A stretch of 64,000 bases of DNA. It comes from Phycisphaerae bacterium. GTDB lineage: Bacteria > Planctomycetota > Phycisphaerae > UBA1845 > PWPN01. The stretch spans positions 1 to 64,000 of the forward strand of contig JAUCQB010000258.1 in the NCBI GenBank assembly GCA_030372985.1, given 5' to 3'. Shown here piece by piece: positions 1 through 64,000 of this stretch; position 1 is the first letter of the stretch; each line of letters opens with the position of its first letter. The translations under genes and the position numbers were made by a program. The notes below the pieces were generated by a model. It did not search any database and was not told the DNA's origin. It saw only the letters and a program-made list of their open reading frames with translations.

Positions 1-1037
1 CCGGGAATATCGCGGCCGTGGGCCAGCTCCTTGAGTTTCTTGTTGACCCAGGCGGGCTTGTCACCGCCGCCGTCGTACCAGGTCCACTTGAGCGGGGGCA
101 GGGTGCCGCGGCCTGGGAACTCGTAGCGGATGACGCTCCACATGGGGAACGTCTCCGGGTTGTACTCGGACATCTCGGCCTCGACACTGGTGGGGTAGCC
201 GAGCTTGCAGGCCATGAACGCCATGTTGGCCGTATGGCAGGCCATGTCGCCGAGGGCACCTGTGCCCCAATCCCACCAGCCGCGCCAGTTGAATGGCTGG
301 TACTGCGGCTGATAAGGCCGATACGGGGCTGTTCCAATCCACAGGTCCCAATCGACGTCCTTCGGGTCCGGATGGGCAACTCCCTTGCCGGAGAGGGCGT
401 ACTTGACGCCGTCGAGACCGAGCACGGCGCCCGTGCCCTGCGGCCAGACCGGGCGGTTGGTCCAGACGTGGACCTCTCGCACGGCACCGATCATCCCGGA
501 CCAGACGAGCTCGACGGCCTTGCGCAGCCCGGCCGATGACGTCCCCTGGTTGCCCATCTGCGTGCAGAGCTTGCCGCCGCCCTTGGCCTTCAGTTCCTTG
601 GCCATCCGGGTCAACTCGCGGGCCTCCCACACGTCGTGGCAAAGCGGCTTCTGCACGAAGCAGTGAATACCGCGTTTCATGGCCATCATCGCGGCCGGGG
701 CGTGGGTGTGGTCGGGTGTAGAGATGGTGACCGCATCGATCTTGTCACCCATCTCATCGAACATCTTTCGGTAGTCGGCGTAGCCCTTGGCGTCGGGAAA
801 CTTGTCCAGTTTGCTCTCCAAGGCGCTGGGGCGGACGTCGCAGAGGGCCACGATGTTCTGACTGCCAACGCTGTCCGTGTCACCGCCGCCCATGCCGCCC
901 GTTCCGATGCAGGCCATGTTCAGCTTCTCATTGGGCGACTTGCTCTGGGCTGCGGCGCTGCGGGTGGCAACCCAGAAACCCGCGCCGGCCAGGGCGCTGT
1001 TCCTGAGAAAATCACGACGATTGGTCTTTGGGCTCAT
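1..1037 (-). CDS. Gfo/Idh/MocA-family oxidoreductase, Tat-exported (3' end beyond window)
   Basis: NAD(P)-dependent sugar or cyclitol dehydrogenase family. The ATG at 1037 follows a clear AAAGGAG ribosome site. Residues 6-25 form a twin-arginine leader (NRRDFLRNSALAGAG), so the protein is probably exported folded to the periplasm. A Rossmann nucleotide-binding motif follows (ACIGTGGMGGGD, near residues 42-53), then VALCDV and the substrate-domain signature usually written EKP, here read as QKPLCH. About 345 residues are visible with no stop before the window edge; family members of this type run 400-450. Planctomycetes carry many paralogues, and another lies at the opposite end of this window. 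The substrate cannot be told from sequence. Confidence 0.9.
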   Translation of the reverse strand, partial: MSPKTNRRDFLRNSALAGAGFWVATRSAAAQSKSPNEKLNMACIGTGGMGGGDTDSVGSQNIVALCDVRPSALESKLDKFPDAKGYADYRKMFDEMGDKIDAVTISTPDHTHAPAAMMAMKRGIHCFVQKPLCHDVWEARELTRMAKELKAKGGGKLCTQMGNQGTSSAGLRKAVELVWSGMIGAVREVHVWTNRPVWPQGTGAVLGLDGVKYALSGKGVAHPDPKDVDWDLWIGTAPYRPYQPQYQPFNWRGWWDWGTGALGDMACHTANMAFMACKLGYPTSVEAEMSEYNPETFPMWSVIRYEFPGRGTLPPLKWTWYDGGGDKPAWVNKKLKELAHGRDIP

Positions 1038-1271
1038 TACCGATCTCCTTTGATGATCACATCTGGTTGTTCGGCGTCCAAGGCGGGGCCGAAAGCGTTT
1101 GTCACAACTCCGCGGCTTTTCTCTCGCTCTGCCTCCCCCGTGGCTGAGCGGGCGGGGGCCATCGTGGCCCACCGAATACCCCAACAGCCTAACCGCAGAT
1201 GGCCTGTCACGCAAAGCGTCGGTGTCGAGCGGACCGTTCCAAGGGATGCCTGGGCGAGCGGGCGATCTGTG

Positions 1272-2528
1272 TCAGCCTTTGGGGCGGCGAAGCAGAAGGG
1301 AGCCGACGGCTCCGAGCAGAGCCACACCTGCGGCCAAGAGGAACGCCGACGAAAACGATTTACTGGCGTCCGCATCCGCCAGGGCACCTGCGGCGATGGG
1401 GCCTGCGGCTTGACCGATGCCGAAGAAGAGGGTGATAAACCCCAGGCCGGCGGGAGCGAGCCTCGGCCCCAGCAGATCGCCACACATCGCGGCCATAATG
1501 GCGGGTATCGTCCATGGTGACAGCCCGAACAGGACCGCAGAGATCGTGAATCCGACCGGAGAGGGCCACAGTGCGAATAGGGCGAAAGCGGCGGTGTGGA
1601 TCAGATAAATGATGACCAGAGCACCCTTGCGTCCGATGACATCCGAGACCCATCCCAGGATGAAGCCGCAAGGAAGACTCACCCAGCCCATGAGCGCGAG
1701 CAACCAACCGGCGGCCTGCTCAGTGTACCCTCCCTCCGCCTTCAGGTACTTGTCGAAGAACGTCATGTAGATGATGTACGAGAAGCCGAAGGCAACGTAG
1801 ATCAGGCCCATGTGCCAGACGACACCTGAGGCATAGACGCGGCCCCAGTGAAGGCCACTCTTGGGGGCCACGACAGCCGGCTCGTCGTGCTCTGTGGCCC
1901 CCAATGGTTGCAGTCCGACATCCGAAGGCCGATTGCGCAAGGCGGCCCAGGCAAGGACGGCCAATCCGAGGGTCACTCCCGCGAAGGCGAACCAGCAGAT
2001 TCGCCAACCATTTTCTTTATAGGTCGTGAGGATGCGAGGTATCACGATTCCCAACAGGATGAGCGCCAACGAGGAACCCGTCACTCCGATGCCGGCGGCA
2101 AGGCCGCGACGGCGTTGAACGAACCATGCCGAGAGAAGGGCCATCACTGGTACGTTGCTCGCCCCGCTGCCGATGCCGGTCAGCGCTCGCCAGGCCATGG
2201 CTCCGCCGATGCTGCTGGCGAGCCCCGTGAACAGCATGCCCAGCCCTGCTACCACCAAGCCGATACTGATCACCGCTCGCGGGCCGTACCGGCTCGCCAG
2301 TGCGCCCCCCGCGACCGCCAAAGCCAGGTAGCCGGCGAGGTTCGCTGTCGCCAAGCCGCCGGTTTGGGTGTTATCCATCCCCAAGTCCGTTTGCATCGAC
2401 GGCAGCAACTTGGTGTATCCAAACCGGGCCAGTCCCAGCGAGGCGAAGACGACGAGTGTGCCAACGGCCAGGATCATCCACGCGTAGTGGAATGCTGGGT
2501 GTCGGGTTGGGGTGTGGATCTGATCCAT
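1272..2528 (-). CDS. MFS transporter, YbfB/YjiJ-like
   Basis: Major facilitator superfamily carrier of about 418 residues with roughly twelve hydrophobic helices. The N-terminus (LARFGYTKLLPSMQTDLG, then a two-helix segment ending ASRYGPRAV) matches the pattern of the YbfB/YjiJ-like MFS group, whose substrates are mostly unknown. The start at 2528 (MDQIHTP) is chosen because it precedes the first helix by about 15 residues; an in-frame start 57 codons upstream would add a polar, low-complexity leader. It lies 234 bp upstream of the oxidoreductase on the same strand, so the two may share a metabolite, but that is inference. Subfamily assignment is from motif memory only. Confidence 0.8.
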   Translation of the reverse strand: MDQIHTPTRHPAFHYAWMILAVGTLVVFASLGLARFGYTKLLPSMQTDLGMDNTQTGGLATANLAGYLALAVAGGALASRYGPRAVISIGLVVAGLGMLFTGLASSIGGAMAWRALTGIGSGASNVPVMALLSAWFVQRRRGLAAGIGVTGSSLALILLGIVIPRILTTYKENGWRICWFAFAGVTLGLAVLAWAALRNRPSDVGLQPLGATEHDEPAVVAPKSGLHWGRVYASGVVWHMGLIYVAFGFSYIIYMTFFDKYLKAEGGYTEQAAGWLLALMGWVSLPCGFILGWVSDVIGRKGALVIIYLIHTAAFALFALWPSPVGFTISAVLFGLSPWTIPAIMAAMCGDLLGPRLAPAGLGFITLFFGIGQAAGPIAAGALADADASKSFSSAFLLAAGVALLGAVGSLLLRRPKG

Positions 2529-2821
2529 TCGCGGTATCGGAAGATTTCCTTGTTCGTGCCAGCGCCGACTGGGTGCGTAGTGTACCCGGGTTGGCCGCGG
2601 ACTCCAATCAGGAGGTAAGGTTCCAGAGATCCCGGTGTCTGCCGGGCAGTACCGTTCTCTGGCCTGCGAACATTCAGGGCAGGGGGCACCGGCAGGCATG
2701 TGCCTCGACGGTGCTCAGGGCAAGCCGCCGGCGGGACCGCCGCAGCACCCCTGCCGAATGTGTCACCGACCCGCGGCTGAATCGTCAAGGATGCGGGGTG
2801 GTGTTTCCTTACCGGCATCGC

Positions 2822-2827
2822 TATAAT
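2822..2827 (+). promoter_or_regulatory. Candidate -10 element upstream of the oxidoreductase fusion
   Basis: A perfect TATAAT lies in the 475-bp divergent gap 2529-3003, about 176 nt before the ATG at 3004. The -35 position (TGGTGT) is poor, so only the -10 box is convincing. The rest of this gap holds no gene I can support. Confidence 0.35.
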
Positions 2828-3003
2828 ATTCTCCAGTCTGTTTGCACGAATTCGCGAACCGGCGAAGCAATGCCGCCGCGAGGCGGACCGGGCAGCGGGG
2901 AATGCACGGTGGTTGTCCGGCAACGCGTCGTCAAGCAGAACCGGCTCCGGCGCGGGTCGGCCTGCTGCGATACAGAAAGCGCCCGAGGCTTCCGGCCGCA
3001 TTC

Positions 3004-6000
3004 ATGAGCAAGACCATTGCCGCTAAGTTCCTGCGGAACGAAGGCACGGACGTCTTCAACGGCAACGAACTCCTGGTCAAGGGGGCGTTGGAGACGGCCG
3101 GGGGTGTGCACCTCCTCACGGGTTATCCCGGTTCCCCGGTTTCAGCTTTCTTTGATGTGATCGCCGCCTGCGCGTCCCTCTTTCGAGAGCGGGGCATCGA
3201 GGGCCGCATCTCGAACAACGAAGCTCACTCGGTGGCTGCGGTCAACGGCTCACAGATGGCTCCCTTGAGGGCCATGGCGGTGATGAAAAGCGTGGGGCTT
3301 CACGTTGCCAGCGACGCCTTGGCCCTGGGCAATTTGGCCGGTCCCCATCCCGACGGCGGGGCGGTCATTGTGGTCGGTGATGATCCGTGGAGCGAAAGCA
3401 CGCAGGTGCCCGCCGACTCCCGCTTCCTCTTCCGGCATCTGTTCGTCCCGGTCATCGAGCCCAGCACGCCCCAGGAAGTCAAGGATTACGTCGGGGCCGC
3501 TTTCGAGCTGTCTCGGGCTAGCGGGCTTTACCTCGGATACGTGATCACCACCATGCTGGCTGACGGCGGCGGCACGGTCACCTGCGGACCGAACCATTAC
3601 CCGCTGGCCAACACGGCTCATCCGATCGATCTCGACACATTCTCGCTGGATCTTGAAAACCGCGTCCTGCTGCCGCCCCGGACCGGCCGCCGCGAAGTCT
3701 CACTCGCGGACCGGTACGAGCGACTTGGCGAGACCGTACGACGGTTGGGGCTGAACCGGCTCATCGACGTGCCCGGCAGCGACGAGTTGCTTCTCGTCAC
3801 CAGCGGGATGGCGTTTCAGTACGTGCAACAGACGCTCGAGGATCTTGGCCTGGCCGGACGAATACCGGTTCTCAAGCTGGCGGTTACCTGGCCTCTCGAT
3901 CGCCGCGACATCGAGCCGCTTCTACGGCGGTTCCGCCATGTGGCAGTCGTTGAAGAGCGTCGTGCCTTCATCGAGGAGCAGATCTCGCAGTTTGCCCTCG
4001 GTCTCGTCCAGAACAGGGCCGGCAGCGTGGCAAGCGTCTGGGGCAAGCAGTTCCCCGGGCCGACTCCGGGGTTTCAGACGGCGCTGGGGCTCAATGTCTC
4101 GATGGTCAGCGAGCGGGTGGGGAGCCTGCTGAAGTCGATCGAATCACGGTTGGCCGTGGAGGCGTCCGAGTCGATCGAACGCGAGCTGCGTTTCCACAAG
4201 CAGGCGGCCAGGGAAACGCTCAACATCCCGCTTCGCACGCCGACCTTCTGCCCCGGCTGCCCGCACCGCGACTCGGCCAACGTGCTCCTGCAGATCAAGG
4301 AACAGTTCGCCGACGAGGCCTACATGCGAAAGCATCACGGCTGCGGGGCGATCGATCTCGTTTTTCACGGCGACACCGGCTGCTACACCATGCTGATGTT
4401 CGAGCCGAACGCTCCGCTGATGCACAACTACTCGGGCATGGGCCTCGGCGGCGCGACCGGAAGCGGTATCGATCCCTTCATCCGCAACAAGCAGCTTGTG
4501 TTCATGGGCGACTCGACCTTCTTCCATTCCGGAGCGGCCGCGATCAGCAACTCGATTGCCAACCGGCAGGATATCACCTACGTGATCCTGGCGAACGGCA
4601 CGACGGCGATGACCGGCCACCAGCCTCTGCCCACCGTGGAGACCGACCTGCTGCAACGCCCGGTCCCCGTCCAGCAGATCGACGCCGTGGTGCGCGGCTT
4701 CACCGGCGGGCGGTGCACGGTCATCCGCACGGACCCGGGCGACCGCGACAACTACAAGAGGCTTCTCGAACAGACCGTTCTGGCCGACGGCGTCAAGGTG
4801 GTGATTGCCGACAAGGAGTGCGGAATCACCGCGCAGCGCCGCCGGATGAGGCTGGAACGGGCCGAGCAGGACCGCAAGGGCTTTATTCGCCGGAAAACGC
4901 ACATGAACGTCACGCCCGAGGTGTGCGAATACTGCCTCGAATGCACAAACAAGACCGGCTGCCCCGGCCTGACCATCGAATCCACGGATTACGGTCCGAA
5001 AGTTGCGACCGACCTCTCGTGGTGCGTCAACGACGGTGCCTGCGCCAAGCTGGGCACGTGCCCGTCGTTTGAGGAGGTTGTGGTGACCCGTCGCAAGCCG
5101 CCGACGCCGCGCGGGCACAAGATCATGCTGGCCGACATTCCCGAGCCGGTGCCGCAGTTCAACGGCGACGTCTGGCGGGCCTGGATTGCCGGCGTGGGCG
5201 GTATGGGCATCGGCACGGCTACGGCCATTCTCGTGCACGCGGCTCAACACGACGGCTATAGCGTGCAGTTCAGCGACAAGAAAGGTCTGGCCATCCGCAA
5301 TGGCGGCGTGTATTCACAGCTCGTCCTGAGCCGCAACGGCCGGACGGCCGGCATGACCCTTGGTTACGGCAAGGCCGATCTGCTGCTGGGGATGGACCTC
5401 CTTGAAACGGCCAGAGCAATCGACCCGGTCGCTCCGTTTCGGGTGGCCTCGCCCGAGCGAACCGCCGTGGTGGTGAACTGTGACACCGCACCTACGATTC
5501 GCACGCTGCTGGGCCGTGATACCACCGCCGCGGACGAGTGGGAGGCCGCGCTGCGGCGCGCCGCACGTCCGGGCCAGTATTTCTCGGCTCGCGTGGCCGC
5601 TCTCTGTGAACGGATCTTCGGCACGAAGCTGTACGTCAACCTGACCATGTTGGGAATCGCCTGCCAGCGAGGTCTGATCCCGTTGTCGCTTGAGGCCATC
5701 CAGGCCGGCATCCGCAAGACCATGAAGGTTGACGTCGAGAAGAACCTGCGGGCCTTCGAGGTCGGTCGCAAGCTGGTCAGCCATCCCGAGCTGTTCGGGG
5801 AGATCTACGGCGACATCGACGATGGCCGGTCGTTGGCTCGCACCGTTCGAGCCAAGGCCGCTTATCTCAATATGCGGCAGATGGGGTCGCGGCGGGCGCT
5901 GCGGGGCGAACAGCTGGGCGGCAGCATCAAGCGCCGGCTGGTGGACACGCCGCTGGCCCGGACCTACAAGCACCTGGTGTACACGACACTGCGGGCCTGC

Positions 6001-6633
6001 CGCGAACTGGACCGCCGGACGATGCGCGATATCGCGGTCCGAATCTATGATCTCATCCAGTGGGGCGGGATCCGATATGCCCGCCGGTACGTCCAGCGCA
6101 TACGCCGGGTGTTCCTTGCGGACCACGAGCGGTTTGGGTTTCCGGCGACGCGCGCCGTCGTCCACAACCTGGCCCGCCTGATGCTGATCAAGGACGAGTT
6201 CTACGTCGCCTATCTGCTGACCAGCTACGAGAAGCTCCGCCGCGATCGGCAACGCTTCAACGTGAATCCGGCCAACGGCGATCGCATTCGCTATCGGCGG
6301 GTGTTTCACCCGAGACTCCTGGGCCGCCGCGTGGATATTCGGCTGCCGCAGTGGTGCCTGTACGTGATGCGAAGTCTGCGGTTTCTCCGCAAGCCCATGT
6401 TCTGGTATCGCCTGCGGGAGCGCCGTTTCCTGCGGTGGTACGAGCAGATTGTCGACGGCTTCTGCTCGGCGGACGAATCGAGTTACGAGCAGTACGTCGA
6501 ACTTCTCCGCCTGCCGGACACGGTCCGCGGCTATGCCGAGATTCGCTGGCCGAAGATGAAGCAGGCCCGCGACCGCGCCGCCCAGATGCTCGCCCGATCC
6601 GGTTCCAGCCCGGTCGAAGTCAGATCGGGATGA
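3004..6633 (+). CDS. Indolepyruvate/2-oxoacid ferredoxin oxidoreductase, alpha-beta fusion with C-terminal extension
   Basis: TPP- and iron-sulfur-dependent enzyme that oxidatively decarboxylates aryl (or branched) 2-oxoacids to acyl-CoA and reduces ferredoxin. In this 1209-residue protein: an IorA-type pyrimidine-binding domain at the N-terminus (GYPGSPVS near residue 40); a TPP domain beginning with FCPGCPHRDS near 415, with GDSTFFHSG near 500; a cysteine-rich iron-sulfur segment near 640-690 (CEYCLECTN, then CVNDGACAKLGTC); an IorB/gamma-type domain from about 729 (AGVGGMGIGTATAI); and an Arg-rich region of about 260 residues, which I believe is the DUF6537 domain of long family members. 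The usual two subunits are thus one polypeptide. The ATG at 3004 (MSKTIAAKF) is preferred to an in-frame start 54 codons upstream. Substrate preference is unproven. Confidence 0.9.
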   Translation: MSKTIAAKFLRNEGTDVFNGNELLVKGALETAGGVHLLTGYPGSPVSAFFDVIAACASLFRERGIEGRISNNEAHSVAAVNGSQMAPLRAMAVMKSVGLHVASDALALGNLAGPHPDGGAVIVVGDDPWSESTQVPADSRFLFRHLFVPVIEPSTPQEVKDYVGAAFELSRASGLYLGYVITTMLADGGGTVTCGPNHYPLANTAHPIDLDTFSLDLENRVLLPPRTGRREVSLADRYERLGETVRRLGLNRLIDVPGSDELLLVTSGMAFQYVQQTLEDLGLAGRIPVLKLAVTWPLDRRDIEPLLRRFRHVAVVEERRAFIEEQISQFALGLVQNRAGSVASVWGKQFPGPTPGFQTALGLNVSMVSERVGSLLKSIESRLAVEASESIERELRFHKQAARETLNIPLRTPTFCPGCPHRDSANVLLQIKEQFADEAYMRKHHGCGAIDLVFHGDTGCYTMLMFEPNAPLMHNYSGMGLGGATGSGIDPFIRNKQLVFMGDSTFFHSGAAAISNSIANRQDITYVILANGTTAMTGHQPLPTVETDLLQRPVPVQQIDAVVRGFTGGRCTVIRTDPGDRDNYKRLLEQTVLADGVKVVIADKECGITAQRRRMRLERAEQDRKGFIRRKTHMNVTPEVCEYCLECTNKTGCPGLTIESTDYGPKVATDLSWCVNDGACAKLGTCPSFEEVVVTRRKPPTPRGHKIMLADIPEPVPQFNGDVWRAWIAGVGGMGIGTATAILVHAAQHDGYSVQFSDKKGLAIRNGGVYSQLVLSRNGRTAGMTLGYGKADLLLGMDLLETARAIDPVAPFRVASPERTAVVVNCDTAPTIRTLLGRDTTAADEWEAALRRAARPGQYFSARVAALCERIFGTKLYVNLTMLGIACQRGLIPLSLEAIQAGIRKTMKVDVEKNLRAFEVGRKLVSHPELFGEIYGDIDDGRSLARTVRAKAAYLNMRQMGSRRALRGEQLGGSIKRRLVDTPLARTYKHLVYTTLRACRELDRRTMRDIAVRIYDLIQWGGIRYARRYVQRIRRVFLADHERFGFPATRAVVHNLARLMLIKDEFYVAYLLTSYEKLRRDRQRFNVNPANGDRIRYRRVFHPRLLGRRVDIRLPQWCLYVMRSLRFLRKPMFWYRLRERRFLRWYEQIVDGFCSADESSYEQYVELLRLPDTVRGYAEIRWPKMKQARDRAAQMLARSGSSPVEVRSG

Positions 6634-6690
6634 GGATCAGCACGGCGGGCCTGTCGCAGCGTGAGATGGCGCAGATCACCCACGGATTGG

Positions 6691-6739
6691 GGATTCGAGG
6701 TTTGGAATGTGAGATCGGAGATCTGAAATCTCAGATGGG
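6691..6739. repeat. Degenerate 7-mer tandem repeat (AGATCTG type)
   Basis: About seven degenerate 7-base units between convergent genes, for example AGATCGG, AGATCTG, AAATCTC and AGATGGG in direct succession. Related stretches occur at 38227-38254 and, inverted, at 60611-60647. The reading of period 7 is by eye. Confidence 0.6.
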
Positions 6740-6810
6740 GCAGGCCGTGCGTTCGCGCTGAGCCTCGAACAACGGCTCTTGCCAGCGCCAATCTTGTCGC
6801 AGACGGTTCC

Positions 6811-6852
6811 GAACCCCGGGTCCTGAACCCTGAACCCTCAACCCTGGACTCT
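6811..6852. repeat. Degenerate 7-mer tandem repeat (GAACCCT type)
   Basis: Six 7-base units, four of them GAACCCC, GAACCCT, GAACCCT and CAACCCT, run through the 3' end of the queC-like gene and supply its stop codon (TGA on the minus strand at 6838-6840). The same unit recurs at 12530-12571. Confidence 0.65.
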
Positions 6853-7557
6853 CTCGCACAGCACGACGGCCTTTTCGGAGAGAACCAGGGGATCGGGAAG
6901 TCTGGCCTGCAGGAATCCCATCGCCCTGATGTGGCAGGCCAGGCACCGGTTGCAGGGTTTCTCATTGTTGGCGTAGCAGCTCCACGTCAGCTTGAAGGGG
7001 ACTTCGAGCCGCATGCCCAGTCGAACGACTTCGGCGCGCGTCATCTCCAGCAGGGGAGCCTCGACGACCAGTTCCCGGTCGGCCGGCATGGCGTACTTGA
7101 GCATCAGGTTGAAGGTTTGAATGAACTCGATTCTGTGGTCGGGATAGAATTCGGAGATCGCCGGACCGGGAACGCCGTGGTCCTCGCTGACGCCGACGAC
7201 GATTCGCCGGGCTCCAATGCAACCGGCCCAGGATGCTGCCGCGCTCAGCATGCTCGGCAGAAGCGCCAGCGCGAAGGTGGCGGGTGTGCCTTTCTCCAGG
7301 GTGGTTGCGTCCTCGATGGACAGCCGCCTGCTGGCTCGCGCGTTTGTGCCCAAGGCGGCCAGGCCAGGGATCTCGACCAGCATGGTGTTCTCGATGCCCA
7401 TGGCGCTGGCGGTTTGCTGGAAAGCGATCGCCTCGCGTTCGGCGGATCGGTGCCCCCAGTTGACGTGCAGAAGGTAAGGCGTGTATTGCTCGCGCGTGAG
7501 CGCGACGGCCACCGTGCTGTTGACCCCTCCGCTGGCGAGCACCACGGCCTTGTCCAT
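6838..7557 (-). CDS. queC: 7-cyano-7-deazaguanine synthase (QueC-like)
   Basis: QueC makes preQ0 from 7-carboxy-7-deazaguanine, ammonia and ATP in queuosine (or deazapurine) synthesis. The 239-residue product begins with a PP-loop (residues 9-14). The C-terminus has the four-cysteine zinc site of the family (SCYANNEKPCNRCLACHIR). The PP-loop reads SGGVNS where the family has SGGxDS, so the usual Asp is Asn at residue 13 (codon AAC). The middle of the protein also departs from typical QueC, lacking the familiar NxxF segment. No queD, queE or queF is in the window. It is either a divergent QueC or a PP-loop relative acting on another substrate. The stop codon lies in a heptameric repeat. Confidence 0.75.
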   Translation of the reverse strand: MDKAVVLASGGVNSTVAVALTREQYTPYLLHVNWGHRSAEREAIAFQQTASAMGIENTMLVEIPGLAALGTNARASRRLSIEDATTLEKGTPATFALALLPSMLSAAASWAGCIGARRIVVGVSEDHGVPGPAISEFYPDHRIEFIQTFNLMLKYAMPADRELVVEAPLLEMTRAEVVRLGMRLEVPFKLTWSCYANNEKPCNRCLACHIRAMGFLQARLPDPLVLSEKAVVLCERVQG

Positions 7558-7742
7558 GTGCGAAATCCTCCTGGTCTGGTTTTATCGGTCAGCAGAGGGT
7601 GCTTCATCAGTAGTCGAAGGGTTCTCGGACCTTGCGTCTGGACAATCGACCGTCCGGGGCTGAGAATGGGGCTGCCTTGTCGTGGGCGGGGAGGATCGTC
7701 GAAAGGTCGAACCCGAGAGGCCATACCAGCGGCTCTACCCAA

Positions 7743-8930
7743 ATGCGCCAGTCTCAGATTGCCTGTGTTCGCGTTTTCCCGCTGTCTATTCCCCTGCGGC
7801 ATGCCTTCAGTCACGCCGCGCACAGCCGCGCCCATGCCGATCCGATCGTGGTGCAGATCGAGTTGGGCGGGGGCACGCTCGGACATGGCGAGACGCTGCC
7901 TCGGCCTTATGTGTCGGGCGAGACCCTGGAGTCCGTCGTGGCGGCGGTTCGCGGGCCGCTGACCGCTGAATTGCTGACCCTGCGCCCATCGACGTTTGCT
8001 GAGGCCCTTGAACGCATTGACGCACTGCCTTTTCTGGATGACGCCGGGAGAGTGATGTGTGCCGCTCGCGCAGGGGTCGAGCTGGCACTTCTGGACGCCT
8101 ACAGCCGATTCTTCCGGCGCGACATCGCTGAGGCGGCCGGTTGGGTGGGGTTGCCCGGGTTGGGGAGTCCCGGCAGCGCGTCTCATGTCCGCTATAGTGG
8201 CGTCCTTTCCGGCGACAATCTCACCCGGCTGAAAAAATCGCTCCGCAAGATGCGATGGTTCGGACTGAGCAATGTCAAGCTCAAGGTGGGGTATCCAGAC
8301 GACATCGAGAGAATCGCGGTGGTCACGACCGCCCTGCGCCGAGCCTTGAAGCGCGCCGCAACGCTGCGGCTGGACGTCAACGGAGGCTGGTCGATCGAAC
8401 GGGCGATCGAGATCTGCAGAGCCTTGGAGGGCCGATCGATCGCGTGCATCGAACAGCCTTTGCCTCCGGGACGCGATGAACAGTTGATCCGGCTGAAGAA
8501 TGAGACCCGGCTGCCCATCATGTACGACGAGTCGCTCGTGACGCAGGCCGACGCCGAGCGACTGTACCGTATGGGCATCGCCGACGCGTTCAACATTCGC
8601 CTGAGCAAGAACGGCGGATTCCTGCCGTCGATTCGGTTGGCGCACTGGGCGGGCAAGCGGGGAATTCGCCATCAGTTGGGATGCATGGTCGGCGAGACGA
8701 GCGTTCTGTCCGCCGCCGGCCGGAAGTACCTCGAGTGCGTCCCCGGAGTATGGTTTGCGGAGGGCAGCTACGGGCGATTCTTGCTGAGGGGGGACGTCGT
8801 CAAGAGGCCTGTCGGGTTCGGCTACGGAGGCCGCTTCCGATCGCTGCCCGTGCCGGGCTGGGGTGTCGAGGTCGATCAGTCCCTGCTGCGACGATATACC
8901 GCCGGAGCCGTCGCCGAGGTGCTCTTCTGA
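7743..8930 (+). CDS. Enolase-superfamily enzyme (dipeptide epimerase / muconate-cycloisomerase-like)
   Basis: A 395-residue member of the enolase superfamily, muconate lactonising subgroup, which includes L-Ala-D/L-Glu epimerases of cell-wall peptide recycling and o-succinylbenzoate synthases. The catalytic layout is visible: the KxK pair in NVKLKVG near residue 182, metal ligands in RLDVNGGW, CIEQPL and MYDESL, and the second-face lysine in IRLSKNGG. The ATG at 7743 is chosen because the beta-strand start of the capping domain (ACVRVFPLSIPLRHAF) follows at once; no strong Shine-Dalgarno is seen. It diverges from the queC-like gene over 185 bp. Substrate is undetermined; dipeptide epimerase is my first guess. 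Confidence 0.8.
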   Translation: MRQSQIACVRVFPLSIPLRHAFSHAAHSRAHADPIVVQIELGGGTLGHGETLPRPYVSGETLESVVAAVRGPLTAELLTLRPSTFAEALERIDALPFLDDAGRVMCAARAGVELALLDAYSRFFRRDIAEAAGWVGLPGLGSPGSASHVRYSGVLSGDNLTRLKKSLRKMRWFGLSNVKLKVGYPDDIERIAVVTTALRRALKRAATLRLDVNGGWSIERAIEICRALEGRSIACIEQPLPPGRDEQLIRLKNETRLPIMYDESLVTQADAERLYRMGIADAFNIRLSKNGGFLPSIRLAHWAGKRGIRHQLGCMVGETSVLSAAGRKYLECVPGVWFAEGSYGRFLLRGDVVKRPVGFGYGGRFRSLPVPGWGVEVDQSLLRRYTAGAVAEVLF

Positions 8931-8942
8931 CCGCACAAGCCG

Positions 8943-8957
8943 GGTCGCGGCGCGACC
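8943..8957. terminator. Short palindrome after the epimerase-like gene
   Basis: GGTCGCG and CGCGACC flank a single G, 12 bp after the stop codon. There is no T-run, so a terminator role is only possible. Confidence 0.25.
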
Positions 8958-9068
8958 TCCACCTCACGCGGTCCATGTCAGTTGCGGGGCATGATTGCCC
9001 TGCTCCCGCATCTCGGCTACGCTGTCGTCTCTTCAAGGCATCCTTCCGGAGCCTGGGAGGACGAACTG

Positions 9069-9923
9069 ATGGCATCTGCAGCAGTCTTCTGGGATCGGGA
9101 CAGGACTTTGATCGAAGACCCGGGTTACATCAGTAGTCGGGATCAGGTCCGACTGCTGCCCGGGGCCGCGGAGGCGCTCAAACGCGTCTCTGCCGCGGGT
9201 TTCGAGAACATCATCGCGACCAACCAGTCAGGCATTGCCCGCGGGCTTCTGGATGAGCCGACCCTCGAGAGCATCCATGAGCGGCTGCGGGAACTTCTGG
9301 CCGCGGAAGGGGCAAGCATTGATGCCATTTACTACTGCCCCTATCTGCCGGGCGATGAGGCGGTGGTGGAGGCATACCGGCAGGACAGCGACCTGCGCAA
9401 ACCGCGGCCGGGCATGTTGCTTAAGGCCTCGCTGGAGCGAAAAATCGATCTGGCGGGTTCGTGGTGTATCGGTGACTCCCTGCGCGACGCCCAGGCCGGC
9501 CGCGCGGCCGGTTGTCGAACCGTGATCATCGAGCCCGACCCCGCTGCAAGGGCGGAACTACGGCGGCGCAAAGAGGTCGACTTCACGGTGACTTCCTTGT
9601 CCGAAGCGGTGGATGCCGTGCTCAATCACTCACGATCGTCGAGCGCCAGAACCGAAACCATACCGGGGACGGACACGGGCGAGACCCTTCAGGAAATCCT
9701 CAGCTTTCTTCGCATGGTCGATCGACGACAACAGACAGTGGATGTTTCCCTGCCGGCGATCGTGGGGATGTTGTTCCAGGTGCTGGCGTTCGTGGCCTTG
9801 ATTTGGGCGGTGTTCGGCTTCCTCAACGCGGACAGGTTTAGCGAGCCGATGCTCCGCATCCTCTTTACCATCGCGCTTCAGCTTGTCGCGATGACATTCT
9901 TCCTCATTTCATCCAGACGATGA
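9069..9923 (+). CDS. HAD-IIIA phosphatase, GmhB-like, with C-terminal membrane domain
   Basis: Residues 1-190 resemble D,D-heptose 1,7-bisphosphate 7-phosphatase / histidinol-phosphatase HAD enzymes. Motif I is FWDRDRTLIED near residue 7, motif II ATNQSG, motif III RKPRPGM and motif IV CIGDSLRDAQAG. Two signature features differ: motif I is DRDR where the family has DRDG, and the GmhB zinc loop keeps only one cysteine (YYCPYLPGDE). After a linker, residues about 225-284 contain two hydrophobic helices, so the enzyme is predicted to be membrane-anchored, unlike standard soluble GmhB. ATG at 9069 (MASAAVFWDRD) is chosen because the first strand follows directly and GGAGGACGAACTG lies upstream. 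It may act on a sugar phosphate; the exact role is unknown. Confidence 0.75.
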   Translation: MASAAVFWDRDRTLIEDPGYISSRDQVRLLPGAAEALKRVSAAGFENIIATNQSGIARGLLDEPTLESIHERLRELLAAEGASIDAIYYCPYLPGDEAVVEAYRQDSDLRKPRPGMLLKASLERKIDLAGSWCIGDSLRDAQAGRAAGCRTVIIEPDPAARAELRRRKEVDFTVTSLSEAVDAVLNHSRSSSARTETIPGTDTGETLQEILSFLRMVDRRQQTVDVSLPAIVGMLFQVLAFVALIWAVFGFLNADRFSEPMLRILFTIALQLVAMTFFLISSRR

Positions 9924-9962
9924 TCGGCGTGGGGCGGGGCCGGCGGGTCGACGTTGCCGGAG

Positions 9963-10730
9963 TCAACCTCGCTGCCCGGACCACACCAGGAAAGCAATGG
10001 CCGCTATGGCGGCGCATGCCAGAGCAATCGTCACGACAAACAGCATGATGAATCGTCGGTTCTGCCTGGCGATGGTCTGTGTCAGCAGATCGACCTGCTG
10101 TTCCGTGCGGGCTCCGATCATGGTGAGGCGTTCCGTCTGGCTCTGGGTGGAGTTGCTCAGCGTCCCCAGGGCCGAGCCCATGCGCTCCAGCGTCTGGCAG
10201 GTGAGCGATCGCTGTTCGCCCGCGATCTCCAGTTGCCGGCCGATGCTGATCAGCGATTCACTCTGGGCTTTGGCCAGCTTGGGCACGTCGGCAAGCGACT
10301 CGGCCATTTGTTGTGTCCGACTGCCCGTCGCCTCGATATGCGCGGCGATCGTCTCGAGTGTCCGGCTCTGTTCCCGGGCGATCGCCGGCAACTCGGTGGC
10401 CGAATGTGCCAACTGTTCGAGGGAGTTGCAGATCCGGTCGCTTCGGTCGGCCTGGGTGACCAGGTGGTTCTGGATCTCCTGGATCACCCGAGTGACCTGC
10501 TCATAACCCTCCTGGAGCTTGGCCAGCGTCTGGTCCCGCTTGCTCCAACGCGTCAGGGGCCCGGGTGTCCTGTCGGGCGCTGATTCCGCTTCGGCGTCAA
10601 CCTTCTCGACGGAGTCCACCAACAACCCGTCTTCGCCTACCCTGGGTAAGCCGTCGTTCGGGGTATCCGTTGTTTCGGGTCTTCTCCATGAAATCCGCAG
10701 ACGCCGCCACCATGATCCGGTCTTCATCAT
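9963..10730 (-). CDS. Coiled-coil protein with C-terminal membrane anchor
   Basis: The 255-residue product is not assigned to a named family. After a polar, Pro-rich N-terminus, residues about 66-225 are rich in Gln, Glu, Ser and Thr with heptad-like spacing (segments such as LAKLQEGYEQVTRVIQEIQN), resembling chemoreceptor or tail-fibre coiled coils. A single hydrophobic helix near 230-250 (MLFVVTIALACAAIAAIAF) is followed by a few polar residues. It is predicted to be a tail-anchored protein with a long coiled coil in the cytoplasm. GGAGGG lies before the ATG ATG pair at 10730. It is convergent with the HAD gene, 39 bp away, so shared function is not implied. Confidence 0.7.
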   Translation of the reverse strand: MMKTGSWWRRLRISWRRPETTDTPNDGLPRVGEDGLLVDSVEKVDAEAESAPDRTPGPLTRWSKRDQTLAKLQEGYEQVTRVIQEIQNHLVTQADRSDRICNSLEQLAHSATELPAIAREQSRTLETIAAHIEATGSRTQQMAESLADVPKLAKAQSESLISIGRQLEIAGEQRSLTCQTLERMGSALGTLSNSTQSQTERLTMIGARTEQQVDLLTQTIARQNRRFIMLFVVTIALACAAIAAIAFLVWSGQRG

Positions 10731-10826
10731 TGTGGAACCCTCCCGCTGCCGGTCTCGCGCCGGCCGATGCAGAGACGAAGCTTCTTCACATGTTTCTACC
10801 GGGATTGGCGCTTTAAGGCAAGCAGA

Positions 10827-12428
10827 TCACTTGGCCTTGCTCGCCTTGGCCCGGGCGGCGTGGATTCCGTCGACGGCCTCCCTCATCCGGCCGAGCGTGT
10901 CTTTGTTGCGGGGCGTGCCGCGTCCCGCGTTTTGGTCGACAAAGCGGGTGATCCCGGCGAGTTCCTTCTGATCGGCATCGAGGGGTTTGGGGCACATCCG
11001 GGCGAGGCTCAAGTAGCGGTCAATCGAGTCGGGGGGCATGTCGGCATCGAACAGCCGGCGGGCCATCCGCGCGGCGAAGACCTCGTCCCTCATCTTGAGG
11101 TCCCAGCAGCGCTCCCTGAACCAGTACTGATGTGAGAAGAAGGGCATCGTCCGAGGATCCACGTTTCTGGGTTTGTCGTGTCCCATCGCCGCCCAGCCGT
11201 TCCACGGATTGCCGTATCCCTGGCCAGGGTCGTAGCTTGTCGCAAAGCCGGTGAGCGATGTCTCGCGCGGCTCCGGCGGTGACGTCGATCCGTGGTAGTC
11301 GCTCATCTGGATCGTTGTGTGCCACCGGAGAATGAGGGGGTGCTCGGCCTGGGCGTTCTGCATGAGCGGATCGCCCCAGCACCACCACCAGTAGATTCGC
11401 TTGGCGTCGATGTCGTGGACCGCTTGGCGGTATCCTGGGCTGTTGAACTTGCCGATGGCGATCGCGAACTCGAATTCCGGCCGTTCTTTCCAGATGGTCT
11501 GGGCGAGACGCTTGAGGGCGTCGGTCCGTTCACGCCAGGTCTTCTCGTCGACCTCGCGGCCCTCGCCCGGCGGTTCGAGATAGATGCCTTCTGTTCCCGG
11601 CAACGTCTCAACCATGTCCAGGTACCACTGGATGCCGCGGTCGATCGACTTGTTGGCGATCTGGTCATGGTGCCAGGTGAACCATCCGCCCCCGATGTAG
11701 AACTTCATGCCTTCGGCCCGGCAGAGCTCGACCAGCGCGTTGACGTTCCAGCCGTTGGCCAAGTCGCTTTTCTGATACTCGCCGCCGTATTGTTCAAGGA
11801 TCGGGAAGCCGGCCAGCCAGAACCAGTTGCGGTTGATCGTCAGCTCCGAGTGGAACTTGAGAACTCGCTTCCAGTTCTCCAGGGAATCATACGCCGACCA
11901 GCACGGCAGCATGTACGTGCCGCGGTAGGGGAAGGCGGGTCTCATTTTCACTTTCAGCGGCCAATCGGCGGTGGCCTCCTCTGCCGTGATGCTGATTCGG
12001 AAGAACAGAAGCTCCTGGCAGCCGTGTTTGAGCCCGACGGGGCTGTTGGCGGTGATCACGACAAACCGGCGGTCGCCGGCTTCGTGGGTCAGAATCTGGA
12101 AGCCCTCCGGGCCCAGGTCGCCGCGATCCAGCTTGAGCCCGGCCTGGACCAGCCCTGCAATGACCGGATTGTTGCTCTCATCGCCCACGGCAATATAGAG
12201 ACCTGGCTGGTCGGCGTGTGTGAACTTGGGAAGTGTCCAGCCGCACCACTCGGCAAGTGTGCCGTTGACGGTGATGTCCACAATGTCCTGCAAGGGTTCG
12301 CTCAGCCGGGGCTGGATCAAGCGAGCCTGGGGCTTGTGGTCGCGCCACAGGACTGCCTGGTCAGCACCGAACGTAGCCGCCGGAATGCTCGCCGCAACCA
12401 TCGCCAAAACGAAAACGGGCATCCTCAT
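10827..12428 (-). CDS. Secreted glycoside-hydrolase-like protein
   Basis: A 533-residue exported protein with a signal peptide at 1-22 (VFVLAMVAASIPAATFGA). Residues about 30-140 look like the small alpha/beta domain that precedes the catalytic barrel in GH67 and GH20 enzymes (GPEGFQILT, then VITANSPVGLKHGCQELL). The following segment beginning PAFPYRGTYMLPCWSAYDS, with WFWLAGFPILEQYGG and GIYLEPPGEGRE, is consistent with a TIM barrel. It may hydrolyse glucuronosyl or hexosaminyl linkages, but I cannot name the CAZy family with certainty or assign catalytic acids. It diverges from the sugar-related gene at 12725 and the FucP-type transporter, together forming a likely carbohydrate locus. Confidence 0.65.
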   Translation of the reverse strand: MRMPVFVLAMVAASIPAATFGADQAVLWRDHKPQARLIQPRLSEPLQDIVDITVNGTLAEWCGWTLPKFTHADQPGLYIAVGDESNNPVIAGLVQAGLKLDRGDLGPEGFQILTHEAGDRRFVVITANSPVGLKHGCQELLFFRISITAEEATADWPLKVKMRPAFPYRGTYMLPCWSAYDSLENWKRVLKFHSELTINRNWFWLAGFPILEQYGGEYQKSDLANGWNVNALVELCRAEGMKFYIGGGWFTWHHDQIANKSIDRGIQWYLDMVETLPGTEGIYLEPPGEGREVDEKTWRERTDALKRLAQTIWKERPEFEFAIAIGKFNSPGYRQAVHDIDAKRIYWWWCWGDPLMQNAQAEHPLILRWHTTIQMSDYHGSTSPPEPRETSLTGFATSYDPGQGYGNPWNGWAAMGHDKPRNVDPRTMPFFSHQYWFRERCWDLKMRDEVFAARMARRLFDADMPPDSIDRYLSLARMCPKPLDADQKELAGITRFVDQNAGRGTPRNKDTLGRMREAVDGIHAARAKASKAK

Positions 12429-12529
12429 GTTCGCGTCTCCTTCTGCGCCAGATCAGCAGACTGTTGACCGCTACCATTGAACCCCGCTTGCCCCGGTGTG
12501 TCCACCCGGCCGAAACAGATGCTCCTGTT

Positions 12530-12571
12530 GAACCCCGAACCCCGAACCCTGGGGCCTGGACCTGAACCTCC
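12530..12571. repeat. Degenerate 7-mer tandem repeat (GAACCCC type)
   Basis: Units GAACCCC, GAACCCC, GAACCCT and looser copies lie in the 296-bp gap between divergent genes (12429-12724). Same family as 6811-6852. Nothing else was recognised in the gap. Confidence 0.65.
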
Positions 12572-12724
12572 CCACGGCGAGTTGTCCGCCACGTCGGGCA
12601 GGCCTGCCACGACGTGAACCCTTCCGGCTCGGGCTTGATGGGCGGAATCGAGCGTGGTAGACTTCCGCGGGCGCTTACCGGTAGCGTTAAGCGTAATGGT
12701 TGTTCTACAAATTGTGAACTGTCT

Positions 12725-13945
12725 ATGAGCCAGAAACTTTTAACAACGGCAATCGTCACGATTACTGCAATGACCTTAATCCCACATTCGGCCGCCGGCG
12801 CCAATTTTGGCGATGACATCGCGTTCCTGAAGAAACACACCGACCTGGTCGTTCTGAGCGACAAGGCGGGTCAGGCCAAGGTGGCCCTGGCCCCGGCCTG
12901 GCAGGGGCGGGTGATGACCAGCACGACGAACGGCGACGCGGGCCCGAGCTTCGGCTGGATCAACCGCGAACTGATCGCCTCGAAGAAGATCCTGCCGCAC
13001 ATGAACGCCTTCGGCGGCGAAGACCGTTTCTGGATGGGGCCTGAGGGCGGGCAGTTCTCGATCTTCTTCGAGAAAGGCAAGAAGTTCGTGTTCGACGACT
13101 GGCAGACCCCCGCCATCTTTGACACCGAGCCTTTCAAGGTTCTCAGCAAGGCGGATGACAAGGCGGTGTTTGGTGCCGAGTTCTCACTGACCAACTACTC
13201 CGGCACGGTCTTCAACGTGGGTGTCGATCGCGAGGTGCGTCTGCTCGCCCCGGAGACGGCCTGGGAGAAGCTCGGCGTGAAGGCTGCCAAGGATGTGAGT
13301 CTCGTTGCCTACGTCTCCAATAACAAGATCACCAACAAAGGCAAGGAACCCTGGAGGAAGGAGACAGGACTGCTCTCCGTCTGGATTCTCGGCATGTTCA
13401 ATCCGTCGCCATCCACCACGATCGTCGTGCCCATCAAGGCCGGGCCGGAGTCGGAACTGGGCAAGAACGTGACGTCGGACTATTTCGGCGAGGTGCCCCC
13501 GGACCGGTTGGTCGTGCGCGACGATGTGGTTTTCCTCCGCGCGGACGGCCAATACCGCAGCAAGATCGGCATCGGCCCGAAACGCAGCAGGGCGATTCTC
13601 GGCAGCTACGACGCGGACAGCAGGGTTCTCACCATCGTGCAGTTCAACCAGCCGAAGGGTGTAACGGATTACGTGAATTCGCTCTGGAAACTGCAGGATG
13701 ATCCTTTCAGCGGCGATGCGGCCAACAGCTACAACGACGGACCGCCCACCCCGGGGGCCAAGCCGATGGGGCCGTTCTACGAGCTCGAGTCCTCCTCTCC
13801 GGCCGCCGCCCTGGCCCCGGGCAAGAGCCTGACTCACACGCATCGCACGATCCACCTGGCCGGACCGGAATCCGCCCTCGACGGGATCGCCAAGGCCACC
13901 CTGGGAGTATCGCTCGAGGAAATCAAGAGCGTATTCAAGAAGTGA
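12725..13945 (+). CDS. Exported DUF6786-like protein, probably carbohydrate-related
   Basis: A 406-residue protein with a signal peptide (residues 1-25, ending HSAAGA). The body is a soluble beta-rich fold with segments AWQGRVMTSTT, FGGEDRFWMGPEGGQF and HTHRTIHLAGP. I believe this is the DUF6786 family, which resembles galactose-mutarotase-like proteins found in polysaccharide loci of Bacteroidota and Planctomycetota; this is from memory and moderately sure. The ATG at 12725 precedes the signal peptide directly; an in-frame GTG 37 codons upstream gives a longer leader and is less likely. The transporter gene starts 83 bp downstream on the same strand, so the two probably form an operon. Confidence 0.65.
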   Translation: MSQKLLTTAIVTITAMTLIPHSAAGANFGDDIAFLKKHTDLVVLSDKAGQAKVALAPAWQGRVMTSTTNGDAGPSFGWINRELIASKKILPHMNAFGGEDRFWMGPEGGQFSIFFEKGKKFVFDDWQTPAIFDTEPFKVLSKADDKAVFGAEFSLTNYSGTVFNVGVDREVRLLAPETAWEKLGVKAAKDVSLVAYVSNNKITNKGKEPWRKETGLLSVWILGMFNPSPSTTIVVPIKAGPESELGKNVTSDYFGEVPPDRLVVRDDVVFLRADGQYRSKIGIGPKRSRAILGSYDADSRVLTIVQFNQPKGVTDYVNSLWKLQDDPFSGDAANSYNDGPPTPGAKPMGPFYELESSSPAAALAPGKSLTHTHRTIHLAGPESALDGIAKATLGVSLEEIKSVFKK

Positions 13946-14028
13946 ACCGGCCCGGATGGCCGCGATGTGAATTCCAGCCGCCCGCAGACCGGTGGCGGCC
14001 GATCCGTATCTAAAGAGACCCAAACACC

Positions 14029-16101
14029 ATGAGCACCCCGACCCAGCCAAGCCTCAACGCGATCGACGACGAGCGAAGCATGTTTGTCGTCGAGGGCAAG
14101 AGCGTCCTTTTTACGTTCTGTCTCGTCAGTTCGTTGTTCCTCCTCTGGGGGCTTCTCAACGGCATGATCGACGTGATGGACAAGCACTTCCAGAACGAGT
14201 TGAACCTCTCGCTCGGAGAATCCGCCTGGGTGCAATTCGCCCACTGGATCGGCTACTTCCTCATGTCCTTGCCCGCGGGCTGGCTGGCGACGCGCCTGGG
14301 TTACAGGATCGGCATTGTCACCGGGCTGCTGCTGGTGGCCGCGGGCGGCTTCTGGTTCATCCCCGCCGCGAGCGTCTACAAGGCGTTCTGGGCCTTTCTG
14401 CTCGGCGTTTGTGTCGTGGCCGCCGGCCTGGCTTTTCTCGAAACGGTGGCCAATCCTTACACAACCGTGCTGGGCCCCAAGCGATGGTCGGCCACGCGCA
14501 TCAACATCGCCCAGTCCTGCAACGGTGTCGGCTGGCTGCTGGGGCCCTTTGTCGGCGCATTGTTCTTCTATGGCGAGCACCCCAAGCTGTGGATCCCCTA
14601 CGCCACGGTGGCGGTGGTGGTCCTCGTGCTGGCCGGCATTTTCTCCATCGCACCGATGCCGGACGTCAAGGCCAAAGACGATTACAGCATCGACGAAAAC
14701 GCGGACCCCGACGCGGCTCCCCAGAGCATCCGCAAAGTCAACCGCGGACTGTCCTATGTGCTGCTGCTGGGGTGCCTGACCGCGCTGGTTGGCGTCTTCG
14801 GCATGATTTCCTGGCTGATTCTCAATTCACTGGACGCCGGACAGAGGTTGATGGGATTTGCGTCGAAGCTGCCGCGCCCTGAAGGGTTTCCCATCACCGC
14901 GGAGAGCGCACTGCTGATAACGATCATCTTCGCGGGCTGCGTGGTCATTGCGATAGGGGCCATGTGGCTGATCGCGGTGACCAAGCGGTTGACGCATCAC
15001 AGCATCTGGTCGCACGAGCACTTCACCGGCGCCGTGCTCGCCCAGTTCTTCTACGTGGCGGCTCAAGCCAGCATCTTTGGGTTCGTCATCAATTACATGG
15101 TCGCCGAGCCGCCCTCTTTGCCGTCCTCGTGGCTGAACGCGAGCCAGAACACGTGGGTGAGCTTTGAGGTCCGGACGGCGCTGGCCAGATCCGATTTCAA
15201 AGACGTGCCTTCTCTTATCGAGAAGCTGGCCGCGCAGGCCGACCCGGTATCCGTGTTCATCGCGTCGAGGCTCTCGGATACCACCAAGGAGACCGTGGCT
15301 CAGTACCAGGCGGGAACGGCGAGTGAAAACGCCGCCAGGGTAGCCATCCAGCAAGACCTGAAGTCTATCGTTCACCCGAAGGAGTCGGAGAAGGACCATC
15401 TCTACACCCCGGAACGATTCAGCGGAATCGAGTTGCAGGGCAAGACGAAAGAAGTCCTGAACGAGTTCCTGGTCTTGAAGGCGGCCTACGAACAAGTGAA
15501 GCAGGACAAACAGAAAGCACAACCGGCCCAGGATGCGGTGAAACGATGCGAGCCGCGGCTGAACCGGATGCTGCTGGCGGATGCCTATCCGAAGGAGCTG
15601 GCCTTTGTTGACGGCGTGGTGAGCATCACGGACCGGACGGCCGCCAACCTGGTGATCATTCTCTCCGCGTGCTTCCTGTTGGGCCGGATGACGGGGGCAG
15701 CCATGCTGAGGCGCGTCTCCGCGCACAAGATTGTTGGTCTCTACGCGGTGCTGAACGTCCTGGCCGCTCTGGTGGTCTTCTGCAGGCTCGGCTGGGTCTC
15801 GGTGGCGAGCGTCTTCCTGATCTACTTCTTCATGTCGATCATGTTCCCGACGATCTTCGCCCTGGGCATTTTCGGTTTGGGCAAGCGGGCCAAAGGGGCA
15901 TCGGCCTACATCGTCATGGCGATCGCGGGCGGTGCCTTATTGCCCAAGCTGATGGGTGCGATCAGCGAGCACTACGACCTGTCCAAGGGTTTCATCGTAC
16001 CGCTGGTGTCGTTCGCTATGGTTGCCCTTTACGGCTACGCGTGGCCCAAACTGAGCCGTGCGGAATCCTTGCACGGCGTGGGCGCGTCTGGCCGGCATTA
16101 A
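14029..16101 (+). CDS. FucP-family MFS sugar transporter with two large insertions
   Basis: Proton-coupled sugar importer of the L-fucose permease type in the inner membrane. The first six helices carry family features (LLWGLLNGMIDVMDKHFQ near residues 39-56, FLETVANPYTTVLGP near 136-150, INIAQSCNGVGWLLGP near 159-173). Helix 7 is HFTGAVLAQFFYVAAQASIFG, and the last helices include GLGKRAKGASAYIVMAIAGGA. FucP proteins are about 430-440 residues; this one has 690. The extra length is an added two-helix segment at about 215-325 and a soluble, charged insert at about 358-533 between helices 7 and 8. Linkage to the two genes around it suggests uptake of the sugar they release. Confidence 0.8.
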   Translation: MSTPTQPSLNAIDDERSMFVVEGKSVLFTFCLVSSLFLLWGLLNGMIDVMDKHFQNELNLSLGESAWVQFAHWIGYFLMSLPAGWLATRLGYRIGIVTGLLLVAAGGFWFIPAASVYKAFWAFLLGVCVVAAGLAFLETVANPYTTVLGPKRWSATRINIAQSCNGVGWLLGPFVGALFFYGEHPKLWIPYATVAVVVLVLAGIFSIAPMPDVKAKDDYSIDENADPDAAPQSIRKVNRGLSYVLLLGCLTALVGVFGMISWLILNSLDAGQRLMGFASKLPRPEGFPITAESALLITIIFAGCVVIAIGAMWLIAVTKRLTHHSIWSHEHFTGAVLAQFFYVAAQASIFGFVINYMVAEPPSLPSSWLNASQNTWVSFEVRTALARSDFKDVPSLIEKLAAQADPVSVFIASRLSDTTKETVAQYQAGTASENAARVAIQQDLKSIVHPKESEKDHLYTPERFSGIELQGKTKEVLNEFLVLKAAYEQVKQDKQKAQPAQDAVKRCEPRLNRMLLADAYPKELAFVDGVVSITDRTAANLVIILSACFLLGRMTGAAMLRRVSAHKIVGLYAVLNVLAALVVFCRLGWVSVASVFLIYFFMSIMFPTIFALGIFGLGKRAKGASAYIVMAIAGGALLPKLMGAISEHYDLSKGFIVPLVSFAMVALYGYAWPKLSRAESLHGVGASGRH

Positions 16102-16778
16102 CAGGTTGCTGAGACTGTGTGTGGAAACGATAGGGCATGGTCGGAGCCACCGAAGGTGACGCAGACCTGCCGGGTCCTGCGGCCGGAATAGGGCAGGTCT
16201 CGGTCGCCGTCGCGACCTCGACGCTGTCCTGCCGACCCGCTCCGTCGGTTTTCGCGCATATTCTGACAGACAGCCTGTCAGGGAGTGCCTGCCCGCCTGG
16301 ATCTGGCCGCCGAGGGCACGAAGCTCATGTTGGCCAGTCTTCAGGGACGTACTCTGCGGAGGTTCCATCCCGTCCCGTCGAGACCCTTCCCGATGCCGGG
16401 GGCAAGGCAACGCAGGATGGGTGTCGGACGAAAAGTCAGTGCCGACAGGCGGTTGAAACAGGATGGATGGACCGGCGTAGGCCGAGGCGGCCTGTTCACA
16501 AGACCGATGCAGATAAGGAATCCGTGCCAGAAACACAGTCTCCTGCTTAAATTCCGCTGAAAAAACACTGGCAATCATGCCGCCCTTGTGGATAATGTAG
16601 GCGCGCTCCGTGCCGCATTTGGGTTTTGACGCCGTTCGGCATACCGAGAGGCCGACCCGCAAGGTGCCAGTGTCGGCCGTCAGCTCGGGAGTCTCCCGGG
16701 CGGCACACTGTCTTTCGCTGCGTTCGTCTTCTGCAAGGCACGTCTGTGATGCCGGGCGAGTCAGGGCCTGGAGGGGTC
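16102..16778. other. Intergenic region with a small hairpin and a shared repeat
   Basis: No gene is supported in this 677-bp gap. It holds a perfect 7-bp stem at 16263-16281 (CTGACAG, loop ACAGC, CTGTCAG), about 160 bp after the transporter stop. It also contains the shared segment described separately at 16191-16235. Confidence 0.5.
16191..16235. repeat. Intergenic segment shared with 33529-33590
   Basis: Begins GGGCAGGTCTCGGT, continues with a GTCGCGACC-like core and ends TCGACGCTG. The copy at 33529-33590 has the same order with about 21 extra bases in the middle. Both lie downstream of plus-strand genes. Confidence 0.5.
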
Positions 16779-17504
16779 ATGGCGAACCATCTCTGGCAGC
16801 GGGCTAAGCAAGATCTGTGCATAGTGATTCCGCAATCGGCACCCGACCCGGTCGTGTGGGAGCATTGCGCGCGTGTTGCCGGAATCTGTAAGCAGGTCGC
16901 GAAACTTCCGGAGATTTCGGCGGGTTCCGTCAATTCGGAAGCGCTCACAGTTGCGGCCTTGTACCACGATATGGGCTGGGTGTTACAGTGTCAGGCCGGC
17001 CAGATCAACCGCGGCGAATTGCTGCTTCGCCCGACATCAGACGCGTACCGCGAGATGGCCGCGGACTGGATAGAGGTTCATCTCAAGGGTGTCGTGCCTG
17101 GGGGCGTCGTTGAGCGGGCCATGGCCACGATCCGGCAGTCGAGCAATCGCCGCACCCGGCTGGTGGAGGCCCAGATTCTGGCAGACGCCGACAATCTGGA
17201 CCAGATCGGCCCGCCTTTCATCGACCAGATCATTCGCAAGTGCCGTTGGGAGGGTAAGACCTTGGAGCAGATCCTGACGACCTGGCAACGACAAGAGGAG
17301 TACAAATACTGGGAGGCCCGCGTCAACGAGTCTCTTCATTTCGAGGCCGTTCGAGCTATTGGGCGACGACGCCATGAGGCACTCCGGCAGTTCATGACCA
17401 GCTTGGCAGCCACCATTACCCTGGATGATCTCGCAGCCCTCTCTAGCTCGCGCGGTGAAGCATTGCCACCTTTTCAGCCTGCGACCGGCGTTGAGTCGCC
17501 ATAG
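16779..17504 (+). CDS. HD-domain phosphohydrolase-like protein
   Basis: A 241-residue cytoplasmic protein with HD-superfamily metal-ligand motifs: WEHCARVAGIC near residue 27, LYHDMGW near residue 62 and LADADNLDQIG near residue 133. HD proteins of this size hydrolyse nucleotide or other phosphates; no substrate can be named. The ATG at 16779 is set by GGAGGGG just upstream; an in-frame ATG ten codons earlier lacks such a site. It stands alone between long gaps on the same strand as murA, 325 bp upstream of it. Confidence 0.75.
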   Translation: MANHLWQRAKQDLCIVIPQSAPDPVVWEHCARVAGICKQVAKLPEISAGSVNSEALTVAALYHDMGWVLQCQAGQINRGELLLRPTSDAYREMAADWIEVHLKGVVPGGVVERAMATIRQSSNRRTRLVEAQILADADNLDQIGPPFIDQIIRKCRWEGKTLEQILTTWQRQEEYKYWEARVNESLHFEAVRAIGRRRHEALRQFMTSLAATITLDDLAALSSSRGEALPPFQPATGVESP

Positions 17505-17829
17505 GCTGGCTTCCGATCGCGGCTTCTGTCTGTCTACATTCTGTCCGGCGGCGTCGGCAATCCGTCTCCGGGCGGCTGGGCTTACCCCGGACGGACCGGA
17601 TGGGGACATTCTCGCTCTGTCCGGAGAAGCCCGCGACGCACCACAAAGACTTGTGCAACCAACGATTTAGGCCGATGATGAATACCGACGGAACCAAGCA
17701 GTGCTTGTGGACCTTGAAACGCCGTCGACATCAGCGGCTGCGACACCTGTCAGCGCCAGCCGTCGGGCTACGGCGCACGATCACGCTGTTCTTGGGCAAG
17801 GGTTATTGCTGATCTGAAGGAGCGGGTCT
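17505..17829. other. Gap between the HD gene and murA
   Basis: No gene or clear promoter recognised. AAGGAG a few bases before the GTG at 17830 is the murA ribosome site. Confidence 0.5.
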
Positions 17830-19104
17830 GTGGACTACTTTCGCATTAACGGCGGCAAGCGATTGCGCGGAACGGTGGAAATCAGTGGGGCGAAAAACGC
17901 CGCACTTCCCATTATGGCAGCCTCGATCCTGTGCGAAGGCGAGGTTGTACTCAGGAACGTTCCCGATCTGATAGACATCCGGTCGATGGAGAAGCTTCTG
18001 AACAAGCTCGGGGTTTCGTCTGTCCACGAGCCCGGAGGAACCTTGCGGCTGAAGGTCCAGGACGAGATGAATTGCCACGCGGACTATGACCTGGTCCGAC
18101 AGATGCGGGCCAGCGTGTGCGTCATGGGTCCGCTCCTCAGCAAGCGGGGCCGTTCGCAGGTCAGTCTTCCCGGCGGATGTGCGATCGGCGACCGGCCGGT
18201 CAACCTCCACATCCTGGGTCTGCAGGCCCTCGGCGCGGAAGCCGAGCTCATCAATGGTGACATTCTGCTGAAGGCGAAGCGCCTGACCGGTTCGGAACTT
18301 TTCCTGGGAGGCCCGTTCGGCTCGACGGTTACCGGTACGGCCAACGTCATGATGGCTGCCGTGCTTGCCGAAGGCCGGACCGTCATCGAAGCGGCGGCCT
18401 GTGAGCCCGAAGTGGCCGATCTGGCCAACTTCCTGAACGCTTGTGGTGCCCGGATCACCGGTCATGGCTCCCCGAGAATCACGATTGATGGGGTGAAGAA
18501 GCTGACCGGCTGTGAATACACGATTATTCCGGATCGGATCGAAGCGGGTACTTTCATCATCGCCGGAGCCATCACCAACGGCGAGATCAGGCTCCGGAAC
18601 TGCAGGCTGGAGCACCTTCTGGCGATGGTCGACCGCCTGCGGCTGATCGGCGTCAACGTGGAACGAGAGGGTGATGAGGTGGTTGTCAGCAGCACCCGGC
18701 GGCTTGAGCCGGTCGATATCACCACTCAGCCCTACCCCGGTTTCCCGACCGACCTGCAAGCCCAAACCATGGCCTTGCTCTGTCTGGCCGATGGAAACAG
18801 CATCATCACCGAGAAGATCTACCCGGACCGTTTCATGCATGTCGGCGAACTGAGCCGGCTCGGAGCCAAACTTCGCAAGGAAGGGCCGACCGTGATTATT
18901 CAGGGTGTCAAGCGGCTGGTGGGAGCCCCCGTCATGGCCTCCGATCTGCGCGCTTCTGCCGCCCTGGTTCTGGCAGGTCTGGTGGCCAAGGGTGAGACCC
19001 GGGTGAACCGTGTTTACCACATTGACCGGGGCTATGAGAAAGTGGAACGTAGACTGCAGGCCTTGGGTGCCGACATCGAACGACGTTCGGGCGAGGACGA
19101 ATGA
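17830..19104 (+). CDS. murA: UDP-N-acetylglucosamine 1-carboxyvinyltransferase (MurA)
   Basis: First committed enzyme of peptidoglycan synthesis: transfers enolpyruvate from PEP to UDP-GlcNAc in the cytoplasm. The 424-residue length is normal. The active-site loop reads SLPGGCAIGDRPVNLH, with the catalytic (fosfomycin-target) cysteine kept at residue 117. The N-terminal K-N pair is in SGAKNAALP (20-27), and the family's DRIEAGTF motif is present (about 236-243). Translation starts at GTG 17830, preceded by AAGGAG. Presence of an intact murA matters because Planctomycetota were once thought to lack a peptidoglycan wall. The gene appears monocistronic. Confidence 0.97.
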   Translation: MDYFRINGGKRLRGTVEISGAKNAALPIMAASILCEGEVVLRNVPDLIDIRSMEKLLNKLGVSSVHEPGGTLRLKVQDEMNCHADYDLVRQMRASVCVMGPLLSKRGRSQVSLPGGCAIGDRPVNLHILGLQALGAEAELINGDILLKAKRLTGSELFLGGPFGSTVTGTANVMMAAVLAEGRTVIEAAACEPEVADLANFLNACGARITGHGSPRITIDGVKKLTGCEYTIIPDRIEAGTFIIAGAITNGEIRLRNCRLEHLLAMVDRLRLIGVNVEREGDEVVVSSTRRLEPVDITTQPYPGFPTDLQAQTMALLCLADGNSIITEKIYPDRFMHVGELSRLGAKLRKEGPTVIIQGVKRLVGAPVMASDLRASAALVLAGLVAKGETRVNRVYHIDRGYEKVERRLQALGADIERRSGEDE

Positions 19105-19487
19105 GCCGTCGGAGGCTCCTTCCGCGTCCAGTGGGCAGAGCCCGGCAGGATTCAGGGAGTTCGACCGCTCTCGATTAAATATAAACCTCTTGTGACAAAA
19201 GCCTTACAGCTCAATGCGGCGAGGTAGAACGGCGCATAGGGTGTTCGCGGTCAGGCGATCCAGTCTGCCGATGCCTTCCAGGCAAGGACGGACCGCTGAC
19301 GAGGCGTTGACTGACGGGTCTGGCGGTCTTGGTTTGACCGCTCAGTGCTCCGCAACTTGTACTCGTCCTGCCGGCGCGGCTTGCAGTGCAGGTCGCCGTT
19401 GGGGACCGGCGGAAGTGATTCGCCCGGCACGCCTTTGCTGAAGTCCCTCGACATCCCCTATGGCCGTGAGCGCCCCTTTGAAAAGGG

Positions 19488-19515
19488 TTGACACTATTGA
19501 GCATCTGGCTACATT
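19488..19515 (+). promoter_or_regulatory. Sigma-70-type promoter candidate
   Basis: TTGACA at 19488-19493, 16-bp spacer, TACATT at 19510-19515. It lies in the 575-bp gap 19105-19679, about 165 nt before the lipoprotein gene at 19680. No gene is supported elsewhere in that gap. Confidence 0.5.
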
Positions 19516-19679
19516 GATGGTAATCTGGCGTGTCCTCAGTTGGCGTTGAGGCAAGCGTGCGCCGGGTTGCCCCACGACGGTTCTACCGGTCCCCAGGGGG
19601 CAGGACCTGCCGACATGGAACCTTGTCCGCAGCCGCGGGCCGGGTTTGCCGAGAAATCCTTGCGAAGGAGTGACATCCC

Positions 19680-20681
19680 GTGTTGAGTCCGGATTACGAC
19701 CCACGCAATCGGTCGATTTGCAGGAAGGTTCTGGTTTGCCTCGCCATGCTGGCGACGCTAGGTGCAGCCGGATGCCAGTGCGGGGGCAGCAGCTGCGGTA
19801 GCGCTTGCGGATCCAAGACGCAGCTGCACTTTTACGCCCCACCGGGGGCGATGGTCGAGATTCAGGCCCTGGGTGCGAACTCGTCGCGGCAGATCCTGCC
19901 GCCAGGCGCCTTCGGCGATCGTCTCGAGCGGACACCGGAAGAGGCCTGCGTTTTCAACCTGTCACCGGGCTGCTACGAGTTCAAGTACGTTGCCGCCGAA
20001 GGCGTGCCGGGAGCGTCGATCTACGGGGAACTCCACGTCCGCCATGCCAACAGTTCGATGGCCAGGGTTTTTCAGCGTCGTTCGGCCATACCGATCGCGT
20101 TGCCGTCGGAATACTACCGCAGAATCGAGGCCCGTGGAGATGAACTTGTGCCGTATCGCGGCGAGGGGTATCGCACGGCCATCGATGAACAGGACATTGT
20201 ACGGGTGAAGGCCGGAGACGTGGTCGAGAAAGTCTTTGTCGTGGCCGATCTTGAGAAGGCCGACAAGCTGCTCCGCAAGACCGAGGTCGAAATCGCCGCG
20301 GCCGAGCGAGAGATCGAGTATGCCGAGGCCCGCTTCCGTGAGGCCTACTACGACTTCCGCACTGATGTGAGCGATTCGTCGGCCAATTTCTGGGGCACCG
20401 ATCGCAAATTTATTCGATGGGAGAAGAAGCGGCAGCGAGCCCAGCAGAATCTCGATAAACTCATCGCGCTGCGGCAGCGCACGCAATCGCTGATCAAGGC
20501 GGATCACGTGATGATTCGCGAGGGGATGCTGGTGCTGGCCACACAGGAAGTGGTTCGACCCTATCGAGACGTGGTCGAAGCGTCCGAAGATATCGGCGAA
20601 GTGCTGCTGGTCATGCGGATCGGCGGCCGACACATGCAGTGGGGTGAGCCGCCCGGTGAGCTGGCGGCTTACGAACCGTGA
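19680..20681 (+). CDS. Lipoprotein with coiled-coil C-terminal half, function unknown
   Basis: A 333-residue product starting at GTG 19680 with GAAGGAG upstream. The N-terminus is a lipoprotein signal with lipobox near residues 29-33 (LGAAGC), followed by a Cys/Gly/Ser-rich stretch (QCGGSSCGSACGS). Residues 50-130 look like a beta-sandwich (LHFYAPPGAMVEIQALG). Residues about 180-280 are charged and helical (EVEIAAAEREIEYAEARF; EKKRQRAQQNLDKLIALRQR), predicted coiled coil. No family is recognised. It precedes the SUMF1-like lipoprotein by 71 bp on the same strand, so both may be envelope proteins made from one transcript. Confidence 0.7.
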   Translation: MLSPDYDPRNRSICRKVLVCLAMLATLGAAGCQCGGSSCGSACGSKTQLHFYAPPGAMVEIQALGANSSRQILPPGAFGDRLERTPEEACVFNLSPGCYEFKYVAAEGVPGASIYGELHVRHANSSMARVFQRRSAIPIALPSEYYRRIEARGDELVPYRGEGYRTAIDEQDIVRVKAGDVVEKVFVVADLEKADKLLRKTEVEIAAAEREIEYAEARFREAYYDFRTDVSDSSANFWGTDRKFIRWEKKRQRAQQNLDKLIALRQRTQSLIKADHVMIREGMLVLATQEVVRPYRDVVEASEDIGEVLLVMRIGGRHMQWGEPPGELAAYEP

Positions 20682-20752
20682 AGCGATGAAGGAGACCAGC
20701 CGTCGGGTTTGGGGAGCGGGCGGCGTGAGGCCCGCTCAAAAGGAGTGCGACG

Positions 20753-21826
20753 ATGTTTGAGAATCGGTTCAGGGTTGCAGGTGCGGTACTGGCGGGCGTG
20801 TTGCTGCTCGCGGCCGGGATGGGATGCTGCATGGACGGGCAGTCCCGCGCGACAATCGCTCCGGTGGCGGAAGCCGCTGCCGGCGCGGCGGATTACGGTG
20901 CCCCATTGCCGGCCGGGGTCAACCTGCCGCAGGGCTTCTACCCGCTTTCCGGACAGTATGATCTTGAGAATCCCGACGACCACTACGACGGCTGGCCCCG
21001 GTACATCATGTCCGTCAGCGATGAGATGGTCATGGCCTACGTACCGGCGCAGACCTTCATGATGGGCGGCGGCACCGATCTGGACGAGGTGCCTGCTCGG
21101 GAGGTTCGGGTCAGCCATTTCTATGTGGATATCCACGAGGTGACCAACCGGCAGTTCAGCCGCTATTCTCCAACGGGCCCTTATACGCGGTATTACCTGC
21201 CGGGCGTTAATGATCATCATCCGGCCCGCAACGTGACCTGGGTTGAAGCCCACGACTACGCCGCGTGGGCCGGCAAGACGCTTCCCACGGAGGCGCAGTG
21301 GGAGGCCGCGGCCCGCGGGAGCGACCGCCGCATCTATCCCTGGGGCAACGAGGAGCAGAGCGACGTGACCCGCTACCTGTGCAACGCCAGCACCGGGCGG
21401 GAATCCTTCGACGGCTACCAGGGACCGGCGCCGGTGATGAGTTACTCGGCGGGTATCAGTCCGTTCGGGGTGTTCAACATGGCCGGCAACGTCTGGGAGT
21501 GGTGTGCCGACTGGTATGATCCCGGCCGTTACGCCTATCCGAGCGAGGAGGACCCGCCGTCGGCTCTGGAGCGGGGTGCTTTACCGTTCGGTGATCGCAA
21601 CTACCCGAGTCCGGGTCACAAGGACATTCGCGAAGCCCGCGTCGGCCCGCCGATCGGTGTCGAGCGAGCCATTCGCGGCGGGTCGTTCATGGAACCAATC
21701 CAGCAGTGCCGCGTGGACGCGCGGGCCTCGCTGCCGCCCGCCGCCCGCCGTAACAACATCGGTTTCCGCTGCGTGCTCATGTTGCCGCCGGAACAGGGCA
21801 AAGACACGGCAATGGCATCTCGCTGA
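20753..21826 (+). CDS. SUMF1/FGE-like lipoprotein, active-site cysteine pair incomplete
   Basis: The 357-residue protein has a lipoprotein leader (lipobox LLAAGMGC near residue 24) and a formylglycine-generating-enzyme-type domain from about residue 95: MMGGGTDLDEVPAREV, VDIHEVTNRQFSRY, KTLPTEAQWEAAARG, NMAGNVWEWCADWY, IRGGSF and NNIGFRCVL. True FGE converts the Cys of CxPSR sulfatases to formylglycine and uses two cysteines spaced C-x4-C just after RGGS. Here the first position is Glu (FMEPIQQC), leaving only one Cys. It is therefore more likely a non-catalytic or otherwise active SUMF1-like protein, despite facing a sulfatase gene 131 bp away. No Mg or iron site was checked. Confidence 0.85.
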   Translation: MFENRFRVAGAVLAGVLLLAAGMGCCMDGQSRATIAPVAEAAAGAADYGAPLPAGVNLPQGFYPLSGQYDLENPDDHYDGWPRYIMSVSDEMVMAYVPAQTFMMGGGTDLDEVPAREVRVSHFYVDIHEVTNRQFSRYSPTGPYTRYYLPGVNDHHPARNVTWVEAHDYAAWAGKTLPTEAQWEAAARGSDRRIYPWGNEEQSDVTRYLCNASTGRESFDGYQGPAPVMSYSAGISPFGVFNMAGNVWEWCADWYDPGRYAYPSEEDPPSALERGALPFGDRNYPSPGHKDIREARVGPPIGVERAIRGGSFMEPIQQCRVDARASLPPAARRNNIGFRCVLMLPPEQGKDTAMASR

Positions 21827-21957
21827 CACCGCGGGTCGCTGATTCGCTCAACTTGAGAATTGACTGGAAACGCCGCAAGCCGGCTACTCCCCGGTCTGTT
21901 TCAGGATCTCGGTGCGCACCGACACAGAGATGAAGAAGCCCATTGGTCATGTGCCCG

Positions 21958-23313
21958 TTATTGCTTTTTCCCGAATCTCGCTGCTTCCGTTTCCGTGGCC
22001 AGCCAGTCATCCAGCTCCTTGCGAAGCTGGGCGACCAGGGGGTGTCCGGCCGCGATGTTGCGGCGTTCGGCAGGGTCCTTTTCGACGTCGAACAGCTCGG
22101 CCGCGCCTTGGTTAGTGATGACCAGCTTGAGGTCGCCGCGCATGGCCGCGAGCTGGTTGTGGCCCTCGGCTCGCCATTCCCAGAACAGCGTCCGCTCGGG
22201 CGATTTGGCCTGACCTACCCAGACCGGCAGCAGATCCGCGCCGTCGACCTTCCAGGCCGGATCGGGCTTGCCACCGGCGGCCGCCAGCAGGGTGGGCAGA
22301 ACATCCATCATGTGGATGATTTCCTTGGAGACTTCTCCGGCCGGCACCTGCCCGGGCCATCGCACCACGCCCGGAACGCGAATCCCTCCTTCCCAGAGAG
22401 TTCGTTTCTGTCCGCGGAACGGCCGGTTGCTGTCGTGGAACGCAGATGTGCCTTTGTTGCCGCCTTCAAAGGTCGCTCCCTGATCGCTGGTAAAGATGAC
22501 GATGGTGTTGTCCGCCAGCTTCAGCTTATCCAGCGTCGCCAGCACGCGGCCGATCTGCCGGTCCATGCAGGTGACCATCGCAGCATAGGTGGCGTTGAGT
22601 GGCTTATCGGGATCGCTCTCAGCGAACGTGCCCCTGTAACGTGCAACGTCCTCTGCCGGAGCCTCGATATGAAAGTGCGTCTCGTTGTACGGGAGGTAAA
22701 GGAAGAACGGCTTGTCCTTGTTCTGCCTGAGAAACTCGATTGCCCGGTCAGTGAACATCGTCGAAGCATGGCCGCTGACGGGTTTCATCTCACGGCCGAA
22801 CCAGAGTTCCGTGGGAAAGTGCTCCCATGCGTGCTTCGCGTTGGTGAAACCGAAGAACTGGTCAAAGCCCTGGTCCATGGGGTGGACGTAGTCCCTGCGA
22901 CCCGGCCGTGGCTGGCCGTGGTGCCACTTGCCGAACAGGGCGGTGACGTAGCCCCGGGCCTTGAGGGCTTCGGCGATGGTCACTTCCTCGGCCGGCAGGT
23001 CGTGGCTATTGAGGCACACGCCGTTGTGGATCGTGTATTTGCCGGTCAACAGAACCCCCCGGCTCGGATCGCAGACCGTCGCTCCGGCATACCACCGGTT
23101 GAAGACTGTTCCCTGGGCGGCCAGCCTGTCGAGATGGGGTGTCATCCAATCCTTTCGGCCGTTGAAGCCGACGTCACCCCAGCCAAGGTCGTCGGCGAGG
23201 ATGAGAACGATGTTCGGCGCGGTGGGGGAGGTGCCGGCTGCCGCCACAGGCCGGCCGCAAACGCACGCCGTGACGCAGACAAGGGCGATGGTGATCAGCA
23301 AACGGGTGTTCAT
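21958..23313 (-). CDS. Type I sulfatase, exported
   Basis: Arylsulfatase-superfamily enzyme of 451 residues that hydrolyses sulfate esters, probably on polysaccharides, outside the cytoplasm. A signal peptide at about 1-27 precedes NIVLILADDLGWGDVG, which carries the metal-binding DD pair. The formylglycine signature is VCDPSRGVLLTGKY, a CxPSR motif needing maturation. Further metal and sulfate-site motifs are ALFGKWHHG and IFTSDQGATFEGG. ATG at 23313 is chosen because the signal peptide begins there; an in-frame extension of 83 codons upstream lacks family features. A true maturation enzyme should exist elsewhere, since the neighbouring SUMF1-like gene lacks one catalytic Cys. Confidence 0.93.
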   Translation of the reverse strand: MNTRLLITIALVCVTACVCGRPVAAAGTSPTAPNIVLILADDLGWGDVGFNGRKDWMTPHLDRLAAQGTVFNRWYAGATVCDPSRGVLLTGKYTIHNGVCLNSHDLPAEEVTIAEALKARGYVTALFGKWHHGQPRPGRRDYVHPMDQGFDQFFGFTNAKHAWEHFPTELWFGREMKPVSGHASTMFTDRAIEFLRQNKDKPFFLYLPYNETHFHIEAPAEDVARYRGTFAESDPDKPLNATYAAMVTCMDRQIGRVLATLDKLKLADNTIVIFTSDQGATFEGGNKGTSAFHDSNRPFRGQKRTLWEGGIRVPGVVRWPGQVPAGEVSKEIIHMMDVLPTLLAAAGGKPDPAWKVDGADLLPVWVGQAKSPERTLFWEWRAEGHNQLAAMRGDLKLVITNQGAAELFDVEKDPAERRNIAAGHPLVAQLRKELDDWLATETEAARFGKKQ

Positions 23314-23407
23314 AGGACAGCCCTCGGTCAGACATTGAACCTGATGGATGCAGTTACGATAACGAATCGCATTGCTTTCGCACAGAGGGGGGGCGACAGG
23401 ACAATCC

Positions 23408-23653
23408 TCATCCGCTGGTGACGCCTTTGGCATGCAGTCGTCCCAGGATTGCCGCCACACTGCCCATGGAGACAATCTCGTCGTTGTCGAAGGTAATCTT
23501 GAAGGCTTTCTCCAGTTCCAGCACAAGGCTAAGATGGGCGACCGATGTCCAGCCGGGCACATCAGCGGCCGTGGTTTGCTCAGTGAGCGACGCGGCCGTC
23601 TTAGCGTCCAGCTTCATCGCACGGGACATGCATTCGCGAGTTGTTTCGAGCAC
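23408..23653 (-). CDS. Acyl carrier protein-like, stand-alone
   Basis: An 81-residue protein resembling acyl or peptidyl carrier proteins. The phosphopantetheine site is VPGWTSVAHLSLVLELEKAF, with the Ser in the W-T-S triplet where most have D-S-L. The C-terminal helix EIVSMGSVAAILGRL also fits the family. Start is set at GTG 23653 because GGAG lies six bases before it; a TTG four codons earlier is possible. It sits between the topoisomerase VI A gene and the sulfatase, with no synthase or ligase nearby, so its partner is unknown. Confidence 0.75.
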   Translation of the reverse strand: MLETTRECMSRAMKLDAKTAASLTEQTTAADVPGWTSVAHLSLVLELEKAFKITFDNDEIVSMGSVAAILGRLHAKGVTSG

Positions 23654-23668
23654 GGGGAACTCCAAAGA

Positions 23669-23740
23669 AGCTGTCAGCGATCAGCTATCAGCCAGAAACA
23701 TCCCCAAAAGCTGAAAGCTGATCGCTGACTGCTGACCGCT
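23669..23740. repeat. Heptameric inverted repeat / hairpin (GTCAGC type)
   Basis: Left arm 23669-23692 and right arm 23710-23740 are built of 7-base units ending TCAGC, with a 17-base loop. GTCAGCGATCAGCT on the left matches the reverse complement of the right arm; about 19 of 20 positions pair. It starts 4 bp after the topoisomerase VI A stop and ends just before the ACP ribosome site. Possible terminator or processing site. Confidence 0.7.
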
Positions 23741-23744
23741 CTCC

Positions 23745-24908
23745 TCAATCCAGCCACTGCTTCGGGTCCCTGATCTTCATCGGCACGTACTCCTCGGTCA
23801 GGTACGTGAGCCGTTTGTTGATCATGGCTTCGACTTCCATCTTGAAGCCGTTCTGCATCATCTTGCGGATCTCTTTCTCCCAGTGCTTCTTGCCCTGGAA
23901 CCAGGGGTACTCGAGGATCTGCTTGGCCCGCTTGATGTCCTTGTCGTCCAGGCCGATCTTAACGTCGTCGGTCAGACCGCAGCGCTCGTAGTCGAAACTG
24001 GACACACCGATGAACTTCGCCTGAGGCACGGCCATGCGCCGGCTCTCATAGGCCAGGTTGATCGAACCCTGCTTGATCACCGAGTAGATGTAGTATCCCC
24101 AGGGGTCGTTATCGAGCAGGCAGTAGACGGGCAACTTGAGCTCATCGTGCATCCGCCGCAGCAGCCGGCGCATGCCGCGCGTAGGCTGGCCGCTGCCGTG
24201 CGTCACGATGCAGCGGTGTTTCTCGTGGAAACGGTCCTCGTAGAAACGCCGCCAGACCGTGTCTTTTTCGACGTGCAGGATGTACTTCGCGCCGCATTTC
24301 TTGAACTGGATGACATCCGGCTCACAGATGCTCGGCACCGCATACCCGGCCGAGCCCATCCGCATGCAGTCCAGGGTGTTGCCGTCGTCCACCAGCGTGA
24401 TCGGCCCGACCAGATTGCCCCGGTTGCTGGCGTAGACGTGCAATTCCTCGCGGAGCGCGTCTATGGTGACCTCGAGGTCTTCGATGATCGGATCAGACTC
24501 ATCCTGATCGTTGAAGGTCTTCTCCTTGGTGCCGGCCACGTCGTGCTTGCAGAGGTAAAACAACCCACGAATCGAGGAGGTCTTCTCCTCGTCAATCAGA
24601 TTCTTGCAGTGCGATGCGACCAGCATGGTCTGCATGAACTTCTTGGCCATGGACAGGTCGAAGAACTGCCGGCTCTGCGCGGCTTTACCCATCTCGAGGA
24701 TGGCTTTCTTGGGATTGAAGTTCACGTTCGACAGCGCCCGGATGGGGATCTCCATCTTCGGGCTCTTGCGCTTCCGGGCGCTCTCGACGATCATCTCCGC
24801 AAGACCTTCGATCTTGCGGGCCGTCTCTTTGGCCTTGGCCTTCGCGGCCGCACTGCTCCTGCCTGAGCCGCCTGCCGAATCAGTTGATTTACCTGCCCTC
24901 TTGGCCAC
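23745..24908 (-). CDS. top6A: DNA topoisomerase VI subunit A (Spo11/Top6A-like)
   Basis: Cutting subunit of the type IIB topoisomerase, which breaks both DNA strands through a tyrosyl link and passes a second duplex. The 387-residue product has the winged-helix segment with the probable catalytic tyrosine at residue 118 (SSIRGLFYLCKH). The Toprim domain has the metal-binding Glu in LHVEKDT (about residue 214) and the acidic pair in CLLDNDPWGYY (266 and 268). The first 45 residues are Lys/Ala-rich and dispensable-looking. The B subunit lies upstream on the same strand, with a nucleotidyltransferase gene between them. Topoisomerase VI is typical of archaea and plants and sporadic in bacteria. 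Confidence 0.93.
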   Translation of the reverse strand: MAKRAGKSTDSAGGSGRSSAAAKAKAKETARKIEGLAEMIVESARKRKSPKMEIPIRALSNVNFNPKKAILEMGKAAQSRQFFDLSMAKKFMQTMLVASHCKNLIDEEKTSSIRGLFYLCKHDVAGTKEKTFNDQDESDPIIEDLEVTIDALREELHVYASNRGNLVGPITLVDDGNTLDCMRMGSAGYAVPSICEPDVIQFKKCGAKYILHVEKDTVWRRFYEDRFHEKHRCIVTHGSGQPTRGMRRLLRRMHDELKLPVYCLLDNDPWGYYIYSVIKQGSINLAYESRRMAVPQAKFIGVSSFDYERCGLTDDVKIGLDDKDIKRAKQILEYPWFQGKKHWEKEIRKMMQNGFKMEVEAMINKRLTYLTEEYVPMKIRDPKQWLD

Positions 24909-24942
24909 CCGAGAATCCTCCTTGCGTGGCTACAGTCAACGC

Positions 24943-25563
24943 TCATCCATCCGGATTGGCCCGGATCTCCTCCAGACGCGGCCGAAGCTCCGGCGGAATC
25001 TGCTCGGCCAGAGCGTCGTCGATCAAGCCGACTTTGAGCAGGTCGCGAATGTGAACGCGGTCAATGTCGCGAAACGCGATGAGCTTCAGCGTCAGCAGCC
25101 CCAGCAGGTCAAGGCCCAGGACATCGTCCGGGTCTCGAATGCCCACCTTGACCGATGGTGCCGGGAACGGATCGTGCGGTTTGATCTTCTCTCCTGCGAA
25201 AACAACATGAACCCCCCGGCTCGGCATGGGATCGTCGCTGTCAAGGAACATGGTCACGCCATTGACCTCAGTCATCTCAAATCCGGCCTTCGACATGGCC
25301 TGAGCCGCGGCGTCCAGATCCGGCCGATTCAGGAGAATGTCCACGTTCTTGGTCGTCCGCACGGCTCCGGGATCCCTGCTGGCGACCCAAATGGCTACGG
25401 CATTGCCGCCAATGACGGCAAAGGGAACGCCCGCCCGTTCCAGTGCCTGCGACGTCCGCACCGCGCGCTCGCGCACCTTCTCGACCGCTCGTTCGTGTCT
25501 CATCAGCCACTCCAGCGGAAGGCGAACAACGTTCACGGGAATGGTCACATCAGGAATCGTCAT
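24943..25563 (-). CDS. Nucleotidyltransferase-fold protein (MNT/DUF6036-like)
   Basis: A 206-residue protein of the minimal nucleotidyltransferase superfamily. The nucleotide-binding motif is VIGGNAVAIW near residue 52, followed after about 18 residues by RTTKNVDILL, where the usual metal-binding pair D-x-D reads N-V-D. Later segments (VGIRDPDDVLGLDLLGLLTLKLIAFRD) fit stand-alone NTase proteins annotated as AbiEii/MNT or DUF6036. It could be an antitoxin-like or orphan NTase; no HEPN partner is adjacent. It ends 34 bp before the Top6A start and begins 127 bp after the Top6B stop, so all three are probably co-transcribed, but a shared role is not shown. Confidence 0.7.
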   Translation of the reverse strand: MTIPDVTIPVNVVRLPLEWLMRHERAVEKVRERAVRTSQALERAGVPFAVIGGNAVAIWVASRDPGAVRTTKNVDILLNRPDLDAAAQAMSKAGFEMTEVNGVTMFLDSDDPMPSRGVHVVFAGEKIKPHDPFPAPSVKVGIRDPDDVLGLDLLGLLTLKLIAFRDIDRVHIRDLLKVGLIDDALAEQIPPELRPRLEEIRANPDG

Positions 25564-25690
25564 ACACCCTTGATTCTACCCCATTCTACCCGTTGAGACC
25601 ACGGGGCAAGGATTTGCGGAGGCCGAAAACCAACAGACACCAGGCGCACGCCGCTGCCTGCCAGAGGCCCGACAGGGCTCCGCATCCAGC

Positions 25691-27703
25691 TCATGCCGTC
25701 GCCTGGAACAGCGTCCCGGCCGGCGCTGCCGGCGGATCGTCCTGCTCGACCACCACCGTGTTCTCGCCGTACTCGGAAGCGCTGTCGACCCGTTTGCCGT
25801 GCTGGTCCAAATGGTCGTCGGCCTGGGCGGTCGCCTTCTTCGACATGGCCATGAGGTTGTCGGTCAGTTCCTGCTTGTTGATCCGCTTGATCGTCGCGCA
25901 GGCGTTGACCACCTCGGTGATGTACCGGTGAAAGATGTTGCGGCGCTCGCCTTGGTACTTCATCTTGCGCCGACGATTCAGATAGGCGGACAGCTTTCGG
26001 CCACAGTCCTGCAGGGCCAGCTTGATCTCCGCCCGGATCTCGTCGTAGTCGGCGATGGCTTCCTTGGATTCCGATGTGAACGGCACCCACACGCTGGCCA
26101 TGTGAACCAACACGACCATGGGGGCCTGGGGCATTGCTCCGCTGCTCTGAGACAAGCCGTATCGCCGCCAATCGACGTCGATGACGCTTTTGTACATGCA
26201 GCAGGCCGACTGCTGATACAACAAAGGAACACGGTTGGCAAAACGGATCACGCGGGCCTGTGATGACGAGCCCGACCCGTTGCCGTTGCCGCTCTTGAGC
26301 TTGCCACCCCGCTTGAAGGCCCTCAGGGCGTCGACGGCCACCTCTGGCTCGCTCTCCTCCTCGGCCTTCGGATCCGGCCCCAGCGAGCCGCCGTAGCCCA
26401 GCCCGACCTCGATCTGGAAAGGGTTTCCGCGGTACACGGCCGGCGGCCTCGTCGAGGCGGTGAAGAACTCGGCCTTCACACCCTTGAGCAGGCCGGTCAG
26501 GATCTGCTCGGCGCCGATGGGGGCCAGGCAGTTGGTCGGCGGGGACATGAGCTTGGTTTTCTTGATGGCCTCATAGAGCTTCTCGGCTTCCTGGCGGGCG
26601 ATTCGTTTCGGGTGGGCCCGGGCGTTGAGCCTGGCCGCCCGGCAGATCTCCTCGGCCACCTTGGGGCCGACGCGGCAGAATTCACTCTGGAGAAAACCGC
26701 TCAGCCAGTGCGACTTGGTCTCGTGAAGCATTTTGATCAGCAGGCCGAGCTCAACGCCGTGCGGGTGCGGTTTGATCTCCTGCGTCTGCGCGGGCATGAC
26801 GTCGGTGCCACGGTCGTAAGTGACGGGCTCGCCCACCGGCGGGCAGTAGTGGATCCGGACGTGCGGATTGGCGATGGCGGTCTGTTCGATGTACTCGTCG
26901 ACTGACTGGCGGCCCTTGTTGTATGAACCGGCCAGTTCAATCTCGACTTGGGTCCCGGTCTCCCAGTCAACCCTGACCGGCTCATCCTTGACGATGTTGG
27001 GGGCATTCTTCTTGGTGTCGATCTGGATCTCGTAATAGTGGGCGTCTTTTTTCAGTGAGATGCGTGAGGTGATCTTCACGCTCTTGCCCGTGGTCAGCAG
27101 ACCGTACATGCCCGCTGCCGAGATCCCGATACCCTGCTGGCCGCGGGACATCTTGAGGCGGTGGAACTTCGAGCCGTAGAGCAACTTGCCGAACACGTTG
27201 GGGATCTGCTGCTTGACGATGCCCGGCCCGTTGTCTTTGACCAGCACGCGGAAGCGCTCCTCCGCCGTCTGTACGATGCGGATTTCGACCTCCGGCAGTT
27301 GGCCGGCCTCCTCACAGGCATCCAAGGCGTTGTCCACGGCCTCCTTGACGCACATGAGCAGGGCCTTGCGTTTGTTGTCGAACCCGAGGAGGTGTCGGTT
27401 CTTGGCGAAGAACTCCGAGACGGAGATGTCTCGCTGCATCTTGGCCATGGATTCGGCTGTGGTGCGCGATGCCTTGGAGCGAACGGGTTTCTCGCGATCA
27501 TCAGCCCGGCCGCCCGGATCGGGCCTGGTTTCGAGGGCCCGCCGTTGCGGCGCGGGGGCGCTGACCGCATTGGCCGCCGGCTTGGCTTCCGAGCGGGCCT
27601 TCCGGGCGGTCTCCTGTTTCCTGCCTGTTTTCGTGCTGTTCGCGGGCGATGCAAATGACATCAGCATCTGGCCCGCGCCTGAGTGCTTTTTCTGCTTCAT
27701 CAT
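25691..27703 (-). CDS. top6B: DNA topoisomerase VI subunit B (GHKL ATPase)
   Basis: ATP-operated gate subunit of topoisomerase VI. The 670-residue protein has a Pro/Lys-rich N-terminus of about 80 residues, then the GHKL Bergerat fold: KEAVDNALDACEEAG (ATP/Mg Asn), VKDNGPGI, and GKLLYGSKFH followed by SRGQQGIGISAAGMYG. The helix-two-turn-helix and transducer regions follow (FCRVGPKVAEEICRAA; NRVPLLYQQSAC). The C-terminal tail beyond the transducer is about 70 residues and acidic. ATG ATG at 27703/27700 is chosen; an in-frame ATG 55 codons upstream would add unconserved sequence. It is the first gene of the top6B, nucleotidyltransferase, top6A series. Confidence 0.94.
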   Translation of the reverse strand: MMKQKKHSGAGQMLMSFASPANSTKTGRKQETARKARSEAKPAANAVSAPAPQRRALETRPDPGGRADDREKPVRSKASRTTAESMAKMQRDISVSEFFAKNRHLLGFDNKRKALLMCVKEAVDNALDACEEAGQLPEVEIRIVQTAEERFRVLVKDNGPGIVKQQIPNVFGKLLYGSKFHRLKMSRGQQGIGISAAGMYGLLTTGKSVKITSRISLKKDAHYYEIQIDTKKNAPNIVKDEPVRVDWETGTQVEIELAGSYNKGRQSVDEYIEQTAIANPHVRIHYCPPVGEPVTYDRGTDVMPAQTQEIKPHPHGVELGLLIKMLHETKSHWLSGFLQSEFCRVGPKVAEEICRAARLNARAHPKRIARQEAEKLYEAIKKTKLMSPPTNCLAPIGAEQILTGLLKGVKAEFFTASTRPPAVYRGNPFQIEVGLGYGGSLGPDPKAEEESEPEVAVDALRAFKRGGKLKSGNGNGSGSSSQARVIRFANRVPLLYQQSACCMYKSVIDVDWRRYGLSQSSGAMPQAPMVVLVHMASVWVPFTSESKEAIADYDEIRAEIKLALQDCGRKLSAYLNRRRKMKYQGERRNIFHRYITEVVNACATIKRINKQELTDNLMAMSKKATAQADDHLDQHGKRVDSASEYGENTVVVEQDDPPAAPAGTLFQATA

Positions 27704-27943
27704 GGAGCAGCCATCCCTGGCTCGGGGTAAATCCTTGAGGTTATCTTGTCCGGCACCATGATATGATACCGGCCTGAGGATGCAACCGCCAATGGGAGAC
27801 ACCGTGACATCGCTGCCTGCGTTTGCGTGCTTACTTGTACATCGGCCGGTACGGGTCAAAAAGAACACCCGCCATCGGCTTGGCGGGTGCGGGCATGTGT
27901 TTCATCTGAAAGTGTGTCCGGCCGGGCCTCACCTGGCGGGAGC

Positions 27944-28366
27944 TCAGGCGGACCTTGCCCAGGGGACCTCGCGGAGCCGTTCGAGAGGAATGGCAAACCC
28001 GGTCGTCACGTCTACTCCGTAGGTACCCTCGTCCATGCGTCGCAACGCCTGGTCGACCTCACAAAGAAGGCTGAACTTGCGGTTCACGGCGATTCGTGAA
28101 ACAGTGCAGTCCCAGGCGATTCGGCGGCGCTCCGCGGGCTCCATGCGAAGCGGCGACTGGGCGTTTTGCCGGTCGGCCTCGCTTTCAATCGCAGCCATCT
28201 GCTCGGACAGGGATTGGCGCCGGTCCAGAAGGATCTGACGAAGCTCAGCCAACTCTTCAGGGGCCAATCCTGCGTTGGTTGGGTGCCCTTGCGTCGTCCC
28301 TAGCGGCCGTCCATCACTCATTAGAACCTCGCCCATCCAAGTCAGGGATGTTGTATAAGCGGTCAT
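27944..28366 (-). CDS. TraR/DksA-like protein lacking zinc cysteines
   Basis: A 140-residue protein with the DksA/TraR helical hairpin (LRQILLDRRQSLSEQMAAIE) and the C-terminal signature normally C4 zinc finger: EGTYGVDVTTGFAIPLERLREVPWAR. Family members read GTYGxCxxTGExI, so the first Cys is Asp here and the second Cys pair is absent because the protein ends at ARSA. DksA-type proteins bind the RNA polymerase secondary channel; whether this form does is unknown. The ATG at 28366 is set by GGAGG eight bases upstream; ATGs at 28336 and 28321 are alternatives. It has a long structured leader (28467-28524). Confidence 0.7.
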   Translation of the reverse strand: MTAYTTSLTWMGEVLMSDGRPLGTTQGHPTNAGLAPEELAELRQILLDRRQSLSEQMAAIESEADRQNAQSPLRMEPAERRRIAWDCTVSRIAVNRKFSLLCEVDQALRRMDEGTYGVDVTTGFAIPLERLREVPWARSA

Positions 28367-28466
28367 CCGGTGATCCTCCGCCGACGAGCCAGACTCCTGG
28401 GCTGGCACCCAGCGAGGCCACACCTTGAATGGGCCGGAACCCCAGCTCAGCCAACTAAGCCAGCAA

Positions 28467-28524
28467 TTCGACAACCCTGGTGGACAGTTGACTCCCCGAA
28501 GCGCGCCACACGAGGGTTGTCGAA
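28467..28524 (-). promoter_or_regulatory. Leader hairpin upstream of the DksA-like gene
   Basis: Perfect 12-bp inverted repeat: TTCGACAACCCT at 28467-28478 and AGGGTTGTCGAA at 28513-28524, with a 34-base loop that can form a further GTGG/CCAC pair. It lies in the 340-bp gap 28367-28706, about 100 nt before the start codon. It could be a cis-acting RNA structure, an operator, or a terminator for the upstream regulator gene. Confidence 0.55.
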
Positions 28525-28605
28525 AAGACAGGCTCTCCAGAGGTGAACCTTGCATATCCCGTACCATCTTGGTAACAAGGTTAGGTTATTCTTTAAGTGT
28601 TTATA

Positions 28606-28635
28606 TTTAAAGGATTTACAGTTGTTTCTTGTCTA
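28606..28635 (-). promoter_or_regulatory. AT-rich promoter candidate for the DksA-like gene
   Basis: On the minus strand TAGACA (28635-28630), 18-bp spacer, TTTAAA (28611-28606), inside a stretch of about 130 bp that is far more AT-rich than its surroundings. A transcript from here would include the 28467-28524 hairpin. Confidence 0.35.
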
Positions 28636-28706
28636 ACGATTCGGTCGGAATATGGCTATTGAAAAACCGATCTGGTTAGAAACTGACCAGAAGTATCATA
28701 TCGTAT

Positions 28707-30167
28707 TCACTCTGATACGGATCGATGAACTCTGATGTTCAGCTCGCGCATTTTTTTTCGAAGCGTGGTTCGAGTGATCCCCAGGAGCCTTGCGGCCGGG
28801 GCCAGTTGGCCGTTTGCGTGTGCCAAGCAGGCCCGGATAACCTCCCGCTCGGCAGACCCGACCACCCGTTCGTAGAGCTGCCCGTGGAACTGTTCGTGAT
28901 CCAACAGGCGGGTACACAGACCCCGAAGGTCGCCTTCACGGCTGTCGAGGGGACTGGTTGGCGACGGTAGCTGAGGACCCGGCGCCGCGCCACGCGAGCA
29001 GGCGCGAATCTGCTCGGGCAGGAATTCGAGTTGGAAGACCGAGCCGCGGGCGACCACCAGGGAGGCCTTGATGACGTTCTCCAGCTCGCGAACGTTGCCC
29101 GGCCAAGGATAGCTCAGGAAAGCGGAGATCACCTCGGGGGAGAACTTCTGCACGCTTGAGCCGATCTCGGGGTTGAACCGCCTCACGAAGTAGTGAGCCA
29201 GCAGCACGACATCGACGTCGCGATCCCGTAGAGAAGGCAGATGAATCGAGGCAACCTTGAGGCGGTAGAACAGATCCTGGCGAAAACGGCGCTCGGCAAT
29301 CATCTGCTCCACGGGTTGGTTCGTGGAGGCGAGGATGCGAACGTCGCAATGGATCGTCTCGCTGCCGCCAAGACGCTGGAAGGTGCCGTCCTGGAGGACA
29401 CGGAGCAGTTTGGCCTGGGTCGGCAGCGGCAGATCGCCGATCTCGTCGAGCAGGAGCGTGCCGGAGCTGCATTGCTCGAATTTTCCGATGCGGCGGATGT
29501 CGGCGCCGGTAAAGGCACCTTTTTCGTGGCCGAAGAGTTCGCTTTCCAGGAGGGTTTCAGGGATGGCGGCGCAGTTGACCGCGAGGAAGGGACGGTCCTT
29601 GCGCCGGCTGTGGTGATAGATCGCCCTGGCGACGAGCTCCTTGCCGGTACCGCTTTCGCCGGTGATGAGTACGTTCACATCACGCGGGGCAATCAGCCCG
29701 ATGAGCTTGAAGACTTCGTGGATGGCCGGTGACTGTCCCACGATTCGGTCAACAGGCTGGTCGCGATCGGAGCTCTCGTAGACCGTGGGAACGGTCATGT
29801 CGTGGCTGATCCGCAGGGCGTTGCTGAGGTGATGCGTCAGGTCCTCGCGGCGAAGCGGCTTAAGGAGATAGTCGATGGCCCCGTGTTTGATGGCCTCGAT
29901 GGCCTGATCGCTGCGGGCTCGCTCGGCGATGAGAACGGCACAGAGCCTGGGCCATCGTGCGCGGAGCTCCACCAGCATGGTGAGCCCGGCTCCCTCGGGA
30001 GGCCCCATATCCAGGAGGACGACGTCCGGCGGGGAGGTCTCGATGGCCTGGCACGCCACGTCCAATGTCTCGGCCAGCATCAGCGAGACGGACAGGTCCG
30101 AGCAGGCGGAGGCGACCAGGTGGCGGACATCGGCATCGGCGTGAACAAGGAGAATGCTTCCGGCCAT
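28707..30167 (-). CDS. Sigma-54-dependent response regulator (NtrC family)
   Basis: A 486-residue transcription activator. Receiver domain 1-120 with probable phospho-acceptor Asp53 (VVLLDMGPP) and switch Lys103. AAA+ domain: Walker A GESGTGKE (170-177), the sigma-54-contact loop GAFTGA (217-222), Walker B LLLDEIGDLP and the R-finger region FRQDLFYRL. The C-terminal Fis-type helix-turn-helix (ACLAHANGQLAPAARLLGI then TRTTLRKKM) binds DNA. It opens sigma-54 promoters after phosphorylation. No partner histidine kinase is adjacent, making this an orphan regulator here. In Planctomycetota such regulators can control PEP-CTERM and exopolysaccharide genes, but there is no direct evidence for that link. 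Confidence 0.95.
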   Translation of the reverse strand: MAGSILLVHADADVRHLVASACSDLSVSLMLAETLDVACQAIETSPPDVVLLDMGPPEGAGLTMLVELRARWPRLCAVLIAERARSDQAIEAIKHGAIDYLLKPLRREDLTHHLSNALRISHDMTVPTVYESSDRDQPVDRIVGQSPAIHEVFKLIGLIAPRDVNVLITGESGTGKELVARAIYHHSRRKDRPFLAVNCAAIPETLLESELFGHEKGAFTGADIRRIGKFEQCSSGTLLLDEIGDLPLPTQAKLLRVLQDGTFQRLGGSETIHCDVRILASTNQPVEQMIAERRFRQDLFYRLKVASIHLPSLRDRDVDVVLLAHYFVRRFNPEIGSSVQKFSPEVISAFLSYPWPGNVRELENVIKASLVVARGSVFQLEFLPEQIRACSRGAAPGPQLPSPTSPLDSREGDLRGLCTRLLDHEQFHGQLYERVVGSAEREVIRACLAHANGQLAPAARLLGITRTTLRKKMRELNIRVHRSVSE

Positions 30168-30283
30168 AACGCCATCGTACCGGCAGCGGCGATGGGATCA
30201 AAGCCGTGGGGGCCGCTACGATTCGGCGACCTTCTCGATGGGCGGTACAGCAGCCTTTGTCTGGCGCGCCGCTGGGCGGGTGC

Positions 30284-30309
30284 CATGCCCACGGCCTTGC
30301 GTGGGCATG
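30284..30309. terminator. Hairpin downstream of purM
   Basis: Perfect 10-bp stem CATGCCCACG / CGTGGGCATG with a six-base loop, 47 bp beyond the purM stop. No T-run follows. A direct 12-bp repeat, GCGCGCCGCTGG, flanks the region at about 30264 and 30340. Confidence 0.45.
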
Positions 30310-30355
30310 TTTGGCCGCGAGCAGGCCGGGCGTGCTTTGCGCGCCGCTGGCTTGC

Positions 30356-31429
30356 TCAGGCAAGTTCAACAGTCGTCGGGCCTTTTTCGATCCTGCCGAT
30401 GATCAGGGCGTCGAGTTGATGGCGGCGGCGGAGGCGGCCGATGATCGAGTGGGCAAAGGCCGGGCGGACGACCAGGGTGTAGCCGATGCCCATATTGAAA
30501 ACGCGGAACATCTCATCGCGTTTCACGCCGAGGGATTGCAGGTAGCGAAAGATGGAAGGGGGGGTCCAGCTTCTGGTGTTGATGACCGCTTTGAGGCCGT
30601 CGGGGATGACGCGATCGACGTTGCCGGGCAGGCCTCCACCGGTAATGTGGGCCATACCGCGAACGACCCGTTTGACCTTGTAGTTGTGCAGCAGGTCGAG
30701 CACGGGCTTGACGTAGATTCGCGTCGGGCGGAGCAGTTCATCGCCGATCGGCCCGCCGATCATCGGGACCACCGAATCGTACTTGAGGCGGGCTTCCTTG
30801 AAGACCAGCCGCCGGGCCAGGGCATAGCCATTAGAGTGCAGACCGGTCGAAGGCAGGCCGATGATGACGTCGCCGGCCTCGATGTCCGAGCCGTCGATGA
30901 TCTTCTTCCGCTCGACCACGCCGACGGCAAAGCCGGCCAGATCGAAGTCGTCGGACTTGTAGATGTCGGGCAACTCGGCCGTCTCGCCGCCGATGAGGGA
31001 GCAATCTGACTCCCGGCATCCGGCCGCGACACCCACCACGATCTGGGCGACCCGCTTCGGGTCGAGCTTGTTGACGGCCACGTAATCGAGGAAGAACAGC
31101 GGCTCGGCGCCGAGGGTCAGCATGTCGTTAACGCTCATGGCCACCAGGTCGATGCCGACGCTGTCATAGTGGCCGGAGTCGCGGGCCAGCAGAATCTTGC
31201 TGCCGACGCCGTCGGTGCAGGCCACCAGGACCGGCTCCTTATAGTTGCGCTTGAACAGAGCCTCGCTGTAATCGAGGCGGAAGAGACCGGCGAAGCCGCC
31301 GTGCTTACCGAACACACGCGGGCCATAGGTGCTGCGAACGACGGGCTTGATCAGATCGACCATGGCATCGTTCGCGTCGATGTCCACGCCGCTGTCTTTG
31401 TAAGTGATATGTTTCTTGCGCTTAGCCAT
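30356..31429 (-). CDS. purM: Phosphoribosylformylglycinamidine cyclo-ligase (PurM)
   Basis: Fifth step of purine synthesis: ATP-dependent ring closure of FGAM to aminoimidazole ribonucleotide, in the cytoplasm. The 357-residue length is normal. Family landmarks are YKDSGVDIDAND at the N-terminus, CTDGVGSKILLA, DLVAMSVNDMLTLGAEPLFF, LIGGETAELPDIY, GLPSTGLHSNGYALAR, HITGGGLPGN and VFNMGIGYTLVV. The ATG at 31429 precedes a Lys-rich start (MAKRKKHITYK). The usual partner purN is not adjacent. Confidence 0.97.
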   Translation of the reverse strand: MAKRKKHITYKDSGVDIDANDAMVDLIKPVVRSTYGPRVFGKHGGFAGLFRLDYSEALFKRNYKEPVLVACTDGVGSKILLARDSGHYDSVGIDLVAMSVNDMLTLGAEPLFFLDYVAVNKLDPKRVAQIVVGVAAGCRESDCSLIGGETAELPDIYKSDDFDLAGFAVGVVERKKIIDGSDIEAGDVIIGLPSTGLHSNGYALARRLVFKEARLKYDSVVPMIGGPIGDELLRPTRIYVKPVLDLLHNYKVKRVVRGMAHITGGGLPGNVDRVIPDGLKAVINTRSWTPPSIFRYLQSLGVKRDEMFRVFNMGIGYTLVVRPAFAHSIIGRLRRRHQLDALIIGRIEKGPTTVELA

Positions 31430-31960
31430 TACGACAATCTAACGGGCGGGGAAGGGGCAGACAACTGGCCCGGAAGGGATTCCGGTCTCAGCGGGCCGAG
31501 CGGAAGGACGGGCACTCCGGCCCGGGCGAGATGGCGGTTCAGGGCTGAGGGCTGCCGGCTGTGTGGCACGGAGATCGCAAGAGACGTTTTGTCGTCACCG
31601 GTAAGAATGCCGGTTGAACTGGTGACACAAGGCGAGGAGCAGGGGAAGCTCGGCAGGATCGCCCCGGGGATGGGGCTTGGGCAGGAAGCTCGACTCGCAA
31701 GAAATGGAGAGGCCGGCCAAGCTTTGGTGGCGCGATCGGGAAATACAGAATCACGAACAGGCCTGCCAGACGGTCGCGTGGTCACTCAGGTGAACACCGG
31801 CGGGTGCCCGTACGCCGATGAGGCAGCCGGCGAAGCCAGATCGGCAAGTCTTCTCCTGGGCATTGCCATCCAGCTCACGCGCATTTAGCATTCCAGCGAC
31901 CTCACAAAGCCGCGTTGTGGCAGAGACCGCCGTGCGATTGTTGCTGAGTCGGACCCAACA
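31430..31960. other. 531-bp gap, no gene recognised
   Basis: Divergent spacing between purM and a lipoprotein gene. A 118-codon minus-strand open frame here is Pro/Ser-rich without family features and is not called. Confidence 0.5.
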
Positions 31961-33490
31961 ATGCTGAAATCATCTTGTCTTGGTGCTTGGAGTCTGATTG
32001 TCCTCAATCTGGTCCTGTTGTGGCTGGTCGGCTGCGCGATTCCCGGACCCGGTCCGGAGTTGTGCCCGGCGACACCGTTGGTCGTCCGTGCCGGACCCGA
32101 CGGAAGTGTGGAGCAAGGTTACGACACCACAGGTGACGGAAAGGCCGATTGCAGCGAGCGCATGAATGCCGCGGGAATCGTGGATGCCATCCGATTCGAC
32201 GACAACCAGGACGGTTGCCTTGATGATCGCGATGTCTGGATCGTGCTGGCCGACGTGCCTGAGCAGGATCGGCGTCATCTGGTCCTCATCCTGGACAGCA
32301 TTCCGTTCGCGATGGTCGAGAGTCTGTGGATAGAAGGTCGCTTTCGACTCTTTCATCAACCCAGCCGGGTCATCAGCCCGTTTCCGGTGATGACCGATCT
32401 GTGCCTGTCGGACTTTTTCGGCATTTCGCCCTGTCCGGGCGTGGAGTCGGAGTACTTTGACGGCGAGCGGCTGAGGAACGGCTACGTGGCCTATGCCAAC
32501 AAGGACAACGTGCCCTGGATGGATCTGGTGGATTGCCACCTGGAGCCAGCGACGCACGCGTCGGTCTATGTCCGCGCAAAGAAGTGGTACCGGCATGAAC
32601 TTCGGCGGGTGCAAGAGCACTTCCGGCGCAGCACCGGGCCACGGATGATTGCCTATGTGGTCGGGACATCGGCGCTTGGCGCCAGAATCGGACGTGACGG
32701 GCACCAGGCGGGCCTGATTCAGTTGGACCGTTTCTGCCGGCAACTGACGTTCGAGTCTCGCGGCCGGGCACGGATCAGCCTGCTTTCGGACCACGGTCAC
32801 AGCTTCATGGCCACCAGAAGAATCCCTCTGGCAAGGCTGCTGGCAGAGTTCGGCTACCGTCCCGGCAGGACGCTTGAACGCCCGGGTGACGTGGTTGTGC
32901 CCGAGTTCGGCATGGTAAGCTGTGCCGTCATCCATACGCGAGAAGCGGCTGAGGTTGCGCGAGACGTCCTGGGTATCGAGGGCGTGGAACTGACAGCCTA
33001 TCGCGATGCGTCGGACGCCGTAGTCGTTTTGAGCCGCACGGGGCGTGCGCGAATCAGGCACTCAAGGGGGGCGTTCACTTATCAGCCCGACTTCGGTGAT
33101 CCTCTTGAGCTGTTGCCGATCTACGCGTCGTTGCGGACGGCTGGAAAGCTGGATGCGGAAGGATTTGCCTCTGACGCGGTGCTCAAGGATGCGACCGCAT
33201 TTCACCCCTATCCCGACGTTGTGCATCGCTTATGGCGGTCTTTTCACGGGTTGGTGCAGCACACTCCCGATGTGCTCGTATCCACCCAGGACGGCTATCA
33301 CTGCGGCAGCGCGTTCATGTCCACCCTCGTCAACATGACGGCCGCCCACGGCAGCCTGCGACAGGCGAGCTCGACGGGTTTCAGTATGTCGATGTGCGGC
33401 CGTCTGCCCGAGATGGTCCGCATGGAGGACCTGCGCGGGGAACTCGTCCGCGCATGTGTGCCCCTCGAGAAGCTCGAAAGCCATCACTGA
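31961..33490 (+). CDS. Lipoprotein, alkaline-phosphatase-superfamily-like
   Basis: A 509-residue predicted lipoprotein (lipobox LWLVGC near residue 25). Two calcium-loop-like stretches follow early: DTTGDGKADC and DDNQDGCLDDRD. After that, LVLILDSIPFAMVESLW, ASVYVRAKKWYRHE and LLSDHGHSFMATR are arranged like the metal-ligand segments of type I phosphodiesterases and alkaline phosphatases, the last being the D-H-G-H pair. The C-terminal third (YQPDFGDPLELLPI and so on) is unlike known members. It may be a membrane-anchored phosphatase or phosphodiesterase; no formylglycine or catalytic Ser/Thr could be fixed with confidence. Confidence 0.6.
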   Translation: MLKSSCLGAWSLIVLNLVLLWLVGCAIPGPGPELCPATPLVVRAGPDGSVEQGYDTTGDGKADCSERMNAAGIVDAIRFDDNQDGCLDDRDVWIVLADVPEQDRRHLVLILDSIPFAMVESLWIEGRFRLFHQPSRVISPFPVMTDLCLSDFFGISPCPGVESEYFDGERLRNGYVAYANKDNVPWMDLVDCHLEPATHASVYVRAKKWYRHELRRVQEHFRRSTGPRMIAYVVGTSALGARIGRDGHQAGLIQLDRFCRQLTFESRGRARISLLSDHGHSFMATRRIPLARLLAEFGYRPGRTLERPGDVVVPEFGMVSCAVIHTREAAEVARDVLGIEGVELTAYRDASDAVVVLSRTGRARIRHSRGAFTYQPDFGDPLELLPIYASLRTAGKLDAEGFASDAVLKDATAFHPYPDVVHRLWRSFHGLVQHTPDVLVSTQDGYHCGSAFMSTLVNMTAAHGSLRQASSTGFSMSMCGRLPEMVRMEDLRGELVRACVPLEKLESHH

Positions 33491-33505
33491 AAACGTTTGT
33501 GATGG
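33481..33505. terminator. Hairpin spanning the stop codon of the lipoprotein gene
   Basis: CCATCAC and GTGATGG flank an 11-base loop that includes the TGA stop. Short and without a T-run. Confidence 0.3.
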
Positions 33506-33528
33506 GAGCAGGACCGAGCTCAACCCCG

Positions 33529-33590
33529 GGGCAGGTCTCGGTTGTCGTGGCGACCCTGTCGAGTGCGAGGCAGGCTCGACGCTGCCCTAC
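33529..33590. repeat. Intergenic segment shared with 16191-16235
   Basis: Starts GGGCAGGTCTCGGT and ends CTCGACGCTG like the earlier copy, with about 21 additional bases between the two conserved blocks. It lies 38 bp after the lipoprotein gene and ends against the trpD stop. Confidence 0.5.
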
Positions 33591-34630
33591 GGCGCGGTCG
33601 CGGCGGCCTTGATCAAATGTGCAAGCTTGGCCATGGCGGCGCCCGAGTCGATGGCCTGGGCAGCTTGGGCGACCGCGGCGGGCAAGTCTTCGACCAGGCC
33701 GGCCACGATCAGGGCGGCGCCGGCGTTCAGGAGGGCGTGCCGGCGGCGGGCCCCCTGGTCGCGGCCTGAGAGGATGGCAAGCACGGCCTCGGCACTGGAC
33801 TGTGCGGAATCGACCAGCAACGAGTCGAGAGGCGCCGTGTCGAAGCCGACATCAGAGGGTCTGATCGTGAAAGTTCTGACCTGGCCGTTGCGGGCCTCGC
33901 TGACCCTGGTCTCGCCGGTGATGGTGATATCGCAGAGATGCGGATGGTCAGCGACACCGGTGGATCCGGTGACGACCCAGGCGAGTTTCGCCCCACGGGC
34001 GGCGAGCACGCCGGCCAGTGTTTCGGTCATCTCGGGCCGGGCGACTCCCATGACCTGTCGCCTGGCTCCGGCGGGGTTAGTGAACGGTCCGAGGTAGTTG
34101 AAGATGGTGCGGATACCCAGTTGTTTGCGGACGGGACCGGCGTACTTCATCGCCGGGTGCAGATTGGGTGCATACAGGAAGGCGATCCTGCATTCCTGCA
34201 GGCACCTTTCGAGCACCGGGATGGGTGCGTCCAGATTGACGCCGAGTGCGTCGAACACCTCGGCCGACCCGCTGACCCGGGTGTTGGTCCGGTTGCCGTG
34301 CTTGGCCACGACCGCTCCGGCGGCCGCGGCGATGATGGCTGCGGTGGATGAGACATTGAGCGTGCTGATCCCATCGCCTCCCGCGCCGCAGGTGTCGATG
34401 CAGTCGGCATCACATCGGACGCGTGTGACTTTCTCGTTCATCACGTCGGCCGCCCCCGCGATCTCATCGACCGTCTCACCCTTGGCGGCAAGGGCCTTGA
34501 GAAACTCGGCCATCAGTCCGGGCTCGACCTGGCCGGTCATGATGAGTTCGAAGACTTCTCGCATCTGCTCCCGCGACAGGTGACGACCGGCGGCCAAATA
34601 AGAGGTGGTCTCATGGATCGAGGTGGCCAT
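33587..34630 (-). CDS. trpD: Anthranilate phosphoribosyltransferase (TrpD)
   Basis: Second step of tryptophan synthesis: anthranilate plus PRPP gives phosphoribosylanthranilate. The 347-residue product has the family layout, with the PRPP/Mg loops DTCGAGGDGISTLN and VAKHGNRTNTRVSGSAEV, and LHPAMKYAGPVRKQLGIRT for anthranilate. Two positions differ from most TrpD: GTGGD is GAGGD, and the NRSxSS loop reads NRTNTR. ATG at 34630 is chosen, with GGAG six bases upstream. No other trp gene is linked; galK lies 44 bp upstream on the same strand. Confidence 0.92.
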   Translation of the reverse strand: MATSIHETTSYLAAGRHLSREQMREVFELIMTGQVEPGLMAEFLKALAAKGETVDEIAGAADVMNEKVTRVRCDADCIDTCGAGGDGISTLNVSSTAAIIAAAAGAVVAKHGNRTNTRVSGSAEVFDALGVNLDAPIPVLERCLQECRIAFLYAPNLHPAMKYAGPVRKQLGIRTIFNYLGPFTNPAGARRQVMGVARPEMTETLAGVLAARGAKLAWVVTGSTGVADHPHLCDITITGETRVSEARNGQVRTFTIRPSDVGFDTAPLDSLLVDSAQSSAEAVLAILSGRDQGARRRHALLNAGAALIVAGLVEDLPAAVAQAAQAIDSGAAMAKLAHLIKAAATAP

Positions 34631-34674
34631 TGTCTTCTCCGTTACGTGCAAAGCCCGCGTGGAGGCCGGGGTCC

Positions 34675-35841
34675 TCAAAGCGGGACGACGGTGGCGCCTT
34701 CCGAGGCCGTGGTGGTGTAAACCATTGCGGGTTTTTCGAATCGCATGTCATACTTGTCCTTGACGGCGGTTCGCAGGGATTGTTCAGCATCGCTTTTGAC
34801 CAGCGCGATGACGCAACCGCCGAAACCACCGCCGGTCATCCGGGCGCCGTAAACGCCGGGTACCTGCCGGGCAATATCGACCAGGGCATCCAGTTCGGCG
34901 CAGGAAACCTCATAGTCATCCTTGAGCGACGCGTGGGAGTCGAACATCAGCCGGCCGAAGGTCACGGCGTCGCCGGTCTTCATGGCCTCGGCGGCCTGCG
35001 GAACACGAGCGATTTCGGTAATCACGTGGCGGCATCGCCGGAAAACCACTTCGTCCATGCGGGACCGGTGTTGAAGCAGCATGTCCATGTCGGCATCGCG
35101 CAAGGCGATCAGCCTGGGGTCGGATCGCTGGAGGATGGCCAGCCCCTCGTGGCACTGCTTTTGCCGAACAGGGTATTGGCTGGAGCCGATGGCGTGTTTC
35201 ACCTGCGTATTCATGATGACCAGAGTCGTGTTCTCGAAAGGCAGGGGGATCTGCTCGTAGGTTTGTGAACGGCAATCGAGCATCAGTGCGTGGCGGGTCT
35301 TGCCGAGGACGCAGATGAACTGATCCATGATGCCGCACGGCGAGTGGGCGTACTCATGCTCAGCCTGGCGGGCGAGCAGGGCCAGCGGGATGGCCTCGAT
35401 GCGCCGCTCGTTCATGGCCAGCAGGGCCAGGGCGGTGCCGACCTCAAGGGCCGCCGAGCTGCTGACCCCGGCACCCAGCGGGACGTCGCTGTGGATGGCA
35501 AGACGGCAAGGTTTGAGGGGGATTCCTCGACGGATGAGCATGACTGCAACGCCGCGGACGTAGTTCGCCCACGCAGGATCGGACGGGGAGCCGGGATGGT
35601 CGGCGGGGAAGTCAACCGTCTCGCCAAAGGCGGTGGAATGCACCGAGATTTGTCCGTCGGCCGAGGGGCTCGCGGTGACGTAAAGAGCCTGGGACATGGC
35701 GATCGGCAGGACGTAGCCGTCGTTGTAGTCGGTATGCTCGCCGATCAGGTTGACCCGGCCCGGCGCCCGCACCGCGACTCGTGGGGCCGAGCCCGGGTAT
35801 ACGCGGCTGTGCAGATCCCTCAGTTCCCCGGTATTGACCAT
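34675..35841 (-). CDS. galK: Galactokinase (GalK)
   Basis: GHMP kinase phosphorylating galactose at C1, the entry to the Leloir pathway. About 388 residues. Motif 1 is GRVNLIGEHTDYNDGYVLP, with the sugar-binding E-H-T-D. Motif 2, the ATP loop, is DVPLGAGVSSSAALEV. The catalytic-Asp segment CGIMDQFICVLG and motif 3, MTGGGFGGCVIAL, are all present. The first ATG at 35850 directly touches GAGGAG, so the ATG at 35841, nine bases further, is the better start. It precedes trpD; no galT or galE is in the window. Confidence 0.95.
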   Translation of the reverse strand: MVNTGELRDLHSRVYPGSAPRVAVRAPGRVNLIGEHTDYNDGYVLPIAMSQALYVTASPSADGQISVHSTAFGETVDFPADHPGSPSDPAWANYVRGVAVMLIRRGIPLKPCRLAIHSDVPLGAGVSSSAALEVGTALALLAMNERRIEAIPLALLARQAEHEYAHSPCGIMDQFICVLGKTRHALMLDCRSQTYEQIPLPFENTTLVIMNTQVKHAIGSSQYPVRQKQCHEGLAILQRSDPRLIALRDADMDMLLQHRSRMDEVVFRRCRHVITEIARVPQAAEAMKTGDAVTFGRLMFDSHASLKDDYEVSCAELDALVDIARQVPGVYGARMTGGGFGGCVIALVKSDAEQSLRTAVKDKYDMRFEKPAMVYTTTASEGATVVPL

Positions 35842-35992
35842 GCTCATCATCTCCTCAACAATAGGCGGTGCGACTGTAGGGCGTCAGTTGAGACCTGTCA
35901 AGAAACGCCTAGGCGTGTATCCGAAGACGGACTGGCAAGATGCCGGTCCCACACCGGGCCTTGTGGAGGCCCAGGAAATCGGTGGACTTGTC

Positions 35993-36925
35993 ATGCCCCG
36001 GCCGATTCTCATAGACACGGACATGGGTGTGGATGATGCCGTCGCGATTGCGCTGGCGCTCAGCTCCAGCGAGATCGAGGTGGCAGGTCTGGTCAGTGTG
36101 GCGGGCAATGTGGCGATCGATCAGGCAACGACCAACATCGGACGTCTGCTCGGTGGTCTGGTGCCGAAGTCGCTGCCCCTGGTGGCCCGTGGTCTGGATC
36201 AGAATCTTCCCGGCATGAAGGACGCGATGCATGTGTTCGGTGAGGATGGCTTGGGCGGAATCGATCTGGCGGTGCCGCCCGATTTTGCGCTGAGTGGATT
36301 TCTGGAGGTTTACGAGCGGCTTGCCAGGCAGCACGGTCACGCGTTGACCGTGGTGGCCCTGGGTCCGCTGACCAATCTTGCGGCGGTGTTGCGGGAGAAG
36401 CCGGAGGCGTTGGCCAAGGCGGGCCAGATCATCGTCATGGGTGGGGCGATCTGGTGTCCGGGCAACATCACCCCCTGGGCCGAGTTCAACTTCTATCGCG
36501 ACCCGGCGGCCGCAGCGGCGGTCTTGTCGGCCGGGCTGCCGCTGACGGTGGTACCGCTGGATGTGACCCGCCAAGTGGCGATGGATGAATCCCATACCGC
36601 GCACCTTTCGCGCGGGGGAACGCGGGCCGGCGATCTGCTCGGCCGCATGATCCGGCTGCCCATGGAGCGCAAGACCGAACAGTCATCGCCCGGCTCATTC
36701 ATCGTGCACGACGCGGTGGCGATGGGTGTTCTGCTGTGGCCGAAGCTCTTCATGCGATCGAAAATGGGGTTGGAGGTCGTGACCTCGGGTGAGCCGGCCG
36801 GGCGGTGCAAACCGGTGGTGGTCAAGGACAAATCCCGCCAGATCGGCGTGGTCATTTCCGTCAACGTCGGCGAATTCATGGAGAACATGCTGGAACAGCT
36901 CAGCCAGGAGAAGTTTGTGGTTTAG
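35993..36925 (+). CDS. Nucleoside hydrolase (inosine-uridine preferring type)
   Basis: Hydrolyses the N-glycosidic bond of ribonucleosides, releasing base and ribose, in nucleoside salvage. The 310-residue length is normal. The calcium-binding N-terminal motif is ILIDTDMGVDDAVAIALAL (the D-x-D-x-x-x-D-D pattern). Also seen: LTVVALGPLTNLAAVL, IVMGGAIWCPGNITPWAEFNFYRDP with the ribose-binding Asn, and the C-terminal HDAVAMG that supplies the last calcium ligand. ATG at 35993 is chosen as it directly precedes the motif. It overlaps nothing, and the gene is divergent from galK over about 150 bp. Confidence 0.94.
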   Translation: MPRPILIDTDMGVDDAVAIALALSSSEIEVAGLVSVAGNVAIDQATTNIGRLLGGLVPKSLPLVARGLDQNLPGMKDAMHVFGEDGLGGIDLAVPPDFALSGFLEVYERLARQHGHALTVVALGPLTNLAAVLREKPEALAKAGQIIVMGGAIWCPGNITPWAEFNFYRDPAAAAAVLSAGLPLTVVPLDVTRQVAMDESHTAHLSRGGTRAGDLLGRMIRLPMERKTEQSSPGSFIVHDAVAMGVLLWPKLFMRSKMGLEVVTSGEPAGRCKPVVVKDKSRQIGVVISVNVGEFMENMLEQLSQEKFVV

Positions 36926-36927
36926 GA

Positions 36928-36966
36928 GCCGTCAGCGGTCAGCCATCAGCGGTCAGCCGTCGGCCG
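36928..36966. repeat. Tandem 7-mer repeat (GTCAGCG type)
   Basis: Five direct 7-base units close to GTCAGCG/GTCAGCC. The array starts 3 bp after the nucleoside hydrolase stop and supplies the stop codon of the convergent Zn-ribbon gene. Same unit as the 23669-23740 hairpin. Confidence 0.7.
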
Positions 36967-38176
36967 AGCCGGAGGCATTGGAGCTGGTTGGCTGCTCCGA
37001 TGATTCCGCCACGCGTGCGATGGCCTCCGCGGGCAATGCTCGCGAGGCATAGAGGTACAGGGCCAGGGGCATCGACAAACAGGCAAGAGCGGAGGCGAGA
37101 ATGCCCAGTACGCTATAGACGGCCGTTTCAAGCGATGAAAAGGAGTATACTTCTGCGTTGAAAAGCAGGTTGATGGTCTGGCCGGCGATGAAGCCGACGG
37201 TGGCCACGACCAGAAAAGACTTGAGGTGCCGGCGAGTCGAAGCTGGATTTCTCAGGATGTCGCGGGTGATCCACGCAAAGCACACGGTCTGGGCGGCGAG
37301 CAGAAGCGTCCAGGAGGCCGGGGAGGCAACGTCCTCCCACCACGCGATGCCGAAACTCGAATTGTCCATGGCGAGCCATATCATCCAGATTGCCGTCTCC
37401 ACCAGCCAGCCGAAAGATATGAGTGCCGACACGGCAAGCAGAGCCACGAGGATGGGCAACCAGTCGTTTCTGGGTGGGAAGACTGTGCGTGGGAGCCTGA
37501 GCGGAACATCAAGTGAACTGCGCCGCAGAGACGTGCGCGCGAGCCGTGTGCAGAGGACGCAGGCGAGTATAAGAGACGGGAGAGCGAACTGGCTGGCCAG
37601 CCTCCATAGGCGCAGGACATACCAGATCACTCCCGCGTCCAATTGGCCGTTCAGGCCAGCCGAGACGACAGTGAAGATAGTACGAAAGGAAGCAGGCAGC
37701 AAAGGTGCGAATTGCAGCAGGTACATGCCGACGGCAATCTTGCGGCCCCAGTCTATCCTGCGGATCAGCCCGATCAGGGCGAAAGGGGCGATCAGAATCG
37801 TTGTCACGGAGTCGAACAGAATGAGGGGATTTCGTTCGTTGCCGGCCAGCAGGTACCACAAGATGGGGCGATTCGTACTGAGAGCCTCCAGCGCCAGCGA
37901 TATCAGTTCAAGAAAAACGGCAACGCAGAGGGCCGTCAGATCCCAGACGACCAGTCGGGGCCATTCGGGCAGATAGCTGCTCGCCATCTGCTCCGGATCG
38001 AAGGGCGTGCCGCACTCCGGGCAGCGGTTTTCGGTCAGCCCGCGGAGAGAGTAGCCGCAGCGAAGGCATGATGCGTCGGCGAGAGGGCCGTCATGCGGGA
38101 CGGAATCAGCCTGCGGTGATGTCGCAGCCGACACCTTGTCGGGTTTCGCAACATCAGATTGCCCGTGCACTTCCAT
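36953..38176 (-). CDS. Zn-ribbon multi-pass membrane protein
   Basis: A 407-residue protein with a zinc ribbon at about residues 37-60 (CLRCGYSLRGLTENRCPEC), then eight or so hydrophobic helices spread over the rest. This ribbon-plus-helices arrangement is common and unnamed in Planctomycetota; the CxxCGYxLRGL form is characteristic. Function is unknown. The last residues and TGA stop lie inside a heptameric repeat, so the C-terminal tail (SSNASGSADG) may be partly repeat-derived. It is divergent from mnmE. Confidence 0.75.
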   Translation of the reverse strand: MEVHGQSDVAKPDKVSAATSPQADSVPHDGPLADASCLRCGYSLRGLTENRCPECGTPFDPEQMASSYLPEWPRLVVWDLTALCVAVFLELISLALEALSTNRPILWYLLAGNERNPLILFDSVTTILIAPFALIGLIRRIDWGRKIAVGMYLLQFAPLLPASFRTIFTVVSAGLNGQLDAGVIWYVLRLWRLASQFALPSLILACVLCTRLARTSLRRSSLDVPLRLPRTVFPPRNDWLPILVALLAVSALISFGWLVETAIWMIWLAMDNSSFGIAWWEDVASPASWTLLLAAQTVCFAWITRDILRNPASTRRHLKSFLVVATVGFIAGQTINLLFNAEVYSFSSLETAVYSVLGILASALACLSMPLALYLYASRALPAEAIARVAESSEQPTSSNASGSADG

Positions 38177-38226
38177 TGAAGGTATCCGTATGGCCCGGCC
38201 CGTATGCTAAAGGCGGTCCATTCCGT

Positions 38227-38254
38227 CTGCAATCCGAAATCTGCAATGTGAGAT
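38227..38254. repeat. Degenerate 7-mer tandem repeat (CTGCAAT type)
   Basis: Units CTGCAAT, CCGAAAT, CTGCAAT and GTGAGAT in succession in the gap between the Zn-ribbon gene and mnmE. Related to 6691-6739 and 60611-60647. Confidence 0.55.
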
Positions 38255-38312
38255 CCCCAGCCGGTCGCGGACGCAACGGCTCAGCAGTCTGGGATCCCGG
38301 AAGCATGGCACC

Positions 38313-38356
38313 CCAACAGACTGGCTGACCAACAGACCAACAGACTAACAGACTCC
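38313..38356. repeat. Tandem 8-mer repeat (CCAACAGA)
   Basis: Five 8-base units: three exact CCAACAGA, one CTAACAGA and one diverged CTGGCTGA. The array lies 18 bp before the mnmE start, so it falls in its leader. Confidence 0.7.
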
Positions 38357-38373
38357 CCACCCAATCGCGTATC

Positions 38374-39807
38374 ATGTGTGCAATGTTCCACCAGTTGGAC
38401 GACACCATTGTGGCCGTTTCGTCTCCGGCCGGGACCGGGGTTCGGGGGATCATCCGGCTCAGCGGGCCGGGCGCGTTTGAGCTGGCCGCGGGTGTTTTCA
38501 CCTGCGATGACGGGCGATCGCTGACGGAACTGCCCGGCCATCGCCGGGTTGCCGGTCGCCTGTGGATGGAGCCGTCGGCCTCGCTGCCCGCGGAAGCGTA
38601 CACGTTTCGCGCGCCCGCCAGCTACACGCGCCAGGATGTGATTGAGCTTCATACCCTCGGCTCGCCTGCGGTGCTCGCAGCGGTTCTGGAGCGTTTGACG
38701 GCTGCGGGTGCGCGACCCGCAGAACCCGGTGAGTTTACGGCCTGGGCGTTTTTCTCCGGGGCGATGGACCTGACTCGCGTCGAAGGCGTCGCGGCGATCA
38801 TCCATGCCCGCAACGACTCGCAACTGCGTGCTTCCGAGGCGCTGCTGCACGGCCGTCTGAGTCGTCGTTCCAATGGACTTCGCGAGCAGCTCGTCGATCT
38901 GCTGGCTCTTGTCGAGGCGGAGATTGACTTCTCCGAAGAGGCGGTTGAGTTTGTGACGCCGCAGCGAGTACTCGACGTGGTCGGCAGCGTGTCGGGAGAA
39001 CTGGCTGCCCTGATTCATCACGCTCCCTCGATCGAGCGGCTTGAGACGCTCCCCGAGGTGATGCTCGCGGGCCGGCCCAACGCGGGGAAAAGCACGCTGA
39101 TGAATGCGCTCACGAACATGGACCGGGCGATTCAGTCGGCCATGCCAGGCACCACGCGCGACGTGCTCTCGGCCCCGCTGAGCGTTCCGGGCGGCGAGGT
39201 CATGCTGCTGGACGCCGCAGGCCTGGATGTCGGCGTCGGCATGTCGGCTGATGAAGCGGCCGGGCATCCGGACGCCCAGGCGCAAGCCACCGCTCGTCGT
39301 TTGATGCTGCGAAGCAACATGCTGATTCTGGTGGTTGACGCGACCGATGCGCCGCGAGAGACGCTTGAATGGCTGCGGCCCATCCTGCCTGCCCGGCCGA
39401 TGTGCACGGCGCTCAGCAAATCGGACCTGGTCGCGAGTGCGGACGTGGATCGTCTGGCTGCAGAGTTGAACGGGCCTGCGCCGGTGCATGTTGTCAGTGC
39501 GGTCACAGGACAGGGCGTGGCGTTGCTGCGAGAGGAGATCGGCAGGACGGTGTTTGGTGCCGGTGAGGCGAGCGCAGCGGAGGTTCTGACGCTTTCGGAC
39601 CGACAGCGGCAGTCGCTTCGCACGGCTTATGACGCGCTGTGCCGCGCGCGCCGCATGTGCGAGGAGTGCCCGGATGTGATGAACTCGGTCGAGTTGCTCG
39701 CGATCGAGATCCGCGAGTCGATCAACGCGCTTTCGCTGCTTGTTGGGGAGGTTGCAACCGAGGAACTGCTGGGCCGGATTTTCTCCCGGTTCTGCATCGG
39801 TAAGTGA
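38374..39807 (+). CDS. mnmE: tRNA modification GTPase MnmE
   Basis: With MnmG it adds carboxymethylaminomethyl groups to wobble uridine 34 of some tRNAs. The 477-residue protein has the N-terminal folate-binding domain (DTIVAVSSPAGTGVRGIIRLSG), the helical domain, and an inserted G domain: G1 GRPNAGKS, G2 GTTRD, G3 DAAG and G4 read as SKSD rather than NKxD. The C-terminal catalytic FCIGK is intact. ATG codons at 38374 and 38383 are both possible and neither has a strong Shine-Dalgarno. An octameric repeat lies just upstream. Confidence 0.96.
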   Translation: MCAMFHQLDDTIVAVSSPAGTGVRGIIRLSGPGAFELAAGVFTCDDGRSLTELPGHRRVAGRLWMEPSASLPAEAYTFRAPASYTRQDVIELHTLGSPAVLAAVLERLTAAGARPAEPGEFTAWAFFSGAMDLTRVEGVAAIIHARNDSQLRASEALLHGRLSRRSNGLREQLVDLLALVEAEIDFSEEAVEFVTPQRVLDVVGSVSGELAALIHHAPSIERLETLPEVMLAGRPNAGKSTLMNALTNMDRAIQSAMPGTTRDVLSAPLSVPGGEVMLLDAAGLDVGVGMSADEAAGHPDAQAQATARRLMLRSNMLILVVDATDAPRETLEWLRPILPARPMCTALSKSDLVASADVDRLAAELNGPAPVHVVSAVTGQGVALLREEIGRTVFGAGEASAAEVLTLSDRQRQSLRTAYDALCRARRMCEECPDVMNSVELLAIEIRESINALSLLVGEVATEELLGRIFSRFCIGK

Positions 39808-39958
39808 AAATAGTCAAGAGTGCTGTCGCAACTGGTCGATATAAAACACGGCGTCCAAACTTGAGGATTTTTTGCACGAAAACCTCAGAAAACGCCAAGG
39901 TTTTTGGACGAGAGTTCGGATGGTCATTTAGGCCTGCTGCCAGAAAGGAGATATTTCG

Positions 39959-40024
39959 GTGGCAAAGAAGAAAGCCAAGAAGGCTGCGAAGAAGGCCAAA
40001 AAGCCGGCTCGCAAGAAGAAATAA
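39959..40024 (+). CDS. Tiny Lys/Ala-rich basic protein (21 residues)
   Basis: GTG at 39959 starts a 21-codon frame in which almost every codon encodes Lys or Ala, with one Pro and one Arg, ending TAA at 40022-40024. The peptide begins VAKKKAKKA and ends PARKKK. AGAAAGGAG sits eight bases before the start, a near-ideal ribosome site, and no larger gene covers it. Composition resembles the Lys/Ala repeats of histone-H1-like or ribosome-associated tails, so nucleic-acid binding is a guess. It begins 151 bp after the mnmE stop and is followed by a 12-bp hairpin. Confidence 0.6.
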   Translation: MAKKKAKKAAKKAKKPARKKK

Positions 40025-40141
40025 GCCGAAGCAAACATCAGCCGTGGCTGTTGCCTGACAGCGTGTGCCGCGAGCGGCCCCATCAGCGCGAAGCCACGGC
40101 GGTCGTCTCTTCGTTTTGTGTGGAAGAACGACAACACCATG

Positions 40142-40177
40142 TGGGAAGTACCGCCCGCCACGGCACGGTACTTCCCA
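40142..40177. terminator. Strong 12-bp hairpin
   Basis: TGGGAAGTACCG (40142-40153) and CGGTACTTCCCA (40166-40177) pair perfectly around a 12-base loop, 118 bp after the tiny Lys-rich gene. The following ATTAT has no T-run. The rest of 40025-40404 shows no gene. Confidence 0.55.
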
Positions 40178-40404
40178 TTATCATGCGCCTTGCTGCCCAA
40201 GCTCACCGACAGTATTGAAAACCGCGTCGACAGACGAAAACGTGACATGGGGATCCGGTTCGCGGTTTCGCTGTGGCCGGCGCTCGCATGTTGGCCGACA
40301 GCCGGTTACGATCGTCTCCCGCAGGACCGATATATCTGAAGGAGCGCCATATCCGGCGGCGGCAGCAGATACCCGTGCCGCGGTGATATCGGACGGATCG
40401 AACG

Positions 40405-41478
40405 ATGGCACGCAGATCAGGATCTTCGAATCGCAAGAACCGGGGGCGGCCCCGGCGGGTTCCACCACATGTGTGGGCGGGCTATCCCGAGGATCGCCTT
40501 CTCGACATGCGGTTATGCGATCTGGGGGTGAGCCTGTCGCGGAAACCGATCAGGCGCTGCCTCGAACGGATCCAGCAGGAATTGGAGCAGCGGCAGATCC
40601 GCTTTCGCCCGCACTTCTGGCTGGGGGAAGAGTGGTTCACGCCGGACGGCATACCCGGTGCGGCCGTCCCGTTCTATCTGGCCCATCCGCGACTCGCGCG
40701 GCTTGAGCGAAGCCAGATGCTCGAAGCGGAAGGCGGCACCTATAAGTGGTGCATGCGAATTCTTCGCCACGAGGTCGGTCACGCGATCGACCACGCTTAT
40801 CTGCTTCATCGCCGTCGTCGCTGGCAGCGGCTGTTCGGCAAGTCATCTCAGCCGTATCCGGAGCGCTACATCCCCAAGCCGGACAGCAGGCGATACGTGC
40901 TGCATCTCGATCACTGGTATGCCCAGAGTCATCCGGACGAGGACTTCGCGGAGACCTTTGCCGTCTGGCTTCGGCCGAAGGCGTGGTGGCGGAAGCGTTA
41001 CCAGGGCTGGCCGGCACTCAAGAAACTCGAGTATGTGGATGAGTTGATGCAGGAGATTGCCGGGCAGGCCCCGGTGGTCAGGTCGCGCAGGGTCATCGAA
41101 CCGTTGTCGCGGATTCGCAAGACGCTTCGCGAGCACTACGAACAGAAGCGGGCCCGCTACGGGCAGGGCCTGCCGGCCTTTTATGATCGGGACCTTCGCC
41201 GGCTCTTCTACGGAACGGGCGACAGCCCGCGACGTGAATCGGCGGCTTCATTCATCCGCCGCCATCGTGCCGAAGTTCGCGGGATCGTATCCCGGTGGAC
41301 GCGAGAGTATCAGTACACGCTGGATCTGGTCATGCGAGAGATGATCGCGCGGTGCCAGGAGCTGAGCCTGTACGTGCAGGGGCCGCGCGAGCAGGTGAAG
41401 ATGGATTTCGCCATCCTGCTGACGGTTGAGACGATGAACTACATCCACAGCGGCCGCCGGCGTTTGTTGATCATGTGA
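40405..41478 (+). CDS. Putative zinc metallopeptidase (Peptidase_Mx-like)
   Basis: A 357-residue protein without a signal peptide; the first 20 residues are basic. It carries HExxH in LRHEVGHAIDHAYLL (near residue 122), followed by a conserved-looking YAQSHPDEDFAETFAVWLRP (near 172), the pattern I associate with putative zinc-binding metallopeptidases of the Peptidase_Mx group. Two His and a later Glu would bind zinc; the first Glu is the base. Only three bases separate its stop from the next ATG, so it is translationally coupled to an ATP-grasp ligase. Together they suggest a peptide-forming and peptide-cutting pair; the target is unknown. Confidence 0.75.
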   Translation: MARRSGSSNRKNRGRPRRVPPHVWAGYPEDRLLDMRLCDLGVSLSRKPIRRCLERIQQELEQRQIRFRPHFWLGEEWFTPDGIPGAAVPFYLAHPRLARLERSQMLEAEGGTYKWCMRILRHEVGHAIDHAYLLHRRRRWQRLFGKSSQPYPERYIPKPDSRRYVLHLDHWYAQSHPDEDFAETFAVWLRPKAWWRKRYQGWPALKKLEYVDELMQEIAGQAPVVRSRRVIEPLSRIRKTLREHYEQKRARYGQGLPAFYDRDLRRLFYGTGDSPRRESAASFIRRHRAEVRGIVSRWTREYQYTLDLVMREMIARCQELSLYVQGPREQVKMDFAILLTVETMNYIHSGRRRLLIM

Positions 41479-41481
41479 GTC

Positions 41482-42495
41482 ATGAAGAAGAAACGCGTTC
41501 TGGCCATCATGCACAAGGACCTGGTGCCCCCGGACAGCATCGAAGGGCTGACCGAGGCGGAGGCGGCGCCTTTCAAGACGGAATACGACGTGATGGCCGC
41601 CTGCCGGGCACTGGGCCACGAAGTGCGGCCGTTGGGCATTCGGAGCGATCTGAGCGTTCTGGGCAAGACGATCGAGGAGTGGAAACCCCATATTGTCTTC
41701 AATCTGCTCGAAGAATTCGACGGCGAAGCGGTGATGGATCACAACGTGGTGAGTTATCTGGAGCTGCTCAAGCTGCCGTACACCGGCTGCTCGCCACGCG
41801 GACTGATCCTGGCCCGCGACAAGGGTCTGTCGAAGAAGATCCTGAGTTACCACCGCGTCCGGGTGCCGGCCTTCGCCGTGTTCCCGAGACACAAGACGGT
41901 CAAGCGGCCCACTCGGCTGAAGTTTCCGTTGTTCGTGAAATCGTTGATTGAAGAGGCTTCGCTGGGAATCGCCCAGGCCTCGATCGTCGATGACGAAGAG
42001 AAACTCAAGGAACGCGTGGCCTTCATCCACGACCGGGTCGGCACCGACGCCATTGCCGAACAGTACATTGAAGGACGGGAGCTCTATGTGAGCGTGCTGG
42101 GCAATCGGCGGCTTGAGATATTCCCGATCTGGGAACTGAAATTCACAAAGGCGGGGAATGGCGTTCCGCTGATCGCGACGGCCAAGGTGAAATTCGATCT
42201 GGACTACCAGAAGAAGCTCGGAGTGGAGACTTCGGAGGCAAAGGACCTTTCGCCGGAAGTGGTCAAGGGAATTCTCCGGCTGTGTAAGCGGATCTACCGG
42301 AACCTGGGGCTCAAGGGGTATGCCCGAATTGACATGCGCATGACGGCCGCGGGGCAGGTGTACGTGCTGGAGGCCAATCCGAACCCGCAGTTGGCGCGTG
42401 GAGAGGATTTCGCCGAGGCTGCCCGGGCCGTGGGTATCTCCTACGAGCGACTGATTCAGCGAATCATCAATTTGGGCTTCAGTGGGGCCCGGTAG
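41482..42495 (+). CDS. ATP-grasp ligase, D-Ala-D-Ala-ligase-like
   Basis: A 337-residue ATP-grasp enzyme, joining a carboxylate to an amine via acyl phosphate. The family outline is present: PHIVFNLLEEFDGEA in the N-terminal domain, YTGCSPRGLILARDKGLSKK, VKSLIEEASLGIAQAS (ATP loop), EQYIEGRELYVSVLGN and the Mg site VLEANPNPQLARGEDFA. Compared with Ddl, the N-terminus is different (KRVLAIMHKDLVPPDS) and the omega-loop region is replaced by Lys-rich sequence, so substrates other than D-Ala are likely. It directly follows the metallopeptidase gene with a 3-bp gap. Confidence 0.85.
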   Translation: MKKKRVLAIMHKDLVPPDSIEGLTEAEAAPFKTEYDVMAACRALGHEVRPLGIRSDLSVLGKTIEEWKPHIVFNLLEEFDGEAVMDHNVVSYLELLKLPYTGCSPRGLILARDKGLSKKILSYHRVRVPAFAVFPRHKTVKRPTRLKFPLFVKSLIEEASLGIAQASIVDDEEKLKERVAFIHDRVGTDAIAEQYIEGRELYVSVLGNRRLEIFPIWELKFTKAGNGVPLIATAKVKFDLDYQKKLGVETSEAKDLSPEVVKGILRLCKRIYRNLGLKGYARIDMRMTAAGQVYVLEANPNPQLARGEDFAEAARAVGISYERLIQRIINLGFSGAR

Positions 42496-42755
42496 CCGTC
42501 CGTTGGGCCGGTCTGATCGCTCCATTTGCGCTGTCAATCCGTTGTCTTGCGGCCGGGGGCCCGGAAACCGGTCAGCAGCGGCCTGACTGACCACAAGTGG
42601 GGCGGTGGGTTGCCGAACCGGGGCGGTCGGTTTTTCCGGCAAGTAAACTTAACCTCGCGAGATTGGAGAATCGATATTCCGATGAATAGAATCACTATCG
42701 GGCCTTTTCTCTTGGATTCGACTGTTCCAGAGCGGTCCGTTGCGGATAACACGAC

Positions 42756-43622
42756 ATGCCGGTAGAGACCTTGTTGATCAGCGGTCCGCCCGGAGGCGGG
42801 AAAAGCGCATTGGCTCGCCTCATTGCAGGGCAAGTCCTCGACCGTCCGGTGCACTATCTTCGCACAAGAAGGTCGGCCGACGGGTACACCAACACCATTG
42901 TCCCGGCAGAGCCGGGGGACGATGGTTGCGGGGCGATCTGGGCTTCGGCCTTTATGATCGGCTACACGGCGGAGAGGGTTTTTGAGACGCTCCCGGACGG
43001 GCTCCGCGAGGTGAGAAAGATCGATCGTTATGGGTTTGCGATCATTGAAGCTGACGGAGATCCGCCACTTCGCCACGCCTATCCCTACGATTACCGTGTT
43101 TTTGTGATGCCCCCGCCTGCGGATGTTCATCAGGTGTTTCGGGATACGCACGAGGCGACCCATGCCTTACAACAGGTAATGCAGGACACCGCTTCGTTTG
43201 CGTCGGAGATATTCGGGCTCTTCAATTCCGCCTGTTTCGATGATGGTGTAGGGGTGTCGCACCATGAACCGGTCTGGACCGGTCCTGCGCAGACTGCGGT
43301 CGAGCGACTCGAGATTGCCGAATCGCAGATTCGCGGTTTTCTGAACTCTCCCCTGGGCGTTGAGATTGCCTCTCGCATTCAGCTTCAGCCCGATTACCAC
43401 GCACTGGTTGAGTCGGACGTGGTCGTGGTGAACACCGGGGTGGGCAAGGGCGGCGAGGTGATGAAGGAATGCGTCAAACGCATCGAGAAGCTGCTTGCGC
43501 GGGTCCGGCATGACGCCCGACGGTCGAGCATTCTGTATTGGGGCAACTTCCTGGACACGAATGATTCCACGCAGAAGCGGCTGCTCAAACGGCTGCGATG
43601 TCTGTTTGCGATGCAGTCGTGA
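42756..43622 (+). CDS. P-loop NTPase, unknown role
   Basis: A 288-residue protein with a Walker A motif at residues 9-16 (SGPPGGGKSALARLIA). The segment HYLRTRRSADGYTNTIVPA shortly after resembles the guanylate-kinase substrate region only loosely. A Walker-B-like EADGD lies near 98. The remainder, including the His/Cys-rich DTHEATHALQQVMQD and the ending KRLLKRLRCL, is not recognised. It starts 260 bp after the ATP-grasp gene on the same strand; whether it belongs to that operon is unclear. Confidence 0.6.
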   Translation: MPVETLLISGPPGGGKSALARLIAGQVLDRPVHYLRTRRSADGYTNTIVPAEPGDDGCGAIWASAFMIGYTAERVFETLPDGLREVRKIDRYGFAIIEADGDPPLRHAYPYDYRVFVMPPPADVHQVFRDTHEATHALQQVMQDTASFASEIFGLFNSACFDDGVGVSHHEPVWTGPAQTAVERLEIAESQIRGFLNSPLGVEIASRIQLQPDYHALVESDVVVVNTGVGKGGEVMKECVKRIEKLLARVRHDARRSSILYWGNFLDTNDSTQKRLLKRLRCLFAMQS

Positions 43623-43683
43623 GGTATCAGTCGTCGAAGGGCGACGATCGCTGAGCGGCCTCCACCTCCTGCAGTATCGCGGA

Positions 43684-44412
43684 TCAGAAAACGAGCACCG
43701 GTTCGGTGTCGACCGGCAGCCAGTCGACCTTCCTCACTCGCGAAATCGGTGGAAGACTGGCGGTGACCGCGTATTTGACGCCGATTTCGCAGCCGCGTTT
43801 GGCGGCCAGGCCGGTGTAGTAGTGCAGGTAGTTGAAGGAGATCTCGCCGCGGAGAAGCTGGTGCTCACGGCAGGCGCCGACCCAGGTGTCGAATACCTCG
43901 GACACGTCAATCCAGAGGTTCGGTTGGTAGTCCTCCAGGTCCTCCCAATTCTCCAGGTAATACAGCCCGCGGATCAGATGTGCCGGCTCGGCTCGCTTGA
44001 TTCCCGGGAGGGCGGCGAGGAAACCGCCTTCCATGACGATGTTGTAGGTGGCGCGGTGGTCGCGATGGAACGAGCCCCGCCAGTGAGTCAGGATGATATC
44101 CGGTTTGAGTCGCCGGACGAGATCGCACATCTCGTGAATCGTTTTCTCGTCGGACTGCAGTTCGCCGTCGGGATGGTCGAGCACGATGCACTCGGTGGCG
44201 CCCATCCTGCAGGCGGCGGCTTCAGCTTCGCGGATTCGCTGCTTGGCGTATTCCAGGTGGTCCATCCGTGGGTTGCCCTTTTCGCCGGCGGTCATGTGCA
44301 GGATGGTGGCGCGGTGGCCGGCAGCGGCGTACTTGGTTACCAGCAGGCCGGCGGTGATCTCCGCATCGCCGATATGTGCCCCGATCGCCAGAATGTGTTT
44401 CATGTCACTCAT
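43684..44412 (-). CDS. PIG-L/LmbE-family deacetylase
   Basis: Zinc-dependent N-acetyl-sugar deacetylase family. The 242-residue product starts with MSDMKHILAIGAHIGDAEITAG, the family motif AHPDD here being AHIGD. GEKGNP, VLDHPDGELQ and the third zinc-ligand segment HWRGSFHRDHRATYN follow. The AHPDD-to-AHIGD change keeps the His and the last Asp but loses one Asp. ATG at 44412 is set by AGGAGG seven bases upstream. It lies 54 bp downstream of a symporter gene on the same strand, so it may handle an imported acetylated sugar. Confidence 0.85.
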   Translation of the reverse strand: MSDMKHILAIGAHIGDAEITAGLLVTKYAAAGHRATILHMTAGEKGNPRMDHLEYAKQRIREAEAAACRMGATECIVLDHPDGELQSDEKTIHEMCDLVRRLKPDIILTHWRGSFHRDHRATYNIVMEGGFLAALPGIKRAEPAHLIRGLYYLENWEDLEDYQPNLWIDVSEVFDTWVGACREHQLLRGEISFNYLHYYTGLAAKRGCEIGVKYAVTASLPPISRVRKVDWLPVDTEPVLVF

Positions 44413-44465
44413 GATGATGCCTCCTGCGCGTCGGTCTGCATCGTGCAGTCCGACATGACCGTCGA

Positions 44466-46070
44466 TCAGTGTGTCCGCCCGTACCACTCCCAAATAACGG
44501 TGAACGCGAACCAGCCGACGCTGATGCCGAGGGCCCATTTCCAGAGTCCCGGCCATGACTTGAGCCCCACCCATGGGCCACGCACGTCCTCGACCGTGTG
44601 GACGGTCAGGTTGACCAGCCGTGCCGGGTCGGGCGGCGGCTCGAACCAACTCAGGACCACCGTCGCGACGACCGCGTAAACGAACGAGACGAAGCCGCGG
44701 TACGCGAAATTCCAGTCACTCCAGATGTGCAGCCCGACGGCCAGGGCGATGGCCGTAATCATGGCGAAGAACGCCGCCCCGGCCGTAGCCCGGCGGGAGA
44801 ACACACCTACGATGTACAACGCCACGACGACGCCCATCAGATCGCCAAAAAAGTCCTGAACGAAGGTGACGGCCGATTGGGCCCGCATGGCGACGGGGAC
44901 GAGGCTCAGCGAAAGCATCATTGCGGCGGCTTCCAGCACCCGCGTGACCAGCTTCACTTGCTGCTGGCTCGCGGTGGGGCGCAGGAACCGCAGGTAGATA
45001 TCCTGGGTGATCAGGGTGCCGGAGGCGGTGAGCAGACCGTCCGCCGAAGACAGCAACGCCGCCATCATGCCCGCCACCAGCAGCCCGCGAACGCCCGTGG
45101 GGAACATGGTGAGCATGACGTCCATGAACGCCTGGTCGGCCGGCATGCCTGGATGCAGCTTGCGCATGGCCGCCCCGACAGCAAACGTCAGGAAACAGGC
45201 GATGTTGGCGAGCACGGCGAGGAAGAGCAGGCTCTTCTGTGCATCCCGCTCCGTCCGCGAGGCGAGCAGTCGCTGGACCATACCGAAGTTGCAGGCGATC
45301 CAGGACAGCCCGGCCACGGTTGCCCAGACGAGGATCGCCGGTAACGGAAAGAATGTTCCGGATTGCAGGCCAAGGTCCGGCGGCGGCGTCATGCTTCCGA
45401 TCGGCACGCCGGCCTCGCCCGGATCCTTGATCGCCGCCAGGGCCCCGAGCCCGCCGATCTCGGCCAGCACCCGCCAGGCGACGACGATCAGCGTCGCCAG
45501 CAGGATCGCACCCTGGTACACATCCAGCGAGAGCACCGTGCGCAGCCCGCCGACGACCACATAAAACGTACACACGACCGCAATGACGGCGATGCTGACC
45601 GGCAGCGGCCAGTCCAGTAGCTTTGTGACCAATAGGGCGCCGAGGTACATCGCGCTGGCGAGAATGATCACCAGGATCGCCGCCATCAGTACGGAGAACA
45701 GTGCACGGCACCGTGCATTGAACCGCTTCTCCAGATACTCGGGCGTGGTCACGATCCGCGTGCGCCAATAGATGGGGACGAGGAACATGGCAGCCACCCA
45801 GCTCGTGAGCCAGATGTGGACGCCGGTCCATTGCGACACGTACATTCCCCAGATGAAGGCGATGCCGGCCATGCCCATGTAGGTCGGGTCGACGGCGAAC
45901 GCCAGCAGCGTGAGGCCGGTCTGCCACCACCGGAAGGTCCGGCCCCCGGTCAGGAACTCCGATGCCTCCCGTCGGGCGAAGCGCCGGGCGAGCAGCGCGC
46001 CGGCCACGAAGACGGCGATGAAGTAACCGGCAACGATCATGGAGTCGAGATACCTGCTCATGGCTGACAT
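44466..46070 (-). CDS. Sodium:solute symporter (SSS family)
   Basis: A 534-residue inner-membrane cotransporter with about thirteen helices. Family features include GGRTFRWWQTGLTLLAF, DPTYMGMAGIAFIWGMYVSQW, the sodium-site segment MMAALLSSADGLLTASGTL, and FGDLMGVVVALYIVGVF. SSS members move sugars, amino acids or vitamins with Na+; this one most resembles the sugar/carboxylate group. It is upstream of the PIG-L deacetylase on the same strand. Confidence 0.92.
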   Translation of the reverse strand: MSAMSRYLDSMIVAGYFIAVFVAGALLARRFARREASEFLTGGRTFRWWQTGLTLLAFAVDPTYMGMAGIAFIWGMYVSQWTGVHIWLTSWVAAMFLVPIYWRTRIVTTPEYLEKRFNARCRALFSVLMAAILVIILASAMYLGALLVTKLLDWPLPVSIAVIAVVCTFYVVVGGLRTVLSLDVYQGAILLATLIVVAWRVLAEIGGLGALAAIKDPGEAGVPIGSMTPPPDLGLQSGTFFPLPAILVWATVAGLSWIACNFGMVQRLLASRTERDAQKSLLFLAVLANIACFLTFAVGAAMRKLHPGMPADQAFMDVMLTMFPTGVRGLLVAGMMAALLSSADGLLTASGTLITQDIYLRFLRPTASQQQVKLVTRVLEAAAMMLSLSLVPVAMRAQSAVTFVQDFFGDLMGVVVALYIVGVFSRRATAGAAFFAMITAIALAVGLHIWSDWNFAYRGFVSFVYAVVATVVLSWFEPPPDPARLVNLTVHTVEDVRGPWVGLKSWPGLWKWALGISVGWFAFTVIWEWYGRTH

Positions 46071-46098
46071 TGAGTCCGGCGTGGCTGCGCGAACCCAG

Positions 46099-47040
46099 TC
46101 ACAACTCCTTCACAAAGATGGAGTAGCGTCGCGTCGCGGTCAGGCCGAAGCGTCCGTAGAAGCGTGCAGCGTCGTCCTCGGCCCAGTTGAACCATGCAGT
46201 TCGTCCGTCGGCTTCGCGGATCTTCTGAACAGCCTCGACAAAGAGCTTGGCCCCTATCCGCTGGTTTCGGTATTCCTTCCTCACGCCGAACGGCCCGAAA
46301 TGCTCGCCTTCCCACTGGCAGTAGCCGACGATCCGCCCGTCGACCATGGCGACCAGAATCTCGTGCCGAAGCCCGGCCCGGATCTTGCCCCGGGCGGCAG
46401 TGTTCCAGTCGCCGGGGAAGGCGTCGGCCAAGAACTCGAAGAAGTCTGAGACCTGCTCGGATTGCAGGGTGCTGATCCGGACGTCCTTACCGGTCTCCCA
46501 AGCCTGCCGGCGGTATTCGTCGACGTCGAAGTTGACGACTTCGCGGGACATGGCCACGGAGCCGCGATGGGCGCGGAAGCCGCCTTTGGTGAACAGGGCC
46601 AGCCCGCCGGGGTAATCGTCCTTGTCCACGCCAGGGAAGATGTATCCGGGAGCCGAGCCGCTGTTGCCGCAGACCCAGATCCGCCGGCGGTTATGCTTGC
46701 GGAACCAGGCCAGGGCCGATTCCAGCAGTGCCAGGCCGATGCCTTGGCGTTGGAAGGCCGGGTCGACCGCGACGACGGGGAGCCAGCCCAGTTCGGGTTC
46801 AAGGCCTGCTCGGTCATTGGGTGTCCGGCGGATGATGGCTCTCAGGAAGCCGACCGGACGGCCGTCCTGAACGGCCACCAAGAAGCCGGAATCGTCGCCA
46901 GGCCAGTAGTCGGGATCGGCCAGAACCCACGCGACGAACCGCAGATCGGTCATGGGGTCCTTCTTCAGAGCCCGATTCCAGACGGCCAATACCTCTCTAA
47001 GGTCCGAGCCTCTAAACGATCGTATCTCTTGGCTGCTCAT
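46099..47040 (-). CDS. Tandem GNAT N-acetyltransferase
   Basis: A 313-residue cytoplasmic protein with two acetyltransferase folds. The N-terminal one has the acetyl-CoA loop PAFQRQGIGLALLE near residue 92. The C-terminal one has VRKEYRNQRIGAKLFVE near 252 and ends with the sandwich YGRFGLTATRRYSIF. Tandem GNATs often act on amines or antibiotics; no substrate is evident. ATG at 47040 is chosen because an in-frame start 108 codons upstream would run into the divergent ABC gene region. It is 28 bp downstream of nothing on its strand and convergent with none. Confidence 0.85.
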   Translation of the reverse strand: MSSQEIRSFRGSDLREVLAVWNRALKKDPMTDLRFVAWVLADPDYWPGDDSGFLVAVQDGRPVGFLRAIIRRTPNDRAGLEPELGWLPVVAVDPAFQRQGIGLALLESALAWFRKHNRRRIWVCGNSGSAPGYIFPGVDKDDYPGGLALFTKGGFRAHRGSVAMSREVVNFDVDEYRRQAWETGKDVRISTLQSEQVSDFFEFLADAFPGDWNTAARGKIRAGLRHEILVAMVDGRIVGYCQWEGEHFGPFGVRKEYRNQRIGAKLFVEAVQKIREADGRTAWFNWAEDDAARFYGRFGLTATRRYSIFVKEL

Positions 47041-47341
47041 ACGGCCTCGCTCAAGGATGTGATCCGGATTTTCAGATCCCCCGCAGCCGGGGTCAACGGC
47101 AGTATCGCCGCCGGGCGGATCAGCTGCAAGCCCGGAGATGCGCATGTCTGGTTTGGGAGTCGCTCTGTCCACTGGCCCTGATGAACGTGGCGAGTAGACT
47201 GGAGCGATCGTGGGGCCGCGCGGCCCGGTTGACTGGCCGGAGGACGAGAATCGTGTTTGGCGGCCTGACTCATACCCTGTGGCGGGCGCTGTATCCTGCC
47301 CCGGGGGTTGCGCTGCGATTGGCTCGGTCTGTGAGAACGGT
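47041..47341. other. Divergent promoter region
   Basis: 301 bp between the GNAT gene and the solute-binding gene. No convincing promoter boxes seen by eye. Confidence 0.3.
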
Positions 47342-48760
47342 ATGAAGTGGGTTTTGCTGGGCATCCTCGGTGTGCTGATTGCTTGGTCCCTGCTGGCCTA
47401 CGCGATCATGCCCGACCCTTCAGAGGACGGCCGCACCGTCCTTACCTGGGTCAGCGATGACAACCCTGCCCGGCGTGGGAGCATTCGGTTATTCGAGGAA
47501 CTCCATCCGGACATTCGGCTGCTTCTTGACCCTGCCAACACCACTGTGGAGAAGATCATCGTTCAGTGCAAGGGGGGCGTCGGCGGCGATGTGTTCAACT
47601 GCTACGGCCGCTGGCAACTGGTCGACTTTGTGCGGGCCGGCGTTTTGCAGCCGATCGACGAGGAGGCCGCACGGCTGGGTTTCGATGTCACCAGGACCTG
47701 GCCTCAGGTGCTGGATGAGATTTCGATTGAGGCGTTCAACCCGACCACCGGCCGACCCGAGCGCCATCAATACACCTTTCCGCTGAACGTCAACGCCAAC
47801 GTCATGTTCTTCAACAAGCGGATCTTCGATGAGGTCGGCGAGCCCTACCCGACGAGCGATTGGGACTGGAACGAGTGTCTGCGGGTGGCCAGGCGGCTGG
47901 TGAAACGTGACAAAAGCGGACGAATCACGCGTTACGGGCTGGGCACATACGAGATGCATGAGACCGTCGGGTTGGTCTGGCAGTTTGGAGGCTCGTTCTT
48001 CGACCCCTCGCTGACGTACTGCACGCTGGATTCGCCGGAAGCCATCGAGGCGATCACATTTCTGCATCGGATGCTGGTAGTGGACGAGGTGATGCCGTCG
48101 GTGGCTGAACGCAATGCGATCGGCACACAGGGCGGATGGGGATCGAGCGTGATCGACCTGTTCTGCACCGAACGGATCGCGATGCTGCGGATCGGCCGAT
48201 GGGGGATGGTCAAGTTCCGCACGCAGCCGAACCTGCGGGGACATGTCGGGGCCGTGTTGCTGCCGCACATGCGGAGCGGGGCCGATGAAATCAGGGCGCT
48301 CAGCGTGGGTATCAACCCGAAGAGCCCGAACAAGCAGGAGGCCCTGCGATTTCTGCAGTTTCTTGCCTCGGACGAGTTCAGTTGGCAGGTGGTCGAGTCG
48401 GCGGATGCGTTGCCGCCCTCGCCGAAGGTGGGGCAGGATGAGCGTTTCCTCAAGGACGCCGCGCACCCGGAGGAAGACTTCAATCACCTGTTCATCGAAG
48501 CGATCAAGCGGGGCCGAAGCAACCACTTCCCGCCGTTCATCCAGACGACGCGGGTGGAGCGGATATTCAACCGGCACCTGGCGGTGATGAGCGACCGCAA
48601 GACGACCCCGGAACAGATGTGCCGGGCCCTGACCGACGAGATCAACGAGGAAATGCGGGTCAGTCTGAACCGCTACGCTTCGATGCGCGAGGAGTACAAG
48701 CGGCGAACGGGACGAGATTTTGACCCGGCCGACTATCCGCCGAAGGAGGGGCACCGCTGA
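47342..48760 (+). CDS. ABC transporter sugar-binding protein, membrane-anchored
   Basis: Captures a sugar for the two permeases downstream. The 472-residue protein has an uncleaved-looking N-terminal helix (MKWVLLGILGVLIAWSLLAYAI) with no lipobox, followed by the solute-binding fold: VLTWVSDDNPARRGSI, QYTFPLNVNANVMFFNKRIFD and TDEINEEM near the end. ATG at 47342 directly precedes the helix. The following permease start overlaps its stop by one base (ATGA style), so expression is coupled. Confidence 0.9.
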   Translation: MKWVLLGILGVLIAWSLLAYAIMPDPSEDGRTVLTWVSDDNPARRGSIRLFEELHPDIRLLLDPANTTVEKIIVQCKGGVGGDVFNCYGRWQLVDFVRAGVLQPIDEEAARLGFDVTRTWPQVLDEISIEAFNPTTGRPERHQYTFPLNVNANVMFFNKRIFDEVGEPYPTSDWDWNECLRVARRLVKRDKSGRITRYGLGTYEMHETVGLVWQFGGSFFDPSLTYCTLDSPEAIEAITFLHRMLVVDEVMPSVAERNAIGTQGGWGSSVIDLFCTERIAMLRIGRWGMVKFRTQPNLRGHVGAVLLPHMRSGADEIRALSVGINPKSPNKQEALRFLQFLASDEFSWQVVESADALPPSPKVGQDERFLKDAAHPEEDFNHLFIEAIKRGRSNHFPPFIQTTRVERIFNRHLAVMSDRKTTPEQMCRALTDEINEEMRVSLNRYASMREEYKRRTGRDFDPADYPPKEGHR

Positions 48761-49890
48761 TGGAGGTGCGGCTGTCACGTCGATCGCGGCGGGATTTCGG
48801 TTGGGCGATGTTGTTTCTCCTGCCGAATATCGTCGGTTTCGCGGTATTCGTGGCCGCGCCGGTCGTGTTCAGCCTGGTGATGGCGTTCACCAATTGGGAC
48901 CTGGCTCAGCGGGAGCCGTTCGGCTTCGTGGGGTTCGAGAATTTCGAGCGGTTGTTCGGCGGGCCTGAGGCCAAGGACTTCCGTAAGGCTTTCGGGACGA
49001 CCCTGTACTTCATGTTGGGCATGCCGGTCTCCATTGCCGGTTCGCTGCTGCTGGCCGTGCTGTTGAGCGACCCGATTCCCTTGGGCTCGCGGCGGGTACG
49101 CGCGCTGTTGATTGGCGTGAGTCTCGCGGCGACGTGCGCTGGGGTGGTGGTGTGTGCGGCCACGGGACGTACCGCGACAGGGCTGGCTCTGGCGATCATC
49201 GGAACCAGCTCGACAGTAGCGATGGTCTTCAGCCGCGTCGGGCTGCGAACGCTGTTCTACCTGCCGTATTTCACCGCCGGCGTGGCGCAGTACATCTTGT
49301 GGAAGCTGATGTTCCGGCCGGATTCGGGGCCGATCAACGCGTCTTTGCGAGCCCTGTTTGCGCTGTTCGGGCTGGACATCGATCCGCCCGATTGGCTTGG
49401 GAGCACGGCCAACCTGCTGTGCCTCGATCCGCAGACAGGGCTGCCTGCCGCGGGCAATTTCGGCCTTGGTGCTCGCGACGCCATCGTGATCATGGGCATC
49501 TGGGCCGCCGTCGGCGGCAACAACATGCTGCTATACCTGGCAGGGTTGGCGAACGTGCCCCAGGATTTGTATGAAGCGGCGATGATCGACGGCGCGGGGC
49601 GATGGAAAACCTTCTGGCATGTGTCCTGGCCGCAACTGGCCCCGACGACCTTCTTCATCGTGGTCATGAGCATCATCGGCGGGCTTCAGGGGGGCTTTGA
49701 GCAGGCCAAGATCATGACCGAGGGCAATCCGGCAGAAACCACGATCAGTCTTGGTTTCTACATTTATCTGACGGGCTTCGCCGACTTCAGGCTGGGGCTG
49801 GCGTCGGCGGTCGCCTGGACGATGTTCGTGATGATTCTGGCAGTGACGCTGGTTCAGTGGCGGCTCGGCAGCCGCCAGATCAATGCGTGA
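48760..49890 (+). CDS. ABC sugar transporter permease (MalF-type)
   Basis: A 376-residue inner-membrane permease. The EAA loop that contacts the ATPase is YEAAMIDGAGRWKTFWHVSWP near residue 272. LFYLPYFTAGVAQYILWKLMF and the initial LFLLPNIVGFAVFVAAPVVF are typical helices. A segment of about 50 residues with extra helices near 105-145 (VRALLIGVSLAATCAGVVVC) is unlike MalF. Ribosome site AAGGAGGGG precedes ATG 48760, which overlaps the previous stop. Confidence 0.93.
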   Translation: MEVRLSRRSRRDFGWAMLFLLPNIVGFAVFVAAPVVFSLVMAFTNWDLAQREPFGFVGFENFERLFGGPEAKDFRKAFGTTLYFMLGMPVSIAGSLLLAVLLSDPIPLGSRRVRALLIGVSLAATCAGVVVCAATGRTATGLALAIIGTSSTVAMVFSRVGLRTLFYLPYFTAGVAQYILWKLMFRPDSGPINASLRALFALFGLDIDPPDWLGSTANLLCLDPQTGLPAAGNFGLGARDAIVIMGIWAAVGGNNMLLYLAGLANVPQDLYEAAMIDGAGRWKTFWHVSWPQLAPTTFFIVVMSIIGGLQGGFEQAKIMTEGNPAETTISLGFYIYLTGFADFRLGLASAVAWTMFVMILAVTLVQWRLGSRQINA

Positions 49891-49897
49891 GGACGAG

Positions 49898-50827
49898 ATG
49901 GACCCTGCTTCGATCGGTATGCTGGCAGAGGACCCGCCGGCACGCAAAGCCAGCAGCGGGGCCGTCGAAGGGCGGTCGCCGTTGCGGACGGTTCTCACGG
50001 CGATTCTGCTGATCGGCCTGGCGTCTTCGATGACGGTGCCGTTTGTGTGGATGCTGTTGGCGAGCTTCAAGTCCCCGCATGAGGCCGACAGGCCGGATTT
50101 CCTGCCGGGCCAGTGGAAATGGAACAACTATCCCATCGTGCTGAGCCTCGCACCCGATGCCAAAGGCGAGAAGCTGCCGATCCACTTCGGCCGGTGGTAT
50201 TTCAACAGCCTGTTCGTCGCTTCATGGGTGACCTTCCTGCAGGTGGTGACCAGCGCGATGGCCGCGTACGCGTTCTCGCGACTGCGGTGGCGGGGGAGAG
50301 ATGTCGTTTTTCTGGCTTACCTGGCAACGGTGATGATTCCGGCGGTCGTGCTGCTGATTCCCAACTACTACCTCATGTTCCGGCTCGGTCTGCTGGATTC
50401 GTACCTGGGCCTGATTCTTCCGGCGGCGTTCAGTGCGTTTGGCACGTTCCTCTTGCGGCAGTTCATGCTGACCATACCGACCAGTCTGGATGAAGCCGCC
50501 GAGATCGACGGGGCCAGCCGCTGGCAGGTTTTTGTCGAAGTGATCTTACCCCTTTCGCGGCCTGGACTTATCGTTCTGGCGATCTTCACCTTCCTGGGCA
50601 ACTACGCGTCGTTTTTCTGGCCTCTGGTGATGGTCAAGAGCGACCATCTGCGGACCTTGCCGGTGGGGATGATGTGGTTTGAGAACCTCGGCGGGGCGGG
50701 GTACGGCCGGCAGACGGAACTCATGATGGCCGCGACAGTTATGAACGTTGTGCCGTTGATCATCTTATTCGTTGTCCTTCAGAGGCATCTTGTTCGCGGC
50801 ATTCAGTTGGGAGCGGTCAAAGGCTGA
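49898..50827 (+). CDS. ABC sugar transporter permease (MalG-type)
   Basis: A 309-residue inner-membrane permease pairing with the MalF-type protein. The EAA loop is LDEAAEIDGASRWQVFVEVILP near residue 197. Other features are SMTVPFVWMLLASFKSP in helix 1 and NSLFVASWVTFLQVVTSAMAAYAFSRL. Two ATGs are possible; 49898 has GAGG six bases before it, whereas 49883 overlaps the previous stop by 8 bp. No ATPase gene follows, so the transporter probably borrows an MsmK-type shared ATPase encoded elsewhere. Confidence 0.93.
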   Translation: MDPASIGMLAEDPPARKASSGAVEGRSPLRTVLTAILLIGLASSMTVPFVWMLLASFKSPHEADRPDFLPGQWKWNNYPIVLSLAPDAKGEKLPIHFGRWYFNSLFVASWVTFLQVVTSAMAAYAFSRLRWRGRDVVFLAYLATVMIPAVVLLIPNYYLMFRLGLLDSYLGLILPAAFSAFGTFLLRQFMLTIPTSLDEAAEIDGASRWQVFVEVILPLSRPGLIVLAIFTFLGNYASFFWPLVMVKSDHLRTLPVGMMWFENLGGAGYGRQTELMMAATVMNVVPLIILFVVLQRHLVRGIQLGAVKG

Positions 50828-50878
50828 TGATATCCGGACCCTTCAGTTCGGCCGTTTGGCTGCCGATGCTGAGGGCAT

Positions 50879-52168
50879 ATGTTTCGCCGCAAGCGTCCTG
50901 CATCGCCTGGCAAGCTCTCGGTCAACGTCTCGCTGCAACAGCGATGGTGGCAGACCGCGCTGCTTGCGGCCGCGCTTGCGACCGGCCTGTACGTGTATCT
51001 CGCTCCGAATGGCCCGAAGCTGGGGCAGCATGCACTGACCCTGTTTGTCGCTCTCTACCTGGCCGTGTGGTTCTGCAATCCAGCGAGCTTTTTCCGGCGG
51101 ATGTCGTGGGTCGCCCTCTCGCTGGTCGGCGGTGTGGTGTTCGTCTACTTCCTGCACCACAAGGGCTGTTTTGGGCCTGAGGCATCGGAAACCTTCGTCA
51201 TCTCGAACGCTGCGTGGCTGGCGGCGGTCTTCAGCGGGGCGGCGGTCCTCTTTGTGGTCATGGAGTATCTGCAGCACCGCAGCCCACCCGATGCCGATGT
51301 GGTAGGGGATGAGATTCCCAAGCGGGAGTCTGTTTCTCTGGGCTTCCGTCGGCGTCGGGATGATGAACTGCCCCCATTCCCACCGCCGGCTCCGTTCAAA
51401 CGCAACAAGCGCGTTCCCGACCAGGACACGTTGAGGAAGATCCTGGAGCGTTACGCTGCGATGCCGGCGCCTTCGGGGGCGCCCAAGGTGGTTGTGCGGA
51501 TGCTCCGGTCGGAGGGGGATCGGCTGATGGATCGGTTGGATGCTGCTCTGGCCCGTGCCGACTCGCTCGCCCAGGCCGGTGACGCCGGGGGGAAGGCAGC
51601 GGCGGCGGCCGCTCGAGATCAACTGGCCATCGAACCACTGCAGGAGTTCCTGTCCGCGGAGGCTGATCGTCGCGGCTGCAAGACGCGCGAGGATGCGACC
51701 GCCTATGTGGCCATTTGCCGCGAAATGGCCGGTGTTGCGGAAATACGCGGCGATTGGGCCGCGGCCCGACGAGGTCTCGATGAGGTCATCCGGCTGGTGC
51801 CGGAGGACGTGGACGCCTTTTGCCGCCTCGGGCGTGCCTGCCTGTTGCTCAACAAGCTGCCCGATGCCGAGGAGGCGTATCAGAGAGTCCTGGTGTTATC
51901 CTCGGAGGATGAGTGGCGAGCGATGGCCTTCACCAACATGGGTACCGTCCAGCTTCTGTCGGGCTCACTGGAAGAGGCCGAGCGTGTCTTTGATCGGGCA
52001 GTGGAGATCGACGAGCGCATCGGGGATGTGCAGGGCATGGCGGCCAACTACGCCAACCTGGGCAATGTCTGCCGCCAGCGAGGCAAGCTCGGCAAGGCGG
52101 AGAAGATGTTCAATGCCGCTCTGGAGATCGACGAGAGCCAGGAGCTCTCGCTATCGGCGTGCTGCTGA
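50879..52168 (+). CDS. Membrane TPR protein
   Basis: A 429-residue protein with four hydrophobic helices in the first 140 residues and a Lys/Arg/Pro linker near 160-190. A set of tetratricopeptide repeats begins near 265 (AYVAICREMAGVAEIRGDW; AFCRLGRACLLLNKLPDAEE; AFTNMGTVQLLSGSLEEAE; NYANLGNVCRQRGKLGKAE). The last repeat stops abruptly at ALEIDES and then SLSACC, so the C-terminus may be truncated by a frameshift, but no continuation is convincing. It starts 51 bp after the ABC permease and may be co-transcribed. Confidence 0.75.
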   Translation: MFRRKRPASPGKLSVNVSLQQRWWQTALLAAALATGLYVYLAPNGPKLGQHALTLFVALYLAVWFCNPASFFRRMSWVALSLVGGVVFVYFLHHKGCFGPEASETFVISNAAWLAAVFSGAAVLFVVMEYLQHRSPPDADVVGDEIPKRESVSLGFRRRRDDELPPFPPPAPFKRNKRVPDQDTLRKILERYAAMPAPSGAPKVVVRMLRSEGDRLMDRLDAALARADSLAQAGDAGGKAAAAAARDQLAIEPLQEFLSAEADRRGCKTREDATAYVAICREMAGVAEIRGDWAAARRGLDEVIRLVPEDVDAFCRLGRACLLLNKLPDAEEAYQRVLVLSSEDEWRAMAFTNMGTVQLLSGSLEEAERVFDRAVEIDERIGDVQGMAANYANLGNVCRQRGKLGKAEKMFNAALEIDESQELSLSACC

Positions 52169-52926
52169 GCGAATACAATGCACGCTTGTGTGTGGCAGCC
52201 GACCTGGGTCTCGGCCGCCAATTTCATGTCGGCAATGTTGACCCCAGCGCTGCGCGGCGCAACGCGGGGGAATGATCAAGGCAGAATCAAGAATAATACA
52301 TACTTTGTGCTCGCCCATGAACCTCACCGCCGACGGGCTTTGGAGGCACCGGCGAACCGGCGCCGACCACCTCGCCGCGAGCTTTGCCGACCAGCCAATG
52401 GATGTCTGACTTGCTGCGTTTGTAGACCGTTTCGAATAGGCGAAAACACCTGTGTTGTGTGAGACTTCAGTGCCTGAACCGGCGATCGTAGAATACCCAG
52501 CCTGTGATAAGAATGAAGTCTTACTAGATTGTCCGAACAAATGCGGAGGAAATGCCAGGCTATCTATTGACAACCATAGGGGCATTGGCTTAGTCTCTGG
52601 GTTTGGAGGCGCGAGGCGGAAAAGCAGCAACTCTTCGCACCTTCCGTGAAGGAATTCCAGGGAATCCTTGAGAGAGACGGGCTCCGGCCGGGTGAAAACC
52701 AGGCCAAGGCCACGTGCCCGGCGCGTTGACCGGCGGGAAGTGTCTTGCAGGCACGATCCACGAACTTTGGGGCCGGCAAACGACGCACAGGCCCGGACAA
52801 CGGATGCGAATGCACGCCTGGAACAACAAGTGGCGTGCCGAGGAGATGCCAGTAAGGCCAGCCGTGTGGGCGGCCGGCAAACGGGAACTCAAAGATCGAT
52901 GATGTAACCAAAGGAGGCTGGAAGAG
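52169..52926. other. 758-bp gap before the PEP-CTERM gene
   Basis: Composition shifts to lower GC for the first 450 bp. No coding frame with family features was found on either strand. The last stretch before 52927 contains GGCCGGCAAACG twice (near 52780 and 52880), a short direct repeat. Confidence 0.4.
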
Positions 52927-53757
52927 ATGAAAATAGTAGCTGCTATTCTGTTGTGCCTTATGGTAACGCTGTCAACGCCCCCTGCGCTGCAGGCCGGCGA
53001 CCCCGCCAGCTACGGTGTCTGGTTTGACCGGGACACGGTGGACCCGTGGCAGGCCACTTACTGGGGTGCAGTCGACGGCGGGACCTACAATACGGCGGGG
53101 ATCTACGATGTCGAAATCACCTACCATGCAACCAGCGCGACGACCGCCACCATGTTCGCCACCATCAACGGCATTCAGCAGGGCTTCTGGACCGACGGGT
53201 GGAAGAACGAGCAGCCGGACTTCTACCCGGCGGGCCTGAGCTTCACGTCGAGTTCTTTGGACTCAATGAAGATCTTCTACAGTCAATGGTCTGCGTCATA
53301 TACCGGCACGGCTCACGTAAGCGACTTTACGTTGAACGGAGCATCGTACGCCAGCTTTGACTTCGAATACGACGGGGGTGCTGGAGACTTCTGGGTGTCT
53401 TCCGGCGGTTTCAGCGATATCTGGGATTTGACGGCAGGCGACCTGGTGATGTCGTACACCATCGACTTCAGCGGTCTGAATCATGTGGATCCCCCTGAAT
53501 ACGAAGGTTGGGGAAGGGTGTTCGAAATCGGCCTGATGCCTTCGGCAAACGCATACACGCTGAATCCCGCCGAGTCCGGCTGGATGGGCAACTGCTGGAT
53601 CAGCTCAGCGGCTTCCCCAGGGACGCAGGGTCTGAACGACAAGTTTGACCTTCAGAATGCCGGCGGCAGCGACGAGTGGGACTATGACGTTCCCGAACCT
53701 GCCACGCTGTCGTTATTGGCGCTGGGCGGCCTGTTCCTGCGTCGTCGCAGAGCGTAA
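52927..53757 (+). CDS. PEP-CTERM sorting-domain protein
   Basis: A 276-residue exported protein. The signal peptide is residues 1-23 (ending ALQAG); the body is beta-rich with Trp, Tyr, Gly and Asp and no family I can name. The C-terminus is a PEP-CTERM signal: VPEPATLSLLALGG, then hydrophobic residues and RRRRA. PEP-CTERM proteins are processed by an exosortase and attached to or released from the surface with exopolysaccharide. No exosortase gene is in the window. AAAGGAGG lies before the ATG. Confidence 0.88.
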   Translation: MKIVAAILLCLMVTLSTPPALQAGDPASYGVWFDRDTVDPWQATYWGAVDGGTYNTAGIYDVEITYHATSATTATMFATINGIQQGFWTDGWKNEQPDFYPAGLSFTSSSLDSMKIFYSQWSASYTGTAHVSDFTLNGASYASFDFEYDGGAGDFWVSSGGFSDIWDLTAGDLVMSYTIDFSGLNHVDPPEYEGWGRVFEIGLMPSANAYTLNPAESGWMGNCWISSAASPGTQGLNDKFDLQNAGGSDEWDYDVPEPATLSLLALGGLFLRRRRA

Positions 53758-54022
53758 GCACGCACTCCTCCAGTCCGCCCGCCGGGTCGTGGAAACGCGC
53801 CTGGCTGGCCTGATTGCGGCGTGCGCGGCCAGGTTGCTGACATGCCCTCTGAGGTCGGTGGGGGAGAACGGCTCCTCTGAACCATGACGTATGTAGTCTT
53901 CGCGAACGACTGCGCGGCGCTGCATCCCTGTGAGCCCAGACCAGGTATTGCAAGGCGGAAACGCGGCTTGCCGCAGCGAGGGCAGATGCGCTGAACGAGC
54001 ACTTCCGCCCGGGTGTCGCACG

Positions 54023-55669
54023 TCACATGGAAGCGGGCTGGGAGGCTGGTGGCATGAGCTTGCCCGGCAGTCGGCGGACCATGACCTCGGCCACGGTGAG
54101 CTTCTGTTTCCCCCGCACCGCCGCGATGCGGAAATCGGCCCCGTTGGTCCGGTTGCAGAACCGCACATCGGGCAAATGCACGGAAATCATTCGCCAGGCG
54201 CCGGTCTTGCCGAGCGGAATATCGCGCGTCGGCCGGAATGCGCCGTCGAACACGCCCGCTGCCGGGTCTCCGTTGTCATAGTCGACGCGAATCGCATCGC
54301 AGTCGTTTGCATCATCACGGAGCACGACATTCAATTCGGCCACCGAGTCAATCTGGTCAAACATGAAGGAATCATCGACGTCGAAGTAGAGAAAACGCGG
54401 AACACCCGAATCCGGTCCGGGGACGGTGGTTACACAGCGCCGGCCGTCGAGGGTCGCGATTTCCCAGTGCCCGTCGCCGCCGCTGGGCCGGAGCGTCAGA
54501 CCGCCCGTGCTTTGCGCCGACCATTTGACCATCTCCGCATTGACGTACGGGCCTTCGGGGAGCACACGCGTGCCGCCGCGGAACAACCGGGCATACCGCG
54601 CGGTCATTTCAAGGTACCTGACGCCCCAGTCCCGCGAGCGTGCGACGTCGGTGCCCTCGTGCCATTCGTTCCATGTCTCGACGTGGACGATCCAGGGGCG
54701 TCGTGAAGGCTGCATTCGCAGGAGTCGCTCCCATTGTTCCCGATAGAACGCCCCGCCGCGACGGGGGACGACCAGTGCCTGACGGCCGGGAACCGCCGAA
54801 TGGTCGTATCCGGGGCCCAGGCCGGCCGCGACGTCGCCCAGCGTCAGGCCGAGGGCCCCGCCCCAGCGGTACCAGGCATCAGCTCGCCCGGGCCAGTCCA
54901 CGTGGCGAACGAGAAAGAAGTCGGTGGCAAAATCCCTTCGAAACCGCTGGCGAGCGTCGTCGAACAGGCGGTCGTCGGTTTTCTCGGCAAATCCCGCGGC
55001 ATACAGGAAAATGATCGGCCGCCCGTCGATGCGGGCCCACTTCCGGGGCGGGATCATGCTGAAGAAATCACGGATCGTGGCATAGAACCATTCACGGCCC
55101 TCGGGCGTGGTCAGGTCGATGCGGACGTTCCGCCGGCCGTCGGGCAGAACGTTCACTTGCAGCGTGCTGGTGTCGTAGAAAAGCCCGATTGGCGGCGGAA
55201 GGGGAACGGTTGAGTCCTCGTTGTGCTCGGCTTGCATGCGATCGTGCGCCTGTACCAGCGGGGGCAGGCCGGCAAAGCTCCATCCGTCGTACTGTCCGGG
55301 AACTCCCCAGAACACGGGCATGAAGAAGTCCAGGCCGGCCTCGGCCATGTCGCGAAGCTGTGAGTAGTGCCAGTCGGGTGATTTGTAGCTCAGATCGGCC
55401 ATGGCCGATTCGGGCGGGTGCGTGGTCAGAGCGTCCGAACCATCCGGATTGCGGAGGTGGGCTCCGGTGTAGACGTCGTACCAGTAGAAGTACGTCGTGC
55501 CGACGATCGGCTGGCCGCTCTTGAACGTCGGCGCCTTCGCATGGGCGGTGTCCTTGAGCTTGAAGTGGCTGCCGGGCGGCGGCCTGTCGAGCGGAGAGCC
55601 CGCTGATGCTCGTTCGCCTGAACATGCGGCCATGACGGCAAGAAGTCCGAGGACCACCCGCGGATGCAT
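54023..55669 (-). CDS. Lipoprotein, glycosidase-like (DUF5010/GH99-like)
   Basis: A 548-residue predicted lipoprotein (LLAVMAACSGE at the N-terminus). The segment GTTYFYWYDVYTGAHLRNPD, with LDFFMPVFWGVPGQYDG, WARIDGRPIIFLY and WIVHVETWNEWHEGTD, fits TIM-barrel proteins with DUF5010 or GH99-type domains, which act on mannan-like glycans. The C-terminal 140 residues (FLYFDVDDSFMFD; DYDNGDPAAGVFDGAF) look like a carbohydrate-binding beta-sandwich. ATG at 55669 is chosen as the signal peptide begins there. It ends near the PEP-CTERM gene, convergent with it. Confidence 0.7.
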   Translation of the reverse strand: MHPRVVLGLLAVMAACSGERASAGSPLDRPPPGSHFKLKDTAHAKAPTFKSGQPIVGTTYFYWYDVYTGAHLRNPDGSDALTTHPPESAMADLSYKSPDWHYSQLRDMAEAGLDFFMPVFWGVPGQYDGWSFAGLPPLVQAHDRMQAEHNEDSTVPLPPPIGLFYDTSTLQVNVLPDGRRNVRIDLTTPEGREWFYATIRDFFSMIPPRKWARIDGRPIIFLYAAGFAEKTDDRLFDDARQRFRRDFATDFFLVRHVDWPGRADAWYRWGGALGLTLGDVAAGLGPGYDHSAVPGRQALVVPRRGGAFYREQWERLLRMQPSRRPWIVHVETWNEWHEGTDVARSRDWGVRYLEMTARYARLFRGGTRVLPEGPYVNAEMVKWSAQSTGGLTLRPSGGDGHWEIATLDGRRCVTTVPGPDSGVPRFLYFDVDDSFMFDQIDSVAELNVVLRDDANDCDAIRVDYDNGDPAAGVFDGAFRPTRDIPLGKTGAWRMISVHLPDVRFCNRTNGADFRIAAVRGKQKLTVAEVMVRRLPGKLMPPASQPASM

Positions 55670-55680
55670 CGAGAGCCTCC

Positions 55681-56277
55681 CTACCTGGTTCTTGATTCCG
55701 CCAGCAGCATCATCACCTCGCCACGGGTGCGAGCATCGGACTTGCAGAGGCCGCGAAGAGCCGAGGTGACCATGAGCGTGCCGGGTTTCTTCACGCCGCG
55801 GCAGGTCATACACAGGTGAGTGGCCTTGAGAATGACCGCGACGCCCTTAGCGTGCAGCTCCTCCATCAGAAGATCGGCGATCTGGCTGGTCATGCGCTCC
55901 TGAACCTGCGGCCGGCGGGCATAGGCCTCAACCACGCGAGCGAGTTTCGAGAGCCCCACGATCCGGCCGTCCGGCAGATAGGCGATGTGGGCATCGCCGG
56001 CGAACGGCAGCAGGTGGTGCTCGCACATCGAGTGGAACGGGATATCGCGCAACACCACGAGTTCATCGTACTGTTCGGTGAAGAAGGTCCTCAGGTACTG
56101 GCGCGGGCTTTCATGCAGTCCGCTGAAGACTTCAGCATACATTCGTGCGACGCGCAGGGGCGTTTGCTTGAGACCCTCGCGGTCGGGGTTTTCTCCGACC
56201 GCCAGCAGGATCTCCCGCACGGCCGCCGCGATGCGATCGAGATCCACCGGTTCCTGCGGAGTGTCGGATTCAGGCAC
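55681..56277 (-). CDS. folE: GTP cyclohydrolase I (FolE)
   Basis: Converts GTP to dihydroneopterin triphosphate, the first step of folate and a precursor of queuosine. The 198-residue length is typical. The zinc site is SMCEHHLLPF with the later CMTCRGV, and the pterin-binding GLSKLARVVEAYARRPQVQE is intact. GTG at 56277 is chosen because GGAGG lies five bases before it; an ATG ten codons earlier has none. It follows a lipoprotein gene by 26 bp. It could also feed the queC-like enzyme at 6838, but the two are far apart. Confidence 0.96.
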   Translation of the reverse strand: MPESDTPQEPVDLDRIAAAVREILLAVGENPDREGLKQTPLRVARMYAEVFSGLHESPRQYLRTFFTEQYDELVVLRDIPFHSMCEHHLLPFAGDAHIAYLPDGRIVGLSKLARVVEAYARRPQVQERMTSQIADLLMEELHAKGVAVILKATHLCMTCRGVKKPGTLMVTSALRGLCKSDARTRGEVMMLLAESRTR

Positions 56278-56303
56278 AGTATCCTCCCGCCTTCGGGTCC
56301 ACT

Positions 56304-56903
56304 TCATTCCGTGGGCGAAGTGGCCGGTCGGCAAGCCTCCTCGATGGCTGACAGAATCTCCTGTTCGAGTTCGCGGTCGCGCTTGCCGGAAACCCACTCT
56401 TCACGGTTGTCCGAGGAGGCCGCCCCCAGGCGATCGATCGGGGTGTCGGTCGGGCGGTCATCACCGCGCTGCGAGCTGAACGCCGCGCGTTCGGACGTCT
56501 CGAGACGTTGCGTCTGGACCACGCACCGCAACAGGACGTCGGGGCCCTGCTGGTTCAGGCGCAGCTCGGCCAGATATCGATGCCGCCCTCTGACGCCGGC
56601 AAGAAGGTCTTGCACTCGCTCGGGTTGAGCGGTCGCGGTCATTTCCTGTGGCTGGGCCACGATCAGGCCGGGGCCGGAGGCAGGAGAGTCGATCCTGAAG
56701 TGCTGCCGGAAGATGCGCTCGGCAACCGGTTGCACGGTGGCCACGTCGGCCCCGACAATCCGCCGGCCTGCGGCGCCACCGCTCCGACCGACGCTGGTCG
56801 GAGACCGCTCGGTCGAGCTGGAGCAGCCTGCGAGCAGCATGGCAGTCATGGTTGCAGTGATCACCTGCCCCATTCCGATCGAGATCGCTCTTGGTAGATG
56901 CAT
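56304..56903 (-). CDS. Small lipoprotein, unknown function
   Basis: A 199-residue protein with a lipoprotein leader (TAMLLAGCSSST, lipobox near residue 24). The mature part is polar with segments AERIFRQHFRIDSPA and ELRLNQQGPDVLLRCVVQTQRL; no family is recognised. ATG at 56903 is used, since the upstream in-frame region lacks a signal. It is directly upstream of folE on the same strand. Confidence 0.65.
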   Translation of the reverse strand: MHLPRAISIGMGQVITATMTAMLLAGCSSSTERSPTSVGRSGGAAGRRIVGADVATVQPVAERIFRQHFRIDSPASGPGLIVAQPQEMTATAQPERVQDLLAGVRGRHRYLAELRLNQQGPDVLLRCVVQTQRLETSERAAFSSQRGDDRPTDTPIDRLGAASSDNREEWVSGKRDRELEQEILSAIEEACRPATSPTE

Positions 56904-57039
56904 GGACCGAACTCCATGGAGATTCTGATATTCCGATGAACACGCGGCAATCGAGACCAGAGCATTATGCGATTGTTGGCGGAGCAGTTCAAGAAAAGGG
57001 GGCCGGCGGCAGCACCATGGCGAATTCACAGTGACCATC

Positions 57040-57045
57040 TATAAT
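57040..57045 (+). promoter_or_regulatory. Candidate -10 box of a leaderless gene
   Basis: A perfect TATAAT ends nine bases before the ATG at 57054, and no Shine-Dalgarno precedes that ATG. The spacing fits transcription starting at or next to the start codon. Confidence 0.35.
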
Positions 57046-57053
57046 TGGGCGAT

Positions 57054-57353
57054 ATGGCGAGGACTCTTACCGCCGTCTTCATGAACCTGACGGTGGCAGG
57101 CAGCGGTCTGATCCTGCTGGGACGGGCGTGGCTGGGCTTTGCGCTGGCCGTCTGGTTCTGCCTGGCCACGGTCGTTGCCGTTTGCGGGAGGTATATCGCC
57201 CCGGTCATGATGCCCTGGGGGCTGACGGCTGGGTCGGCGGCCCTTGCCCTGACGGCCTGGGTGGTGGCGCAGGGGTTGCTGGTTTCCCGGGTCCGGTGCC
57301 TGAGAGGCCGGTTGCCGTCCGCGCTCTTTCCGGTCGAGGAAACCGAGGCGTAG
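57054..57353 (+). CDS. Small membrane protein
   Basis: About 99 residues with three hydrophobic helices (MNLTVAGSGLILLGRAW; FALAVWFCLATVVAVCG; LTAGSAALALTAWVVAQG), then a short basic/acidic tail. No family is recognised. An in-frame TTG three codons earlier is possible. It diverges from the lipoprotein/folE pair. Confidence 0.55.
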   Translation: MARTLTAVFMNLTVAGSGLILLGRAWLGFALAVWFCLATVVAVCGRYIAPVMMPWGLTAGSAALALTAWVVAQGLLVSRVRCLRGRLPSALFPVEETEA

Positions 57354-57946
57354 GCCGGTTTGTGGCGGGAAGCGGGCCGGCCGGCAATTGTGAATAGCTG
57401 TCGGCCGCCGCCGCCGCAGGCGCGGTCTGGTGCCGATAATAAGTCACGATTCAGCGGCAGGGTGTCCCGTTCGGCGCCGGGATGAGTCGTTTGGCTTTCC
57501 AGGCCACAGGTGTGGATAAGCGGTGGGTATGCCGGGGCAGATGTATGGTCCCATGATGCACCGCCGACACTCTCCAGCGGTCGGATCACCCGGCCTTTTT
57601 CGGGCTTGCGGCACGCCAGGCGACCCTGGGGCGAAAAGCCACAACCGCCGTTGGAAGCTGGCCGATATGAAGCTGACGGCGTTTGCGGGGGTACGTGCGG
57701 TTGCTTGAAGGGGCTTGCGGACGGTGCTAGAATGCGGTGCGTCCCAGAACAACCGCCCCCGGGGTGCGTTCTCCGTTGGCAATGGCTCAGCATGTAGCGA
57801 GCGCCCGACAGGGGCAGAGAATCTGTTTCTTCGTCCGCGGATACGGTTTACAGTGGGTGTGCAACCCTGTTTCACGTGAATCTCCGGACGGGACGCCGAC
57901 AGGAGCTGTGCTGCGGATTTAGGCACTGTGCTGCCAGGAGCAAGGA
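57354..57946. other. 593-bp gap upstream of clpC
   Basis: No gene recognised on either strand. It carries the clpC promoter and one perfect DnaA-box 9-mer (TGTGGATAA at 57511-57519). Confidence 0.5.
57705..57733 (+). promoter_or_regulatory. clpC promoter candidate
   Basis: TTGAAG at 57705-57710, exactly 17 bp, TAGAAT at 57728-57733. A transcript from here would have a leader of about 205 nt before the clpC ATG. Confidence 0.65.
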
Positions 57947-60460
<2,514 letters not shown>

Positions 60461-60610
60461 CCGGCGGGGCATGGTTCGATTGGACAGTACAGGGAAACAC
60501 CCAGGGAACGGCCGACCCCGCGCCGGGGCGGCCGTTCTCGTAGGCGGATGCCGAAGAGAAAAACGCGTCTGATTTGAGCGGCAAGCATGCCTTGGCGGAC
60601 CAATCAGCCC

Positions 60611-60647
60611 CAGATCTGAGATTCGCAGATTTCAAATCCCAAATCGG
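60611..60647. repeat. Degenerate 7-mer tandem repeat (CAGATTT type)
   Basis: Five units such as AGATTCG, CAGATTT, CAAATCC and CAAATCG in the 395-bp gap between clpC and the next gene (60461-60855). The reverse complement resembles the array at 6691-6739. Confidence 0.55.
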
Positions 60648-60855
60648 TCCGCCAGCGCGGACGCTGCCGCATGCATGCCTTGAAGGCTGGCTTGCTTTGT
60701 TCTCCCAGTCGCTTGATTCTCTTGTTGCTTCGGTTACAATGTCATGGACGGGTGTCAGAAAGCAGCCGGCGTGGTGGCCCGTCGGCTGTCGGCAGTCTGA
60801 CGGGTGTGGCCTGCACTTCAATTCTACATTCGGCATCGCCGGAGAGGAGCAGGAC

Positions 60856-63489
60856 GTGCACGAACCGTTCTCATCGATCAGCGGCTTGGTTCTGTCTATC
60901 GTGATGGTTAGCCTCTCGGCCGGTTCTGCGGTCGCCCAAGACTGCGAAGGACAGTGGCTGCCCGGCGAAGGTCTGCCGGGAGTCAGTGGGACGGTGTACG
61001 CGGCGACCAGTTGGGATCCGGACGGCGCCGGCCCGCTGAATGAGCTATTGGTGGTCGGCGGCAGCTCCAACGTGGCAGGGACCAATCTTGCCAGTAACAT
61101 CGCCTCCTGGGACGGTTCAACTTGGCAACCGCTGGGCGACGGGACGAACGGGACCGTACGTGCCCTGACCGTCTGGAACGGCGAGTTGATCGCCGGGGGA
61201 GAGTTCACCACGGCCGGTGGCGCGACCGTCAACTGCATCGCCCGCTGGAACGGCTCAACCTGGCAGCCGCTGGGCGATGGTATGGACGGCAGCGTGCTGT
61301 CCCTGACCGTCTACAACAGCGACCTGATCGCCGGCGGCAGTTTCACGACGGCCGGCGGCGCAAGCGTCAACCGGATCGCCCGCTGGAACGGTTCCGCCTG
61401 GCAACCCCTGGGCACGGGAACAGACGGCGACGTGTGTGCTCTGACCATCTATGATAGTGATCTGGTGATCGGGGGAAGTTTCGTCAGTGCTGGCGGTTCA
61501 TACGTGAACTACTTGGCCCGCTGGAACGGATCGAGCTGGTCGTCCATCGGCGGCGGGTTGGGCAGTGATGTGTACGCGCTGGCGGTTCATAATGGCGACT
61601 TGATAGTCGGTGGCAGGTTCATGGCCACTGCCGCCGGTTTCCACGTCTACGCCATAGCCCGCTGGAACGGTTCCACATGGCAACAGATGGACCTGGGAAT
61701 GTATGCCTCCGCGATGAATGACCCGATCGTCTATACGCTGGCCGTCTACAACGGTGAACTGGTCGCCGGGGGCAGCTTCGAGCGGGCGGGCAACGTTAAT
61801 CTCTGGAACACGAGGTACATCGCTCGTTGGGACGGTTCGACCTGGAAGCCACTTGGAGGCGAGATCCAGAACGTTCGGTATGCCTCTGAGGTGCGGACTC
61901 TGTCACTGCACAATGGAGGGCTGACTGTCGGGGGCACGTTCAGCGCCTGGGGCGGAGTGGGTACCGCCGGCGTTGCCCGGTGGAACGGCTCGGAATGGGA
62001 ATCCTTGGGCGGTGGCATCAGCGGACAAGTGCTTGCTCTGACCGTCTACAACGGCGATCTGATTGCCGGAGGCGACTTCATTACCGGTGGCGCTGTTGGC
62101 GCTGACTCTGTTGCCCGCTGGAATGGGGTGGCTTGGCAGCCCCTGGGATCCGGGATGGGATATACTCCACATGTACGTTCACTGGCTGTTTACGAAAACG
62201 AGCTGATCGTTGGGAACAGAATGTACCGTTCGGGGGATGATGTCGTTGCCGAGATTCTGGCTTGGAACGGGGAGGCGTGGAGACCGTTGGGCAGCGGCAT
62301 GACGGCACCAACCACCAATCCGTGGTGTGAAATCTGCGCATTGACGAGTTATCGTGGTGAGTTGATCGCCGGTGGTTCGTTTCTTGCCGCTGGCGGCGTG
62401 AGTGCCCATGGCATCGCGCTTTGGAACGGGTCCGTCTGGCAATCGGTAGGCAGCGGCTTCTACGGCGACGTATGCGCCTTGACGGTATACAACGGTGAAC
62501 TTGTCGCCGGAGGCAGCATTCCCGTCGCCGGCGGTGTCAGCGTCAACCACATTGCACGCTGGAATGGCTCTGTCTGGCGACCTCTGGGCAGCGGGATGTC
62601 GACCGAAAACTATCGCCCTGTAAGAGCCGTGGCTGTCTACAATGGCGAGTTGGTCGCCGGGGGGCACTTCTCGACAGCCGGCGGCGTGACCTGCAATAAC
62701 ATAGCCCGATGGAACGGCTCAGCTTGGCAGCCATTGGACAGCGGCACGGAGGGCATCGTGTTGTCTCTGACCGTCTACAACGGCGAACTCGTGGCCGGTG
62801 GCGGTTTCACGACGGCCGGTGGCGTGAGCGTCAACCGGATCGCCCGGTGGAACGGCACGAGTTGGCAGCCCCTCGGAAGCGGCCTGGGCGATGCCGTCTT
62901 TGCATCGACTGTCCACGACAACAAACTCATCGTTGGAGGACGGTTCGCCACCGCAGGAGACCAGGTCTCCGCCTACTGGGCCCGCTGGAAGGCGCCGCTG
63001 CCTGTCATTGACCAGCAACCGATTTCGCAGGCGAGCCCGCTGGGACAGCCCGCGCAGTTCAATGTGGTGGCTTCGGCGACAACGGGGACGCTGAGTTATC
63101 AATGGCGCAAGGATGGCGTTGCGTTGACCGACGGCGGCAACATTTCCGGGGCGACGACCGCGACGCTGACCATCGATCCGGTTGGACTGGGTGATGCAGG
63201 CAGCTACGACGTGGTCGTGACCGATGACTGTGCTTCGATTACCAGCAACGCGGTCTTGCTGACCATCGTGTTCCCGCCGGGCGACTTCGACCTTGACGGC
63301 GACGTCGACCAGTTCGACTTCGGTCGTTTCCAGGCGTGTCTTAGCGGCGACACCGTGCCCCAAGGGTTACCGGAATGCAGGCCGGCACGCATGGATGGCG
63401 ATAGCGACGTGGATAAGACCGATGCCGCGCTCTTCCTGCAGTGCCTGAGCGGACCGGGTGTGCTGGCGGATGTGGATTGTGCGCCATAA
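60856..63489 (+). CDS. Exported repeat protein with Ig-like and dockerin-like domains
   Basis: An 877-residue secreted protein. GTG at 60856 follows GGAGAGGAGCAGGAC and opens a signal peptide (ending GSAVAQ near residue 28). About thirteen repeats of roughly 48 residues follow, each built around ARWNGSTWQPLGSG, LTVYNGELIAGG and FTTAGGVSVN; they resemble delta-60 or kelch-like beta-propeller repeats. Residues about 715-805 form an Ig-like domain (LSYQWRKDGVALTDGG; GDAGSYDVVVTD). The C-terminus has two dockerin-type calcium loops (DFDLDGDVDQFDFGRF; MDGDSDVDKTDAALFLQ). It is likely a surface or extracellular carbohydrate-related protein. Confidence 0.85.
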   Translation: MHEPFSSISGLVLSIVMVSLSAGSAVAQDCEGQWLPGEGLPGVSGTVYAATSWDPDGAGPLNELLVVGGSSNVAGTNLASNIASWDGSTWQPLGDGTNGTVRALTVWNGELIAGGEFTTAGGATVNCIARWNGSTWQPLGDGMDGSVLSLTVYNSDLIAGGSFTTAGGASVNRIARWNGSAWQPLGTGTDGDVCALTIYDSDLVIGGSFVSAGGSYVNYLARWNGSSWSSIGGGLGSDVYALAVHNGDLIVGGRFMATAAGFHVYAIARWNGSTWQQMDLGMYASAMNDPIVYTLAVYNGELVAGGSFERAGNVNLWNTRYIARWDGSTWKPLGGEIQNVRYASEVRTLSLHNGGLTVGGTFSAWGGVGTAGVARWNGSEWESLGGGISGQVLALTVYNGDLIAGGDFITGGAVGADSVARWNGVAWQPLGSGMGYTPHVRSLAVYENELIVGNRMYRSGDDVVAEILAWNGEAWRPLGSGMTAPTTNPWCEICALTSYRGELIAGGSFLAAGGVSAHGIALWNGSVWQSVGSGFYGDVCALTVYNGELVAGGSIPVAGGVSVNHIARWNGSVWRPLGSGMSTENYRPVRAVAVYNGELVAGGHFSTAGGVTCNNIARWNGSAWQPLDSGTEGIVLSLTVYNGELVAGGGFTTAGGVSVNRIARWNGTSWQPLGSGLGDAVFASTVHDNKLIVGGRFATAGDQVSAYWARWKAPLPVIDQQPISQASPLGQPAQFNVVASATTGTLSYQWRKDGVALTDGGNISGATTATLTIDPVGLGDAGSYDVVVTDDCASITSNAVLLTIVFPPGDFDLDGDVDQFDFGRFQACLSGDTVPQGLPECRPARMDGDSDVDKTDAALFLQCLSGPGVLADVDCAP

Positions 63490-63551
63490 GCAGCGCCCCT
63501 GAGCCCTGCTTGCCCTGAGCAGCTCGCAGCGCGAAGCAGGGAAGCCCATTC

Positions 63552-64000
63552 TTATCCCAACAGCTTCGTCTCGCCCGGAATTGGAATCGGGTAGTCCCCG
63601 CTCTTCTCTGGCTTGGTCGGCGGGGCCATGTCCATGGTGACTTTTTCCGGCGGCGGTCCGAAGCTGAAGTCGGACTTCCAGATTTCTTCCCACTTGACAG
63701 GCTTGCCGGTGTAGCAGGCGACCTGTCCCATGACGCCCATCATGGTGCTGTTGTTCATATGGTAGCCGCTGTTGATGGGCTTGTTGTTTCGGACTGCCTC
63801 GATGAGCGCCTTCTGCTCGGCCGCGCCGGGGTTGTTGTGCTGGCCCGCGAACTTCCACGCTTTCTCACCCTCGATGCGGCACTCGCCCAGATAGCAGGTG
63901 CCCTTGGTGCCCATGATGATATCGCTGTAGTTGTTGTAGGTGTTTTCCTGCGTTCGACCAAGGGCGTAGAGGCGCGCTCCGCCGGCGTACTCGTAAACGA
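63552..64000 (-). CDS. Gfo/Idh/MocA-family oxidoreductase (5' end beyond window)
   Basis: C-terminal 148 residues of a sugar-dehydrogenase-like protein, entering from the right edge in frame (YEYAGGARLYALGRTQ). It continues through MGTKGTCYLGECRIEG, MNNSTMMGVMGQVACYTGK and PVKWEEIWKSDFSFGP to a stop at 63552-63554. No N-terminus is visible, so the leader and cofactor site cannot be judged. Such C-terminal segments occur in the large exported Gfo/Idh group of Planctomycetota. Confidence 0.85.
   Translation of the reverse strand, partial: VYEYAGGARLYALGRTQENTYNNYSDIIMGTKGTCYLGECRIEGEKAWKFAGQHNNPGAAEQKALIEAVRNNKPINSGYHMNNSTMMGVMGQVACYTGKPVKWEEIWKSDFSFGPPPEKVTMDMAPPTKPEKSGDYPIPIPGETKLLG

Follow-up and report, generated by a model that had tools for sequence, protein, structure and literature searches.

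Two adjacent genes on the forward strand of the window (the whole 64,000-nucleotide stretch of Phycisphaerae DNA analyzed here) encode a zinc metallopeptidase and an ATP-grasp ligase that, on balance, probably constitute a stand-alone cytosolic module for reversible amide-bond formation, in which the ligase would form a bond and the peptidase would cleave the same one. The first gene (40405..41478) encodes a 357-residue protein of the Peptidase_Mx superfamily, and the second (41482..42495) encodes a 337-residue Ddl-like ATP-grasp amide ligase with an altered substrate site. The original prediction described an HExxH peptidase and a Ddl-like ligase three bases apart, and both open reading frames were found where it placed them: the peptidase ends with a TGA codon at 41476-41478 and the ligase starts with ATG at 41482 on the same strand, leaving 3 nt between the genes (41479..41481). 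No mur gene lies beside the pair, again as predicted. The upstream flank carries MnmE, and an orphan P-loop ORF and a PIG-L gene follow downstream. No Rfam RNA was detected in the vicinity of the pair, and promoter or terminator signals around it did not exceed chance.

The pair is not a local accident, and its arrangement is far from chance. Scanning 84,980 species' genomes with the window peptidase yielded 48 loci in eight phyla (Acidobacteriota, Nitrospirota, Planctomycetota, Pseudomonadota, Verrucomicrobiota, Myxococcota, Actinomycetota and Eiseniibacteriota), with phylum labels that follow the record titles of what are mostly metagenome-assembled genomes; this single pattern-based scan, of limited sensitivity, is our census beyond the Planctomycetota. 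At all 46 loci with sufficient downstream DNA, the peptidase gene is followed immediately by the ligase gene in the same orientation. Two further loci (L041 and L047) were left out of this count because their DNA ends too soon past the peptidase. In 29 of the 46 pairs the peptidase and ligase frames share 4 nt, and in 40 the gap between the genes is 11 nt or less, counts that use start codons chosen by homology and in which single cases may shift. Short overlaps and gaps are the usual sign of translational coupling, and the 4-nt overlaps back the earlier claim that the two proteins are made together. Among 294 Planctomycetota genomes, 50 encode a close homologue of the peptidase, scoring about 384 bits or higher, and in all 50 the ligase is adjacent and in the same order (Fisher p 3e-50 for co-occurrence, a value that ignores phylogeny and overstates independence). 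Homologues of the two genes are thus linked elsewhere, across phyla as well as throughout these 50 genomes. Pairwise identities of the two proteins also correlate across 44 loci (r = 0.95, a value that has no baseline and would be expected of any two linked genes).

Six of the 56 close ligases in Planctomycetota have no adjacent peptidase. Three of their genomes (G003, G081 and G131) encode a divergent peptidase elsewhere; no peptidase was detected in the genomes of the other three, G063, G266 and G196, the last of which has its ligase at a contig end. These three genomes indicate that the ligase may work alone. At one further locus (G183:C23:149674-151702), the peptidase frame contains an internal TAG and the ligase match is split in two, so the pair there is either decaying or wrongly assembled. 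We also observed a divergent Planctomycetota peptidase clade (L081-L100) that occurs in multiple copies in some genomes and often has no neighboring ligase. In three of these loci (L083-L085) the peptidase lies directly 3' of a gene of one family, whose member at L084 matches Glycolipid_bind.

Clustering of all flanking ORFs uncovered no third gene common across lineages, and no transporter or other maturation enzyme linked across them. A look for a precursor peptide gene near the ligase, which covered neighbors of at least 60 residues and Lys-rich short ORFs, turned up none that was conserved. Acidobacteria have flanking genes that we take to be GatC, GatA and DnaK; these were rejected as partners, as they represent local synteny specific to that group and the neighbors vary by lineage. 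The original prediction had also singled out a tiny Lys-rich protein upstream of the pair as a possible conserved neighbor. This 21-residue Lys/Ala-rich ORF (39959-40024; MAKKKAKKAAKKAKKPARKKK) is preceded by AAAGGAG, a good ribosome-binding site, and is therefore perhaps a real small gene. However, it had a counterpart at 0 of 66 other pair loci in a screen for similar Lys-rich ORFs, and four loci gave just chance matches of 12-15 residues. We therefore dropped this ORF as a substrate or conserved partner of the pair.

We then considered the identity of the ligase, whose nearest relatives in curated collections are D-Ala-D-Ala ligases and which is easily misannotated as Ddl. The window ligase matches Dala_Dala_lig_C (PF07478) with 95 bits and the NCBIfam D-Ala-D-Ala ligase model with 132 bits, under that model's 243-bit cut-off. 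Its scores against the D-Ala-D-Lac ligases VanA and VanM are 46-62 bits, compared with cut-offs of 760-775. An AlphaFold2 model (pLDDT 90) aligned to Ddl structures in Foldseek with E about 1e-25 and TM about 0.78, at 20-24% identity. Ddl models and structures were the best matches throughout, and no graspetide-type ligase was among the matches. A tree of 85 ligases separated 21 Ddl proteins, E. coli DdlB among them, from all pair ligases with an SH-aLRT of 99, so that the pair ligases form a clade separate from authentic Ddl. The true Ddl of the same genome is encoded on a separate contig (C122), where the adjoining ORFs are presumably MurB and an FtsQ-like protein.

Comparison of 66 pair ligases with 20 Ddl proteins, using E. 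coli DdlB numbering for the specificity and catalytic sites, showed which parts of the active site have changed. The ATP-binding, metal-binding and catalytic residues K97, K144, E180, E187, K215, R255, D257, E270 and N272 are invariant in 66/66 pair ligases. In Ddl, residues E15, S150, Y216 and S281 function in D-Ala specificity, with Ser281 contacting the acceptor carboxylate. E15 is lost from the pair ligases (it is Glu in 18 of the 20 Ddl, with gaps in the other two). The S150 position is Ala in 47, Gly in 14 and Ser in 5 pair ligases; Y216 is replaced by Trp, His or Phe in 65 of 66; and the S281 position is Glu in 63, Asp in 2 and Tyr in 1, whereas all 20 Ddl have Ser, Tyr and Ser at these respective positions. 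G276 is replaced as well, and residue 158 is acidic in most pair ligases. Within the window ligase, an EEASLGI loop (residues 157-163, 41950..41970) lies opposite the EGSSVGM loop of Ddl and has A159 at the Ser150 position. A second segment, NPNPQLARGED (residues 299-309, 42376..42408), keeps the metal-binding N299 and places E308 at the Ser281 position; it also contains N301, a new invariant residue in the same region as the altered sites. The earlier statement that the ligase differs from Ddl in its N-terminus and substrate loop was therefore upheld residue by residue. Judged by alignment and phylogeny, the pair ligase is not a D-Ala-D-Ala ligase. With the catalytic residues kept and the D-Ala-specificity residues replaced, it should be an active amide ligase that uses different substrates. 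Glu at the acceptor-carboxylate site suggests that the acceptor carries an amine or basic group there, and from this change in the sequence alignment with DdlB, together with the invariant N301 and the acidic residue 158, we infer a basic or amine-bearing acceptor.

The peptidase matches the Pfam Peptidase_Mx family (PF15887) with 29.9 bits against a cut-off of 27, and hhalign aligned the pair peptidase profile to canonical Peptidase_Mx with an E-value of 7e-10 over 147 columns. Its catalytic and zinc-binding motif is HEVGH (residues 122-126, 40768..40782), and a downstream EDFAETF stretch (residues 179-185, 40939..40959), which also occurs in canonical Peptidase_Mx, probably contributes the third zinc ligand. 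Residues H122, E123, H126, E179, D180 and E183 are invariant in an alignment of 46 homologues, and the zinc site therefore looks intact. Homologues in the eight phyla are 42-68% identical. The window peptidase has no match to the PF10005 zinc ribbon that is present in a canonical member, and its AlphaFold2 model (pLDDT 88) has a helical C-terminal extension. By profile and motif, then, the pair peptidase belongs to Peptidase_Mx as a divergent member that lacks the zinc ribbon. A sequence search against solved structures gave no convincing match. A fold search gave weak matches only; the best was the Peptidase_Mx structure 4l7a, annotated as a putative zinc-binding metallo-peptidase, and this match (E 0.05, TM 0.25) was too weak to support further conclusions. 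We also discarded the idea that a basic N-terminal tail tethers the peptidase to nucleic acid or the ribosome, because such a tail is present in the window and L003 proteins but is not general: Lys plus Arg make up a mean of 14% of the first 22 residues of pair peptidases, compared to 16% overall.

Canonical Peptidase_Mx proteins have an ATP-grasp connection of their own. They are rare, occurring in 10 of the 294 Planctomycetota genomes, and Alpha-E is present in 9 of those 10 compared with 54 of 294 overall (p 1e-6, without phylogenetic correction). At L180:4241-7852, one apparent operon encodes CP_ATPgrasp_2, Alpha-E and a zinc ribbon/Peptidase_Mx protein. The CP_ATPgrasp_2 and Alpha-E domains are treated in PMC3597751, which cites Iyer et al. 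Canonical Peptidase_Mx thus looks like a component of an Alpha-E amidoligase system. The link is true of the canonical proteins alone and was rejected for the pair, which co-occurs with Alpha-E in only 6 of 50 genomes (p 0.23) and is found in the window genome without Alpha-E. The pair peptidase and its canonical relatives share a homologous domain with RHE-GH and HP-EDFAETFA motifs, and both have an ATP-grasp partner. They differ in that the pair peptidase has no zinc ribbon and carries the helical C-terminal extension, and in that its partner is Ddl-like rather than a circularly permuted ATP-grasp protein. Taken together, the canonical operon and the Ddl-like pair indicate that Peptidase_Mx has formed a partnership with an ATP-grasp amidoligase on at least two occasions, involving two different ligase types.

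Based on these features, we propose that the ligase would activate a carboxylate as an acyl phosphate and join it to an amine, placing an amino acid onto a small peptide or protein, and that the peptidase, made from the same transcript, would remove the group that the ligase added. The two proteins are apparently translationally coupled in most bearers, and coupled synthesis would balance their opposed activities. Both look cytosolic, because no signal peptide is evident by eye on the peptidase and the ligase needs ATP. The acceptor, or the means of making it, would be encoded at another site in the genome. We infer action on one bond, and RimK and RimB, a poly-glutamate ligase and its protease, are the experimental precedent for such opposition (PMC11957791). 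As proposed for the pair, an ATP-grasp ligase is accompanied there by a peptidase that undoes its product; RimB, however, is an aspartic retropepsin-like protease rather than a zinc HExxH enzyme, and RimK belongs to another ATP-grasp family, whereas the pair ligase matches Ddl best. The make-and-break idea of the original prediction accordingly stays the best reading as a whole, with its same-bond element a prediction and a sequential scheme as the main rival. Between a RimK/RimB-like tag on a protein or peptide and a free dipeptide metabolite, we slightly favor the tag. Our more specific suggestion is tentative: that the genes form a cassette for a reversible modification of peptides or proteins, present in at least eight phyla. 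In it, an acceptor that bears an amine, and that may be a conserved cytosolic protein, would receive an amino acid from the Ddl-derived ligase and lose it again to the Peptidase_Mx enzyme.

The nature of the acceptor separates this suggestion from the reading in which the pair modifies no protein and instead produces and recycles a small peptide or amide in free form, such as an osmolyte, a storage compound or a cofactor-like molecule. Enzymes with the Ddl-type fold usually link amino acids in free form, and related Ddl-like ligases lie beside lysine-aminomutase and acetyltransferase genes, a setting that points to small-molecule chemistry. Yet no gene for amino-acid biosynthesis, transport or osmotic stress is linked to the pair across lineages, and we regard a free metabolite as possible but doubtful. 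Since this reading shares the make-and-break step and differs in its acceptor, our confidence in the several readings overlaps and does not sum to one.

Two other explanations depart from the make-and-break scheme itself. The enzymes could act in sequence, with the peptidase first generating or trimming a peptide, whose parent protein would be encoded elsewhere, and the ligase then adding an amino acid to the product or closing an amide on it. The fixed peptidase-then-ligase gene order would suit such a pathway, as would the graspetide-related ATP-grasp branches 7 and 8, where peptidases from several families are linked but no precursor gene lies nearby, and whose peptidases have been proposed as peptide suppliers (PMC8939145). 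Those branches resemble the pair in combining ATP-grasp proteins and peptidases with no visible precursor, but they belong to different ATP-grasp lineages and include additional associated genes, whereas the pair module consists of two genes. Moreover, typical RiPP clusters differ from the pair in having a linked transporter, precursor or maturation enzyme, and the ligase is Ddl-like in both fold and sequence. Sequential action is the main rival but seems rather unlikely to us. A Van-type cell-wall system, in which the ligase makes an alternative peptidoglycan dipeptide while the peptidase destroys normal D-Ala-D-Ala, would follow the logic of VanA/VanX, where a Ddl-like ligase adjoins a zinc peptidase, and Ddl is indeed the nearest relative of the pair ligase. 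We nevertheless consider this explanation very improbable: the ligase falls outside the Ddl clade, has lost four residues that are near-invariant in the 20 Ddl proteins, and scores far below the VanA/VanM cut-offs, so that neither residues nor phylogeny fit D-Ala chemistry. In addition, the peptidase belongs to Peptidase_Mx rather than to M15, the family of VanX, and no wall gene is linked to the pair. The preferred reading remains a ligase and peptidase predicted to work in opposite directions.

A mobile or defense function was also rejected. The peptidase had no match in the plasmid and catalogued-phage collections, and the pair had none in PADLOC. In IMG/VR, a 181-kb contig (L185) encodes a short peptidase relative with no ligase detected, and a short contig of unproven viral origin (L183) encodes both proteins in the usual order (310 and 304 bits). 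Downstream of the pair in the window, the orphan ORF at 42756-43622 has a P-loop (GPPGGGKS) and an HExxH-like HEATH stretch. It matches no Pfam family, has no homologue among the 98 other Planctomycetota genomes searched, and shows a weak PADLOC match to IetA that is confined to its P-loop.

Our search of the literature on the pair and its families found no description of it. An earlier mention is possible in catalogues of amidoligase systems, the main one of which is reportedly that of Iyer et al. 2009 (Mol BioSyst 5:1636). Amidoligase-peptidase modules are a recognized theme, largely uncharacterized, and RimK/RimB illustrates that such a pair can tune the ribosome; a Ddl-derived, two-gene version that crosses phyla was not found in the literature searched. 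The pair represents a minimal stand-alone case that has been preserved between very distantly related bacteria and whose ligase has a clearly retuned Ddl-type active site. It should also be easily tested, because it comprises two soluble enzymes that are predicted to make and break the same bond.

A separate gene cluster came to light among the Planctomycetota. Seven loci (L141, L142 and L144-L148) encode a lysine-2,3-aminomutase-like radical SAM protein, usually two tandem Ddl-like ligases, and a GNAT acetyltransferase, with some loci lacking one or more of these parts. This cluster is distinct from the pair, and its composition suggests a pathway for a beta-lysine-containing peptide or osmolyte.
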